A DNA stretch of 64,000 nt, taken from Rhytidiadelphus loreus (lineage: Eukaryota > Streptophyta > Bryopsida > Hypnales > Hylocomiaceae). The notes under the pieces were generated by a model. The model ran no database searches, was not told where the DNA came from, and was given only the letters and a program-made list of their open reading frames with translations. This document shows positions 1 to 64,000 of the stretch, one piece after another (positions within the stretch are counted from its first letter, which is position 1; each line of letters opens with the position of its first letter). The stretch spans positions 29,400,863 through 29,464,862 of the forward strand of contig OX344761.1 of assembly GCA_947034895.1 (NCBI GenBank), in the 5' to 3' direction. A program made the position numbers and the translations under genes.

Positions 1-200
1 GACCTGGCCGTTGGATCAGGCCGTCGGATGATCGGATTGGATGTGGCCATCCGATCAGACCGTCGGAAGAGCATACCCGATCGGACCGTTCGATTAGGCT
101 GTCGGATCGAACCTGGTCGTCCGATCAGGCTGTCGGAAGAGGCCGTCCGATCAGGCCGTCGAATCGCGAGTGGCCGTCCGATCGGCCAGGCCATCGGAAG
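1..200. repeat. GC-rich degenerate minisatellite
   Basis: Short degenerate units built on GGCCGTCCGATC and CCGTCGGA recur about every 20 bases. A long reading frame crosses the block, but its protein is only the repeat translated (Arg/Gly/Ile/Pro periodicity), so no gene is called. From about 240 to 300 a related GGACGTCC-rich stretch continues. The block may be part of an LTR U3 region leading to the TATA box at 1060. Confidence 0.6.
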
Positions 201-640
201 CCCCGAGCAAGGTAACTTTTTATTTACCCTAGGTAAAAAACAAAAAAATTGGACGTCCGAGGGGGTTCGGACGCGGACGCTGGACGTCCAGACGTACGTC
301 CTCACGTCCGGATGTCTTGGTAACCCTGTTGGCAAGACTCCCAAAATTCTTAGAGTTACTTTTTACTTCACTGATCCGCAGGGTCCTAAAACACGTCACT
401 TAGAGCCACTTGGTTGTTAGTTCTTAGGTAGTCGCGGGGTAATGAACTCACGTGGAAATCTACATCTGACGTAAAAAGAAAAGCTTAACCGCTAGCCAAC
501 ACTTTGTTTAGATTTGTTTTCAGCTATACTTCTTAGGATGTCAGGTCAGGGTTGATGTTGGCATATGACCCATGCCTCACCCGCTTGTCAGAAGATAGCT
601 TCAAGAAGAAGTTGAACTCAACCCCCCGATTGAATCCAAT
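201..640. other. No gene seen; LTR-like flank
   Basis: GGACGTCC-type palindromic words lie near 250-310, followed by unremarkable sequence. No supported coding region, RNA or transposon terminus is visible. It probably belongs to the same LTR-like element as the repeats and TATA box downstream. Confidence 0.4.
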
Positions 641-990
641 GCCGCTAGACTGGACGTAATATATGCCTGAAATGCTGAAAAGACAGCTAGTTGGGGGGAT
701 TCTCTTATGACTCACCAGACCGGACGTAATAGACACCATCGAGTTGAAAAGACGGCTAGTTTGAGGGCGTTTTCGTACTGGCTAGACCGGACGTAATAGA
801 TACCATAGAGTTGAAAAGACGGCTAGTTTCAGGGAGGTTCTGTATTGGCTAGACTGGACGTAATAGATACCATCAAGTTGAAAAGACAGCTAGCTTCAAA
901 GAAGTTCTGTACTTGCTAGACCGGACGTAATAGATACCATCGAGTTGAAAAGACGGCTAGTTTAAGGGCGTTACTAAGTCTCGCTAGTCG
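641..990 (+). repeat. Five tandem 67-bp repeats upstream of a TATA box
   Basis: The core (C/T)GGACGTAATAGA followed by GTTGAAAAGACGGCTAG begins at 651, 721, 788, 855 and 922, giving spacings of 70, 67, 67 and 67 bases. The array ends about 70 bases before a TATA box at 1060. Tandem repeats just upstream of a TATA box are typical of U3 enhancers in plant LTR retrotransposons. The repeat structure is seen directly; the enhancer role is inference. Confidence 0.75.
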
Positions 991-1059
991 TCGTACACCT
1001 AGTTATAGTACTGACAGACGACTAGCCTGGGATTTCCGCACTTGGCCTTCGCACCTTAG

Positions 1060-1069
1060 TATAAAAATA
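1060..1069 (+). promoter_or_regulatory. TATA box of LTR-like promoter
   Basis: TATAAAAATA follows the 67-bp repeat array and precedes a G/T-rich stretch that could be the transcription start. The first convincing open frame downstream starts at 1933. The arrangement of enhancer repeats, TATA box and leader matches an LTR U3-R junction. Confidence 0.5.
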
Positions 1070-1414
1070 GGAGGGAGCCCCTCGTCTTTGTGTGCTGTGT
1101 GTTGTGATGTGCAAGTGCAGTAGATTAGCAGATGGACCACGGTTGGTACAACCCACCGGTGGTCCTTCCAGTAGGACTCTTCAACATTCAGGTTCAGTGT
1201 ATCGAGAAGCTCAACTTCACTACTTTCCTCCGCACTCATTTTGGTCAAGAATTCCTGACCCAGGTGCTCCGTAGCCCCTGGCCTTTGATAGTTCCGGCAG
1301 TCACCTACGGGGAGACTTGGGATAGCGTGATTTACATCCTCATCTAGCACTATGCCGAGCAACCTGTGAGGCACTTCTACTTCCTACCTTCCATCATCTT
1401 CTATCTTCTATCTT

Positions 1415-1515
1415 CCTCTTAGTCCAAACTTGCTCCGTCAAGGGCGGAATGTAGGTTTTCCAAATTTCTTGTCTATAGGTCCAAACCAACTCCATTTAGG
1501 GCGGATAGTAGGGGA
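1415..1515 (+). repeat. TCCAAAC...GAGGGCGGA repeat, left copy
   Basis: The words TAGTCCAAAC, CTCCGTC and AGGGCGGA, then CTATAGGTCCAAA with a second GGGCGGA, form an imperfect unit. Related copies occur at 19019-19235, on the far side of the CACTA insertion. The shared unit suggests that both flanks belong to one older retroelement or to two members of one family. From 1516 to 1932 no further feature is seen apart from an ATGGCGCC-like word near 1700 that might be a primer-binding site. Confidence 0.5.
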
Positions 1516-1932
1516 CTAGTATAGCATAGCACATCGTCACCGTCATTGCCTCTTTACTCTTCCTTCGTCACAGCCACTTCATCCTCCTTAGTATCGCTGA
1601 CGTCGCCATCCGGTAGCACCACCGTGGATTGCAGTGGTCTGACAGGCCTTCATACCAGGTAGCTGGATCTGAGGCCTGGCCGATCGCATGTGGATCTACA
1701 ATGGCGCCCCTACATCACCGCCCTGGTCAACGAGATGGGATCTCTTCTATCTTTTCGCTTTCTTCGCCATCATAGTTAGCATTGGCATCCTCTTCCTCAC
1801 ATTTTGAGCTGCAATCACTAGCAATAGACAACTTTTCCCAACTAATCAGGACATCTTCCGCGAACACCTATATCACCGCACCGCGAACCGAAGACATCGA
1901 GTGGAGGCACAAGCATACCACTGACAACCTCA

Positions 1933-2601
1933 ATGGGAGTCATGCCAGGCCCATGGAATGCAACTTCCGGGTCCCAGCCTTCCTCCCCTTCATCAGCAGC
2001 TTCTCCAAGACCCTCTGAGCCTTCACCTCAGAGGACGATGGAAGGACCAACCAGGGGATTTTCATCCCCAACGCATTCTGGGCCTTCAGCTCAAACGGGC
2101 AATGCACTAGCCACGGAGGCCCTCACGGAGCTCCTCACGCAACCCAATATTGACGACGGTCCTCATCTAGTCGAGGAACCAGCAACAACTGCGGATCCCG
2201 AGATAGCACGCCAAGCCCGCATTGAATCAACAGAAGGGGCGGCGCAGCTGTCGCGACTACTCCGCTCACGTCGGTGGTTACGAGAGGAGGCACAACAACC
2301 CGGTCGAGGAATGAGAATTCCCAACGCACTCACCAAAGAGGTTAGATATTGGCCAGCAGCACCAAGGACACTAGTAATTCTCATAGAGGATTATGCCTTA
2401 TTCCGTGGTGACCCGCCCCTCTTCTTAGAGGGACAGTTCGCCAATCGGGAAGATCCCCGCAACATCACTAGGAGGACTTCAAGCGGAGACCACGTGGTCA
2501 CCATCCACGATCCACCTCTGCAACCATTGCCTCGCGAACGCCAATCAGCCTACGTCCTCGAGGTTGTGTCAGATACTCTCCGAACCTTCTTAGGAATCTA
2601 A
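1933..2601 (+). CDS. Hypothetical 222-aa protein, homologous to the ORF at 12509
   Basis: I do not recognise this protein. It starts at a real ATG. The first 70 residues are rich in Ser, Pro and Thr and look disordered; a basic Arg-rich stretch follows near residues 110-125. The last 80 residues form a conserved-looking module that aligns with the protein encoded at 12509-12967. Shared positions include an R-x-LVIL block, then a Gly, then E-G-x-F, a P-x-x-PL turn, and a C-terminal helix ending in FL. It sits downstream of an LTR-like TATA box and 37 bases before a 27-A tract, so it is probably element-borne or a retrocopied cDNA rather than a host gene. It could be a structural or accessory protein of a non-autonomous retroelement. 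Function is unknown. Confidence 0.5.
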   Translation: MGVMPGPWNATSGSQPSSPSSAASPRPSEPSPQRTMEGPTRGFSSPTHSGPSAQTGNALATEALTELLTQPNIDDGPHLVEEPATTADPEIARQARIESTEGAAQLSRLLRSRRWLREEAQQPGRGMRIPNALTKEVRYWPAAPRTLVILIEDYALFRGDPPLFLEGQFANREDPRNITRRTSSGDHVVTIHDPPLQPLPRERQSAYVLEVVSDTLRTFLGI

Positions 2602-2638
2602 GGTGGTTGTCCTAATATTCCCTTGTACATAGCTATTC

Positions 2639-2665
2639 AAAAAAAAAAAAAAAAAAAAAAAAAAA
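2639..2665 (+). repeat. Poly(A) tract of 27 A
   Basis: An uninterrupted run of A lies 37 bases after the stop codon of the upstream ORF. Position and length fit a retrotransposed mRNA tail or the tail of an inserted retroposon. No target duplication was identified. Confidence 0.7.
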
Positions 2666-2737
2666 TGCTTTGTTTATATAGGGGGCACTAGTTCAGGGCT
2701 GGCCGGTATATATACCACCCCGACAAGACGACGGACG

Positions 2738-2817
2738 TCTCCCGCCGCGGTAGCTCGGTGGCCTGTGACCGACAACCTCAATTCCGGCGGCAAGGGTTCG
2801 ACCTTTGGGCCGTCGCC
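2738..2817 (+). repeat. Possible tRNA-derived SINE, 5' half
   Basis: TAGCTCGGTGG (2751-2761) fits a Pol III A box and GGTTCGACC (2795-2803) fits a B box. They are 33 bases apart, as in tRNA genes. No cloverleaf with matching acceptor arms is apparent, so a tRNA-derived SINE is preferred over a tRNA gene. The CACTA transposon interrupts it at 2818. The sequence resumes at 18848 and runs into a T-rich tail at about 18963-19010, which would give a SINE of roughly 250-270 bases. The assignment is inferred. Confidence 0.35.
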
Positions 2818-2829
2818 CACTACAAGAAA

Positions 2830-3770
2830 GTTGGAGTTAATGTGACTGGCACATACGACTGCGCAGAAGTTGTATTCTAGTCGCATGACTAGTATACAAC
2901 TGCAGGCCCTGCAGTCATATTAGTTGAGTCGTATAGCAGTCACGAGTGCTATTCTATTAGCACCATCCAGATGAGGGCAGACGGAGAAGGGATGACAGAA
3001 GGGATGAGACATCCACTGGCCGAAGCTGAGGTGGACAAGGGCGTGTGCCCGGCACACGCCGTTTGAACGTAGACATGGCAGGTGCTCATTCGCCGGAGTT
3101 ACTTGGAGTGCCAGTCGCGGCGCAGTCACTTTCTAGTCATGGTACAGATTTAGACAGCCAATCGACTTTTGACACGTAGCACGGTACAAAGTAGGCGTTC
3201 GGGGGTGTTTACCGGTGTCTTGGAAGGGTATTATCAGTGCCACGCCAGTCACTTTACAGTCATGGGTAAGTTGTGAGGCAGTTGCGCTGAAGTCGCCAAA
3301 ATTGATAGGGGTGGGCAACGCAGAGTGGTGAAGTCACGGATCAGTCACGGAGTAGTGATTGTGCTGTATTGTTAAAATTGCTATGCAGTCGTGTAAAATC
3401 ATCTTATTGTGCAGGATACAGCAGTGACTGCAAGTTGCCGAACTACACAGCACTAGCGCAGCCAGCCAGTCAATTTCCCATTCAAGCATACTAGTGGGCA
3501 ATTTCTACATGCTAACACAAATAAAGTAATAACACGGATGACCTCAGTGCCATAGACATACCCACAACCTCATACTCAAAATTGTTGGTGGAACTTTGAT
3601 TTCATAGTCATTAGATTTCAGCAAGAAAAAATTGTGAATTGGGAGAGTTTAGAAGGAAAATGTTCTACTCCTATGAACATGGCCGTTTTACCACCCTCCA
3701 GGCTATACTACAATGTACACAAACTATAGGTGACCGCCTCCCTTGCCAAAGGGAGTACAAAAAACAGGCC
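2830..3770. promoter_or_regulatory. Left subterminal region of the CACTA element
   Basis: No coding evidence. Motifs of the type GTGACT, AGTCGC and AGTCAC recur in both orientations, for example near 2845, 2880, 2930, 3120, 3250, 3340 and 3420. In En/Spm, the TNPA protein binds short subterminal repeats, and these motifs are the obvious candidates here. Binding is inference. Confidence 0.55.
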
Positions 3771-4037
3771 TCACGCAACCAACTTCAAGTTCTTTTCCCC
3801 CCACATTGCGGCAGAACCCTTGACATCTTCAATCATATATTGATCTCCTTTTTCGTTGGGAAACATCAAAGAAACACCCTTCTGCAAAACAACGCGCACG
3901 TCTATCCTCCACCACCCCCTTGGGATATCTTGACCGTGGAATTGGTGTTCACCCAGCACACCGCTGATGGTCCCCAACGCCACTTTCAGCTTCACAACCC
4001 TCGGATTCATGAGAAATACTTCATCCCCGACCTTGAA
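3771..4037 (-). CDS. Last exon: Tnp1/En/Spm-like C-terminal domain
   Basis: The exon follows a strong acceptor (a pyrimidine-rich tract then GCAG at 4038-4041) and enters in phase 0 with F-K-V-G-D-E-V-F-L. The 88 residues match the pattern of the plant Tnp1/En/Spm C-terminal domain: V-G-D-E-V at the start, G-x-I-x-G-V-x-G in the middle, H-G-x-D-I-P-x-G-W, then V-S-L-M-x-P-N and a closing V-x-G-S-A-x-x-W. In this family the domain ends the TNPA/TNP1 protein. The frame stops at 3771-3773. Confidence 0.75.
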   Translation of the reverse strand, partial: FKVGDEVFLMNPRVVKLKVALGTISGVLGEHQFHGQDIPRGWWRIDVRVVLQKGVSLMFPNEKGDQYMIEDVKGSAAMWGEKNLKLVA

Positions 4038-7000
4038 CTGCAAAGGAAACCATAGTAGCAGTTCTTGAGAGTCCCAAACCCTGTAGAGCAAAATCCAGTG
4101 TTCTATCGCAAACGCACCCCCTAAAAAGGTTACTGGCACGTCACTCGCCAACAACTATACTATGACTTGATTCTTCTACCCAGAACTGCTGCATGACTGT
4201 AACGTGACTTGCCAGCAACTATACTATGACTTGATTCTTCTACCCAAAACTTCCGCATGATTGGAACGTGACTCGCCAGCAACTATACTATGACTTGATT
4301 CTTCTACCCAAAACTTCCGCATGACTGGAACGTGACTCACCAGCAACTATACTATGACTTGATTCTTCTACCCAAAACTGCCGTACGATTGGCAAGTGAC
4401 TAAAATTTCACTTAGACAATAAAATAACAGGAGAAGCGGATTGGCAGGAGATTTTCCAAGTACTAGAGCTTACCCTAAGTGGATTGGCGTCCTTGTTTGC
4501 CGCAGCCTTTGCCCTCGTTGACGGCTTTCTAACCTGCACACACACACCAAATCCATCAGACATTCAGCAAAAGGGCAAGTGAGGCAAAGCAGACCAGTGG
4601 ACAGTGGGCACGTGCTGTGCCCGCCCCCTCACCTGCGACAACCTGAAGGAAGTCATAGGCAGAGCTAGTGCGGCGTTTGTTAAGCATCTGGGCCACAGAG
4701 TCGGTGACAATTTCGGGATACTTTGCACGGAAGCTTGGGATGTCCGGACTACAAGAGAGGGCTTCCAACAAGGGCCATAGGTAGCATTTCAAGTAGTCTT
4801 TGTCGTCCGCCAGTATGCGCAGCCACTTCACGTAGAAAGGAGCAGTGATGAGAACATTTGTAGACGGATTGCAAGCAACTCTAGAGACTTTGCTATCTAC
4901 AATCACGGTATTCAGAGCTGAAAATTCCGGCCACCTGTCGTACACCTTTGATAAGTTCTTCTCCCCCGATGCCGGGTTGTCGTCTTCTCCCTCCGGTCCG
5001 CCACAATGCTTACCAGCCCAAGAAAACAACGGGACTTCAAACAGCCCTGTTAGACCGGCAAGCATAGTGGGGACTACGTCACCCATGTAGGACTCACTGT
5101 TGCTACCCCAAAAGGCTACATTGAAATGGAGAAAACATCTAGAGAGAAAGGGTTTCAACCAAGGCCTCATGACCACTCTCCTCACATCCGTCTTTGTGGT
5201 CCCATGGATTCTACTATTAGGATTTCGCCCTCCAAGCAAACTGCAGTCCACCAAAGTGCCATGAACATTGAAGACCAATAATTTTTGCCTTGGACAAATC
5301 CGGCTGCGAACGACTTCAGAAAGTGACAAGGAAAGCCTCGCCTCAATTGACGTGCAATGAAGGACGTCTGAGGGGGCTGTTACCTTGTTTGGAGACTTTG
5401 CCGCCTTCTTCCCTTTTTTCTGCACAGGATCCGGCCGGACCAGTGGTACAGACTCCTCTGGAGAGGATTCAGCGCCATCATGATGAACTTCTGGGGGCAC
5501 ATCCGGTAAACCTTGGGACAGCACTGGAACTTCCGAAGGCAGGTGTGCGTCGTCTCCACCCTCCTCGGCGGTTACCTCGTCCTCAGCATGGGTTCCCTGC
5601 ATTACAACAATGGGCGCTAGAGCAGACGTGGCAAGGGTGACTGCTTCTAATGCAATCGGATTGACACTTGCATCTTTGACAGGCTTCGACAACTCCTCTG
5701 CAGCATCTGCAGCATCTGTGGCTACGAACACTTCTGCGCAATCCGCAATGTCAGTAAGCCCTCCTCCACTGGCGGGTGTCATTGTATCAACGAATTCAGT
5801 CGTGGCGCACGCTGGTTTAGCTGGCGGGCTTTTCCGTCCCTTCAACTTCCATTGCGGTGGAATTTGCGCAACCTGCGTGAGTGGCGGATCCTTCATGGAC
5901 ATCTCAGATTCAGAAGAAAGCGTCACTTCTTCATGCCGGGCGGTGACAATCTGTTCAGTCACTGGTTTAGGTGGTTTACAGATTGCTGCTGAAGCACCCT
6001 CCTGCAGCACCAAGTCACCTTTAGCAGGTATACCCTCTGTTGCGGTAGGAAGCACCCCTGCAGCATCAAATGCTTTCTGACCACGGGGTGATTGATGCTC
6101 TAGCGCGGAGTGAGTTATGGACGGGCTGCCGTCGTCTCCCATGTCGGACTTCCGCATGAATTGTTCGAACATGGTCCTCATTTCGGCTGTGGTCACCATG
6201 ATCTGCCCAAACTTCCCGTCCACATCCTTCTTCAATTCGTCAATTTGCCGCTGCAGACTACAATCCTGTACAACCCCACCCTGAGTATCAAAATACACGC
6301 ACCCTGACATTATGGTCCCCGAATCACCAACTGCAAGTTTCCTCTTAGTCGTGACAAAGTCATCAGTCACCATGTGGTGACTAGTGCGCGACTACACATA
6401 GACTTATAAGTGACTAAAGCACTACTTTTTGACGACTACGATGCGACTCCATAGCGACTTCATTGCGACTGAGGGATTAGTTCCCAGTGACTATGACGCG
6501 AGTCCGTGCCAATTCTAAGCCACTTCTGGATTACTGCCTGACAAGGCACCACCTAAATGGTTAAGGTCTAGAAAGCAATGCATGGGACCGACTTACACAT
6601 TCCTCATACTTAGTGTGTGTGTCCACTTGTAGTTCACATTGGCTAAACGCAATTAACATGTCCCAAGCTAACCAGAGTAAATCAACTCACTTAGACCTCT
6701 AGAAGGAGTACATGGGGCAGATTCACACATAACATAGATACGGCCATAACTCTTACATAAATCAGACATACCTCAGACAAAAGGAAGACTCACATTCAAA
6801 TTCACCCTCACATCACTTACACTCAGATTCCATCTCCCTAGCTAAACTCAGACTCAACGGACTTGGGGAGGACTCACGCTTAACCGACACTCACACATAA
6901 CTCAAAGAGAACTCATTGACACAACGAACACTACATGTTCAGATTCAAAAAAGCACCTACAAAGTCGAAGCAAAACCGGAGTCACTAGAATGCGACAACG

Positions 7001-8864
7001 GGATTACTTCCCGGTCACTAAGACACGACTCTACAGAGACAGTGGATTATTAGCCACCAGTAATCCACTAGCCAACAGTACTCACGACATTTCTTTCCTG
7101 AGCAATTTGAGAATGGCTAAACTCACCTACAAGGTCAGCGAAAACAAGAATAAAACAACTCACTTGAGTTTGAAGGGGATAACTCAGATTCACATAACTC
7201 ACAGTCCAAGGTAATGAGGACTTACGCATAACTAAGAGAAACACATAACTTGGATAAGAACCATAGAAACGTCCCATGGAAAGAGGGCGGTTTAAGGGAA
7301 CGACAAACATACCACTTTCTGGGTTAGGCTCTCCACGTTGCTGCTCCGCACAACATCTGCAATGTCGGTAATCGTTGGGCTAGTGGACCGTATTCTTCTC
7401 TGCACACAATCACAGAAGGAATCCTCACATTGCAATTCCACTTCACATAGCCAAGACGGAGATTATTGGCGGCTACAAATACAAAAACTTGAAGAAAAGT
7501 GTAAGCATAACTTCACTTCACAAGGAAGCTCACCAGTGAAGCTTCCACCCCCGCTTTGCCTTTCCTGCCTACCGCACTAAGACCCTTTACGCCTTGACGT
7601 GCCACGGCCATCTTGGCAGACTTCTCCTTCTGGGCAGGAGTGTTCCAGTACACAATTAGGCGTTTCCATTGCTCGGGGTCAATGTGCACCGGGGTTTGGG
7701 CGTTGTCCGGGTCTCGACAGCCACTCGACAGCCACTTACTTTTCAAACGAGACCTCTCCGACTTCATAAACTTTGTCACTGTCGTCCTAAAGGCAGCCAT
7801 GCTCAAAGGTGACCCAACATACTCAAATTCATTGTCCAAAAGGTCTCGCAACTTCTGTAGAGTGTGGGGCTTGTGCTTTGACCAATCCAGGATGCTCATA
7901 TCCAATACTTTCGGAACAAAATTCCGCACTGCCAGGTCCCACGCATTCTTCCCTGAGCAACCAGGATCTACTTCGCCTCCGTCAAGCACTTCTACAAAGT
8001 TGGGTTTAGGGGGACCCTCCGGGGTCTCTTCTCTCCCGAATTCATAAGCTGTTCGCTTCTTTCGTCTAATTGTGTGCTCAGGTTGCCGCTCCACTGCCTC
8101 CCCTCGAGCCTACAAAGAGGATCGTCCATGGGCATTCCACAGAGGTTGTTGTGGGGGTGCCGGCTTTGGTAGCCACTGTCCAGGTTGCCACTGCCACCCT
8201 GAATCCTCATACTCGTGAACTGCTGGGGGTGGCTGCAAAGACGGCCTACTTGCAAGCAACTTCCTCGGTGACTTGAAGGTAGGGGCAGGTTTGTGGCGCT
8301 TTGCCCTTCTGTCGACCAGGGGCTCCACTTCCTCCATCTCTTCACTACTGGAGTCGAACAATGCATCCTCTGCAACAGCGCACAACATAGAATGAGCGAC
8401 CTTGCAAGACTACGAATGTCCTAACCTACACAGGCACCCATTTGGTTTACGGTGGAGGCAGACCTGTCCCACAATTGATCCCATGCATCCACAGCTGCGC
8501 AAAACAAATCAAACCCGTGCTTGGGGTTCATCACGTTAGATTATGCACAAAAGTGCGTATTCAAGGCATCGACCCCACCAAACGATGTAGGCGATTCCGA
8601 TTCTGGGACTCCCCACTACGGGATTATGGAATTTGGGTCACACTTCTACCTCTAGAAGTCCACGCACGAAAGCAGTCGAGATCAACCCAACACCCTAACA
8701 CCCTTCAAAGAAAGCACGAGACAATTTTTACCTGCCACAGCGTCTTCCAACTTTGAAAGTCGCTCTACATGTGTACAAGCTATAGCTAAATGCATCATAC
8801 CTCTTGCGATGGCCTCTTCATTGGACCTCGTCGCCTCTGAGGAGGAATTCTGGTCGCTGCTCAT
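3771..8864 (-). CDS. TNPA-type transposon protein with embedded FCP1-like HAD domain (six exons)
   Basis: My reconstruction is complement(3771-4037, 4474-4533, 4643-6343, 7313-7399, 7534-8369, 8732-8864). All junctions are GT..AG and the phases agree: the exons sum to 3084 nt, an exact multiple of three (1027 codons plus stop). Domains in order: a Ser/Glu-rich N-terminus; an En/Spm (Ptta) DNA-binding-type domain in exon 2; a coiled coil and a long low-complexity linker in exon 4; an FCP1/NLI-interacting-factor-like HAD domain in exon 4; a Lys/Ala-rich 20-aa exon; and a Tnp1/En/Spm C-terminal domain (Transposase_23-like) in exon 6. One TAG at 8110-8112 interrupts exon 2 in frame. The protein would bind subterminal motifs of the element. 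An HAD insert in a TNPA-type protein is not something I know from the family. Exon edges are inferred by eye, and exon 4 could use another acceptor. Confidence 0.7.
4140..4400 (-). repeat. Four tandem 64-bp repeats in the last intron
   Basis: CAACTATACTATGACTTG starts at 4152, 4216, 4280 and 4344, an exact 64-base period. Each unit also holds an ACGTGACT or AAGTGACT word like those in the element's subterminal regions. The array lies in the intron between the last two predicted exons of the TNPA-type gene. Confidence 0.85.
4643..6343 (-). CDS. Large exon with coiled coil and FCP1/NLI-like HAD domain
   Basis: This 567-codon exon begins with a heptad-like helix (about 6149-6262) similar in place to the coiled coil after the DNA-binding domain in other En/Spm proteins. 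A long acidic, Ala/Pro/Ser-rich linker follows. From about 5281 down to 4706 it resembles the FCP1 homology (NIF) domain: a beta strand plus L-V-F-N-V-H-G-T-L-V, then R-P-W-L-K-P-F-L, V-A-F-W-G-S-N-S, E-K-N-L-S-K-V and V-I-V-D-S. FCP1-like enzymes use a D-x-D-G-T motif to dephosphorylate Ser in the RNA polymerase II C-terminal tail. Here both Asp positions are replaced (N and H), so catalysis is unlikely and a binding role is more plausible. Read without splicing the frame runs 4556-6373. No host gene of this type is nearby. Confidence 0.75.
6380..7312 (-). promoter_or_regulatory. Intron rich in CGACT/GTGACT motifs
   Basis: No coding evidence in this stretch between predicted exons 3 and 4. 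From 6380 to 6500 the words GTGACT, GCGACT and their complements occur about every 12 to 20 bases, and again near 7010-7050. They are the same words as at the element's termini. They may serve as extra binding sites for the TNPA-type protein or in autoregulation. That role is inference. Confidence 0.45.
7313..7399 (-). CDS. 29-codon linker exon of the TNPA-type gene
   Basis: The exon lies between a TGTGCAG acceptor (ending at 7400) and a GTATG donor (7312 downward). Both junctions are phase 0, so it links the DNA-binding exon to the coiled-coil exon in frame. It is Ser/Thr/Val-rich and has no recognised motif. The call rests on splice signals and phase. Confidence 0.5.
7534..8369 (-). pseudogene. 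En/Spm (Ptta) DNA-binding-domain exon with in-frame TAG
   Basis: The exon encodes an acidic, Pro-rich lead (F-D-S-S-S-E-E near the start), then a basic patch R-R-K-K-R and the En/Spm-type transposase domain, with K-S-K-W-L-S, D-P-x-x-W-K-R-L-I-V-Y-W and K-S-A-K-M-A-V-A-R as recognisable landmarks. Open frames on both sides of a single TAG (8110-8112) are in the same frame, so one base change separates them; CAG to TAG is the simplest. The donor is CTG/GTGAGC at 7534/7533. The family uses this domain to bind repeats in the element. Whether the stop is read through or has killed this copy cannot be told from sequence. Confidence 0.7.
8732..8864 (-). CDS. First exon of the TNPA-type gene
   Basis: The exon starts at the first ATG in frame (8864) with M-S-S-D-Q-N-S-S-S-E and ends at a CAG/GTAAA donor in phase 1, matching the next acceptor at 8370. 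The frame stays open upstream to about 9050 with an Arg/Lys-rich stretch but no ATG, so a longer N-terminus from an upstream exon is possible. Start choice is uncertain. Confidence 0.5.
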
Positions 8865-11800
8865 TCTAGAGTCGTCGCCCGCCACTCCACGACTGCGCTT
8901 CCCCCTCGCGCTCCGTCCTCGGAGGCCCCGCTGCCTGCTACTCCTACGTACAATCTTTTTACCCTTCTCTCGGCAAATTGGACCCTCACGGTTGCGCTTC
9001 TTCCCGGAGTCCTGATCACTATGCGGCGCAGGTGGTTTAGGGTTCAGCAGGTTTTAGAATACAATGGGCAAATTGAAAAAGGAGACGTACAAGCGCAAAG
9101 GAAATCAAAACAAGCCACCTACAAGGAGAAGACAAAACCACAAACAAAAAAGTGCAAGCGCTAGGGTTACGCCTGCCTCTTCAAGCGAGAGAGACGCACT
9201 TGCTTGGCCAGGCTGCCACCAATTCCACGTGGCCGAATGGCGAGGAATGGGGTTTAAGGCAATTCCTCACTGACTGCACTCCGACGCTACTTCCCCACGA
9301 CTGCTTCGTCACTCACATGAAGTCACACAGAAGATACACATCGGACGTTGAGACTCCTGCACAACTCCGGCACGACTGCACAACTCCTACACGACTGCAC
9401 AGTGCCCAAGGCATATGGGCGGCGCATTTTCCGAAACTAATAAACCGTGAACCCTACCACAACGTCTCCTGCAGAGACATACGGTTTGCACCATGGCTGT
9501 GCACAGAAGCACACGCGTAGGCCAAGCAAGAGAGATGGCTAAGGAGGAGGTTTCGGATGCGCGGCCAGTTTGGGGAGTCTATGCTCCACGTCAAGGCGGA
9601 GCATGCGGCGTGGAGGACACAGTGACTGCGATCAATTCCGTGCGCCTACAAATGCAGGGACAACTGAATTACAAACCAAGGTAAAGAAGAAACTCACGGC
9701 GCCAGTTGCGAGCTGAAAAGAGGCCCGAATTTTGCTTGATTTTCCGCCACACGCTTGTCTCGCGCCAACTCGTACTCTCCCTTCTCCACTGCTGGAGACT
9801 CCATGCTGCGCTCCGACCACAATTTCTTGTCCACTGACCACAATTTGCTCCCTGCTTCCTGCACAGGTAAAACAACAAATTGTTTGGAGCAAAGCACCGT
9901 GGAAGGTAGGCGTAGCCGCGTAGGAGCTGCACGGAGGAAGAAGGTCGATGCCGTCGTCTAGAGTTTCAAAACACAAGGCCTCGTCTTCCCTTGTATTCAG
10001 ACCGCTTCACAAAGTGTGATTTGTGCCGCCTGAAGCAGGTGTGCATTTTTATCACAAGTAGGTACATCAGGTAGTGAGCTTGATTACGGGCCCGATTTGG
10101 CGGCTGGCATTCAATTGCAAAGTCATGCAATAACTGATGACTTGTCCACGACTGAAGGAAGGATTTAGGGGCAGTATTTGCTGTTGGTTGTGTTATGATC
10201 GTGATTCATGAAGTGATAGGGTGACCCTTGACTCATGAAGCGTATAGATCCGTTCAGGGAGGACACCCTATTTACATAAATTCACTAGATGCGTGTGTGC
10301 TAATCTGGAGACTTAGTGAGGACCCTAGTGGTGGATGTCGGACTGTGGACCCAACCCTCCTTTAGGACGACTTGAGATAGTCACGCGTAAGTCGCATTCA
10401 ACACTACGGTGACTTCCTCGCGACTCAAAGGTGACTGTGAGTCTGTGACGCGACTCAAACGTGACTTCCTAAACCCTGAACCCCCAGAAGAACGGCGTAG
10501 GTCGTCTTCAATTTCTCCACGCTATCAGATGTGGTCGATGTCGTCACATTCAGTTGTTGAATCTGAACGCGTGTGATGTGACAGGGGTGTCTGAGGACAC
10601 AACGGATCTCGTAATGAATATGAATGGCATTGGTGGTTTAGGATTTGAATGCAAATTACACCTCAAATTAACACAAAAATGTTGAAAGAATACCAGGCAA
10701 AGAGCTGAAGGCCCCCGTTAGGTCCTTCCTATGAATGTCACCTAAAAAAGTGAAGTCATTCTAGATGGGACGTCTACACCAATAATTCGTCAATTGAGCT
10801 CTGGAATGGAATCGCGCAACCGGGGATCTCGGATCTTCAATGTCTTGAGACCGTAGCTACTGTGAACCCCTAGAATTTTCCACTCACAATATGCTCCTCT
10901 AGTTTGTTCTTGCACAGAGGAACTTCCCCCTCACTTGGCAAAGTCGTGGAGAAGTACAGACCCTAAAGCCATGACTGTAGAGTAACTGATGCAGTCATCT
11001 TGGAGTGACTTTCAAGTGTGCGACGTTCTCGACATAAGAGTTTCAGGTACTAGGAGCACTTTGTGATCTATCCATTTCTGTGCTTAGAACTAGAGTCGTG
11101 ATCAACCCTAAACCACCTGCTTTTGTCACCAGTTCGTGAAAGAAATGCCCAAACATCCAATGCTGAGGGCCGCAGCGCTGCTCCGTAGGAAGATACGTAG
11201 ACAGATCACACTGGAGGTTGAGGATGATGTACGCTTGCAAGAGACGGCCAAAGCTACGATTGTCCCCCCCTTTATTGCAACATCCGTAAACAGTATTGTC
11301 CACCCCCCCTCCCACATGAAACCACCTACAAAAGTTCAGTCACTAAGTCTTGACGCAGTGTGTGTACAACCAAATGCCCACCTTGAACCTCTAAGTGAGC
11401 TTGAAGTTAGGAAGCGCCTTCCGAAAGTCAATTACAGGCATATCTTTGAGTAGTTAGAATTTGAGGGGGGGGGAAGAACCTGTCAAATCCGACGCAACAT
11501 TTTCAGGTCCGTGCCAAGAGGAGGATCTCTCTGTAGCTGATTTGTTTCAAATTTGATATTAAATAAAAAAGGGACGGCACTATTGTCTTTGTTTTGTTTC
11601 ATATTCACTGTGCTCCCCCTGCAATGTCGCACCTAAAGCGCATGTGCTGTCCCAATACTCATGGCCATGCGCACGTACGTGAATTATGGAAGTCAGCTTC
11701 TTAGGGTGCAATTGAGACCCACGCATGTGCCCACTACCTCCCCTCCCCTTGGAATTTGGTTGACAACGCCACGATTAGCGGGCAACCCGTCCCCAGTCAT

Positions 11801-11955
11801 GACCGAGTCATCTTCAAGTCACTCATAAGTTGCATAGGAGTTCCGTGTATGGCCGTCACTACATTTGCACTTACAACTCATTACCTGCGGCATGGCATAC
11901 TTATTTGTGACATGGTTTTCTTATCTGTACCCATGCAACAAACGCAGGGAAGCTA
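8865..11955. promoter_or_regulatory. Divergent intergenic region of the CACTA element
   Basis: The two element genes diverge from here, so it should contain both promoters. GTGACT/CGACT words are dense near 9290-9400, 10380-10470 and 10980. An open frame at 11136-11453 (105 codons, Arg-rich N-terminus) has no family resemblance and is not called. No other repeat, RNA or coding signal is seen. Confidence 0.4.
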
Positions 11956-11988
11956 TTGGATTTGGAGTTCCTGAACCTTGTGGCAGTT

Positions 11989-12294
11989 ATGGATCCAATA
12001 CTTCCATGCAGTGACAGTCGGCGGCAGCGGCTGCGGGATGACAGGCTGTGGAGTAGAGAGCTCCGGAGGGCTTCCGAGCACCACTTGAAGAGGTTGGCTT
12101 GTTCGTGCAACAAATGCCGTGGAGGAAGGAAGTTACTTATTCGTAACGTGAAAGAGCACCTTCTCCGAAATGGCAGACATCCAAGCTGTCGGATTTGGAG
12201 AGGTCCAGGTGACAGGGACTCTTCGGACAAAGAATGGGAGCAAGAATTTTGGGGACCAACGGTGGCAGAAGCGGTTGAGGTTGACGCTGTCGCA
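11989..12294 (+). pseudogene. tnp2 N-terminal exon (transposase-associated domain)
   Basis: The translation has C-S-C-N-K-C, then V-K-E-H-L-L-R-N-G and a following W, as in the transposase-associated domain found at the N-terminus of plant tnp2 proteins (C-x-C-x-x-C, then HL-x-x-x-GF, then Y-x-x-W). The ATG at 11989 opens a 102-codon frame up to the insertion point. An upstream in-frame region without other evidence makes a 5' exon possible. Confidence 0.65.
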
Positions 12295-12431
12295 CTGTAA
12301 ATGCGTACATAGTGTAAAAATGCATAGTAATACATTATTTCCATAGATTTGATTTTAATAATATAAAAATAAAGATGACATCATCCTTAGTAGCTTCAAG
12401 ATGACGCCTTCTCACGATGACATCAGCCATC

Positions 12432-12439
12432 TATATAAG
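12432..12439 (+). promoter_or_regulatory. TATA box upstream of the small ORF
   Basis: TATATAAG lies 70 bases before the ATG at 12509. Just upstream GATGACATCA-type words occur twice (about 12374 and 12416), resembling TGAC-containing bZIP sites. This looks like an autonomous promoter for the small ORF inside the nested insertion. Confidence 0.5.
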
Positions 12440-12508
12440 AATAGGTTATCATCTTAGAATGCCACCAAACTTGAAGTAGTTTCTTTATTGTATGTTATAG
12501 ATTTCAGT

Positions 12509-12967
12509 ATGTCGAATTGGAGGGTTTTTTCTGAGTCTCAGGATGAGGAGCCTCTACCAGAATCGGAGTTTGAGTTTTCGTTATCTCAACTACCGGCTCA
12601 ACCTCTTCAGCCGCTAGGTCTTTCATTATCGCACGAGCGTCCTCAAGATGAATCTGGGCCTTCTCGACCGCCAAAGCAACCCCGTGTGGAGCAGCGATGG
12701 CACGGGAACCTACAGCGTGGAGCTCGAGCACTAGTGATCCTGTTGCAGGTTGGGTGTGTTGAACCTGGTACCCAAGAAGTGACATTCGAAGGGAGTTTTG
12801 AAGGTCTTAACGACGATCAATACTATTGTATGGTCAGGCCTATTAAAGGGAGTCGCGGTCACCAACGATGGTTAGAGGGGCCGGTCAATCCCTTGACAAA
12901 GGCGGATCGTGTTGAGTTTGTTGCTACTACCATCAAGCGAATTCTCAAGTTCTTGAAGATGGAGTGA
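12509..12967 (+). CDS. Hypothetical 152-aa protein, homologous to the ORF at 1933
   Basis: I do not recognise this protein. It starts at the ATG reading M-S-N-W-R-V-F, 70 bases after a TATA box. The first 70 residues are acidic, then Pro/Ser/Gln-rich, and look disordered. The C-terminal 80 residues align with those of the 1933-2601 ORF: R-A-L-V-I-L against R-T-L-V-I-L, a Gly nine residues later, E-G-S-F against E-G-Q-F, P-x-x-PL, and a final helix ending L-K-F-L against L-R-T-F-L. Conservation of the tail with a divergent head indicates a selected domain shared by two elements. It is the only coding content of the nested insertion. Roles such as nucleic-acid binding or silencing interference are guesses. 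Confidence 0.55.
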   Translation: MSNWRVFSESQDEEPLPESEFEFSLSQLPAQPLQPLGLSLSHERPQDESGPSRPPKQPRVEQRWHGNLQRGARALVILLQVGCVEPGTQEVTFEGSFEGLNDDQYYCMVRPIKGSRGHQRWLEGPVNPLTKADRVEFVATTIKRILKFLKME

Positions 12968-13329
12968 AGTTTCTTTGAAGACTTTAGTTTTTTACCTTTG
13001 AGAAGACATTTATTTTATGTTAGTTGTTTGTAGATTTCATTTTGGGTGTTGAAAATAGAGAAAGAAAAGATAGAAAGGAATTAATGAAATAGTTTTTCTT
13101 CTAGGTGAACTTGAAGTGAATTTTCTTTCTAAGATAAAGATAAAGAGATAGTTGTGGGGTCAAATAAGGGCTCAATTATTGATGTGAGAGCTTTGGGAGT
13201 GAGTTAGGGGCTGACCCCACTTGTTTGTGTGGTTAGAGTAGAGATAAGGTGGAGAAAAAAGGGAACACTATTCATCTTCTCTCCCGTTGTGAGTTTAGGA
13301 AGGCCCGAATGTTTGAGGGCCCATTGTGT

Positions 13330-13800
13330 TGTGAATTTGGAGGATTTTGAAATGAAATTTGAAGGTGTTGTGTATCATGGTGTGTAGTTTTCAAATTGAT
13401 CTCACTTGCTTGATTTGGAGTTGTGAAACAAAAGTTGTGCTAGTTTGAGTGGAGGGAGGTTTGTTGCCTTTAAAATTAAGAGGCAGAGACTTCGACCGAC
13501 CATAAAAGACGGACAGGTTCTTGTTTTGCCATGAAATTTGGAGGGAGTGTAGGAAATTGTGTTAGCTTTTCATGAAGCTATCATTCGTTCTGTTTGGAGT
13601 TTGTATGAGAAAGTTGTGAGTGTGGAAGTGAAGGAAGGTCTGCTGCCTTTCCCTTCTCAAGGCCGAAACTTTGGATGGCCATAAAGGTTGGACAGAGTCT
13701 TAGAATTGTATGAAATTTGGAGGAGAAGGAGATGATTGTTTTAGCTTTCCGAAAAGATATCATTTAGTTCATTTGGAGTTATAGATCAACAAAGACACTC
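13330..13800 (+). repeat. Imperfect tandem repeats of about 180 bp
   Basis: Units beginning near 13355, 13530 and 13710 share ATGAAATTTGGAGG, then a TTTGGAGTT word, a TGCCTTT word and GGCCATAAA...GGACAG. Divergence between units is clear. Repeats of this kind occur in long plant LTRs. No coding potential is seen from 12968 to 14250. Confidence 0.5.
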
Positions 13801-14257
13801 ATCCAAAGATCAGCTTGGGAGTTGGAGTTGAAGGAGTTGAAAGACTTGTGTGTTTGTGTGTGTGTGGCTTGTGGCTTTGTAAATTTCGTTTTATTGTTGC
13901 GGGCAGTTTGGTTCACACCAATACTAGCCTCATTTGGTGTTGTGGATGCGACGAAGTGGGGTTAATTGCCCACATGGTCGAGACTTTTATGTTGTTCCTA
14001 CTGGTGAGGCAAGTTTGCTGGTCATCGTGGGTTTGAAATTTAGGATCCAATCCCTCGGACGGCTCAGCTCGTGGTCTGGCCGTCCCGTTTTACACGTCCG
14101 AAGCCCGTGGTTTCTTATCACCCTACCTTAACCCTTGGCCTATTTAGAAACACAACAGGATAGGACAACGAGTAGCAGTTTGAAGATTTGAAGACTCGAA
14201 GATTTGAAGATTCGACAAGTTACAATTTATTTCATTCCCGAGCCATTTCTAGTCGCA

Positions 14258-15780
14258 GCCAGAATCCTCGTGATTTTCCGAGGCAAACTCTCTCTACACG
14301 ACAACGCGAATGTGGACACCGTAGGCATGATCGAACAAGCTTTGGAGCATGAGGATGTACTCGCAGATGCTGCCGATCAAGTGCAGCGTGAGGTGACCGA
14401 TGCGTTTGCCATTGCGGACTCCGTCCATGCAGATTTTGGGGGGAGGATCCAAACGAGGAGGACACAGCGGAGGCGGAGGAGTGCAGGGAGGACCCCAACC
14501 CGCCTACAACGGGTATACCGGTCGCTGGAGACGAGGCCGACGTGGACACGGATGGCCAAGCATTGGAGGATTCCATGCAGCGTTTATATGAAGGTGCCCG
14601 ATCTAGCAAGATTGGAGCCACAGTATTGCTCATGAATCTTTGTACAGTTCACGGGGTGAGCAACCATTGTGCAAATGAGTTGTTCAATATCTTGCACCTA
14701 CACTTTCTTCCACAGAACAACACATTGCCAAAAACATACCATGCAGCGAAGGCCTTGACCACAAAATTAGGTCTCACTTACAATACCATCCACGCATGCG
14801 AGAAAGGGTGCGTGCTATTCCGTGGTGAGCATGCAAAAGCTGTATGTTGCCCTAAGTGTGGAGAACGCCGCTACAAAGACGAAGAGCGACGTGCTCTACC
14901 TCTCAAAGTCTTGCGTCACTTCTCCATCATTCTTCGGCTGAAGCGGATGTTCAAGAGTCCTACCATCTCCAAGTTAATGGTGTGGCATGCAGAGAATTGT
15001 AGTGATCGTGTGGGCGGGGACGGCCTTGTCCGGCATCCATGTGATTCGAAGGCGTGGCGACACTTTGACGAGAATGTGGACCCCAACTTCCAGAATGATC
15101 CCCGGAACACTCACTTTGCGTTGGCAGCAGACGGAGTGAACCCGTTCAAGCAAAATAGGTCGTCTTGGTCCACATGGCCAGTTGTATTGTTGAATTACAA
15201 TATCCCTCCGTGGTTGACTACAAAGAAGTTTTTCCTCCTCCTGGCCTTGTTGATTCCAGGTAAAGAGTCCGTGACGTTGGAGAACTTTGACGTGTACCTT
15301 GCGCCCCTCGTGGACGAGTTGCTGGAGTTATGGGAAGGTGTTCCTGCATACGATGTGACAAAGGATGTAGGCTGCAGGTCATTTCAGTTGCGTGCCATGC
15401 TGTTGTGGACTATCCATGACTTTCCAGGCTACGGCACAGTCGGAGGGTTTTCCCATCAAGGTTATGCGGCATGTCCTTGGTGTGGTGTGGACCTGGGCAC
15501 CGAGCACTCCGTGGAGTTGGGCAAACAGACGTATGCTGGGACAAGGCGATGGTTGCCCGAAGATCATCCGTACAGATCAGCTGCAATGAAGGACCACTTT
15601 GACGGCAAAATGGAAAACAAGCCTAAACCACGTGAAGTTACAGTGGAGGAACAAATAGAGCATGCAAGGAACTGCGAGGCTTGGAGAGCAGCGGGACACA
15701 AAGATGGTGCAACCGGGGACCCTTCAAAGGTGCACGGCGTGAAGCGATTAAGTAGTCTTCACAGATTGCCCTATTGGCAG
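14258..15780 (+). pseudogene. tnp2 transposase, exon with frameshift and core domain
   Basis: From 14258 the frame runs in phase with the N-terminal exon up to a run of six G (14438-14443). The good frame then shifts and continues from there through 14542 to 15780. One extra G would join an acidic stretch (V-H-A-D-F-G-G) to the following E-D-P-N-E-E-D. From 14542 the tnp2 core is clear: C-P-K-C-G, D-G-V-N-P-F, W-x-V-x-L-x-N-Y-N-I-P-P-W, L-I-P-G, C-R-S-F-Q-L-R-A-M-L-L-W-T-I-H-D-F-P-G-Y and A-C-P-W-C-G. The donor GTGAGT follows CAG at 15780. Confidence 0.85.
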
Positions 15781-16053
15781 GTGAGTGCAACTGCTCTGTG
15801 AAGTCCCTTAGGCATGAAGGCAACTTATAGGTGACTTTCAAACTTCTGTCTCAGTGTCTCGTTAGTCACATCAGAGTAGTGTGGAAGTTGTAGTTTATTC
15901 TTGCGGTGACTTCTGAGTGACTTCTACTAGTGCTAGCGGGGGCTCCATTTTCCGGATTCCGTCTTGTCCATGGAATAAATGCCTACTGTTGGCTGAACTT
16001 GTAAACAATTTCAGTGTTGTTACTGACCCACTCCACGCTTTCTGGCTCCGCAG

Positions 16054-16952
16054 AAGCTTCTGATCCGGTATACCTTGGACGTCATGCATTGTGAGATGAA
16101 TCTGTCTAAGAACTTCTTGAAAACAATAACAGGGAAGAAGGATACCGTGAAAGTGAGAAGAGATTTGCAGAGGCGGAATTTGCGCAGACATCTTTGGCTG
16201 ACCCCAAATCCCCATCACCCAGGGAAGATGCTCAAGCCTCGAGCTCCGTATGTTATGTTAGATCACGAATTTGATCAGTTTGCAAGGTGCCTAGAGGCCT
16301 TGAAGACACCATCCAGCTATTCCTCAGACTTGGGCAAGTACATTCGCAAAAAGAACTTTGGCGGCCTGAAGTCGCACGATTATCACGTGTTGATGCAACA
16401 GGTGCTGCCACTGGCACTTCGGGGGCTAATGCAACCTGGGCCATGCCTGGCTGTCATGAGAATGTGCAAGGTGTTCCGACGTTTGTGCACAAAGGTTTAC
16501 AACCCAGCAGACTTTGCATCATTGGAGCTTGATGTTGCAGAAAGCATGGCGTTGTTGGAGATAGAGTTTCCGCCTTCTTTTTTTGACGTAATGACCCACC
16601 TTCCCTATCATCTCGCGAAGGAACTTGACCTCTGTGGACTTGTGAGCGCTCGTTGGATGTATCCAGTAGAACGTTACATGAAGGTCTTGAAAAACCATGT
16701 GAGGAACATGGCATGACCGGAAGCGTGTATGGCGGAAGGATACTTGAAAGAAGAGTGCCTAGGTTTCATAACGGAGTACTTGCAGCGGTTTGAGCCCACA
16801 CAGAGACGTGTTTGGGACAAAGATGAAGAATATGGTGATGCTGAGGAGGTGCTGCAAGGCGCCGGAAGGCCATATGTGATGAGCCCCGAGCTTCGAGATG
16901 TCGCTCACCAATACGTGCTAACAAACGTGTCTGTTATGGAGGATCTGAACGC
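16054..16952 (+). pseudogene. tnp2 transposase, second core exon with TGA
   Basis: The exon enters after a CCGCAG acceptor with K-L-L-I-R-Y, then D-V-M-H-C-E-M-N-L, characteristic of tnp2. It ends in the block R-W-M-Y-P-V-E-R-Y-M-K-V-L-K-N-H-V-R-N, which in relatives continues A-R-P-E-x-x-M-A-E-G-Y. Here the Arg codon is TGA (16714-16716) and the frame then resumes with P-E-A-C-M-A-E-G-Y-L. CGA to TGA is a single C-to-T change. The exon closes at a GTAAGT donor. Confidence 0.85.
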
Positions 16953-17307
16953 GTAAGTCCTTGATACACCATAAACCGCAAGCTAGGTCCCTCGGATTTG
17001 GCAACAGTCAGTGCCGCCCCCTTCATACATCTGTGCCTCTCTCGGGCAATGGCTGTCGGTTCCACACTGTCGGCTCGAAGTCGCCTATGAGTAGTAGGAA
17101 AGTGACTTTTTAGTCACTTCTAAGTCACTTACCAGTCGTACCTCTGTAACTTTTCGACTTCTGCGCAACTGTTTGTAGTGAGATTTTAGTCACGCCAGTG
17201 ACAGCCCCCTACGCAATGTTCTTCAAGTATTTTACTGTTCTCACCCTTTTTGTGTACCTCCTTACTAGTTGCAGACGGAGTTGAGTGTGTTTGGTATGAT
17301 TGTGCAG

Positions 17308-18037
17308 GAAATGGCAAACCGCAGTTGAGCAAGATCCGTCTACTTCGGCGCTCGCAGACTGGATTATGAACACCGTGGATGAAACTGAGTTGAACCTGCG
17401 GAACCCGGATGACATGGATCGCCTCTTGTTAAGCAACAAGCCATCTCGAGTGGCCACTCGATATACAAGGATCTTGGCATTTGGTAACCGGTTTCGGGTT
17501 GAGGATGACACATCTGCTCGAATGGTGAGCTACAACAGCGGTGTTGCATCGGTGTTTTCACTGCCCACCGAAAGTGATGAGGATGCATCAGTTCCATATG
17601 TTGGTGTTCTCCAGGACATATTGCTCTTGGATTACGAAGCACTGCAAACGCCGATCATCCTACTGCAATGTGAGTGGGTGAAGCCCTTCGACACTCGCGG
17701 GAATCCAACATACATCCGAGATGACGACGGCTTTTTGGTTGTCAACTTCCGCCACAAACTTTCTCGCTTGTCGGAGCCCTTCATCTTTCCAAGCCAAGCG
17801 ACGCAGGTTTTCTTCTCCGATGTGGTCGACAGACCGGGTTGGAAAGTTGTCTTACGCAAAGAAGCAAGAGCAAAGCGAGAAGTGGTTGACACCGCAGATG
17901 CCTTCATTAGCACCACAGTGGACAGCGTGGGATTAGTAGCCCCTAGACAGCTTCCTCGAACAGTGCAAAGTGTGAACTTAGTGGGCGCTATAGAGTTGTC
18001 TGTAGAAGACAACTTAGCCGCACAAGTCGCATACTAG
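17308..18037 (+). pseudogene. tnp2 transposase, C-terminal exon
   Basis: After the TTGTGCAG acceptor the phase matches the previous exon. The frame encodes about 243 residues ending in a normal stop. It includes W-V-K-P-F-D-T-R-G and F-I-F-P-S-Q-A-T-Q-V-F-F-S-D-V, resembling the conserved C-terminal region of tnp2 proteins (E-C-x-W-F-D, then P-F-I-x-x-x-Q-A-x-Q-V-F-Y). This part is undamaged. Confidence 0.8.
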
Positions 18038-18844
18038 CATCACTATTCCCTGGACGACTGGCACATAGTGTCGCTCAGTCATTACCAAGTGACGGCGGAG
18101 TCGCGATCAAGTCGTATAGAAGTGACGTATTTTGTATGACTCCGAGACTGGACAGAGGGCCCATTGTGAACTTCCTAAATTCTATTTTGAGAACTCCTTT
18201 AAGCCATGGACTTCCAAACCGCCTCCATTCAGCATAATTGTAAAATGTCCACTTTGCAATTGCTTGACGCACTGCGTAGCGTGGCCGTTTTACAATTTCT
18301 GCAAATTCATGCCACCCCTCTAGCGAGAGCTCTATGAAATAAACAATGCAATAATTACCTGAATGTGGTATCTCAGTGATGGAATCACCTATCTTCGCCT
18401 TTAATAGAACTCCACCCATTGTAGGTGAAGCTCCCATGAGATCCTTAACCCTTTCTTTGTGGCCCTTCTCTTTGGTAGAATCCTACACTAGTGTGTAGTC
18501 GCGTTGAAGTCGCGGTACAGTGTCAATGAAGTGACGGAGAAGTTTCTCAAAAGTCACTACAAGTGGCCCCCTATGACAACCACGCAGTCATCCCCGACTG
18601 TGCAAAACCGCCTGCTGACTGTCATGCCACATCAGCACGTCTTCATTGTTCCCTACAGCAGTCATGGATGAAATGGTACCCCTTAGCTGCAATTCATCTC
18701 ACAGTCACGAGCGCGACTGCTCCGCGACTCGACTCTTGTGCATAAAATGAGCCGGTACAATTAGGGAGGTGCTAGTCGCGTAATAGTCGCATTTTTCTTG
18801 CAGTCACATATTGCAGTCACATATTTGGTAGTTTTCTTGTAGTG
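18038..18844. promoter_or_regulatory. Right subterminal region of the CACTA element
   Basis: Words AGTCAC, AGTCGC and GTGACT recur near 18070-18125, 18490-18560, 18590, 18710 and 18770-18830. The last 60 bases hold two close copies of GCAGTCACATAT. The pattern mirrors the left end and fits a subterminal array bound by the TNPA-type protein. An open frame on the minus strand at 18075-18437 has no support as a gene. Confidence 0.55.
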
Positions 18845-18962
18845 GCCGGGGCGCCACCCCTGAGCTAGTGACAAGGCAAGGAACCGCTACCAGCTACCAC
18901 GACGGGAGACACTTTTGCAAGGGTCAAACCCCCCAAAAGGTCCTCTTGACTCCCTCTTGTGA

Positions 18963-19010
18963 CTTCTTTCCTTTGTCTTTGTTGTTCTTCTTTTTTCTTT
19001 TTTTTCTTTT
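18963..19010 (+). repeat. T-rich tail (possible SINE 3' end)
   Basis: A pyrimidine tract with TTTG and TTC runs follows the sequence that resumes after the CACTA element. With the A/B boxes before the insertion it would close a SINE-like unit. Tentative. Confidence 0.3.
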
Positions 19011-19018
19011 CAAAACAC

Positions 19019-19235
19019 ATAGTCCAAACTCACTCCGTTGAGGGAGGAAGGCAGGTTTGAAATATTTTTTGGCTATAGGTCCCAATTTGCTGCATCAAGG
19101 AGGGACAGGGGGTTTCCTTTCTCTTATTCTATCTCCCTTTAGTTCCAAGCTCACTCCGTTGAGGGCGGAAGGATGGTTTTTCAATTTTTTATCTGTAGGT
19201 CCAAATCAATTCCATTTGAGGAGGATGGGAAAAAA
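19019..19235 (+). repeat. TCCAAAC...GAGGGAGGA repeats, right copies
   Basis: Two adjacent units of about 120 bases carry TAGTCCAAACTCACTCCG / TTCCAAGCTCACTCCG, GTTGAGGG, then CTATAGGTCC or CTGTAGGTCC. They match the unit at 1415-1515 left of the CACTA insertion. Confidence 0.55.
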
Positions 19236-20880
19236 TTCTATAAAAATATAAAAACTATAATACATAAAATGAACAAAAATATACCCCCTGTAAGACAGTG
19301 TCAAGACTTGTCTTGTTCACTGTCTACTTCTTTCGTCTTGGGTTGTGGGGACTTAGTCCTCGCAAAATAGTCATTACCCTCGCATACGGACGGTTTAGAA
19401 CCAAGAGCGGTGTTGGTGCTGACCCACATGATGGTGCTCAACTAACTAAGCTCTTTATAGAGTTCCTGGTGAAATAATCCACATGATGGTAGAGCTACCC
19501 TACCAGACTTAGCACTAGCTGCTTAACCCTCAGGTCGCCATTAGAACATTTGACCGTGTGCCCAAGGATAGTAAAACATTCTAGGTTCTCATGATTTTTC
19601 AAATCGTACCGCAGATGGCCGCCATATGTGAGCCCCAAATTCGTCACTTGGGACTCATTGTTTGTTTGTTTTTTAGTTTATTACAAATTAAGGCATAAAG
19701 TACTACAAAAAGCCCAAAAAAGAGTGTAGAACCAAAATAGGTATGTCACGTACCAGTATAGCATTTGGTCATAAATAGCCTTTTATCCATAGATTACCCA
19801 TAAAACCCACTTGTATATAGGTTAGAACCCGTGATTAGTGGGAAACAATAGGGCTACTAGGAACTTACCCAAAATAGCCCAAACCTAGTGCATGTGACCA
19901 TGATAGGCTAAATTAAGTCTTAGGAGAGTGAAGGAGGTCCCCACGTAAATCTCCAAAGATAGGTTCTAGTTTCCCCATTCCACCGACGAAACATTAGGAA
20001 TCCAAATTGTTAGCTTGCAGGTGTTACTTGTCCCAGACAGGCCGCATGGAGGAATCCACAACCGCCGGATAGTGTTCTCGGGTCTGGAACATGTCGGGAT
20101 GTCCACGGCAAAACCCATTCACCAAGATTCCCTCACATGTGAAAGATTCCCTGACTGCCGGTGATTCAACCGAAGTCAGTTTTCACCTCGCCACCAACTA
20201 TGTGCCAGAATAGCCTAAGACTTGGCACGTGGCTTGGGGGACTCCATGAGAGGTTCCCAAAAAAGTCTCGGTTTTTTCTGATCTCCAAAGGATCTTTTTC
20301 TGAGCAGTCAACCGCCAAAGGCCACGTTGGGAAATTCATGGAAAATACCCCGGCCGCGGTAAAATCTCACTAAAAATTAGACTAGCATCTTTTATGTTAA
20401 TAACACGCCCCGACAAATTTCATGGTGTTCCAATAGCGGGAAGCAGCCGAAACTGACAACATCACCCCAATTAATAATTACGGCAGGATCTTTGCGGGGT
20501 TGACCGGCGTCCCAGGAGCGTACGAAGTCGGAACGAAGACATCAAGGAGCCTTTTCTTACTCCCTAGAGCCTCCCCAACAACCCTAGCTAGTTACCCAAG
20601 CCAAAAGAGGTAAACCCCAAAAGTTAGGTTTTTACCCTTTTAATTGGCTCCAGTTGGCACTAGTTTCCAATGGGTTTTTTGTGATAGAAATAGGGGGTAG
20701 GGGATCTCTTAGGCTAAAAATGGCATTCTAAAGCCATTGGCGCAATCCATTTGCAATTCCGAGCTAAACTCCAAAAGTTAGAGGTTAGGACCAGCGTAAA
20801 ACCCAAGATTAGGTGAAAATCTCAAATTTGGATGAAAATCCGGATGGATGAGGTTACTCGTCGAGGGGGGGAGTGGGCCC
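19236..20880. other. No gene seen; probable retroelement sequence
   Basis: Mixed-composition sequence without a convincing frame, RNA or inverted terminus. It leads to a TATA box at 20889 and probably is LTR or untranslated retroelement sequence. Confidence 0.35.
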
Positions 20881-20888
20881 TTGGAAAC

Positions 20889-20901
20889 CTATAAAAGGGG
20901 G
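20889..20901 (+). promoter_or_regulatory. TATA box, LTR-like promoter
   Basis: CTATAAAAGGGGG is a strong TATA box, followed by a C/T-rich presumptive start region near 20910-20930. Downstream to about 21650 no gene is seen. A GGCGGCGAAGCTTTGA-type word recurs near 21328, 21388 and 21564. The layout fits an R-U5 region of an LTR. Confidence 0.4.
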
Positions 20902-21639
20902 CCCTTCTCTCTCCCAAAACACCCCCAATACTTGTTTTGGGTCCGTAGGTCCAAGCTATCTTGGAATTTTTGGCGTTTCAAGCCAAAAAAACTCTACGGT
21001 GTTTTCGGAGCACTTTTGGCTCCCGTTGTCATTTTATTTCAAGCTCTTTAAAGGTCCTTGAGGTCCTTCCACCTTACCTTGTACTTGTGCGAGTCAAGCG
21101 GTTTTCATCTACTTGCGTGTGTCTTCCGTGTATGTTTTGTGTGTCTTGTACTAATCCTAAAGTCACCCCCCACCGTACCTTGGCGATGCCGCTTTGGGGG
21201 GCCTTTAGTATATGAGTATTGCCTTGTTTATGCTTACTTTGTGGATTCGATTGCCTCTTGTGTAAGTCCTAACCATAGTCACCCTTGCCGTGTTGTTTAC
21301 GAGTAGATCCCACCGCCCTTGAGGCAGCGAAGCTTTGAACCTGTAACTTACCCTAGTCTTAGAGTGTGTGTCAAAACCAATTCGACGGCGAAGCTTTGAA
21401 CCCCCTATACTTTTGGTTCCAAAGTTTAGTTCCCAAGATCTTCTTGGGAAAAACCAAAGTTTAGCCCCCAAGAGTGCCCTAGGTGGTAGACAAGTATAGG
21501 GAGAAACCCCGCCACTAGGCCGTTGTTTTGCAAGTTGTTACAACTTTTGTCTATTCCCCCTAGGCGGCGAAGCTTTGACCCTGACCTGTCCAATTTTAAG
21601 TTGTGTAGTGGGTTCCCATACGGGAAACCGGAGAGGAAG

Positions 21640-22110
21640 GATTGTAGTAAAAATACTTGGGACCAGCCCGTAAGGGGACAGCCCGTAAAGGGAGGAGCAA
21701 TCAGCCAGCCCCAAGGGGAGGCCCGTAAAGGGAGCAATCAGCCAGCCCAAGGGGAGGCCCGTAAGGGGAGGAGCAGTCAGCCCAAGGGGAGGCCCGTAAG
21801 GGTAGTAGTCAGGCAGCCGTCAGGACAGCCCGTCAGGGTCTGCCGTCGGGACAGCCCGCCGGGTATCGGGGGGGGAGGGGCTGGGGAAGGGGAAGCCCGT
21901 AAGGGAGCAGTCAGGCAGCCGTCAGAACAGCGTTAGGGTCTGTCGTCGGGACAGCCCGCACGGGTATCGGAGGGCCGGGTATCGGGGAGCCAGGGGGTCG
22001 GGGAGCCAGGGGGTCGGGGAGCCAGGGGGTCGGGGAGCCAGCTCGGGGAGGGCCAGGGAGTTGGGAGTTCAAGGGGGGGCCAGGGAGTTGGGAAGTCCGG
22101 GGGGGGGAAA
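21640..22110 (+). repeat. GC-rich minisatellite block
   Basis: Units built on GGCCCGTAAGGGGAG, GCAGTCAG and GACAGCCCGTC recur from 21660 to 21960. They are followed by four copies of a 15-base unit around GGGGAGCCAGGGGGTC (about 21986-22040) and G-rich runs. Frames through the block are repeat translations. From 22111 to 22860 no feature is seen. Confidence 0.75.
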
Positions 22111-22864
22111 GGAGAAATCCTTACCTCAACTAAATTCAGCACTACGGGACGATGCCCTGCGGGGCCCCACCACAGTTTTTTGGGGGGTTTTCATCACACT
22201 AAGGCTGAAAACCGGGAGTCTAGTTAAGGACTAACGAAAGACCAACTCAAAGCTAAAGGAGGAAGGGGGGAAGAGAAGTCGCCATCCTACGCGTCCAAAA
22301 CTTGCACAACCTCTCAAGGTCCCTCACCAACAAGCCACCTCACACAATGATGACAAGATTAGGAAGGGGGGAGTTATAGGAGAGGAAGAAGGGAGAGACG
22401 ATAAATAGTGTTGCGTCATAGGATTAGGTAGGAAATCTCAAAAGCTTCTTACAACCATTAGGAAAGAGATTAGGATGACACCAAAATGACGACGTAAGAG
22501 AATAGGTGACTCTTCCATTAGATTAGCGTCATATGGTGTAAGGTCTCATTTAAAGGGTTGGTAGGAATAGTGTTGAAGTAAAAGAAAAAGAGACAAGGAG
22601 AAAGGAAGGGACCATTAAGGGTCTTTAGAGTGTACTACTTCGCCGAGGACTAAGCCGTAGGCATTTTACTACTTCAAAATACGTGTCGACTATGGAATAC
22701 AAGCACGCGGCCGGAGGTATGGAGGAAAATGCCGCGCATGCCAACGACGATCAGGTGAGTCAGTAAACCAATCCCCGGGGCTTTCTTTCTTTTAATTTAT
22801 GCTAAACCCTGTTAGGTAGTGATTAATTTCGATTAGCAAATAGGAATTAGGGGGGGAACCTTGA

Positions 22865-23295
22865 GTTTAGATATAGAAGATTAAATTAGATAAAAGATAA
22901 ATTAAATTAGAAGATTAAATTAGGAAAAAAGATAAATTAAATTAGAAGATTAAATTAGGAAAAAGATAAATTAAATTAGAAGATTAAATTAGGAAAAAAA
23001 AAGATAAATTAAATTAGAAGATTAAATTAGATAAAAGATAAATTAAATTAGAAGATTAAATTAGGAAAAAAGATAAATTAAATTAGGAGATAAATTAGAT
23101 AAAAGATAAATTAAATTAGAAGATTAAATTAGGAAAAAAGATAAATTAAATTAGGAAAAAAGGATAAATTAAATTAAGGGATAAATTAGATCAAAGATAA
23201 ATTAAATTAGGAAAAAGATAAGTTAGATTAGAGAATTAAATTAAGAAAGAGGATAAATTAAATTAGGGAAAAAGATAACTTAGATTAGGAAAAAA
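22865..23295 (+). repeat. AT-rich minisatellite (AGATAAATTAAATTAG units)
   Basis: About a dozen copies of AGATAAATTAAATTAG joined by AAGATTAAATTAGGAAAAA or shorter spacers, with unit length near 35-45 bases. It is strongly asymmetric (purine-rich plus strand). It lies between the GC-rich block and the SWIM pseudogene. Confidence 0.85.
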
Positions 23296-23718
23296 CCCAA
23301 TCAACTTAGGAAACCATGGAAGGGACTTAGGTAATCCCTCCTCAGCCTTAGGAAAGGTCAATCAGCCTCAGATTCCCATAGATTAGGATAGATTCGGTGG
23401 TAGTTCGCATAGGTTGCCGTTAGGGGACGATTAGCCCGAACTATTCCCTCGCCAATTAGGGGCAACTCCATTGTCACCTGCGAAAACTAGGAACTTAGTA
23501 AAGAAGATCCATTGCTTGGAAGGCACAATGGACCTACGCTTAGTCACCCGTTAGGTTAGAATTTAGTTAACCCCTAGAACCTGGTTGTATCCGATTAATT
23601 ACCAAAGGTGGGTAATTAAGCGCCCACACCGGGCAAGGAAGAACTCCAACTGCGTATTGCACATTGCACCGCTCAACGCTTTGGAAATGCTAAGGTCCTT
23701 CACGCTGCCCTCGCCGAC

Positions 23719-24885
23719 ATGCCAAGTACTGACGACTTTTGCATACGCCAACCTCACCTCGAGGATGAAGAAGTATTTGTTTCCACCAAACGAAAAGCAA
23801 ATCTTCCACCAGGTTCAGAATTTGATTCGCACCGTCCAGACAAGATAAGCATATCTTGTCTACGTGTCAGGGCTCGTCAAATTGATCCAAAGATAGTTGA
23901 CCTCACTACAGAAGATTCGCCGTCCGAACCCGATCATGTGCCAGAAGAATCGGAAGATCTTCCTCCCAAGACACCTACAACTTCCGCTAGGGTGCACCAC
24001 GTCAAATTTGTTCAGGAAACTATCTACGATGAACACTAGTGGCATATTGCAAGGCTGCCAATGACATCTGCTAAAGCTTGTCTTGCGCTGCAAGTCAAGA
24101 CGAAGAAGAAGTGCGTGGCCAAGATTGTGCAAGACAATCGCAGTACAGCTGCCCCTACTTATACTGGTCTCATGAACAATTATAAGAAGACTAGATTGGA
24201 GAGAATGCAATTTTTCTTCTGCAATGATGACATCCATCGCTGTGTGGAGGACACTAGTCAAAAATGGGTGGTTTCCAAACCACCTTTCTCGGATGTTTGG
24301 CCTGTTATTATAGGCACAAACTTAAGCACGAAAGAGATTCTCTCTCTAGAAAATGTCGGGTTCTCTCTTGCCGAGCGCGTCCAATTGTCTCCACGACAAC
24401 TCTTCAATGACGGAATATCTGTGAATCTAGACAATTATCCTCCACCCCCTAACCCTACGGATCACCCCACAAAGAGGTATGGTAAGAATATTAGAAGAAA
24501 TCCTTCTGCTCCGACTACCAAACATCATAATAGCTGCGCTTCTGCTCTATCAGTTGTTGGAAAGATCTGCTCAATTCCAATGGTACCTCCTCTTGCTTTG
24601 GGTTGCATTGTGACTTTTGAGTCTAGAAGCATATCTAAGCTTTCTAAGTACTTGTTGACGATTGGCCAGTTCCCGAACTATGACTGCCAATCTTTCAAGG
24701 ATATGTCTGACAAGTCTCTCGGCAAGTGCGGTGCATGGACGTATTGTAAGCACATCTACTTCATCTTCAACATAATTTGTAGCCTAGATCCGGAGGTTGA
24801 TATCTTCATTCACGCTTCTAGTTTCAGTTGGAATGAGATTAAAAGAGTTCTTCAGATTCTACTCCTAAAGTATTATGGAGCATAA
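23719..24885 (+). pseudogene. SWIM zinc-finger protein with one in-frame TAG
   Basis: Two open stretches, 23719-24036 and 24061-24885, lie in the same frame and are separated by one TAG (24037-24039), followed by W-H-I-A-R-L-P. Read together they give about 388 codons. The N-terminal part is acidic with Ser/Pro runs. Near the C-terminus the block D-C-Q-S-F, then C-G-A-W-T-Y-C-K-H-I-Y-F-I-F resembles a SWIM finger (C-x-C...C-x-H) as found in MULE-derived and other plant proteins. The first Cys of the pair is Tyr here. SWIM fingers bind nucleic acid or proteins. The locus is more likely a transposase relic or a domesticated derivative than a normal host gene. No promoter was identified. Confidence 0.55.
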
Positions 24886-25980
24886 TTATTGTTCGTACTA
24901 TTAAGACATTATTTTTCACTAATAGGAAAACGATGGTGAGACTAAAAGGGCCACCATCAAAGCTTGTACATGGTCATGTTGGTGCCTAAATCATTTGTCC
25001 AATTTTTGTTTGCATAGCTCAATTTTTGTTCAACTGCCACTAACTCACCCCAATCCTTAGTCCCCGCCTCCTTCCTATTCTCTACCTTAAACCTAAACCC
25101 AAGTACGTCTCCCTCCAACAAATCTGAAAACCTCATACCAACCCTCCTTATCGTTTACAGAATTTTTCCTAAACTAAACAATATCCTTTTCCTGGTTTCA
25201 ATATCCGTCTCTTTCTCCCACCTTAAACCCACTCCTTAATTGTTCCTCCAATTAACCCTTAACTTCTCCACTTCCAATCTCTGTCTCCAAAGAAAATGTC
25301 TACATAACCCTCGCTTATTTCCTTTGCTTTCCCTATCTAATGCCTTGATCCTCTTTAATCTAACCTTAGGCCCCCATCTCTCAAATTATGTAAATCCTCC
25401 ATACCAATTGTCCCTCGAGATCTTGAACTCTCTTACTCCCTCTTTCCCTCTCTCGAACTCTCTCGAACACCTCTCTTGCAAAGAAATCTCTTTCGTCCCT
25501 CACAATATCCACCATTTCTTGTTTCCATGGCGCTTACATTCACGACCACAAAAATTATATATTTTAATCATTCGTATCCCTAGACTCCACGGTTATAGAC
25601 CCTTCATCTTGAAACTTGCATCTTTCCTCGACCTTAAAATACATATTTGGCCACCTTACACTTTTTATGTAGAAAAATTCTGCAAAATATTCTACGGTCA
25701 TAGGTCCATCATTAATACTAATTTAAGAATTCCTCCTTCTAAAAAAACCCTAAACTGTCACTTTATTGCCCATTTCAAGAAATTATCAAACTTTTTGCGT
25801 TCTATGCTCGCAACCGTATGCTCACCGCTCACCGCTCACTGCTCTACGCACGCAAAATAGCATCGTCCGACATGAGTCTTCATGGAACCAATGCTCTCAT
25901 CCACAAAAATGTATGCCAAAAGTACATCCTAGAGAGCCCCGTTTGGCTATTCAACGTTGTGGCGACACGCACAGGTGGCG
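24886..25980. other. No gene seen; pyrimidine-rich stretch
   Basis: From about 25040 to 25760 the plus strand is strongly C/T-rich. This produces a long Leu/Ser/Pro/His frame (25240-25860) that I regard as spurious. No terminus or RNA is seen. Confidence 0.5.
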
Positions 25981-25984
25981 ATGC

Positions 25985-26495
25985 CGCAGCTACGACAATT
26001 GTGGTTATGCACAACCTCAGCGTAGTACTTGCGGGTGCGCGAGAGCAGGAGCGCGCACAACGCGCACCCTAGAACATAGAGCCGCCATAATGCAAAACGT
26101 GAGGCAAAAGCACAGAGCGCCGATGCATGACAAGGATCCAGCTCGATTCTCATTAGAGAACAACTGAAATTCACCAGGGACATAGCCACTAAGCAACCCC
26201 AAGTGCCCAAACAGCCGCAATAGATGTTGCTTGGGCACTTGAATCTCACCACGTGCACGGATACCGTGTAGCTCCCCAAAAAGCATGCCATGGTGACGGC
26301 GTTCAAGAGTGTGCCAAAATTCTTAAGCCCGAAGAGCTTCGACGTTGTAGTTGGATTTAGCGACTAGTGTGCGCCATAGCTAACCCCGATGAGCACGCTC
26401 CCCACGTACACCAACCCTAGGAGAGCCAGCGCCATGATGGTGTGCCCGAGTGCCAATGCCGTGAATAGTGATCCTCCGTACCTCTTCCTAGGTTG
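25985..26495 (-). pseudogene. NFD4-like MFS transporter pseudogene fragment
   Basis: Minus-strand translation gives G-H-T-I-M-A-L-A-L-L-G-L-V-Y-V-G-S-V-L-I-G, then V-S-Y-G-A-H, a TAG (26364-26366), S-L-N-P-T-T-T-S-K-L-F-G-L-K-N-F-G-T-L-L-N. This is the signature region of plant nodulin-like/NUCLEAR FUSION DEFECTIVE 4 MFS proteins. Further on, C-F-C-L-T-F-C-I-M-A in one frame and R-T-R-K-Y-Y-A-E-V-V-H in another show at least one frameshift. The stop most likely replaces Trp. Only the C-terminal transmembrane portion remains; the flanks are AT-rich without coding sequence. Confidence 0.7.
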
Positions 26496-26499
26496 AGTC

Positions 26500-27826
26500 T
26501 TTAAATCCCTAAGCTAGCCTCCAATTTAAATCTTGTAATTTATATCTCCTCTTCCCTAAACTATTTCCTAATTGAAAGTTCCTACTCCCTAACTAATTCC
26601 TAATTTAAGCCTCCTACCTCTTAGTTCTAATTTAAACCCCCAAAATTTCCTAAATCCTTGCTTCCGTAGCCTTCTAAGCCTAATTCCATGCCTACCTTCC
26701 CCCCATTTTCCTATCATTGGTAATAAGGAGGAACCTTGACCACCATCCCCAAAGAAGAAAAAATCAAAAAAAAAAAAAAAACTTGGCCGCCCCGAGGTGG
26801 TTGTGAGTATTTCCAACTCCATCCTTATATCAAAAAGTTGCACACGGGCTCTAGCGGCATAAGTTAGTAATTCGTGTGGATGAATTGTAAACTTAGTGTC
26901 CTTTGGCCTTCCAAGCAATGGACACTTTGTTTGTAATGATTATAATCTAATTCTAATTGCTTCAAAACACACTAAACGTTAAAAGTTCAAGACCTTAATG
27001 AGGAAGTAAAACCTAATCTAATGTTAAAATCTGTCTAAGCTAATTTGTAGAATGCACTTTAAATTTTCCAAAATGGTATAGCAAGCTAAATTCCAATATT
27101 TCTACTAAAAGATATCTAAGGATGAAATTTGTCCCTAATTCTATCCTAAAAACTTCATCCGTTGACTAAAAATAGCAAATAAATTCAAAACAAATCTAAA
27201 TTTCAGGGTTAGGTGTTAATTAATTTAACTAATGAATTTTTGAAAGAAAACCTAGTTTTGATCTATTTTAAAAGATTTCATCCAAAATTAAGCCAAACTT
27301 CATCCACACTTTTTTTCTTTAAAATTAAAGTAATTTTTAAAGTAAAAGGTGGTTTGGAATCTTCAAAATATTTTCTATGAGATTACGGTTCCAAAAGATT
27401 CTTTAATTATTCTTTAAAAATATTCCTAATTGTTCTTTTATTAATCCTAATTCTTCTTTATTATTCTATATTTAGTAGTTTTTTGGGATTTTATGTTTTT
27501 TATAAAAAAAAGTAATAAATTACCTTTGTACCAAGGTAAAAAGCAAGAATTTTTTACTTCTAGGTAAAAACTTATGGATGGATGCAAATTTCCCTTAGTT
27601 GGATGGAACTCATTCCTTCAATAAATTTTATATAGAATAAAGTGATAAATTAGGTTTTAACTTTCTCTAAATATTATAATATTCCTTAAATTCCTAAATC
27701 AAATTAGATTCCTTTTGAGATTCTTTTGGATGAAATTAATATTCCTTTTCCAAATTAATTCAAAGTACATTCGTTTATTACTTCCACAATTTAATTAAGT
27801 TTTATAAAGGATTTTAGTGATTTCTA
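26500..27826. other. No gene seen; AT-rich sequence
   Basis: AT-rich, with one run of A near 26770. The minus-strand frame across that run (26589-26918) is an artefact of the homopolymer. Nothing else is recognised. Confidence 0.5.
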
Positions 27827-27834
27827 AATTTTAA

Positions 27835-28417
27835 CTAGGGGAGGACACTCTCACTACATTTGGGGTACCTACGTGCGGCGGTGGAAAAAGTAATTCATGT
27901 AATTCACCTTGAATAAACTATAATTTCATTCTAAAATTTTGAGCTTTGTTTAACAATGACTAAAGGTTTCTATTGACAAAAATTTCAATTCCAAATAACA
28001 TAAGATATATTGTCTAGAAAGGGTTGAAAAATGAACTAAAATGGCATGTTCTCCAACTAAAATATTTATAGAGCTCACATGAAGATGACTATTGCATCAA
28101 TATTCAACCAAAATAAACTTTCAATAGAAAGCTATTCTATATAATTTTTTTTTCATTTTTCAAATTTTTTTTCTTATATAATATAGAGGTGTGAAAGTTA
28201 TTTTCAGCTTTACAGTGTATCTTTTTTCTTCAAAAATTTATAACTAATTACTATTAGCACAAAAAAATACCAATAATTCAAAACATAAACTTCTAAAGTA
28301 GTAAAATCTATCCATAATTTTTTTTTTGAAAAAGAAATTAAATTTTAAGGTGTATTACTTGTTTTACTTTTTCCGCCGCACGTAGGTTGCTAAAACATAG
28401 GGAGTGTCCTCCCCGGG
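27835..28417 (+). mobile_element. 583-bp MITE, copy 1
   Basis: Begins CTAGGGGAGGACACTC and ends GAGTGTCCTCCCCGGG. The ends are imperfect inverted repeats of roughly 85 bases sharing ACCTACGTGCGGCGG. It is flanked by AATTTTAA on both sides (27827-27834 and 28418-28425), an 8-bp duplication. Eight-base duplications fit the hAT (or P) superfamily. It is non-coding. Three more copies of the same length lie in this window. Confidence 0.9.
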
Positions 28418-28425
28418 AATTTTAA

Positions 28426-28903
28426 CTAGCAAGTGGGATTCTAATTGTTAATTGTGATTTTTAATGAAAAGACAATTCAAAAGACAAAGTGAAAAATCAT
28501 ACCTTCGTATCGAAAACGTCAATGGATCCAACATGATAGTCTCCTCGTGGTCCTCCATCGCCTTTCAAGAATCACCAAATTTTGGTAAATTTCAATGATC
28601 TTTTGTTCAATTTTTTGTTCTAAAACCTATCTAAATATTCAAACTAAGTTAGTTTTGGCAATAGAAAATAATAATTTTGTTTTAGGGATTTAACCTAAAT
28701 TTTTTAATTCATTTAAATCTCCTAATTTCCAATGAATAGTTAGATTATTCTTTCGCCAATTCTTTATTAGTTTTTTTCCAAGATATTTGATTGTTTTTTG
28801 TTTTTATCTATTTGGCTTATTATTCCTAATAAAACAAAATACTAAACAACAATTTTGCCAACTAGTGGAATCCTAATTAATAACTACCAAACAACTAAGT
28901 GAA
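28426..28903. other. No gene seen between two inverted MITE copies
   Basis: AT-rich spacer with no recognised feature. It is bounded by two copies of the 583-bp MITE in opposite orientation, so the interval could in principle be inverted by recombination. Confidence 0.4.
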
Positions 28904-29486
28904 CCCGGGGAGGACACTCCCTATGTTTTAGCAACCTACGTGCGGCGGAAAAAGTAAAACAAGTAATACACCTTAAAATTTAATTTATTTTTCAAAAAAA
29001 AAATTATGGATAGATTTTACTACTTTAGAAGTTTATGTTTTGAATTATTGGTATTTTTTTGTGCTAATAGTAATTAGTTATAAATTTTTGAAGAAAAAAG
29101 ATACACTGTAAAGCTGAAAATAACTTTCACACCTCTATATTATATAAGAAAAAAAATTTGAAAAATGAAAAAAAAATTATATAGAATAGCTTTCTATTGA
29201 AAGTTTATTTTGGTTGAATATTGATGCAATAGTCATCTTCATGTGAGCTCTATAAATATTTTAGTTGGAGAACATGCCATTTTAGTTCATTTTTCAACCC
29301 TTTCTAGACAATATATCTTATGTTATTTGGAATTGAAATTTTTGTCAATAGAAACCTTTAGTCATTGTTAAACAAAGCTCAAAATTTTAGAATGAAATTA
29401 TAGTTTATTCAAGGTGAATTACATGAATTACTTTTTCCACCGCCGCACGTAGGTACCCCAAATGTAGTGAGAGTGTCCTCCCCTAG
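28904..29486 (-). mobile_element. 583-bp MITE, copy 2 (inverted, no matching duplication)
   Basis: Same 583-base unit as copy 1 in opposite orientation, from CCCGGGGAGG to CCTCCCCTAG. The flanking octamers TAAGTGAA (left) and TCTTGGAT (right) do not match. The right flank is copia sequence and the left flank is not, which suggests a deletion or rearrangement after insertion. Confidence 0.9.
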
Positions 29487-30770
29487 TCTTGGATAGTGTA
29501 TTGTATTTTCTAAGCTCATTTTCTAAGTTGTTGCAATTGTTGTAAGCCAATACGTCCAAAATGGCCATACCAAAGTGTGCCATCTAAACTTGTCATGGAT
29601 GGATTTGCTACTATTGGAGGATGGAGTGAGGTGATTCCTCAAGTTTATAGACTTCATGTTGCCAAGTGACATATAGCTATGAGTAGGCTTGATGAGTCCT
29701 TGAAAGTGCATATTCCTTTTGGGATGTGAACTTCTCCATTATTGTCATCAATATGTTTGATTGAAGATAGATTTTTCCTCAAGTTTGGAACGAGTAGTAC
29801 TTTATATGTGTTGATTAGTTCACCTTGAGGTAATGTAACATAAGCATTACCTTCTCATAAAATGTCTTGAGTAGTATCGTCACCAAGGTATACTAGTTCA
29901 AGAGGATCAAAATAATTGTTTATACTTTAAAAATAGATTTTTATTGTGAGTCATGTAATGTGTTGCACCTATATCTATATATCAATTATTATCACAATGA
30001 GCTTGGTTGAAGTAGGCACTCATTATTAGAAATCTCCTAACCGATTTGATATTAGATAATTTAGCTCTTTTTTGGTAGTTATAGGCTTTAACAATCTTGA
30101 ATATGGTGACCCATTAGTATTCAATAAAATCATTTAACTTTTAATGTATTTGAATTATTTTGTGAATTATATTGATGATATTGACTATTGGTCATTGGAA
30201 TACCTCAGTTGGGATAATTTGTTGTACTTGCATTAGAAAAGTTTGATGAATTATCACGAGCATGATATCGATATTTATTGTTATTCTTTTCTTAAATTGT
30301 ACATTTAGAAGGGTGGTGGACTCGTGGTGGATTCTTATTTGTCTATGAGTTTCATCATTGTCTCCTCCTCAATAAGATGTGTTATGAGCTATTGCAAAGT
30401 AAATGTATGGTCACCTCTTAAGGTTGTAAGAAATGTCCTACAGCTTGAAAGTATACTTTGCATAAGAGCTAGTTTTGCATCCAAGTCACTTGTAACTATC
30501 CCAAATGAGGTGAATTGAGCTATATAATAGATGTACAAAATGTCTGTATACATTGAGTGAGGCTTTCTCCTTCTTTAAGTTTAGTAGTGACTAATATTGT
30601 ATGTCTTTTAAAAACATTTGTGTGATGTGGTCATCTGATTCATATAATCTTGACAATGTGCTCTAAGCTTCAGAGGATAAACTAGAGCTTGAAATGTGTA
30701 ATTGCTATGATTATGGATATTAAAGCGTTAGTGATGAATATGTCCCATTTTTATTTGCTCCCAACACTAG
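29487..30770 (-). mobile_element. Ty1/copia fragment (gag to pre-integrase)
   Basis: Minus-strand translation shows a gag-like block with L-Y-E-S-D-D-H-I-T-Q-M-F-L-K-D near 30630. A protease-like block follows with I-G-A-T-H-Y-M-T-H-N-K-N-L-F near 29930-29980, where the usual D-S/T-G-A Asp-Thr pair is altered. Next come L-V-P-N-L-R-K-N-L-S-S and the start of the integrase zinc region (R-W-H-T near 29570). Several stops and frameshifts are present. The element is cut off at its 3' side by MITE copy 2, and RT and RNase H are absent. It is a different lineage from the copia element at 36-42 kb. Confidence 0.65.
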
Positions 30771-30868
30771 TAGAGGGAGTATGAATTGGTTTTTGACTAC
30801 ATGTAGGTGTAGGTGTAGGTGTTGATTGTTGAAGGTCTTATTTTTGTGCCTTTAATAACTTCTTTTAA

Positions 30869-31438
30869 CCCCTAAATGTCTGGATTCATCTCCAAAATTG
30901 ACTATGTGAGAAAAAACATTATAAACTACAATTTGGAAGAATATTTTGAAATTGGTATACAAATGAAAGCTGTAGATTTTTATTTTTTAATTTCTATCCA
31001 TACGGTTAGATCTACTAATGCTATCACCAATCTTTTTCTATAAATTTTGAAAAGAAAATTTCAGAATTCCTTCTAAATTCAATTACAAGTAAAATATTAT
31101 CAGTTTTTTGAGTAAAACTTGTTGGAATGGATTTGAAATAAGGTTCTCTTCATGTGGTGATTTTTTGAAATTTTGTGACCTTTACATCTTCGACCTCATT
31201 TTTGCACATCTAGTTTTGAACTAAAGTCAATGCAAATTGACCACTTGACATACTTCCACATTTGTAATTTTAGAAATGTGTATATTCTAGTAACACCAAA
31301 TCCAACCGATGGATAGGACAACAACTTGATAAAGTATCACCAAAAATTAAGATGACTTTCATCCGTGCATAATTGAGACAGAAACAAGGATCTGAATCTG
31401 TTCATCGTCCAGAAAATGGACGTTGAAGCGCTCCAGGG
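30869..31438. mobile_element. Possible TTAA-flanked element
   Basis: TTAA followed by CCCC at 30865-30872 and GGG followed by TTAA at 31436-31442 would suit a piggyBac-like MITE. The ends otherwise match only weakly (CCCCTAAATG against CCCTGGAGCG). No coding content is seen. Confidence 0.25.
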
Positions 31439-31442
31439 TTAA

Positions 31443-32744
31443 ATTTCTCATTGTCAAAATAATAATAGTCAACAATTCCATATATGGAAGTATATACCGT
31501 TGAACTTAGATAAGTCACTTACCTTTAAAATTCTAGTCATATTAAGAATCTTCTATTTGGAAAAATATAATTGCTTTTATTACAATAGTTTATAGAAAAG
31601 GTAACCTAGTTGATTATTACAATAAATTCTTTTCCTTTAGAAGAAATGGAAAAAAATTTATCAACAAAAAAATTATTTATTTATTTTTGTTTATGCAACA
31701 AATGGAGATATTAATATTGTGTAAATGAAAAATATATATATTAATGTATATTTTATTTGGATTTATGCTTTTATTTATTTTTAATTCCATCAATGCAAGG
31801 CATCCCTTAATTGTGTGTGGATCATTTTACATAGACAAATCACATATTGATCATTTCATCTACAACTTCTTGAATTAGTAATTAATTGTCTATTTTATTA
31901 TTGTATAAAGCACTACTATTTGTTGTGGTGATTAATGTTGTGTTTCTAAATGAGATACATTTTCAATTTCTTCATTTGTATTATTAAGTGTTAAATTCTC
32001 TCATTTAAACATTAATAATCACATATTTCATTAAATCTTCATAAGAAGAGAGTTTGTGTAAAGATGAACAAATATATTATTAATGGAGAGAGTCAATAAT
32101 AAAGAGTGTACAAAAGTTATCTATAGTCCTCATGTCCCTTCAATCTATTAGAAGCTAAGGACTATATCTAAGTAAGAGTCTAAGTTAACACAAATTTTCA
32201 CAAGCTATTACTAGGTGTTCTAGAGAAATCTAAAGAACACAATTAGCCATTGCTCATTTTGGATCCTAAATCAAGAATATGCTTTCACATTAACATTGTA
32301 ATTATACACAATAATACAAGGAAACGGCACTTGTGGCTATCGTAGAGTTGAAAATGAAAATGGACACAACAATATAGACAATCACCATGAGAATACATAC
32401 ACCAAAAAATAATGGGGAATGATGCAAAGATCCAAAGGTTGATGTTTGTTGACTTTAGATCCAATGTTGGATATCAAAATCATGTGTACTCATAAGATAG
32501 TAAATAGTAAATAGTTGGACAAATCACAAGCAAAACTTGGATGAGCCAAAATGAAAATGGATAAAATTAGAATAAAGATGAAAAAAATGAATTGAAAGTT
32601 GAAAATAATATAGACCATATTATATTGATTTTGTTTGAAATATTTCCATCTTCAACAAGTTTGGTTGTTTAAACATCGAAAGACATCTGCAACTTAAGAA
32701 CATGTGATAGTCATCTAGTAGTTCCAAGGTTTTTGATCATCACT
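31443..32744. other. No gene seen; AT-rich sequence
   Basis: Very AT-rich DNA with no supported frame, RNA or terminus. Confidence 0.5.
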
Positions 32745-32747
32745 TTG

Positions 32748-32983
32748 CACTAGAAGAAGCCCATGTTTTTTTTAATTTGTTGATGTCAAAGTTGACGGAT
32801 TTTGCTAGACATCGTTTGTAACAGCTTATGTTTTTATGTCAACAATGACATCTAATGTAACATCTTGACGTTACATTAGATGTCATTGTTGACATAAAAA
32901 CACAAGTTGTTACAAATGATGTCTAGCAAAATCCATCAATTTGATGTCTAAAACATTCAAATAAACATGGGCTTCTTCTAGTG
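32748..32983. mobile_element. CACTA-derived palindromic MITE, 236 bp, copy 1
   Basis: Ends CACTAGAAGAAGCCCATG and its reverse complement, flanked by TTG on both sides (32745-32747, 32984-32986), a 3-bp duplication. The element is nearly a full inverted repeat centred on a TTACATTAGATGTCATTG-type arm, so its transcript would fold into a long hairpin. A second copy is at 44379-44616. Confidence 0.9.
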
Positions 32984-33268
32984 TTGACATACCTTCTCAA
33001 GATAAGCACTAGTCCTAAAGGCTTTTGGATTGTCTTTCAAATTGGGGTTGTAGATACATCACTGAGGATTCTCCGTTCCACACCTTCTCTTTTGAATTTG
33101 TAGCTTAGGTACGTAATCTAATAATCTTTCGGCAATTTTTGACTTCATTTTGTTGTTGCATAGAGTTTTTAATAAACAATGATGTCTTCAGTTCAAGTAT
33201 TTGATGTTTAAGGTGATAAGTCAATGAACTAACATTACGATCTATGAGGTTCAAGTTGATTTCTAGGT

Positions 33269-33865
33269 ATGCTGAAGGTCTCATTCCTAGCCTTGGAATC
33301 TAGTCTTTGGAGAATTTTGCCGATGGAGCTCTTGCACTTTGTGTTTCTTCATCTTCTTGTTGTTAGAATTGGTCAATTTCAAGTTCTTTCTAAGGAATGG
33401 AAGAGGAACATTGATTGCAAAGACTCAGAATTCAATTGGGTCTTTGATGCAACAAATCATCTCAAAATGTTTACTCTCATATCTTGGATTGAGTATGATG
33501 AGACCTTTGTTAGCCTCTACAACATGCAAACAAACAAGTGGCATGTCTTTGAAATTAATACAAAGTGGACAATGGTTATCATAACTTCTATTACTGATAG
33601 TGGGCTATTTTGTAGTCCATGGCAATGGTAGAATGCTAAGGGGCATTGTGGTGAATCCTTTAACCCAAAAGGAGATGAAACTCACTCTTCCACTTAGCAT
33701 GGAGTTTGGAGAATTTGATAATCAAGTAAAATAGTGCAACTCACTATAGACAGAAAAACAAAGGAGTATAAACTGCATATTCTGTGCTACATGCAAATTG
33801 GTGGCCACGATCTCTTTGCTCAAGTCTATGAACCCCACATCAATGGGTGGTTGTATGAGAATAAT
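33269..33865 (+). pseudogene. F-box (kelch-type) protein pseudogene
   Basis: The first frame (33269-33631) has an F-box: S-L-W-R-I-L-P-M-E-L-L, then V-V-R-I-G-Q-F-Q-V-L-S-K-E-W. It is followed by sequence like a kelch/F-box-associated region (V-S-L-Y-N-M-Q-T-N-K-W). After a stop the similarity continues in shifted frames: I-V-V-N-P-L-T-Q-K near 33650 and D-R-K-T-K-E-Y-K-L-H-I-L then A-Q-V-Y-E-P-H-I-N-G-W to about 33845. Intact F-box proteins are SCF ubiquitin-ligase adaptors. The C-terminal half is missing and at least two frameshifts are present. Confidence 0.6.
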
Positions 33866-34394
33866 TATAATATATAATGAAGAGTATATTTTATTATAAC
33901 AAGAAGTATTTAAATATACAATGAAGGGTCATGCCCATATATTGAAGGACACAACCTTCTATCACATTTAAATACAAAACTATTCATTATACATAATACT
34001 TAGTACATGTCTAACACTCCAACTAGTTGAGTATTTAAATACATTTTGTTGAAAATATTTCTTGAACTATATCTCTAGTAAATCGTGAAATTTAAGGATT
34101 CAAACTATTTCTAGACACTACAAGAAAAACAGTGTATAAATGACTGCAAAGAATGACTGCATAGGAGTCATTGTGGACAAAAATGACTGCACTGTGATTT
34201 TGGCCCCTAGAGTCATAGTGGACTAGTCATTTTTCTAAATGACTGCCATAGTATTATCACCATCCATTGTGAGCTTGGATGAAACTTCCAAAGTGGTAAA
34301 GAAAAAAGAAGTTTAAGGAAATGACTCCTATGTTGCCACGTGGCCAGTCATTCTGAAGTCATCCCGTAGTCACAAATGACCCCTTTTTTTTATC

Positions 34395-34800
34395 CTTTTC
34401 TGAAATCTAGGATTATATTTTGAAATCTAGGAAATTTGAACATTATTTTTTAAAATCTAGGATTATATTCTGAAATCTAGGAAATGTGAATATTTTTCTT
34501 TTGAAATCTAGGATTGTATTCTAAAATCTAGGAAATGTGAATATTATATTCTAAAATCTAGGAAATGTGAATATTTTTCTTTTGAAATCTAGGATTGTAT
34601 TCTAAAATCTAGAAAATGTGAATATTATTTTCTAAAATCTAGGAAATTTAAATATTTTTCTTCTGAAATCTAGGATTGTATTCTAAAATCTAGGAAATGT
34701 GAATATTATTTTCTAAAATCTAGGATTATATTCTAAAATCTAGGAAATGTAAATATTATTTTCTAATATCTAAAAGATTTGAAGATTATTTTCGAGTTGT
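34395..34800 (+). repeat. Tandem repeat of AAATCTAGGA units
   Basis: GAAATCTAGGATTATATTCT and AAAATCTAGGAAATGTGAAT alternate about ten times inside the non-autonomous CACTA element. Confidence 0.85.
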
Positions 34801-34839
34801 GGTCAAATGTGCAAAATGAGTACACCATATACCAAATAC

Positions 34840-35025
34840 CATATACAAATACATGATTCATACGCCATATACAAATACATGATTCATAAACCATATACAA
34901 ATATATGATTCATACACCATATACAAATATATGATTCATACACCATATACAAATATATGATTCATACACCATATACATGATTCATACACCATATACATGA
35001 TTCATACATCATACACAATACACTA
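34840..35025 (+). repeat. Tandem repeat of ATACACCATATACAAATATATG
   Basis: About seven copies of a 24-27-base unit around CCATATACAAATA and TGATTCATA, shortening to 18 bases at the right. Internal to the non-autonomous CACTA element. Confidence 0.8.
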
Positions 35026-36627
35026 TATTTTGCATATGTGTCAAATGGATTTTCAAGCCATTTAGTGTGTGAATACAAAGAGTTCAAATAAGCCTTTTAT
35101 ACAAGTGGGGTGGTAGGAGGCAAGACAAACCATGTGGGATTTGTAATATGTTGATGCAATAATAGAGTAGTGATGTGGAAGTCATTATGTAGTTGTGTTA
35201 GAGTAAATCACAATCAAAATAGTAGAGTAGTGACACAAAAGTCATTATGTAGTCACCTTAGAGTAAATTGTAGTCAAAATACAATCACATAGTTTACTCA
35301 CTTTTGACTATGGCCTTCACAATGGAATTGATTAAGTCCAAATTGAAAGTTTAACAATGTTGTGAACAAAAACCAATGGATGAAACATAGACATTGTGAA
35401 AGTTATCAACCTAGTTCTATAAAATTAAAACCAAAAATTGTTTTTCTATCTCTTAGAGGTGCTAAATGTCATCTAAATTTTAGTTTTTGGCCTTTGCATT
35501 GTCAATCTAACTTTATTTTTTTAGTTTGTTTTGAAAAAAGCATTAGTAAATAGAGAAAAAAATCAAAAGAAAAATAAGTCTCCAAGAGTGCATCATTTTA
35601 ACCCCTACAAGAGCAAGGCCTTTTATCTACCAAAGAAACACTGAAAACTGCCATTTCTGTAGCAAAGAGTAAAAAAAAAATTTAATATTTTTCTTTGACA
35701 TCTAACTGTAGGATCTTACACCCAACTAGTATTTAAAAGTGTGGAAAAAAATTCAGAATTTTTGACCGCATAGATTGCAAGATATTTGCCTTTAAAGTGG
35801 AAAAAACAAGTTTTTCAGCACATTGCGGGACTAGATAAAGACAACACGTTCTGGATGTAAAAATGTGGATGAAGACTCTTTTCCACTAAGTCGTCATCCT
35901 GTAGTCGCGAATGTGACTCTGAAATGACTTTAACGATGACAACCCCAAACCCTTGGTGCAATTAGGGAACACGAGTCATATTCAAGTCGTTCCGGACAAG
36001 CAATCATTCTTCTATGGTTACATTTACCCCCATTTCCTTGTAGTGAGATTTATTTGTATTTCTATTGTAATATCGTTTGTATGTATTTTTATTATTTTTA
36101 TGAAAAGTAAAATTATTTTGTCTTTGTGAATTATGAACATTGAATCCTCTTTGCCAATTATATTGTGATTGAAGTATTTGTAAAATTATAAATGTATATA
36201 TCATAAAGTTGTTTGTATTGTGCTTGAAGTTGATAAAAATGATTTTCAAGAATTTGATATATAATTTGTAAAGGTGGACAATAATATAATGGTGGAATTT
36301 GATCTTCCACATAGAATCTTGTCTTTAATATTTGACTTAGAATTGAGCTTGGAATATCCTTCATTCCAAGGTCATTCATAAACTTTTGGCAAGACTTTTG
36401 GTGTTTTGTTCGTGGAAGACTTTTTGTATAAATATTGGCTATCATTTCAATTGTAGGAATGTATTCTAATTTAACTTGATTAGATTGTACAACTTTCCTT
36501 GTGAAGTGATATTGAGTTTCTATGTGTTTTGTTCTAGAATGGAATTTAGGATTTGCACTAAGTACTATTGCACTTTGATTATCAACATATATAATTGTTG
36601 GATTTTCTTGGAAAAATCCTAAATCTT

Positions 36628-36894
36628 TTAATAATCTTCAAAGCCAAACAACTTCAGCATAAGCTTTAGATAAAGCCATATATTTAGATTTGGTACTAGA
36701 AAGACTACAAAGGTTTGTTTCTTACTTGACCATGTAATTACTCCGTCGGTGAGAAAGAAACAATACATGGTTGTAGAATGACAAGTATCTTGATCACCAA
36801 CCCAATTTGCATATGAATATCGATATAAAATATGGCCTGTAGAAGATTGTTGATATACAATATTTTGAGTAATAGTGCCTTTAATATAATGCAA
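36628..36894 (-). pseudogene. Copia RNase H fragment
   Basis: The frame gives Y-I-K-G-T, then Y-S-Y-A-N-W-V-G-D (normally D-A-D-W-A-G-D), a Ser/Thr stretch and F-L-T-D-G-V-I-T-W-S-S-K-K-Q. This is the RNase H region that follows RT in copia elements. The first catalytic Asp is changed to Tyr. A further fragment with T-K-S-L-P-R-T-K-H is at 36360-36445. Confidence 0.7.
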
Positions 36895-37237
36895 GACTCT
36901 TTTAGTAACTTACCAATGCAAAAGTCTAGGATTAGAAAGATATTGGGATAAACTATTTATACTATATGCAATATCGAGGCGTATAAAGGCTTGAGCATGA
37001 ATTAAAGAGCCAATGGCTTGAGAATAAGGGATATCTTTAGTAGCTTATTGTTCTTCAATTGTGGAAGGGCAATGAGCTTTGGATGGTTTGTATCCCGCTT
37101 CAAAAATTGAATTAGATTGATCCATATGAAAGCATTCAAGTATAGTATTTAAGTATTTAGTTTGATTAATTATGATTGAGGAGTCTTGACGATTTTGAGA
37201 AATGTGCATTCCAATATGAGATTGGAGTTCATCATCA

Positions 37238-38446
37238 TCAATCGTGGTGTAAAAGATTTTTTAAATTGTGAATTGCATGTAAACTATTGCTTAAAAAGAT
37301 ACAATCATCAACATAGATGGCTATAATAATAAAGTCAGAATTAGAATGTTTAATATAAATATTTGAGTCAGCATCAGTGGTAATGAAACCATTATCAAGA
37401 AGAAATTGATGAAGGCGGTAATACCACATTTGAGAAGATTGTTTTAAGCCATATAAGGCTTTAACCCTTTAGGACCTAAAGAGCCCCAAGCAACCTCTTG
37501 AATTCTTCTAGAATCAAATTTGCATATTAAAATTTTATGATTTAATTAAAATTATTATTTTTCCACAAATAAGCATTCATATCTTCTATCTAATATGATT
37601 TTAAATTATTTTTGGGAAATAAAACGAAATTTATATGATTTTTTAAATTTTATGTCTTTGAAAAATCATAATAATTACAAAAAAGCTCCCTTTACTGTGA
37701 ATTTTTTATGGAAAATAGAGTTCATTATATTGAACATTATGGTGAAGTTGGCATGCTTTCTTTAGTTATACACAAATAAATTCAATAGAGAAACATGTTC
37801 CACAGTGCATTTTGAAACTCTAAAATTCCCAACTTCAAATTGCCATAGACAAATCATCATTGCTCCAAATTTGATGGCCAATGGCTCATTGGAGGCGGAA
37901 TACCCATGCTCTCACATTTTGTTCATACCTTAAGAGCAATTAAGGCCAAGAGAGTGTTCCAATTCCCAAAATTCAATTTAAAAGAACCAAAATTGGCATG
38001 CTAGGCCCTAAAGGGTTAAGCAATTTGCATACTAAAGAAGATTTACTTACATGAGGAGGGATCGGAATACCATCAAGGATGGTCATGTAAATATCTTCAA
38101 TAAGCAAGCCATTAAAAAACCCGTAATGACGTCCATTTGATGGGCTTCGAGGTTATATTGGGTCATTAATGCAAAAAGAACACGAGCAAAATTTAATTTT
38201 AAAATGGGAGAATATTTTTTTTGTATAATCAACTTCAACTTATTGAGTATATCCCTTAGCAACAAGACGGGCTTTATATTTTTTAATAGAGTCGTCATGA
38301 TTATATTTGATTTTAAAGATCCATTTGGAGCTTATAGGTTTCCGGTAAAGAGGACATGGAGTTAATATCCATGTTTGATTCTTCAACAATGAATCAACTT
38401 TGGCTTTTATAGCTTTTTCCCACTCAATGGCATTTGGACCTTCCAT
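37238..38446 (-). pseudogene. Copia reverse transcriptase split by a TTAA MITE
   Basis: The N-terminal part (38446-38240) has W-x-x-A-x-x-x-E-type spacing with W-E-K-A-I-K-A and K-W-I-F-K-I-K, then K-A-R-L-V-A-K-G. A frameshifted part follows with M-D-V-I-T-G-F-L. After the MITE (37465-38015) the frame resumes with K-A-L-Y-G-L-K-Q. The active-site Y-V-D-D is at 37304-37315. Deleting the MITE plus one TTAA joins K-L-L to K-A-L-Y-G-L-K in frame, as in intact copia RT. Confidence 0.85.
37465..38015. mobile_element. piggyBac-like MITE in the copia RT, 551 bp
   Basis: The ends read CCCTTTAGGACCTA and the complement CCCTTTAGGGCCTAGC, flanked by TTAA on both sides (37461-37464 and 38016-38019). TTAA duplication with termini starting CCC is diagnostic of the piggyBac superfamily. 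The interior is AT-rich and non-coding. Precise removal restores the copia RT frame, which validates the borders. Confidence 0.8.
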
Positions 38447-38494
38447 TGCTTCATTAATTGTAGTAGGTTCTATATTGGCACGAATGATTAGAGC

Positions 38495-38941
38495 TCATTT
38501 TTGGGGTTTAAATTTAGGAGGTTTTCTTCCTTCTATGATTTCTAAAAATCTTTTGCGAGGATTAATAATTTGCTTAGACCGAACATTTGGAGGAGATGGT
38601 GGTTCTAGTGGGGAAGGAGGCAAATTATTTGAATATATTTGTATAGATGGATCTTGGGAGTCAAGAAATAATTGGGAGTATTGAGTATTTAAATTACTTG
38701 GTGAAATTGGTATTTCTGGGTCATCATAAAGATGGTTGGGTATCCAATTTGTTACATGGTCATCATGAACAAAATTTGGAGTTGAAGAAGCATCACTTGA
38801 ATTTGGTGGCATGTGAAAGGTATTTATCGAAGAACTAGGTTGATTAAAAATTTTCCCTTCTAGATTAAATTGTGAGCTTTCACTTTGTGGATTAGGATCA
38901 GTTGAATAAATATTGGGTATTGTTATTGGTTTTAAGGACAT
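38495..38941 (-). pseudogene. Copia linker between integrase and RT
   Basis: An Asn/Ser/Pro-rich frame of about 148 codons ends near the start of the RT block (R-x-P-x-K-F-K). Its composition and place match the variable spacer between integrase and RT in copia polyproteins. No enzymatic motif is seen. Confidence 0.6.
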
Positions 38942-39013
38942 AGGAAATGAAAGATCAACTTCATTAGGATCTTTGCTATACTAAGGAGATTGAATAGAAG
39001 TTGGATCAAACAA

Positions 39014-39665
39014 TCATTCATCAAAGACGTCTCTTGAAATTATAATTTTATTATTATCTTTTCGCATAAAGCGATAAGCCTTAGCTTCATGACTATAACC
39101 AAGGAATATACAAGGAATAGTATGATCATCCAACTTTTTTTTATTATCTTTTTGAATTAAAACATATGCATTAGAACCAAAATTTGTAAATATGAAAGAT
39201 TTGGTCAGTATCATATCCATGTTTCAATGGGTTTAGGGGTTTAAAAGCTTTAATAGGAGAACGATTTTGCAAATAGTTTGCGGTTACTATAACTTTCCCC
39301 CTAAAGGATTTAGATAATCCACGATGGGATAACATTGATTTAGTAGCACCAATTAATGTATGATTTTTACGTTCATTTACGCCATTTTGTTGAGGTGAGT
39401 CTCGTATAGTATATTGACATTTAATTCCATATTGTTGACAAAAGGTGTCAAATTTGTTAGATCTATATTCTTTGCTGTTGTCAGATCGAAGAATAATGAT
39501 TTTCTTGGCTATTTTATTTTCTACTTGTTTGTAAATTTGAAATTTATCAAAGACTTTAGATTCATGCTTTAACAAATATAAAATTGTATATCTCGGTTTA
39601 TCATTAATAAATGTCAAAAAATATAACACACCAGAATGTGTAGGTAAATTAATTGGTTCACACAC
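39014..39665 (-). pseudogene. Copia integrase core
   Basis: The frame 39171-39665 contains the integrase core: F-I-N-D-K-P-R-Y (first acidic site), I-L-R-S-D-N-S-K-E-Y (second Asp) and S-P-Q-Q-N-G-V-N-E-R-K-N-H-T (catalytic Glu). The next frame, 39014-39220, continues with H-x-x-K-L-D-D-H-T-I-P-C-I-F-L-G-Y-S, standard downstream sequence, after a one-frame shift near 39200. Confidence 0.85.
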
Positions 39666-40389
39666 ATCACTATAAATTAAAGCTAGGAGTTCAGACGCTC
39701 TATTGGTTGTTGATTTTGGAAAGGGGAGTCGATGTTGTTATTTGTTTAAATATGAGTGACATAAAGGTAATATATTGACATCATAATTGTTTAGTCCAAT
39801 ATAGTGGGACTTTAATTGTTGTAATTCTTATTTATTTATATGGTGCCATAAAAGGACTTAATTATTGTCTACTATTGTAGGAAGTGCTGCAATCTTATTA
39901 TACGATTTGTTTGTAAAACCAAGTTTAAACAAATCATTTTCTAAATGACATTTGGTAAGTATTCTACCTAGATGATTTTTTAAAGTACAAATACCATCTT
40001 TAATTATAAGTACTCTTCTAGCTTTATCGAATTGTGTTACTGAAAATAAATTGTTAGTAAGCTTTGGAATATGTAAAACATTTGGAATTTCTTTAATGCC
40101 ACATTTAACTACTTTTGGACTATTCAATGAATTTTGGACTAAACATTTGAAGATCACAGGGTAATAACATTGTGAAACCTCCCAATGTTTGTATAGATCT
40201 CCTGGTGACCATTGTGGGATCTCCCGATGACCATTGTGGAATCTCTCGATGACCATTATTAATGCTGGACTTTCAAAAGTCCAAAAGTAGTTAAATATGG
40301 CATTTTAGTTTCATTATTTGATAATTGAATGGCTACATTACCTTGTCCAGAAATAAAATGACTTGTATTATCAGCCAAATATATTAGAG

Positions 40390-40650
40390 GGCCATTATCT
40401 CATTTTTCATAAGTAATAAATGCATCAATATCATAACACATGTGTTGTGTAGCACCGGTGTCTACATACCAATGATGATCGATTTTTTCTATAATATTAG
40501 GTGAATTATATAATGATGCGACATATAGTCTTTGATCTATTTTAGTAAAATTAGATTGTCCCTCATTTGTTTCATTGGATTTTAAAAATTGACAATCTCT
40601 GATATGATGTCTTAATTTCTTACAATTAAAACATCTAATGATTTTTTTTG
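40390..40650 (-). pseudogene. Copia CCHC knuckle and protease
   Basis: C-F-N-C-x4-H-x4-C is encoded at 40592-40633 and is the gag zinc knuckle. W-Y-V-D-T-G-A-T-Q-H-M begins the protease, with the active-site D-T-G-A at 40451-40462. A TGA lies at 40400-40402. Downstream, 39858-40256 carries the region before the integrase zinc finger, with R-I-L-T-K-C-H-L-E-N-D-L-F-K-L. Confidence 0.8.
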
Positions 40651-41165
40651 TTTATATGGAGGTTTATTACTTGAAGACTCTCCATATTGAGAAGTATTTT
40701 GATTTTTCTTCTCATTTTTTTAAAAATTAGGATTTTGTTTACGAATATAAAATGTTGATTGAGTATCAATTGAAGAATTTTGAAATTTAAGATCTTGTAA
40801 AAAGTTTTTTTCTTGAATTAAATTAGGAATTAAGGATTGTAGAGTTAAATTTGGTTGTCTACGTAACGAGTTGACAAATGTATGATATTTTACAGAAACA
40901 CTTTCTATTAATGCATAAACTACATCTTCATCAAAAAATAAAGCACCAATAGCAGTAAGTTTTTGTCATATTTTCATTATTATTCATTTTTAATGAGTTA
41001 GTGTAACTTACTTTTTAAATGCATTCTTGTAACATCTTGAGATTCAAATATCCTAGAAAGTTCTTTCGAAGCATGCTTTGATGTTGTACTACTTTGTACA
41101 TGAGAAGCAATTGAAAGATATAAACAATTATTAATTATTGCAAGAATAATTATATCCCTTTCTTC

Positions 41166-41748
41166 CCCGGGGAGGACACTCCCTATGTTTTAGCAACCTA
41201 CGTGCGGCGGAAAAAGTAAAACAAGTAATACACCTTAAAATTTAATTTCTTTTTCAAAAAAAAAATTATGGATAGATTTTACTACTTTAGAAGTTTATGT
41301 TTTGAATTATTGGTATTTTTTTGTGCTAATAGTAATTAGTTATAAATTTTTGAAGAAAAAAGATACACTGTAAAGCTGAAAATAACTTTCACACCTCTAT
41401 ATTATATAAGAAAAAAAATTTGAAAAATGAAAAAAAAATTATATAGAATAGCTTTCTATTGAAAGTTTATTTTGGTTGAATATTGATGCAATAGTCATCT
41501 TCATGTGAGCTCTATAAATATTTTAGTTGGAGAACATGCCATTTTAGTTCATTTTTCAACCCTTTCTAGACAATATATCTTATGTTATTTGGAATTGAAT
41601 TTTTTGTCAATAGAAACCTTTAGTCATTGTTAAACAAAGCTCAAAATTTTAGAATGAAATTATAGTTTATTCAAGGTGAATTACATGTATTACTTTTTCC
41701 ACCGCCGCACGTAGGTACCCCAAATGTAGTGAGAGTGTCCTCCCCTAG
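41166..41748 (-). mobile_element. 583-bp MITE, copy 3, inserted in copia gag
   Basis: Same unit as copies 1, 2 and 4, in the orientation of copy 2. It is flanked by CTTTCTTC on both sides (41158-41165 and 41749-41756), a perfect 8-bp duplication. Removing it with one octamer restores the copia gag frame (N-W-E-E joined to R-D-I-I-I-L-A-I), which proves both borders and the duplication length. Confidence 0.95.
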
Positions 41749-41975
41749 CTTTCTTCCCAATTAGCTATATTGCCTTCTCTAGTTATAAGTAGGCAAACAA
41801 CACCAACAACATTTTCATTAGCTGTGGGATTTACAGGTTTGACCTCTGTACCATCAATTAGAGGCCATATTTTTTGAGTTTTCAAAAACAATGTTAGTTT
41901 ATACTTCCATATATTAAAGTAAGTACCATCAAATTTTCCAATATCTTTTGTCTTATAAACTTTTGAAAGAGACAT
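41749..41975 (-). pseudogene. Copia gag N-terminus
   Basis: The frame starts M-S-L-S-K-V, then K-F-D-G-T-Y-F-N-I-W-K-Y-K-L, the usual opening of copia gag (F-x-G-x-N-F-x-x-W). It continues past MITE copy 3 below 41165 with H-V-Q-S-S-T-T-S-K-H-A and R-I-F-E-S. The zinc knuckle near 40.6 kb belongs to the same protein. Confidence 0.75.
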
Positions 41976-42108
41976 TATATATATTAAAAAGATGTATTTT
42001 TATATTATATTAATTTCTTAATAAAAACATTGTGCATCATAGAATGAATTCAATCATTCTAATCATGTGTATAAATTTTTTAGAATTAAAGTAAGAGAGT
42101 ATCTTCTC

Positions 42109-42420
42109 ACTCTAATACCATATGAGAGTGGTGCTTCTAGGAGAAAGTGGTGATGGTTGGAGAGAGTGGTGTTTCTAGGATGACACAAAGCATTTGGATG
42201 TATGACCAAAGTACTCTTTTTGTGGATAGACAATTATTTGGATGTTACTTAGTTAAGTTATTTAAGCAACATACAAGCTTACTTCTAGAAACTTTTGATT
42301 ATTTGTGTGGTGTCTTATCTCAATTTCAACCAAGTATCCACATTTGTACATTACATGTCAAGGTTGAATACATAATACAAAAGGTGATTTGGACTTATAA
42401 GGCCTCTAAACAGTGAACAA
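42109..42420 (-). promoter_or_regulatory. Copia primer-binding site and 5' LTR end
   Basis: On the minus strand TGGTATTAGAGT (42109-42120) matches the initiator tRNA-Met primer site TGGTATCAGAGC at 10 of 12 bases. It is preceded by a two-base spacer and an LTR ending in CTCTCA (42123 upward). The LTR should extend to higher coordinates; its outer edge was not found. The plus-strand frame at 42147-42416 is not supported. Confidence 0.65.
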
Positions 42421-42785
42421 GTTGTAAAATCCAGCAATAAATTCTTGTATAAGAATGTCATCTTGGTTGAAATCTGACATTGGCCCTAAAAGAAGACGTG
42501 GCCCTCTATTTTTGGTGCATCCAATTGAGCAATCTCGAGCCATGTCGAATCTTTCTTTTTTCAATTAAAATTTTCACTCCACCAAATTGATTTGGCCTCT
42601 AGATGTAAAGCGGTTTGGGTCAATTTCAGCCAATCAGAAGTGAGGATTTCAAGCCTCTTACAAAATAAATTGGCTCAACCTCTTGGTGTAAAGTAGTCTT
42701 TAAGGTACCCACACCTAGTATTGAACTGTCAACTTGAGCATGGTTTCCATAATTGAAATATGTAGGTTTTGCATGGGGCATGTTA
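42421..42785. other. No gene seen
   Basis: Sequence between the copia LTR region and a small CACTA MITE. It may include the outer part of the LTR. No coding evidence. Confidence 0.35.
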
Positions 42786-42788
42786 TGA

Positions 42789-42941
42789 CACTACAAGAAA
42801 ATGGGGGTATAAATGACTTGTCCACAATGACTGCATTGACAATGATGACTGCAAATTAGTCATTTTGCACTCACTTTGAAGTCATTGTTGTCAGTGCAGT
42901 CATTGTGGACAAGTCATTTATATCCCCATTTTCTTATAGTG
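42789..42941. mobile_element. CACTA-type MITE, 153 bp
   Basis: Left end CACTACAAGAAAATGGGG, right end the complement of CACTATAAGAAAATGGGG, flanked by TGA on both sides (42786-42788, 42942-42944). The whole unit is a near-perfect palindrome with ATGACTGCA words. It is related by its ends to the 1.93-kb element at 34116. Confidence 0.9.
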
Positions 42942-42944
42942 TGA

Positions 42945-44375
42945 GTCAAAAGAGGATTTCAAATTCTACTTGTGATTAAATTTAGAATTTTTGAACATAT
43001 GTGTTATTAAAACTAACCCAAGGTTTTCATGAATTGAGGTTGTTCACTTTAGCAGCTAGGAATGGTCCTATATTAGGCATTCATTCAATTGAAACATACA
43101 TGATTAATAGCCTCAATCAAATATTGAATTGTACAAAAGATCGAGTGAGATACTGATTTCAATAAGAACTTCTTTCTTTTGGGTGTATCATCATCTTAAA
43201 AGCTATTTCTTTACTGCAATGAAGAATGGTCATTTTAAGAAAATGTTGTAAATAATTTAGGTTTGGAACATGACCAATATGGATGTTTTTAGGTAGTGAT
43301 TTTAGGTTATGTTGGTTTCAAGGGGGTCTAGCAACTCCTTTGGGCTACTTAATTGGGCAATACTCTTTAAAATACAAAAATGCATTAAAATTCATTCTTC
43401 GAGGAGAACTACAATCAAAATTGCTATTGCCTTCTCTTATAATTCATTTATTGGAGGGTTGTTAGAATATGTGGTCAGGGATGTGATTCTTTTCCGAATC
43501 TATGGCAATCTTCTCCAATCCATGACATCCGAGTTGAAGATTCAAAAATATGCAATTTTGATTTGCATTGGGAGGGCCAAGGATTTGGTAAGAATTTAAT
43601 GAAGAAGAAGTGACATGGAGGTTTTTCTATATAAAAGAAGTTGAGAAGAATCCCATGGTGAAGTAGATAGAGAAGAAGATAAAGTTCAATGGCAATAAAA
43701 TTGCCAAGTAGATGCGCTTGAAGAAGACTGTTGAAACCTAGACAATATACATCAAGTATAGTGTTTTGTTTTGAACATGTTTATGTTTAGAGTTCGGTTG
43801 TTGTTTTGATGAGGGAATTTGTATATTGGTGTAGAAAGAGAAGTCATTGAGAGATTGAGGGGTATAGTTATTGTGTGAAGTAGCAAAGTGGCGATTGATT
43901 TGGACTTCAGAAGTCCTTTAAATCTCATATGATTACTATAATTGAGTGGCAATATGAGATGTCAAAAGATCAAACAAATGCAAAATCAGAAATTTCTCAA
44001 CTTGAGTTAGAAAAGGAATTATTAATGTTTATAATATTAAACACAAATAAATATTACAAACTAGAGACACAATCATATTGTAGAAAAGAGTAATAACAAT
44101 GAAAAGAATTGGTCACTCAATATCCATGATAGTCAATTTTGCTAATGAGAGAACTACCTTGCAAACTAAATGAAAGAATAACATTTAAAGAATAATAATT
44201 TTGAGGCAACTCTAGCCTTAGGCAAAGCAAATGTCTCGGCAAATGTCTCTTTCAAAACTCAAATAAGGTAGAAATACCTATTTTAGACCCCCCCCCAATG
44301 ATGGTTGTCTAGAGTGACCTATTGTGGAAAATAGTTGGATGCACTATTCATTGAAAAAGATTCTTTGTTTGTAGC
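42945..44375. other. No gene seen; AT-rich sequence
   Basis: Short frames (for example 43283-43599) lack any protein-like signature. A C8 run occurs near 44290. No terminus or RNA is recognised. Confidence 0.45.
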
Positions 44376-44378
44376 TTC

Positions 44379-44616
44379 CACTAGAAGAAGCCCGTGTTTG
44401 TTTGAATGTTTCAGATGTCAAAGTTGATGGATTTTACTAGACATCCTTTGTGACAACTTGTATTTTTATGTCAACAATGACATCTAATGTAACATCTTGA
44501 TGTTACATTAGATGTCATTGTTGACATAAACATACAAATTGTTATAAAAGATTTCTAGCAAAATCCATCAACTTTGACGTCTAAAACATTCAAATAAACA
44601 CGGGCTTCTTCTAGTG
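44379..44616. mobile_element. CACTA-derived palindromic MITE, 238 bp, copy 2
   Basis: Ends CACTAGAAGAAGCCCGTG and its complement, with TTC on both sides (44376-44378, 44617-44619). It is highly similar to the copy at 32748-32983, including the central palindrome. Confidence 0.9.
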
Positions 44617-44619
44617 TTC

Positions 44620-46118
44620 TCATCCACTCATCTCTCTTCCCTCCTTACTTAGGGAGAAGTGCCAAAGCCAACCATAGTAGGTGAGTCTATAAGACCAAAA
44701 TGGGTTTGAATGAAAAATCCACATTTATATTGAATAAAATATTCATTCTTAGGAAAAAAAATCCTTTTTTTTTGCATCCTTCTTCATCCTTATATCTGCA
44801 CACATTGAGCTCAATTTCTCACCAAATTTCACATACCCTACATGCAAAAATGCTTAAATGATCAGAAATAGGGACCTCTACCATAATAACTAAAAATCTG
44901 ATTTTGGGGGCATTTTCAAAAGGAGCCTATATATGATCACCCATATATGATCACTTAGGCATTTGTGGAACAGATGGTGAGTAGTTGAGTGTGATGGAAA
45001 TTTTTCCCGTGTAGGGAGATAGAAAATATTAGGATTGCGAAATTTTCAGAATCTTATTAGCAAAACTGAAATTTCTGTGAATTTTAGAAGGCAAAGAGTG
45101 TTCTGAACCAGTACATGACATCTAGAGTCTTGCAATTCTGCTCATAGAGAAGACTACTTCCTACTCATGTGTAAATCCTGTAATACATGGCATTCAGCAA
45201 TTGTTCCTCATAGCCTCATATTGTGCATGTCATTAAAACTAGACTCCCAAACATGGTTCACAAATTTTTTTTGCTTGGCTTGAAATAGCGGTATCCTACC
45301 AGTTGGGTAATGGGTGCTCTGACTCTACTTGCAAGAAATGTACATGGACACTTTTGGGTGTTTTCACGTGAGCACAGTTGAGCTAATCAACGTCCGTGGA
45401 CACTCTACGGTCTCAACCGACACGTGCCCCAACCAGACTGAACCAAGTCCGCATATCCCCAACCATCAGAACCATCAGAACCATCAGAGGCTCCAAACCA
45501 ACCAGAAAAATCCTACGTGGCTACACAGTGACAAGGATTTCAACCGGTCGGGTCCAATGACCAGCCTTCGTAGAAATAGAACCAATCCGCTTTCCACTGT
45601 TTCCCATGTTCTTTCTTTCTTCCTCTTCCCGACACCATCTTCCCTATCTCCCCGTCTAGATTCTCCCATGGACCACAAGCTTTGCAAAAGCCGCCTTGTG
45701 CAGAATTCATTGGCATGAAAGAATGGCGTGCATTTGATTATCTTCAGGGGCATCCAGGATTGTGTGGTGAAGCGGAGCTTGATCGCTGAGCTTACAGGGA
45801 TCACCTGGTGAGATTTTCTTAACCTAGTTAACGTGATACGATGCCTCTCATGTCTCTAGATGGTGTCTTCAATCTGTCTGTGACGCAAATGCAGTAAGTA
45901 CCTAGGTGAAATTGAGATGTAGTAGCGAATCCGAGAAAGAATTAGACAGAATGGATAAGTGGATTGGATTTATTGTTAGGTCGTTTGTTCAGGGGTTCAA
46001 GCGGAACGGATAGAAACGTTTGTTCGATTTGTGAGGATTTGAGGTTTTGAGATTGGATTACCGAAAGCATTGAATTAGTCTTTGGCTTGTGACAGTGTTG
46101 CGAGAACTTTGGATCTTA
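44620..46118 (+). promoter_or_regulatory. Upstream region and probable 5' UTR intron of the membrane-protein gene
   Basis: GC content rises from about 45330. A CT-rich stretch at 45600-45660 precedes a short upstream ATG frame of 17 codons (45669-45719). A GTGAG donor at 45808 and a GTGACAG acceptor ending at 46095 could define a 5' UTR intron. The ATG of the gene then follows 24 bases later. No TATA box is obvious. Confidence 0.35.
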
Positions 46119-47117
46119 ATGGCGCAATCGTTGACCATGCGCGCGGTGGTGTCGTTGCCCGTGGTGGCATGGACCATTCTCACGGGCTTTCTGCTGTTCC
46201 GAAACAGTGAGGCCGGAACGGCCCTGCTATCGAAAGGCTGCCCGGACTATGTCGCGTATTCGTGGAGGTCCAACATTCCCGCCCTCGACAACGTCCTCTG
46301 TCTCCTGGTGAATTTCTTCGTCCACGCTCTGAGTTCGCATGAGGGCCAATTTGTCACGGGCTACATCTGCTCGCTCCTCGTCTCCGTGCTGGCCTTCATG
46401 GCCGTAGAAGGCTCCCGAATCAAGTCCAGCTTGTTTCTGTCCGCGACCTGGATCCACAGCGGCGTCGCACAATTCACAGGCGTGTCGGTCTCGTTCCCTC
46501 TCCTCTGGCTCACCACGTACTTCCTCACCGATGGAGCGAATCGCGATCATCACCAGATATGGAAGAAGAAAATCTCTTTACCGCGAGTAGCTGCCATCGC
46601 TTTCGCCTTCCTGTTCCTCTGGCTCAACATCATCGCGCTCTTGTTTCCCCTCAGGACTGACCAGAAGCAGATGGCGTGCTTGCTGTTCCAGGTCACGCCC
46701 GCTGCTGTCACTCTTGCGTATCTGCCGTTCAACTGGGGACCCGACGCACAGCAGCAGAAGGGGCACAAGGGCGTGATCGCGCTCCATCTCCTACAAGCCG
46801 GATTTGGACTGACATGGCACCTGGTGGCCATCTTGTACGTGATCCGCGACCCGGAGCTTCCCGGCCGGATTCTCCAGCTCTTGACGTCGTTTCGACCCGA
46901 CGAGTTTGTAGTCTACTTCTTGTTGATCGACTTGCTGTCGCTGTTCCTGTCGTTCGTCTATCTCACGGCACTCGAAGACGGGATTCTCATCGCGTTGCTA
47001 GAAGTCGTGGGAGCTTGCGTGTTCGGACCTGCATTCGCTGTCTCGGCTTACTGCGTCTTCCGAGAGCAAAGCATCTCCAAAGCAGTTTCCGGCGGTAGAG
47101 GCAAGAGGAATGATTGA
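46119..47117 (+). CDS. Multi-pass membrane protein of unknown function, 332 aa
   Basis: An uninterrupted, GC-rich frame starting at the first ATG (M-A-Q-S-L-T-M-R); the frame is open 30 bases further upstream but only from GTG. I see about eight hydrophobic segments: an N-terminal helix (about residues 10-28), L-D-N-V-L-C-L-L-V-N-F-F, a segment near residue 90, S-F-P-L-L-W-L-T-T-Y-F-L, A-A-I-A-F-A-F-L-F-L-W-L, a segment after Q-M-A-C, and two near the C-terminus. The tail is short and basic. There is no signal cleavage motif or known catalytic motif. The topology, the L-D-x-x-L-C-x-L-V-x-F-F motif and the F-P-L-x-W-L motif recall uncharacterised multi-pass proteins I associate with filamentous fungi, so horizontal acquisition is possible. 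The gene lacks coding introns and stands alone among transposons. Its integrity suggests that it is functional. Confidence 0.75.
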   Translation: MAQSLTMRAVVSLPVVAWTILTGFLLFRNSEAGTALLSKGCPDYVAYSWRSNIPALDNVLCLLVNFFVHALSSHEGQFVTGYICSLLVSVLAFMAVEGSRIKSSLFLSATWIHSGVAQFTGVSVSFPLLWLTTYFLTDGANRDHHQIWKKKISLPRVAAIAFAFLFLWLNIIALLFPLRTDQKQMACLLFQVTPAAVTLAYLPFNWGPDAQQQKGHKGVIALHLLQAGFGLTWHLVAILYVIRDPELPGRILQLLTSFRPDEFVVYFLLIDLLSLFLSFVYLTALEDGILIALLEVVGACVFGPAFAVSAYCVFREQSISKAVSGGRGKRND

Positions 47118-49672
47118 AGTATTGAACTTATTCGCTTGCAAACCCTAAATCCTAACTACGCCTCGTCTTTGTATGTAATTATCACTTTCATCATGTGCTA
47201 TCTGTGGATTTAGGTCATTTTCGGACGACCATCGTTGATTTTAACAAACGCACCCGCGTTTCTCTTCCCAGCCCGTGTGGATCGTGCCATCGAATCTTGA
47301 ATATATTGTGGGTGCGGATTGTGCTTGCATGCAAAGACAGTATGCTTTCTTTTTGCAGGTGTGTTTGTATGTTAACTTAGGTATTTGAGTTGGATCACAA
47401 TTTTCTGAGATGACGGTATACATGTTAAGACTTTTTGATATTAGCTTCACAAGCATTTCACAAGGAGCCCAATAGAAGCACACGGCAGCCCATACATTTC
47501 TTCTGGAGCATTTTTCCCGACGATACTCGAGCGAAGGTGGTAATTGTATGGACAATTTGATAGCTATTCTGATAGTGACACTTCGTACCCAGTGAACGTT
47601 CTTGCTTACTGCCACCCCAGATGGTCATATCATTCAAAAATTTACTGTGGTCGACTGCAAACTTGCATATAACACCGTAGCAAATATTGAAGCTCATTGT
47701 CTGTTTGGTGTATCATCTGAAGGAAATTAGCAAAAACACTTGGATCAAGGGAAGACTGAAGCACTTACTAGCACAAACCCCAATTGACTCTATCTAAATG
47801 AGTCTTGGATAATGGTTGAGATGAGGTTCCGTACGTCAATTTTGCCTTATGTTCGTGTAAATGGCTTCACCGTGGGGGCATCTACCCAGTACACAACCGC
47901 AGAATAGGGATAAAGTGTCGTTATGGAGTCTATGCACATGCAGCCACAAGGGAATGCGCACCAGGTCCGTCTTCTTCTTATTTTCAGTTTTCGAAAGTGG
48001 ATGAAAAGGCAATACTTCATTTCAATGGAGTGCAATTTATTCAAACGCAGAATAGTTTTACAGTGACGATAATTTTAGTGGCAGTTTGTTTGTGTACGCA
48101 AACACATTTTTAGAACTGAGGTTTTCTTGGCGACCTCACAAAATAGTTCTAAACATGCAGCTAATTTGGCGATATGCTGCATAACATCAAGGTGACTTAC
48201 TCGAACTGATGACACCTTGCGAGTGTTCCTTGGTGAAACGACATGCTTCGCAAAACTAGTGTTCTACTAGTTAACCCTTAAACAACAAGTTGGTCACCGT
48301 GAAAATTAGTTGTTTTGGAACCGTGTGAATTGTTGGCTTAAAAAAATGCAAAAGCACTCATTGGATGTTCCCTTTTCACACAAAATTTGGAGGATGAATA
48401 CATGCACTTCTATCCCACATGGAGAGATTCTTTGTCATTCATTGGACGGGCCAGAAAACATCCCCAATGTCATTTATGGGTTAAAGTATCACGCACCACA
48501 ACCACAATGTGTTCTGCAAGGACCTAACATGCAGCCACCCAAAAAAACCTATGGTGCTGAAATAAGTAAATTTATTAAATAAATCTTTGGTTGAAGAATG
48601 ACTAAACAAGTCTATGGGGCATTGAGACATGGAAATTGGCACAAGCAATATGTAAGATAATTTAGCCACTATTAATATTATTCTTACTAACACATAGACC
48701 TATGTCTCCTCAAAATTCCTCTGATGCTAAAATAAATAAATAAGTGTAGCTATTTATGAATAGTTGAACACCACTTAGCGTAGAAATTGATGACATCATG
48801 CTAATACACATAAATGGGACATAACTTTTTTAGGAAACATACAATAGTATAAACTACTAGGTCTATCATTTACCTAGTAAAAATATAAACTTATACTAGA
48901 GCTGATCTCGTAAGTATCATGTACAAAGTCAAGAATTCAAATGCAAGGCAATTTAGGGATGCACCACCATTTCACCCATACTTCTTTGCACAACAACAAT
49001 AAGTTCCTACAAGCACAGTCATTTGCCATTACAAAATTCCACAATTAGACATCTCCAAACAAACTCTATCCTAGATATTCAACCTAATAGGCATAAGTAG
49101 ATTGGACTTTTCCATTTCAATCCAAAGTAAAATGGAAGGGAAACTAATCACTACAATTCTAGGGCAAATAAATCTTACCAAATTTAATTGCTACTTCATC
49201 AAACTATCTAACAAAAATTGTAGTTGATTACCCTTCCGATAAAGTAGCTATTGTTATCAAAGGACCCCAACTCTATCTAAGTTCTCACTAAGTATCTTTT
49301 GCATCTACTTGAAATAAACTACTCATCAAAGGCCTTCTAATAAGGGCAATTTTCCAAAGTATAAATACACTAAGAAAACATTTTCATAACCACCTGAATG
49401 TATTCCTCAAGATTGTTGTGAAGCTTAAACTTCAAAAAATCAACATTTGAAAACAGATAATCATTTTCTATAGAATAAGCATAACAACCATTTTAGCCAA
49501 TCAACTTTAGAAACTCCTTAAAATTTTGGATCAAACTATTATTGATGTCCAAGACTCTCCAAATTGTAGTCAATGGGTTTAAATTGTAGGGTGGAAGCAT
49601 TGCTACGCGTGAGTTTGACTTCATACAAGTATTGAAAAGACCACGTTGTAACATTAGTACATCATGGTCAAT
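47118..49672. other. No gene seen
   Basis: Downstream flank of the membrane-protein gene, then AT-rich sequence. Short frames on both strands are not supported. A TTAACCC word near 48273 has no partner and is not called. Confidence 0.45.
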
Positions 49673-50536
49673 CAACACTACAACAAAAGCAGTGTTTTAT
49701 GATTGCAAAATATGATTGCCGTAAGTCATAAAATCGAAAAATATAACTCAAGCAGAAATCACAGTAGATGATTTAGAGCATAATTGGGTCTAGTCATTAC
49801 CGACAAGTCGCTTTGGACATCACTCATATTGGTAGTCATATGGATTTGAGGGTATAATTAGCCAAATTTTGCCAACATGATGTATACGTTGACTATCCTT
49901 GGGGGCTTGACTTTTTTTTAAGCTACCCGGGCAAAGAAAAAAAATCTCACGTAGGATATGACTCTGTTTAGTCATATTTTTGGTTGACATGGTAGTTAAT
50001 GTGAAATATGACTCTTGTGAGTCATATTTTTGATTGATACGGTAGTTAATGTGGATGTCATTAGTAATTTTATGATTGATTGTAGTCATATTTTGGGATG
50101 TGTAAGGTTACATTTTGACACACACAAGTATGAGCATTATATGACTATAACTAATTATTTTTGGCCAATATATATTGTGAAATGTAACTCGCTAAGTGAT
50201 ATTTTGGATAATTGAGAGATATTTTTAAAATTTGTGTGTAATTTATGTTGAGGTGATTGAAGTCCAAAATAGCTTTAATTACAAACTACAATCATATTTT
50301 TCATTTTAAATGGACATGACACATGGCAATTATACATTAAGATGATTTAACAATTGAAAAAACAAAACTTCGTGTAGTTAAAAATACATACACATGATTT
50401 TAAAGATATACATGAGACAATCATATTGAAGAGGGAGAATGTAAGAAGAAATGCAACTCTTTTCATTGACATTTATTAGCCAACAATATAAAACATATAT
50501 ATCACAATGAATCATTCACAAAATCCAATAGGGCCT

Positions 50537-51298
50537 GGGTACAAACATGCTTGGGGTACCCTATAAACACCGTCACACAATAATATGCAGTGAATTTCAT
50601 TTCTTTAATGTAGGATTAGGCTACAAATTTTTTTGTAGAAACTTAATTTTAATACAAATTTACTTGCTTCAAATAGAATAGAATATGAAATCATTAAAAA
50701 AAATTGCCTTTAATTGATTAAAGTTGTTAATATGATTCCTGAAGCCCCATTCAGGACTCTGTCACAGTGTCCATTTTTCATTCAGGAATCAAGAAGGAAT
50801 ATAAATATTTAGTAGAAAGTGTTTTCAAATCACTACATTGGTTTATGATGTTTTAATAACCAATTTTAGAAATCTATAACTTGATATGGGATATTTAACT
50901 ATTTATTATTATTTTTCAAATCATCCTAAATATAACAAGGAGGGGCTACGTTTAAAAGGAATTCAAAATTTGAGATTCTTTTGGATTTCATAATTAAAAC
51001 ATGAAAAGTAATTTGTAAAGTAGTGAATAGGCAAAAAATCATGGTAAAATTCTTGTATATACATGTATATTTTCCATTGATATGATATCAGCTGCTATAT
51101 CCTAACAAATATGAAAATTAAAAATTAAAGATTTAGTAGGTTTTGATTCATGAAAATTATTTGACTATATGTGTTCTAACAATAATCAATGTTTTTAAAA
51201 AATTACTCTAATTTATTTTTGTAAAATAGGCTAATCAAAAATTATTTCATTCCTGTTCCTTGGTTCCTGACTGGGGTACCCCAAGCATGCTTGTACCC
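50537..51298. mobile_element. Nested element with GGGTACAAACATGC ends, 762 bp
   Basis: Inverted ends of about 25 bases, GGGTACAA(A/G)CATGCTTGG then GGTACCC, are flanked by GCCT on both sides (50533-50536, 51299-51302). A 4-bp duplication of this kind does not match a family I can name with confidence. The interior is AT-rich and non-coding, with a CATTCAGGA inverted word near 50740-50790. It sits inside the 3.0-kb CACTA element and is therefore younger. Confidence 0.65.
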
Positions 51299-51499
51299 GC
51301 CTATATTCCTTACAATTATGTGATGATGGCTCTATTGGGTTGCAAGTAGCCTCCAACAACTTTGTTTCATTTTTTGGTGTTGCATATACAATTAAAGAAA
51401 TAGGAGGTTAATTTTTAGTGAATGAACAACAAAGTTCAACCTTCTAAGGTTTACAACAACACAAAATATATAGCACAAGTTTAGAGTAGGAAGAATAAA

Positions 51500-51965
51500 A
51501 GTGATGATGAAGGAAAGAAGAAAAAAAAAGTGGCAAGTGCTAAAAGATAACAACAAACAAGAGTTAAGATGCAACAAGAAATAACAAGAAGCAACAACTA
51601 AGAGGCAATAAAAAACAACAAGAAACAAGTGTTAAGAGGCAACAAAAAGAAACAAGAAGTAAGAACTAAAAAACAATAAGAAGAAACAAAAAGCAAAAAC
51701 TAAGAAGAAAAAAAGGGTTAAAATGCAAGGAGAAGAAAGAAGATTCATTAAACTAAAAAGCAACAAGAAGCAAGAGATGAGATGCAACAAGAACTAAAAT
51801 GCAACAAAAACCAACTATTAAGAAGCAAAAAACAACAAGTAACAAGTAAGAGCTAGGAGACAACAAGAAGCAACAACTAAGAAGCAAAAAAAAGAAGTAA
51901 CAAGAAGTAAGAGTTAAGAGACAACAATAGGCAAGGAAGAAGAATCAAGAGAAGTGGCAATTAGG
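51500..51965 (+). repeat. A-rich AACAAGAAGCAAC simple repeat
   Basis: Degenerate units of AACAAGAAGCAACAA and AAGAAGTAA recur about twenty times. The opposite strand yields hydrophobic and Phe/Leu/Ser frames that are not genes. It is internal to the 3.0-kb CACTA element. Confidence 0.7.
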
Positions 51966-52198
51966 GTTTCAAAATCCTAAAGAAGTGACGGTTAGGGTTT
52001 CAAAACTCTAAAAAAGTGGTGATTAAGTTTGAAAATCCAAAAAAAGAATTGGCTAGGATTTCAAAATTTTAAACAATGACTTGTCCATATTTTTCTTGGG
52101 CTACCCGAAAATTAAAAAATGTCACTCCCATGAAAATATGACTAGAAATATGACTCAACGTTCCCCAAATATATTCCCTACGTTCTCTATGAAATACT

Positions 52199-52512
52199 CA
52201 TTAGAGGAGATTTCAGCCCCCTGGAGGGCTGTGAGTTCCCAGACTGCGGGAACTGGTTCGCAAGGGGCCGCAACAGCTTGCAGACGTGGAATGGCGACTT
52301 CCACGTCGGAAAAAAAAAAAAAAAATTTCAAAAAAAAAAATGAAATTTTTTTTTCTGTTTTTTTTTTTGCATTTCAAGAGTAAAATTTTTTTTTTTTTTT
52401 TTTTTTTTGAAATTTTTTAATTGGGAACAGCTGTTTCCCGAAAACTGCAGGGGGACAGTTCCCCCGCAGCTGCTTGAAACGGCCCTCCAAGGGTCCGAAA
52501 ACTCCTCTAATG
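52199..52512. mobile_element. GC-armed palindromic MITE with poly(A)/poly(T) centre
   Basis: The arms CATTAGAGGAGATTTC and the complement CATTAGAGGAGTTTTC extend about 60 bases through C-C-C-T-G/T-G-G-A-G-G-G-C-type sequence. The centre has long A and T runs (52309-52405). GC-rich arms in AT-rich surroundings and near self-complementarity suggest a fold-back element. No duplication was fixed; a TA or TCA word is possible. Confidence 0.6.
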
Positions 52513-53049
52513 TTGGTGTTTTCAATAGGCGTATAGTATACGCTTGTGAAGTATATGGCCCAAAAATGACTAGCAACCATATTTTGCAGTCATATTTCTC
52601 CCCAAGGTGTTGGCATTCAAGAATATGACTGTGAGCAGTCGCTAGTCATCCCCAGTCATATTTTTGTAGTCATAAAACACTACTTTTGTTGTAGTGTTAA
52701 GACAAAATTGATTTCTTTTCACCCTCCTCCAAGATCTTCTTATACCCATATATTTTCATTAAAGTACACAATTGTTCGTCCCATAGTCAATTGACACTAG
52801 TACTATGGATAGAAAATCCCAAAGGCATTCAAAATATGGTGGACGGGGAAGCAGTCAGTAAACTCCTTGACAAGCATTTTTCCTACACTTGTAGACAACC
52901 ACACAAATGCATATTAGAGGAACAAATTGAAGTATACATGTGGAAGGAAAAAATATTGTAGAAAACAAAAAATATAGAAATGCATGATTGCAATGTGTTG
53001 GACATTCATTCTTATGCACCTTAATAATTAGAAAGTGAACTTGTGCATT

Positions 53050-55260
53050 TAGATTTCAGTTTTGTGAGCAATATTAATGTGGCCGACACCTCATAGTCCA
53101 CCAGCACTCTCTTGTATTCAGCATGGGTTTGCTCTCCATGACAAATGAAGGAAAGAACAACAGAGTTATCATTCTAGTAAGTTATCCATTTGATATAGAC
53201 TTGTTCACGGTTGTAGTTCAACAAATGATTGAAACTCTAGAATTCATCCAAGCTTAATGATGTGGCATTTTCTTTGTACAAGCTCTACAAGGAGCCATGA
53301 CAAACTTTTACTCTAGCCACAAAGTTGCATATGTAAATATCATACTTTTGAGCAAAGTTGATCAAGGTGTTGATTGCCTCTAATAAGGCAACAAAGCACA
53401 CATCCATAGCATAGTAGATGGGTCCAACAGTAGCAAACAAGCTTGCACATCCAAATATAGACTTTTATTAAATGGTGATAAAAAATGCTTCACGTACTTG
53501 AGGCTCAATTTGAAATTACCTATCAAATCAAAACATTATAGTTAAAGTATTACAAACCCAATGCAATCTCTTCAACTCAAATTTAAAACTATCCAAACAA
53601 ACCGTGCTCCAACAAACTACAATTTACAAGTAGTCACTCAAATAAACCAAGCCCCAGATAAGTTCACAATGTATTCTAGAAAGTCACTTTTTAAATCTCT
53701 GCAAGAAATATGTAGGAAAAAAATGAGTTCAAATTAAGGAATCTCACCTTTGCCTTTGCATTTGCATGCAAATCTGTTGTCATTTTGTAGATGAGAGTTC
53801 AATACTCAAAGAAGAGTTGTCGCAGTGGCTCAATCAAATTAATCCAATAGGTTTGGACATTGCACAACATTTTTAAACCCTTAGTGTCGATTGATTTCGC
53901 TAATTGCTTATATATTCAAAGTACCTTTTTAGACTCTTGTAGAAATAAGCATGGATAATCAAAAGCAATTTCTCAATCTCTCCGAACCTAGATGTGGAGA
54001 CTTGACAAGGCTTTGAATGCAAGATTACAACAATGTGCCACACAATACATTCCAATGACAAACAGGGCATACTTTTCTTTGATATGCTATGTTACACTTG
54101 ATCTCATGTCTTGTAGCGTAGAGGCACCATTGGTACCAAAGCTCAAGAGTTGCTTCACTAGTGATTTTGAATCTAACCATTGGATAAGAGTTGGAAGAGA
54201 GTTGTGAATTGAACCTTCTTTTTTCTTGCTTCTACGGTGGTACAATGATTCATCTACTCTAAGACAATTGCGGGGAGTTTGGTTGCATACAGCCACAAGT
54301 TCTTATGGTGTCTACAAATCGTGGCAACATATTGTTCCCTTGTTTTGCTTTAAATTGTGACATATCCTTCTTAGTTGTCCACTTGTCATCATGCTTGAAG
54401 AGTGCGTTGGACTTGGGAACGATAATAGAAGGCTTTCAATCTAAAGTAGAACATACTTTGCACTTCATCATATGCAGAATGTTGTTGCTTACCATAATCC
54501 CCTCCACCCACGATAGCTTTGCTATCCATGTCTAATTTTTTTTGTGGTGATCGTAATGCTTCTAAGTCATAGATCACTAGCTATAAGACTTGCTCTACAT
54601 GGTGAACCCCCCCTTTTGCGATGGGTATTGACAGTTGGAATTGTCATCCAACCCCTTAGAATTGTTTGGAATCTCTACTAAGTTCACATTATCAACCTTA
54701 GCGGAATCCTCTAAAATTGTAATGAGCGACAACTTGACACTCAACACCACCATGTTTCCTAATCCTAAGGAGGAACTCAAAGTAATTCTCTTGTCCATGG
54801 ACACCAATATGTTCTTCATGTTGTCAATCAACTATATTCCGTCTTCATCGCTCAAATACATACTTGTCTACAGGATTGGGCTCTACTCTTGGCACCTTTG
54901 GCATTGAACCATCAAAGACCAAAGACAGGGGTTGCCTTGCACTCACACCTTGTGAAGATTGAAAATAGGATTTTATTATCTTCTTCCTTGCTTCAACTCT
55001 CCACACCTCAAGTATTGTGCCATTGTATTTCATCTCCTTCTAGGCAACTCAAGTACCTCCCTCACGGCCTTCTCAACTTTCTTCTTTGCTAAGACTCCAA
55101 TTGATGTAGTCTGCACTACTTTGGCAACAACATTTGCTCCAATATCTTTTGTCACTAAATTCCATAGTACACGACAATTACTAAAACAAGAGATTGCGGA
55201 TACACTACAAGCAAAACGCAATTTTGAATACATTGGGAAAGAAGAATTGCAAAGTTTACT
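53050..55260 (-). pseudogene. hAT/DUF4371-type transposase pseudogene
   Basis: Minus-strand translation near 54296-53970 gives L-L-S-F-G-T-N-G-A-S-T-L-Q, S-S-V-T, I-K-E-K-Y-A, V-I-G-M-Y-C-V-A-H-C-C-N-L-A and F-K-A-L-S-S-L. This is the core of the plant hAT-related DUF4371/zinc-finger-862-like transposases. Further on come T-K-G-L-K-M-L-C-N-V-Q-T-Y-W-I (normally K-T-R-W-I) and L-E-A-I-N-T-L-I-N-F-A-Q-K-Y-D-I near 53380, ending near 53050. Upstream, 55233-55030 and 55033-54595 give plausible N-terminal sequence. Many stops and frameshifts are present. Termini were not found. Confidence 0.65.
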
Positions 55261-55298
55261 ATACGTTTACAAATTGCAAAGTTTATAATTAATTATAA

Positions 55299-55570
55299 CA
55301 CTAGAAGAAAATAAGGGATTCTGCAATTGTGGTTTTTTGAGTCGCAGTGGACACAAATTTTCTAGTCGTAGTGTAGTTGTTTTTTAGTTGTACTATAGTA
55401 ATTTTCTAGTCAAATTTTAGTTGTAAAACAAGTAGAGTAGAAAACAACTATAATTCAACTAGAGAATAACTATACTGCAACTAGAAAACAACTACACTAC
55501 AACTAGAAAATTTGTGTCCACTACGACTCAAAAAACCGCAGTTGCAGAACCTCTTATTTTCTTCTTTAGC
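55299..55570. mobile_element. CACTAG-type palindromic MITE, about 270 bp
   Basis: Begins CACTAGAAGAAAATAAGGG and ends in the complement of GAAGAAAATAAGAGG. The interior is an extended palindrome with repeated CAACTAGAAAA and AGTCGTAGTG words. The right terminus is decayed, so no duplication could be read. Confidence 0.7.
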
Positions 55571-55745
55571 TAAGCCCATGGAAAACATCAACAAATGCTC
55601 ATGAAAAGAACAATAATTTCCATACATTTATAATTGCATGCTATCTCTACCATGTTCATGCTGGTGCTATGTTGCCATACCAACAAATTATCATTGTAAG
55701 AAACTTGCATTTTAGACGATGAGCCTAAATTTTTCTTAAGCGGAT

Positions 55746-55860
55746 TTTAGATGATATCCAATGCAACAATCCATGTTTTTATGTCATTCAACATTGATGT
55801 TACGTTGGATGTTTTTGTTGACATAAAAACATAGGTTGTTGCATTGGATGTCACCTAAAT
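55746..55860. repeat. Hairpin sequence, possible MITE remnant
   Basis: TTTAGATGATATCCAATGCAAC faces GTTGCATTGGATGTCACCTAAA around a centre rich in TTTTATGTC and GACATAAAA. The centre resembles that of the 236-bp CACTA MITEs, but the ends lack CACTA. Confidence 0.5.
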
Positions 55861-55864
55861 GTGG

Positions 55865-57120
55865 AGTTTTTATAGTGCATAGACAATGAATACAATAATT
55901 AGCATTTAGCATTGAAAATCAAAATTGTACACCGCAACATCTCCGCAACATACAACCTACACCATCAACATCCATGGCGAATTTAGCTACAAAACGAGGG
56001 CATGACCTAACGAATTACTCAAGTGCATAGTAGAAGGAAAAGGTGAACTAACGCTTGCAATTACATGAAGCTATAGCAACCAAGAAGTGGGAGTTACCAC
56101 AATTACAATTCTTCGTGGCAACAAAAGTCAAGCGACAAGTGTAGGAAATGCACACTGCACACAAATAGTAGCAAACTGAAGGCAAGGAATGGAGGTGTGA
56201 AGGCCTTGCACTTAGTGATAAAACCCTAATACAATCACTTGATTGTGGCTGACCTAGCATCTAGCATATTCTTTGCAACACCTCTTTGGCAAATGGCCCA
56301 TCAAAATCTTATCCAAAACTAAATAGTCATTTTGCTATATGCCACACAAAAGTGCAACCTAGTACTTTGAGGCCTCCAAAAGGCCTTGATGCATGCACAC
56401 ATGTAAATTTACATCCCCTTTAATGCTTCCCAAGTTAATCAAAACATTGCAATTGCTTTAAAGTCACAATTGTATATTTTTTACATTAATTTTTTCTTAA
56501 AGAATTCAAATTTCTTCTACTAGAGGCTTGAATTAGAGATTTTGTTCTAATTATCCTCTTGCAATGAAAATATTTTCAAAAGTGAATAAATAAATTTTGT
56601 TTTCATAAAGACTACAAGTGTTCAAGAATCTCTATCCTCTTATCTTTGACATGAGATTTGAACCTAACAAACTTTAATTTTATATTCATGATAATAGACT
56701 AAAAAAACACATAGTATTTTTCTAATATGAAAGAGCCTTGATATTATGGTGCACTTCTTTTAGACCCATAATTAAACATAGTTGACCAAATTCAACAATT
56801 GAAATCATAGATGATAACTTCAAAGTACCCCCTCATCTTGTAAAGGAGTATGCATTGACTAGAGAATGTGATTGGAGTGCAATCTAAGAGATGTGCATCC
56901 TATCATGCATGAGGGTTTAGCACATAACTTAGTGTTAAGCCCGATGTCTATATCTCTTTTTGAATGACAAACTTTCAAAAAAATTGGGGTTGTAACAAGT
57001 GCATGCACCGTTACACCTAAGTTGTGTGCATGTTTTTGTTACACTTTGCATTACATCCATTGAAATCCTTAGGTCAATTGTGCTTTATTGCATCTATTCA
57101 AATGTAAGAGCTAAGATTGA
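55865..57120. other. No gene seen
   Basis: AT-rich sequence with no supported frame or terminus. The frame at 56999-57187 runs into MITE copy 4 and is spurious. Confidence 0.5.
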
Positions 57121-57128
57121 GCAAGGGC

Positions 57129-57711
57129 CTAGGGGAGGACACTCTCACTACATTTGGGGTACCTACGTGCGGCGGTGGAAAAAGTAATACATGTAATTCA
57201 CCTTGAATAAACTATAATTTCATTCTAAAATTTTGAGCTTTGTTTAACAATGACTAAAGGTTTCTATTGACAAAAAATTCAATTCCAAATAACATAAGAT
57301 ATATTGTCTAGAAAGGGTTGAAAAATGAACTAAAATGGCATGTTCTCCAACTAAAATATTTATAGAGCTCACATGAAGATGACTATTGCATCAATATTCA
57401 ACCAAAATAAACTTTCAATAGAAAGCTATTCTATATAATTTTTTTTTCATTTTTCAAATTTTTTTTCTTATATAATATAGAGGTGTGAAAGTTATTTTCA
57501 GCTTTACAGTGTATCTTTTTTCTTCAAAAATTTATAACTAATTACTATTAGCACAAAAAAATACCAATAATTCAAAACATAAACTTCTAAAGTAGTAAAA
57601 TCTATCCATAATTTTTTTTTTGAAAAAGAAATTAAATTTTAAGGTGTATTACTTGTTTTACTTTTTCCGCCGCACGTAGGTTGCTAAAACATAGGGAGTG
57701 TCCTCCCCGGG
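57129..57711 (+). mobile_element. 583-bp MITE, copy 4
   Basis: Same unit and orientation as copy 1, with GCAAGGGC on both sides (57121-57128 and 57712-57719), a perfect 8-bp duplication. Identical length and very high similarity to the other copies point to recent mobilisation. Confidence 0.95.
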
Positions 57712-57719
57712 GCAAGGGC

Positions 57720-58230
57720 TTAAAGGAAATAATATATCCTAGGGCTCAACATAATATTTCTCACAAGAAGGTTCAATCTACTTTCAAATTTTTCCTTTCA
57801 TGTTACATAGTCTAGAATTGGACTCCTAAATGCCTAGTTTGTCCATCCCATCAAACCATGACTAAGGTAGATTAAACCATTTCCACCAATTACCTACTTC
57901 TAACAAAATCAGTGAAATAATACCAACAAGAATAAATCTGTCAAGCCTTTATAGGTGGATACTTAAGTGCTAATAGATACATGGAAAGGCAATTATGTGT
58001 TGTTTATAGGACATTTATGACTCCGCTCTATGGGCAATTTTGTAATTTTAGGACAAACCACTTCATAAATTTATGGAAATTACAATTTTAATTGAAAAAT
58101 TCTAAACCCACTTGGGTTTGATTTATGAAACAAGCATACACCTCTAAGAAATATGTGCCCTTCTTGGAGTTGATCCCAAGATATTCAGATTGCAAATCAA
58201 GGTGGTAATATGATAATAGGCTTATCTTCC
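57720..58230. other. No gene seen
   Basis: AT-rich spacer between MITE copy 4 and the TTAA MITE. Nothing is recognised. Confidence 0.45.
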
Positions 58231-58234
58231 TTAA

Positions 58235-58354
58235 CCCTTTAAGAACCAGGTCGATGATTGGTTGATGATTTGGCCAAAAATGACACGTTTTCATCTGCTG
58301 ATGAAAACCTATCATTTTCAAGCAGATATTCATTCGACTTGATCCTTAATGGGT
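58235..58354. mobile_element. piggyBac-like MITE, 120 bp
   Basis: TTAA (58231-58234) plus CCCTTTAAGAACC at the left; GGATCAAG-type complement, CCCATTAAGGATC, plus TTAA (58355-58358) at the right. The interior has a small GTTTTCATC/GATGAAAAC stem. The terminal CCC and TTAA duplication match the 551-bp element at 37465. Confidence 0.7.
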
Positions 58355-58359
58355 TAACA

Positions 58360-59379
58360 TCACATTGACACATGTAGAATGGTAGACTCCTCACATGCGG
58401 GAATTGGAATTGGAATTGCAGTTGTGAGTGAGCAGTGCAAAAGGAATGAGCCTTGGAATTCCAGGGCCAATCACTACTCCTGCACAGGTCTGCAGAGTGA
58501 GATGGAAGTCACTGGAATTATGGAATAGAAACAATTAAGGGGGTGAGCGAACTCCTGCGCAAACATTAGGGTTGTCGATCACGTTGTATCAAGTATTCAA
58601 GTCCTGACAAAGTTAGGTCAAAGCCCAGCTACGATCAAAGTCCACTTGTTTGCTGTCTTCATTCTTCCCTGTGACCCTGCCTGTACCTCTGGAGCCTAGA
58701 CAATTCCTGCCGCTGCTGAGGAGCAATCAGTGATCACTGCCATGCTCGTGCTATCTGGAGTATCTGCCCCACACACAAAATAATTATGATATCTGTGACG
58801 AGCACGAGTTCAGCGGAGAGACCGGCCAGTCCAACCCTGCACCCAGGAAAAGTATAATTTATGGGCCATCGTGCTTGCTCTCCGACTCGTCGTTCCTCTG
58901 CTGAAATCCAAATCAGCTCACGCAAGAATGGAAGTACCTGGAAATTTTTAGTTCATCAAGAAGACGGCCCTGACGTATGCATGGCAATTTATAGCCGAAA
59001 TCTGGAAGAGCACAATCATCTTTCTCAAGTAAAATATCGTTTGAATTGGTGAAATTTTGCTGCGTATATAACTGCTTGTGGAAACGAAATCGGAAGTCCG
59101 TAGAGGGCGGAAAATAGGGAATTAATTAGGATCCCTCGAACCTCATGCACCAGCTCCACCTGCTTTAGTTTGCAGTCACCCCGATTCTGGAGAATTTTTT
59201 TAATGACAATTCTTCAGAAGTTTTAACACGTATCTAAACAAGCTTTCCCGTCTTGCTTGCCAGACTGAAGATCAGTTGTAGGTGAATAATAGCATAAGGT
59301 GTAACAAGTTATCGATAGTCTTTCCCTACTTGAAGCCTAGATGGCGGAGACCATCAATGTAGAATTCTGAACTTATTAA
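58360..59379. other. No gene seen; 3' flank of the lipid phosphatase gene
   Basis: GC content rises relative to the DNA on the left. Short frames at 58734-59052 are not supported. The phosphatase mRNA should terminate in this interval, but no plant poly(A) signal stands out. Confidence 0.4.
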
Positions 59380-60294
59380 TTATCTCTTCCCAATTTCGTG
59401 AACCGCAAGAGGGTTTCTTCCGTGGAACACCTTCCAAGTACTGTCCTCAAGAGTGCCGAAACAGCCACTGATATACCGGTGAAGGGCCTCCGAAGTTTCA
59501 ATAGGAATAGCCAGAAAATAGTAAGCGAAGAACGCTTCGAAGATACCAAGGAGTGACCCTGCTACGACATCACAGAAGAAGTGCCGCCCGAGAATGATCC
59601 GGGACGACGTTGTGGCCACGGCCCAAGAAGTGACAGTACTTCCAATCAAGCTGATGAGAATAGTTTCTGCTGTGGGCGCAAAATTCTCCAGAATGTCAAT
59701 TCGGCCCTTAAGAATATGCTGTAGGTACGGCAACCAGATTCGGTGAGATTGGTCCCTCCACATGGGAATGTAGAGTCCAAACATGGTGACCACCAACAAG
59801 GCTCGCGTGGAGTGGCCGCTGGGAAACGACCAGTGGTCCACTTGAATGGTTTTGAAGTGACCCCGGTTGTACACTGGTCTCGGCCGGCGCACGATCTTCT
59901 TGATAATCGACACAAAAATCATATCAAACAGAAAGGCCATGAAGAGGTTGAAGAAGAACATGCGAAGCTCCGGGGTGAGTCTAGGTTTGGGCGCCAGGTA
60001 AGTCGCAGCTGCACAAGGGATGAGGAACATGCCGTCACCCGAAAACTCCAAGGTGCGCAAAAACACGTAAAAGAAGATGCCCAATCCATGTTCATGAACC
60101 CACGCTGAAAACTTTCTGTCGAACTCCACCACATGGTCGAGAATGCTGAGATTCGAGGTCGCCTTACTGACGCCGTCGTCTTGATCTTTGTGGTAGGAAT
60201 GATCACAATTGATAATCTGAGGTTTTGGGACAGGGGGAATCTGAGGCTCAACGGAACTTCCTCGCCGTCGCCTTCTGGACTGGCGCAATACCAT
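59380..60294 (-). CDS. PAP2-type lipid phosphate phosphatase (LPP-beta-like)
   Basis: An intact 304-codon frame from the first ATG (60294). It removes phosphate from phosphatidic acid or isoprenoid/sphingoid phosphates in membranes, by family. The three PAP2 signature motifs are complete: K132-x6-R139-P140, P158-S-G-H161 and S231-R232-x5-H238 followed by D242. H161 is the expected acid and H238 the nucleophile. The N-terminal 60 residues are Arg-rich, then polar and cytosolic-looking. About five or six hydrophobic segments follow (about residues 70-80, 88-103, 113-131, 163-178, 208-229 and 244-264). The motif spacing resembles plant LPP-beta and animal PPAPDC2/PLPP6, although it is longer than the roughly 210-aa plant LPP-beta because of both tails. 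It lacks introns. Codons upstream of the ATG are open to 60330 only from TTG. Confidence 0.9.
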   Translation of the reverse strand: MVLRQSRRRRRGSSVEPQIPPVPKPQIINCDHSYHKDQDDGVSKATSNLSILDHVVEFDRKFSAWVHEHGLGIFFYVFLRTLEFSGDGMFLIPCAAATYLAPKPRLTPELRMFFFNLFMAFLFDMIFVSIIKKIVRRPRPVYNRGHFKTIQVDHWSFPSGHSTRALLVVTMFGLYIPMWRDQSHRIWLPYLQHILKGRIDILENFAPTAETILISLIGSTVTSWAVATTSSRIILGRHFFCDVVAGSLLGIFEAFFAYYFLAIPIETSEALHRYISGCFGTLEDSTWKVFHGRNPLAVHEIGKR

Positions 60295-61040
60295 CGCTTC
60301 AATGACTCCACTAGATCCACTGTTGCGCAATTCTCAGTCCGTTGAGCTGCAACATTTGGAAATGAAGACCATGAAGAGTAAGAACGGAGTCCATTGCACC
60401 GCAATATCTACCCTGCACAGCAACAAACACCTTCAGCTGGAAAGATCGCTGCACGAATTGCAGGATAACGAACTGAAAGAGTCGAGAACAACGCTTGCTC
60501 GTACGAAGTACAGAAATCTCAAAAAAATTAGGTATATTAGGATTTAGTCTACATAATCCTACAACACTGAATCGTTGAAAAATACTTGGCATTTCCGAGG
60601 CGTTGCATGCTTCCAGCTCCATAAACTGCGAGAATCCTCCACAATATCGAAACTTCTCTCTCTCTCTCTCGAACGCGCTCATCCAATTCACCTGGAGAGA
60701 TTCCGCTCAGCATTAGTTGGTAGGCCAAAAGTATGACATTCTCAGCCAATTAACCATGACAAAATTGCATGTCCTCAACACCGCACCTCCTGAATGTCCT
60801 TATAATCACCAGATCATAGTCGAATCCCCTCTCATTGGCAATGCCCCTTGAACTGCCAAATGGCGACGTGCTAGGTCGTGCAATGCACTCTATGCTCGGA
60901 GTTGTTTTCCCCACTCCCTTGAAACCCCCTGAGAATTCTCGTTCTTTGAATTCTTGACTGTTTGAATCTCGACTGTGATAGGGTGTGTCACCTGATGACC
61001 TGAAGTAGTGTTTCACACCTGGTCACTCAGTGGGGCAACA
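60295..61040 (-). promoter_or_regulatory. Upstream region of the phosphatase gene
   Basis: Contains a short (CT)n tract at about 60656-60672, which on the gene's strand reads (GA)n, a common plant promoter-proximal element. No TATA box is certain. Frames in it are not supported as genes. Confidence 0.35.
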
Positions 61041-61043
61041 GCC

Positions 61044-61220
61044 ATGGCCACAACGCATTCTTTTGGAGGAATGAACTTAGATACGTACGGTAAGATCAAT
61101 GAGGAAATCAATTATCTTAATTCGGTAATCTGCCTAAAGCATACCCTGCTATTCATTGTTATAGGCTCCATATATACCCTCTTTGTTATTGGCTTGAATA
61201 ACCAGGATCAAGAGAACTAA
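61044..61220 (+). CDS. Doubtful 58-aa membrane micro-protein or exon
   Basis: From ATG at 61044 the frame encodes M-A-T-T-H-S-F-G-G-M, a polar stretch, then one hydrophobic segment (L-L-F-I-V-I-G-S-I-Y-T-L-F-V-I) and a polar tail. It is divergently placed relative to the phosphatase. There is no family match. It may be an exon of a larger gene or chance. Confidence 0.2.
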   Translation: MATTHSFGGMNLDTYGKINEEINYLNSVICLKHTLLFIVIGSIYTLFVIGLNNQDQEN

Positions 61221-61224
61221 GGTA

Positions 61225-61910
61225 ACTACACCTAATTTCAATTTGCTTTCTAAAACCAACTACTATAGATTCTTGCCTAAAATGTATTCCAATTGTTCAT
61301 CAAAATTTAGGGTTGGTTTTAGAAACACTTATTTTCAATACTTTGAAAATTCACTGCCAATTTCAATGCATTTTTATTAAGAGAATCTAACTAAATCTCC
61401 TTTTGACTAACAACAAGACCCCACAAAAAGTTTTTCAATACAATGATGGGAACCATGTTGAATTGTTTATTTGTGTGATGTTAGGTGTGGTTATGTTAGT
61501 GAGATGTTCTATGAGTTGGTTTGAGAGCAACCACACCTTGCATGCTAGAGCTAACCCCACTAGCACCTAACATGCTCAGGCTTCGAATGTCCCCCCAAGA
61601 TACTAGGGATAAAAAATAATTGAGTGACCCCTCCAAAAATTGAGCTTGGCATGGAATTCTGCTATGTTGCTCATCAACCTCGCCATGCCCCCCGACTTTC
61701 AAATTCATTATTGAGTTCTCACCATTCCAACAATTCATTAGACAAGCATAATAGTGGCACGAATAATAGCCTTGTCTTCATGAATAGTGTAAATGAGCTA
61801 GTTGGCCCTAATTTTTGAATTTGTGTGTGTATATTTGTGTGTGTTTTTATATACTTTTTCTAAGTTTGGTGTCCAATTTGGGATTTTTGTGTATATATTT
61901 TACCAAATTG
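61225..61910. other. No gene seen
   Basis: AT-rich sequence; short frames on both strands lack support. Confidence 0.4.
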
Positions 61911-61915
61911 GAGTA

Positions 61916-62228
61916 TGGTAGGAGGTCCTAAAATGGAGCGGGTTCTAAAACCAATCAGGCTTTAGAGGTACATTTTGCACTTTCCAATGTACAAGTGGTG
62001 TGCATTTCAGGAGGTGGTCGGTTTTAGAGCCCACAAAAATGCACTTTTCTGCAACTTCAGAAATTCATAACTAATTCTATAAAGTTTCAAAAAATATGAA
62101 ACAACTTGGGTTAGATGACAATTTCTCTTGCCTTTAAAAGAAAATTTACTGAAAAATATTTTAAGAAGTTCTACCTCCCCAAAAGTCAGCTTCAGCTCTT
62201 AGATGAGCGGTTTATGGACCTCCTACCT
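61916..62228. mobile_element. TA-flanked MITE, 313 bp
   Basis: Left TA then TGGTAGGAGGTCCTAAAA, right the complement of AGGTAGGAGGTCCATAAA then TA. The TA duplication and short inverted ends suggest a mariner/Stowaway-like or related group. The 5' words GGTAG..AAAA recur in the next element. Confidence 0.6.
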
Positions 62229-62381
62229 TACCACAATTATGCCAAGTTTGGAGAGAATTTTTGAGTGTTGTGAGTTGATTAATTATAAATCCAATTGCAA
62301 ATGATAGTTTGTTAGGTGAGTGTGAATTATCTGTTGGGAGTTGGATGAGTTGTTAATTCTGGATTCCAAATGGAATAAGTA

Positions 62382-62792
62382 AGGTAGTATGCTCTAAAAG
62401 CGACCATTTAAGAGCTGGTCCGCCTTTTTTATAGGCTGAAGTGGACAGAATTATTTTTAGATCATTTTTTCAGAGAAAGAAAAATGGATGTGGAAACTAA
62501 CACAAGTGGTTTTGTATTTTTCCAAGTATTTTTGAATTACTTATAAATTTTCAAAGATTCAGGGCATAGGCATTTATTTGTGACCATAGGTCTCCCAAAA
62601 TCTGTTCACTTGCAGTTTGTAAACAGATGTGCGGAAATCAAAGGTAGTGATTGGCTCTTGCAATAGAAAAATAATTTTTTCTTGATGCATTCAATTGTTA
62701 CAGTGGTCCATTTAAGGATCACTTGGTTTCCATTTTTCACCCCAAAATAGGAGCGGTTTGAAGAAGGGGAGCGCTTTTACAGCATACTACCT
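62382..62792. mobile_element. TA-flanked MITE, 411 bp
   Basis: Left TA then AGGTAGTATGCTCTAAAAGCG, right the complement of AGGTAGTATGCTGTAAAAGCG then TA. The ends match over 21 bases with one mismatch. The interior is non-coding. It is 150 bases from the previous TA-flanked MITE. Confidence 0.75.
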
Positions 62793-62843
62793 TAAGTGGG
62801 CAAGTCAATTTGGAAATTCAAGTGTAGTAGGTGCCATTTGAAG

Positions 62844-63068
62844 GATCAGGGTGGATTGACCCCCTCGCTCGTCCTTACCAGGGGTGCAAGTAAAAAAAAT
62901 GCCCCCTATTTTGGGCCATTCTAGGGTATAATCTTGACCTCATCTAGCTAATTTGGGGTCTCTGATCGCAAAAATGAATTCAAAATTTGCAAAAAAATTC
63001 ATGTGCAGAAAATAAATCATTCCAGGGTTTGCCCGCAGGGCCGAGCGAGGGGGTCAGTTCTCCCTGGC
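62844..63068. mobile_element. Mutator-like MITE, 225 bp
   Basis: CATTTGAAG flanks both sides (62835-62843 and 63069-63077), a 9-bp duplication. The ends are GATCAGGGTGGATTGACC and the complement of GCCAGGGAGAACTGACC, both continuing into CCCCTCGCTCG. Nine-base duplications are typical of Mutator-like elements. Confidence 0.7.
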
Positions 63069-63077
63069 CATTTGAAG

Positions 63078-64000
63078 GGGGGGTCGGCTGGCATTACAAG
63101 TGGGCAGTTAGTCAACTGTCATTGGTTTCCCTATTAGGTGGTCTCTCTCGTTTGGAAAGGGGCCCAGTATTGAATGTGTCTGCTGCAGGTCCCAGTCCAA
63201 ATTGGCAGTGTTTTTCGTTTTTTTGTATGTTTTTTTGTGTGCTTGAATGTGAATTTGAGTTTGTTAGTTCAAGTGAGAAGATGGAATGAAGTTGATTGGA
63301 ATGGTGTGTAATGGAAATTTTATGCAGTTGAAATTCCAATTAGGAAGTTGATGTGATAGATGACAAAAAAATTAGATGATGTTGCATGCATTCAATGTGT
63401 GTATTTTGAGAGAGTTATCCTAGTTGGAAATTGAATTACAAGCCGGTTTAAGTCAATGATGTTAGGCAAAATGAACATATCAGAATATCATTTAATGAAA
63501 GCCAAGTTGGAAGAAATTAATTGAACAATTTGTAACGGTGATTTGATCACTAATTTGAATTAATACGAAAACGTATTCTCGGCCGAATTGGTGTGTGTAT
63601 GTCTTGTATGATGAGTGTTAAATCTACATATATTATAGAGTGGTAAAACATGTATTCTTTAAATAAAAAAATGATGAAAATATCTTGTGTTGTGGAAGTG
63701 CGCTTGAGCCTATTGGAGATTTTTATAAATTTGTAGTTTTGTGTTAATCCAGCCTAAGCAAGAAATTATTTCATGAGTGCATGTTGGAATGGAAAGCCAA
63801 ATTGGATGTGTGTGTCATTATAGTATATTGATTTTAAGTCCCTAGTTGGAATTAATTATTTAGAGATGGAAAATCACAAATTAGAGAAGAAATTGAAGTC
63901 CAAATTGGCATGCAAAAATTGCAAGTTCTATCAGAAGCAAAACTATTCTAAACTTGCTTGTGTTACATCTATAATTTCCAATTTAGAGAAGAAAGATTCA
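63078..64000. other. No gene seen
   Basis: AT- and GT-rich sequence to the window end without a supported frame, RNA gene or transposon terminus. Confidence 0.45.

Follow-up and report, generated by a model that had tools for sequence, protein, structure and literature searches.

CACTA elements of the En/Spm group offer the nearest comparison for the locus described here. The present element shares its CACTA ends, 3-bp target-site duplication and tnp2 transposase with En/Spm of maize (tnpA/tnpD), Tam1 and Tgmt* of soybean, and like the En/Spm group it would add to these a mosaic DNA-binding protein and alternative splicing within the element, as far as the consulted part of the source describes these systems (PMC2613891). 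In the Drosophila P element, the 66-kDa repressor is a DNA-binding regulatory isoform that arises when an intron is retained, with the involvement of pseudo 5' splice sites (PMC7776569, consulted in part). A captured HAD domain finds no mention in the consulted part of the En/Spm source (PMC2613891), and the open-licence literature searched yielded no paper on a NIF, FCP1 or HAD domain in CACTA elements, in line with an earlier annotation made from the letters alone (the sequence-only reading), which knew of no such architecture. From the sequence evidence below, we consider it roughly two-thirds probable that the TNPA gene of this CACTA lineage encodes two alternative C-termini, the spliced form yielding a NIF-less TNPA and the unspliced form a NIF-tailed regulatory isoform.

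The window, which is the whole stretch of 64,000 nucleotides that was analysed, contains a complete CACTA (EnSpm-type) element (Table 1). Its terminal inverted repeats start with CACTA (CACTACAAGAAA at both element ends), GCC stands on either side as a 3-bp target-site duplication, and its tnp2-type transposase matches PF02992 at 226 bits, with a stop at 16714-16716 in the window copy. The subterminal motif AGTC[AG][CT]/[AG][CT]GACT occurs 17 times per end (25 and 21 per kb), against 1.4 per end expected on shuffling, the motif having been picked by eye from the same two ends in which it was counted. This confirms 2818-18844 as a CACTA element.

Table 1. Features of the CACTA element and its two genes (window positions).
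Feature	Position	Strand	Remarks
Complete CACTA (EnSpm-type) element	2818..18844	.	16,027 bp; two divergent genes; ends CACTACAAGAAA... / ...TTTCTTGTAGTG plus identical GCC flanks
Left target-site duplication GCC	2815..2817	.	sequence
Right target-site duplication GCC	18845..18847	.	sequence
Left terminal inverted repeat CACTACAAGAAA	2818..2829	+	matching 12-bp ends
Right terminal inverted repeat	18833..18844	-	matching 12-bp ends
TNPA exon 1 (ATG), 64 nt	8801..8864	-	start conserved in families B, C, D; P0028 has this shorter form of the exon
TNPA exon 2, Transposase_24-like DNA-binding part	7534..8369	-	one unbroken exon in families B, C, D
Premature in-frame stop in exon 2, window copy	8110..8112	-	sequence
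TNPA exon 3 (REG..SPGITD type)	7313..7399	-	phase 0 at both ends
TNPA exon 4, predicted short form, coiled coil and disordered linker	5384..6280	-	897 nt, phase 0; ends at pre-NIF donor
TNPA exon 4, predicted long form including NIF	4633..6280	-	runs to phase-1 donor GCAG|GTGAGG
Pre-NIF donor AAG|GT, phase 0	5382..5386	-	~100 bp ahead of Pfam NIF match; cut 5384|5383
NIF (FCP1/SCP-type HAD) domain, predicted catalytically dead	4745..5284	-	
Hairpin 5' arm	4625..4636	-	covers phase-1 donor
Hairpin 3' arm	4575..4586	-	
TNPA exon 5, short basic exon (GKTQKRE type)	4474..4533	-	phase 0 at both ends
TNPA exon 6, C-terminal domain and stop	3771..4037	-	kept 3' of NIF in 30/30 loci; no Pfam family
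TNPD 5' part, Transpos_assoc-like	11911..12300	+	PF13963, 22.7 bits, below cut-off 27.7
TNPD exon with Transposase_21 (tnp2)	14392..15801	+	PF02992, 226 bits
TNPD exon with DUF4218	16027..16716	+	PF13960, profile 1-77 of 114; cut by stop 16714-16716
TNPD exon with DUF4216	17300..18037	+	PF13952

On the minus strand, TNPA-like N-terminal exons are followed by a coiled-coil/linker exon, the NIF domain and a C-terminal exon. Exon 1 has a second possible donor that would lengthen it. Exon 2 scores 21.9 bits against Transposase_24 (PF03004), below the cut-off of 28.7, and a second PF03004 score is 20.3 bits. The stop codon that interrupts it in the window is absent from the other group-A copies fetched (0/3), of which only L044 is open over the whole exon 2 stretch read. 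Exon 4 probably starts at 6280 rather than at 6343, the start chosen earlier, judging by the other families and by P0028, in which the N-terminal exons run on into the coil exon and which ends in the linker. Phase 0 was computed at the borders of exons 2, 3, 4 (start), 5 and 6 for the window and families B and D, and was read by eye for exons 2-4 in 6 loci and exons 5-6 in 11 loci. The C-terminal exon had been taken for Tnp1/Transposase_23, but 0/4 members match any Pfam family up to E 10 (the intended set was 14, from which the others were dropped for stops or for a clean set), so this identity is unsupported. Among 477 candidates screened, none was a long public protein carrying this exon at E 0.01.

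The FCP1/NLI-like domain, in contrast, was borne out by the profile search. ORF 4556-6391 (minus strand) matches Pfam NIF (PF03031) over residues 370-549 (5.7e-8, 33 bits against a cut-off of 21.8), and the match and the SCP-type HAD fold place it in the NIF/FCP1-homology family; searched against solved structures by phmmer, the ORF gave 0 matches. Compared with SCP1/SCP2, CTDNEP1, UBLCP1, TIM50 and FCP1, all of the NIF family, it has NxHxT in place of DxDxT (motif I) and Gly in place of the motif II Ser/Thr, and it has lost the second Asp of motif IV; DxDxT, the motif II hydroxyl and the motif IV DD are the features expected of an active FCP1/SCP phosphatase. In alignment A1, from which 6/27 public proteins were left out as short pieces, motif I reads NVHGT (N, V and G invariant, His in at least 90% of the 22 aligned proteins), the motif II glycine is invariant and is also seen in the alignment to UBLCP1, and the first motif IV Asp is kept in at least 90%, the second being S, H or N. 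Because both motif I aspartates are replaced in 22/22 aligned proteins, an active FCP1-type phosphatase was rejected, and the residues mark the domain as a predicted dead phosphatase.

The arrangement recurs across the 48 loci compared, which represent 23 diverged families (48 of 63 NIF loci; L018 and L021 were dropped as duplicates and the others were not fetched). The C-terminal exon lies 3' of NIF in 30/30 loci (29 places, the window among them), and 54 of the 63 NIF loci (window included) have an N-terminal exon on the NIF strand, 5' of the domain, among the matches listed; no locus (0/63) shows another arrangement, and 9/63 have no N-terminal match among the matches listed. The proposal of a TNPA-type CACTA gene in which an FCP1/SCP-fold domain lies between N-terminal TNPA-like and C-terminal exons, on one strand inside a complete element, holds for the window, and the order is conserved over loci. 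Between families, a dN/dS of 0.16-0.24 in 4 pairs (dS above 1.1) indicates that NIF is under purifying selection, while within families the ratio is noisy (0.11 to 1.95 over 21 pairs with few changes). A chance ORF was ruled out by the dozens of family copies together with this selection. CACTA elements can reportedly mobilise gene fragments, and copies without NIF do multiply, both of which would suit a NIF that is a passively captured host fragment (Pack-type cargo) with no function. The between-family selection largely refutes this view; the retention of NIF by 23 families and the public relatives at 37-84% identity also speak against it, and we hold it to be very improbable.

NIF could instead have its own promoter and form an independent gene within the element, either nested in TNPA or next to it. 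Its frame is long and open by itself, P0028 stops short of NIF, and the En/Spm transposase ORF is placed in tnpA intron 1 by the consulted part of that source (PMC2613891). However, P0028 links the coil that opens the same frame with the N-terminal exons, the loci read show an acceptor at the phase-0 start of the exon, and those 54/63 loci keep the order among the matches listed, which makes a separate gene improbable.

Donors around NIF were scored on a matrix built from 27 other donors of the same genes, a small, hand-chosen set that excludes the exon-5 donors of L032 and L039 (2/11); on it, random GTs have a median of -6.2 and a 95th percentile of 1.3. The sole conserved donor behind NIF is in phase 1 in 48/48 loci and lies inside a conserved hairpin, with low scores at some loci (L057, -2.8; L059, -1.2). 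Because the phases are incompatible at this only conserved post-NIF donor, NIF and the C-terminal domain are probably alternative C-termini and not parts of one protein, and the single protein with NIF in its middle, as first read, is probably wrong. Such a fusion would run from a phase-0 donor right behind NIF (after base 4643, CAG|GTTGTC, in the window family) to the basic and C-terminal exons. The donor is present, and the six exons do sum to a multiple of three as originally counted, but the sum relies on this weak site (-4.8, barely over the random median) and on an exon with the in-frame stop 8110-8112. A phase-0 GT is found at most 5 codons ahead of the stem in 42/48 loci, and the strong donor that competes with it would be hidden by the hairpin; against this, the GT sits at differing codons from family to family, is missing in 6/48 loci (3 families wholly), and scores from slightly over the random median to far under it (-4.8 to -13.9). 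A fusion would also leave the donor ahead of NIF and the NIF-less copies without explanation, and we regard it as unlikely.

The two alternative C-termini are supported by the phase-0 donor that precedes NIF, which was chosen among 8 GT columns conserved in 16/16 loci, mostly plain Val codons. It scores -1.6 to 5.3, in the lower part of the training range (training median about 4.6). Over the 22 families scored for codons (L049 was excluded for a frameshift), its K codon is AAG in 21/21, the remaining family (L029) having ATG|GT, and its V codon is GTA in 20/22 and GTT in 2/22. The K column ranks first in uniformity among 100 conserved degenerate columns, as does the V column among 11 V columns, and five other codon columns away from splice sites surpass the latter. 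Twelve further loci, in a list in which two elements broken in two pieces were merged, have no NIF match. In the two that were fetched (L071 and L072, 2/12; 99.4% identical to each other over 2,794 bp), NIF and the hairpin are gone and AAG|GTA is kept, followed by a short intron and a basic exon that is in frame; the C-terminal exon is open and 87% identical to the window's. The missing segment falls within the predicted intron of the pre-NIF donor. That a conserved phase-0 donor precedes NIF and is kept exactly in NIF-less copies argues for alternative C-termini; in other copies, removing NIF by splicing leaves open proteins of 721 aa and 874 aa. A NIF cassette exon skipped whole was considered and dropped, because coil and NIF share an exon and are separated by the phase-0 donor.

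The hairpin arms are paired in 97.4% of 273 cells, against 52-62% when slid, in a count that omits L055 and L057 (2/23 families). Covariation is 0.130 against 0.096 shuffled, and 0/500 shuffles reach 0.130. The arms are near-invariant: 2/13 pairs change on both sides, a number matched by 41/500 shuffles, and slid versions reach 3. At single loci the hairpin is not significant, as shuffles reach 10-12/12 pairs, and an inverted repeat acting at the DNA level would give a similar pattern too.

Gene order, phases, donors, hairpin, catalytic loss, selection and the NIF-less copies can be read directly, and from them we infer a splicing choice. The pre-mRNA would be spliced from AAG|GT (5384|5383) to the basic and C-terminal exons, producing NIF-less TNPA. 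Alternatively, the same intron would be retained and translation would pass through NIF and end soon after, because behind NIF the sole conserved donor has the wrong phase and lies within a stable hairpin. The resulting isoform would keep the DNA-binding N-terminus and coiled coil and carry a dead SCP/FCP1-type fold where NIF-less TNPA has the conserved C-terminal domain. The P element suggests by analogy that it would most likely be regulatory, bound at the element's repeats and competing with transposition-competent TNPA. The dead fold would act as a binding module whose partner may be the RNA polymerase II tail or a different SCP ligand. A role in targeting transcribed chromatin, as suggested earlier, is putative. 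More tentatively, this may be an RNA-structured switch, in which the donor that follows a coding intron is concealed by a 12-13 bp hairpin and the TNPA tail is either the C-terminal domain or a domesticated dead CTD-phosphatase fold, through which the element is connected with the transcription machinery and regulates itself.

If this is true, a phosphatase fold of host type has been domesticated by a DNA transposon, which uses it as an exchangeable regulatory tail under the control of a hairpin-hidden donor. As NIF-bearing and natural NIF-less copies share one genome, the role of the isoform and the switch are directly testable. In Arabidopsis, the MAIN/MAIL proteins reportedly carry a transposon-related domain and can also include a phosphatase domain; they are said to be host silencing genes whose domains differ from those of the present element. 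In En/Spm, going by the consulted part of the source, splicing separates transposase from TNPA, whereas here it apparently chooses the tail of TNPA, one tail being a captured HAD domain (PMC2613891). The P element 66-kDa repressor may work like the NIF isoform, although the two elements are unrelated, and the mechanism proposed here would amount to a plant-type equivalent of intron retention in the P element. According to the part of the source consulted, the retained P element intron leads to a truncated protein, whereas the retained intron here would encode a folded, conserved domain (PMC7776569).

The TNPA-type gene lies on the minus strand of a complete CACTA element with CACTACAAGAAA at each end and a GCC duplication outside, whose plus strand carries a tnp2 transposase (Transposase_21, 226 bits, plus DUF4218 and DUF4216). 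The FCP1-like domain that the sequence-only reading had placed within this gene was confirmed by profile search, as its ORF matches Pfam NIF at 5.7e-8 (33 bits vs the cut-off of 21.8, residues 370–549). The NIF-bearing gene is a variant of CACTA TNPA; the mobile element itself is of a known kind. The window copy looks defective in both genes because of stops in the transposase gene and in TNPA exon 2. The codon of the latter is no stop in the three other copies fetched from the same group (group A); L043 has a stop slightly before it, L045 has one further on and L044 is the only other fetched copy of this group in which the stretch read is fully open. The subterminal motif AGTC[AG][CT]/[AG][CT]GACT is found at 21–25 per kb at the element ends and is rare in exons (0–3.5 per kb). 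Of five introns counted, four are also rich in it (13–24 per kb) and one has none. One stretch of lower GC, in which the motif is nearly absent and an ORF matched no Pfam family, may have inserted into the transposase gene.

Features of the element, in window coordinates unless stated
Feature	Position	Strand	Basis
Complete CACTA element	2818-18844		terminal repeats, duplication
ORF with NIF match	4556-6391	-	Pfam
End of long exon 4 (phase-1 donor)	4633	-	
Pre-NIF donor	between 5384 and 5383	-	
Exon 1	8733-8864 (both possible donors included)	-	
Exon 2 stop	8110-8112	-	
Transposase gene stop	16714-16716	+	
Motif-dense introns	4055-4473, 6344-7317, 15785-16055, 16957-17308		motif counts
Intron with no motif	8371-8732		motif counts
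Low-GC stretch	12301-14190		GC, motif counts
ORF in low-GC stretch	12458-12967		
Hairpin intron of L028 (locus coordinates, oriented)	2835-3093		

The 407-Mb genome holds many relatives of this gene. Searching it with the NIF exon (77 of 300 candidates scored, 105 matches listed) gave main matches besides the window at 38 to 97% identity, many inside open frames of 500–700 aa, and 27 relatives came from the public protein set at E ≤ 0.01. Gene order is conserved: all 30 loci fetched (29 places, the window among them) have the C-terminal exon behind NIF on the same strand, and it is present in 4/20 further stretches reaching just ~0.7 kb past NIF. Of 63 NIF loci, 54 have the N-terminal exon on the same strand, 563–2,146 bp upstream; no other arrangement occurs, and the other nine have none among the 150 matches listed. 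At a threshold of 80% nucleotide identity, the 48 non-duplicate loci compared (of 63) form 23 families. NIF dN/dS is 0.16–0.24 between families (dS 1.1–1.6; four pairs of our choosing) and 0.11–1.95 within them (21 pairs with few changes).

Between-family comparison puts the end of exon 2, both ends of exon 3, the start of exon 4, both ends of exon 5 and the start of exon 6 in phase 0 (by calculation in the window and in families B and D; by eye for six loci in one set and 11 in another). The conserved donor behind NIF, GAAG|GTRA (variants: GTGG in L023, GCAG in the window's family), is in phase 1 in 48/48 loci, and joining NIF to exon 5 from it disrupts the frame; the family B protein would then terminate after a short tail, and it terminates as well with the intron kept. 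The six exons proposed from sequence do sum to a multiple of three, but only via a donor ten bases before the conserved one, scoring -4.8. A phase-0 GT at a varying codon position lies at most five codons before the hairpin stem described below in 42/48 loci and is absent in six, including three whole families. These phase-0 sites score from -4.8 (window) to -13.9, against a median of -6.2 for random GT (matrix built from 27 further donors in these genes, entered by hand; the exon-5 donors of L032 and L039, two of 11, were left out). In one locus, L028, the hairpin intron is stop-free and in frame with exon 5, and NIF is joined to the basic exon by unspliced reading.

The phase-1 donor forms the 5' arm of a hairpin, GAAGGTGAGGGG...CCCCTCACCTTC, with a loop of 25–38 nt in which the reading frame is not maintained (outlier L055, 53 nt, poor arm). 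Its 3' arm was recognised in 47/48 loci, and the stem is damaged in L049. Across representatives of 21 of the 23 families, 97.4% of 273 cells are paired, vs 52–62% with the partner slid; mean pairing is 11.8/12 vs 9.6 in shuffles, single-locus shuffles reaching 10 to 12. Covariation is 0.130 vs 0.096 in shuffles (reached by 0/500), and both-side changes occur in 2/13 pairs (equalled by 41/500 shuffles). By the same pairing measure, the pre-NIF donor has no excess (8.0 vs 8.2 shuffled). An RNA role is likely, short of proven because the arms hardly vary.

Alternatively, splicing at a donor before NIF would give a NIF-less TNPA, and intron retention a NIF-tailed one. Scanning 16 loci for conserved GT gave 19 columns, eight of which are conserved in 16/16. 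Plain Val codons of NIF make up most of them; one, in phase 0 at the linker/NIF edge, reads AAG|GTA in nearly all 16. Over 22 families, its Lys codon is AAG in 21/21 and its Val codon GTA in 20/22 (GTT in two). In uniformity, the Lys column ranks first of 100 conserved degenerate columns; the Val column ranks first of 11 Val columns but is exceeded by five others that are not near splice sites. This donor scores -1.6 to 5.3, in the lower part of the training range (-1.5 to 8.8); random GT sites reach 1.3 at their 95th percentile. Splicing here keeps the frame, yields open proteins of 721 aa in family B (ending early in that copy's C-terminal exon) and 874 aa in family D, and merges the lysine-rich linker end and the exon 5 end into one basic stretch.

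Twelve loci match the NIF-exon query just up to the NIF start. Two of these (L071, L072) were fetched, with L074, a similar locus from another search. L071 and L072 are without NIF and hairpin, retain AAG|GTAATA and continue through a short 131-nt intron into exon 5, in frame, and a C-terminal exon that is open and 87% identical to the window's; L074 retains the donor and has a broken C-terminal exon. NIF loss falls within the predicted alternative intron, an outcome not expected if NIF were an essential middle part of the protein. As L071 and L072 are 99.4% identical over 2,794 bp, we infer that the NIF-less form spread recently.

A public protein of 469 aa, P0028, joins exons 1, 2 and 3 to the coil exon without introns, so in a relative the N-terminus and the coil/NIF exon are probably transcribed together. 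The protein stops within the linker and so does not decide between the tails, and the public long proteins searched yielded no C-terminal exon. Exon 1 has two possible donors; P0028 uses the first, and the peptide coded between them, like GMMHLAIACTHV, is conserved in families B, C and D.

A second NIF-bearing multicopy family (L002-L009, L066-L068) is more abundant among the matches listed (at most 150), and the copies read carry the motif DLNG[IV]L. Its adjoining long ORFs had no Pfam match above cut-off, and the stretches read around it showed no TNPA exon; it is perhaps another mobile element that has taken up the same fold.

Our search of open-licence literature found no paper describing a CACTA element with such a domain. 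A retained intron would extend the DNA-binding half of TNPA with a dead SCP-like fold; from that fold, one might guess that the NIF-tailed form binds the polymerase tail. In En/Spm, both transposition and suppression require TNPA, which binds the subterminal repeats, and splicing separates tnpA from tnpD (PMC2613891); similarly cited, third-intron retention in the P element yields a DNA-binding repressor (PMC7776569). By analogy with the latter, we infer that the NIF-tailed form would be a regulatory isoform.
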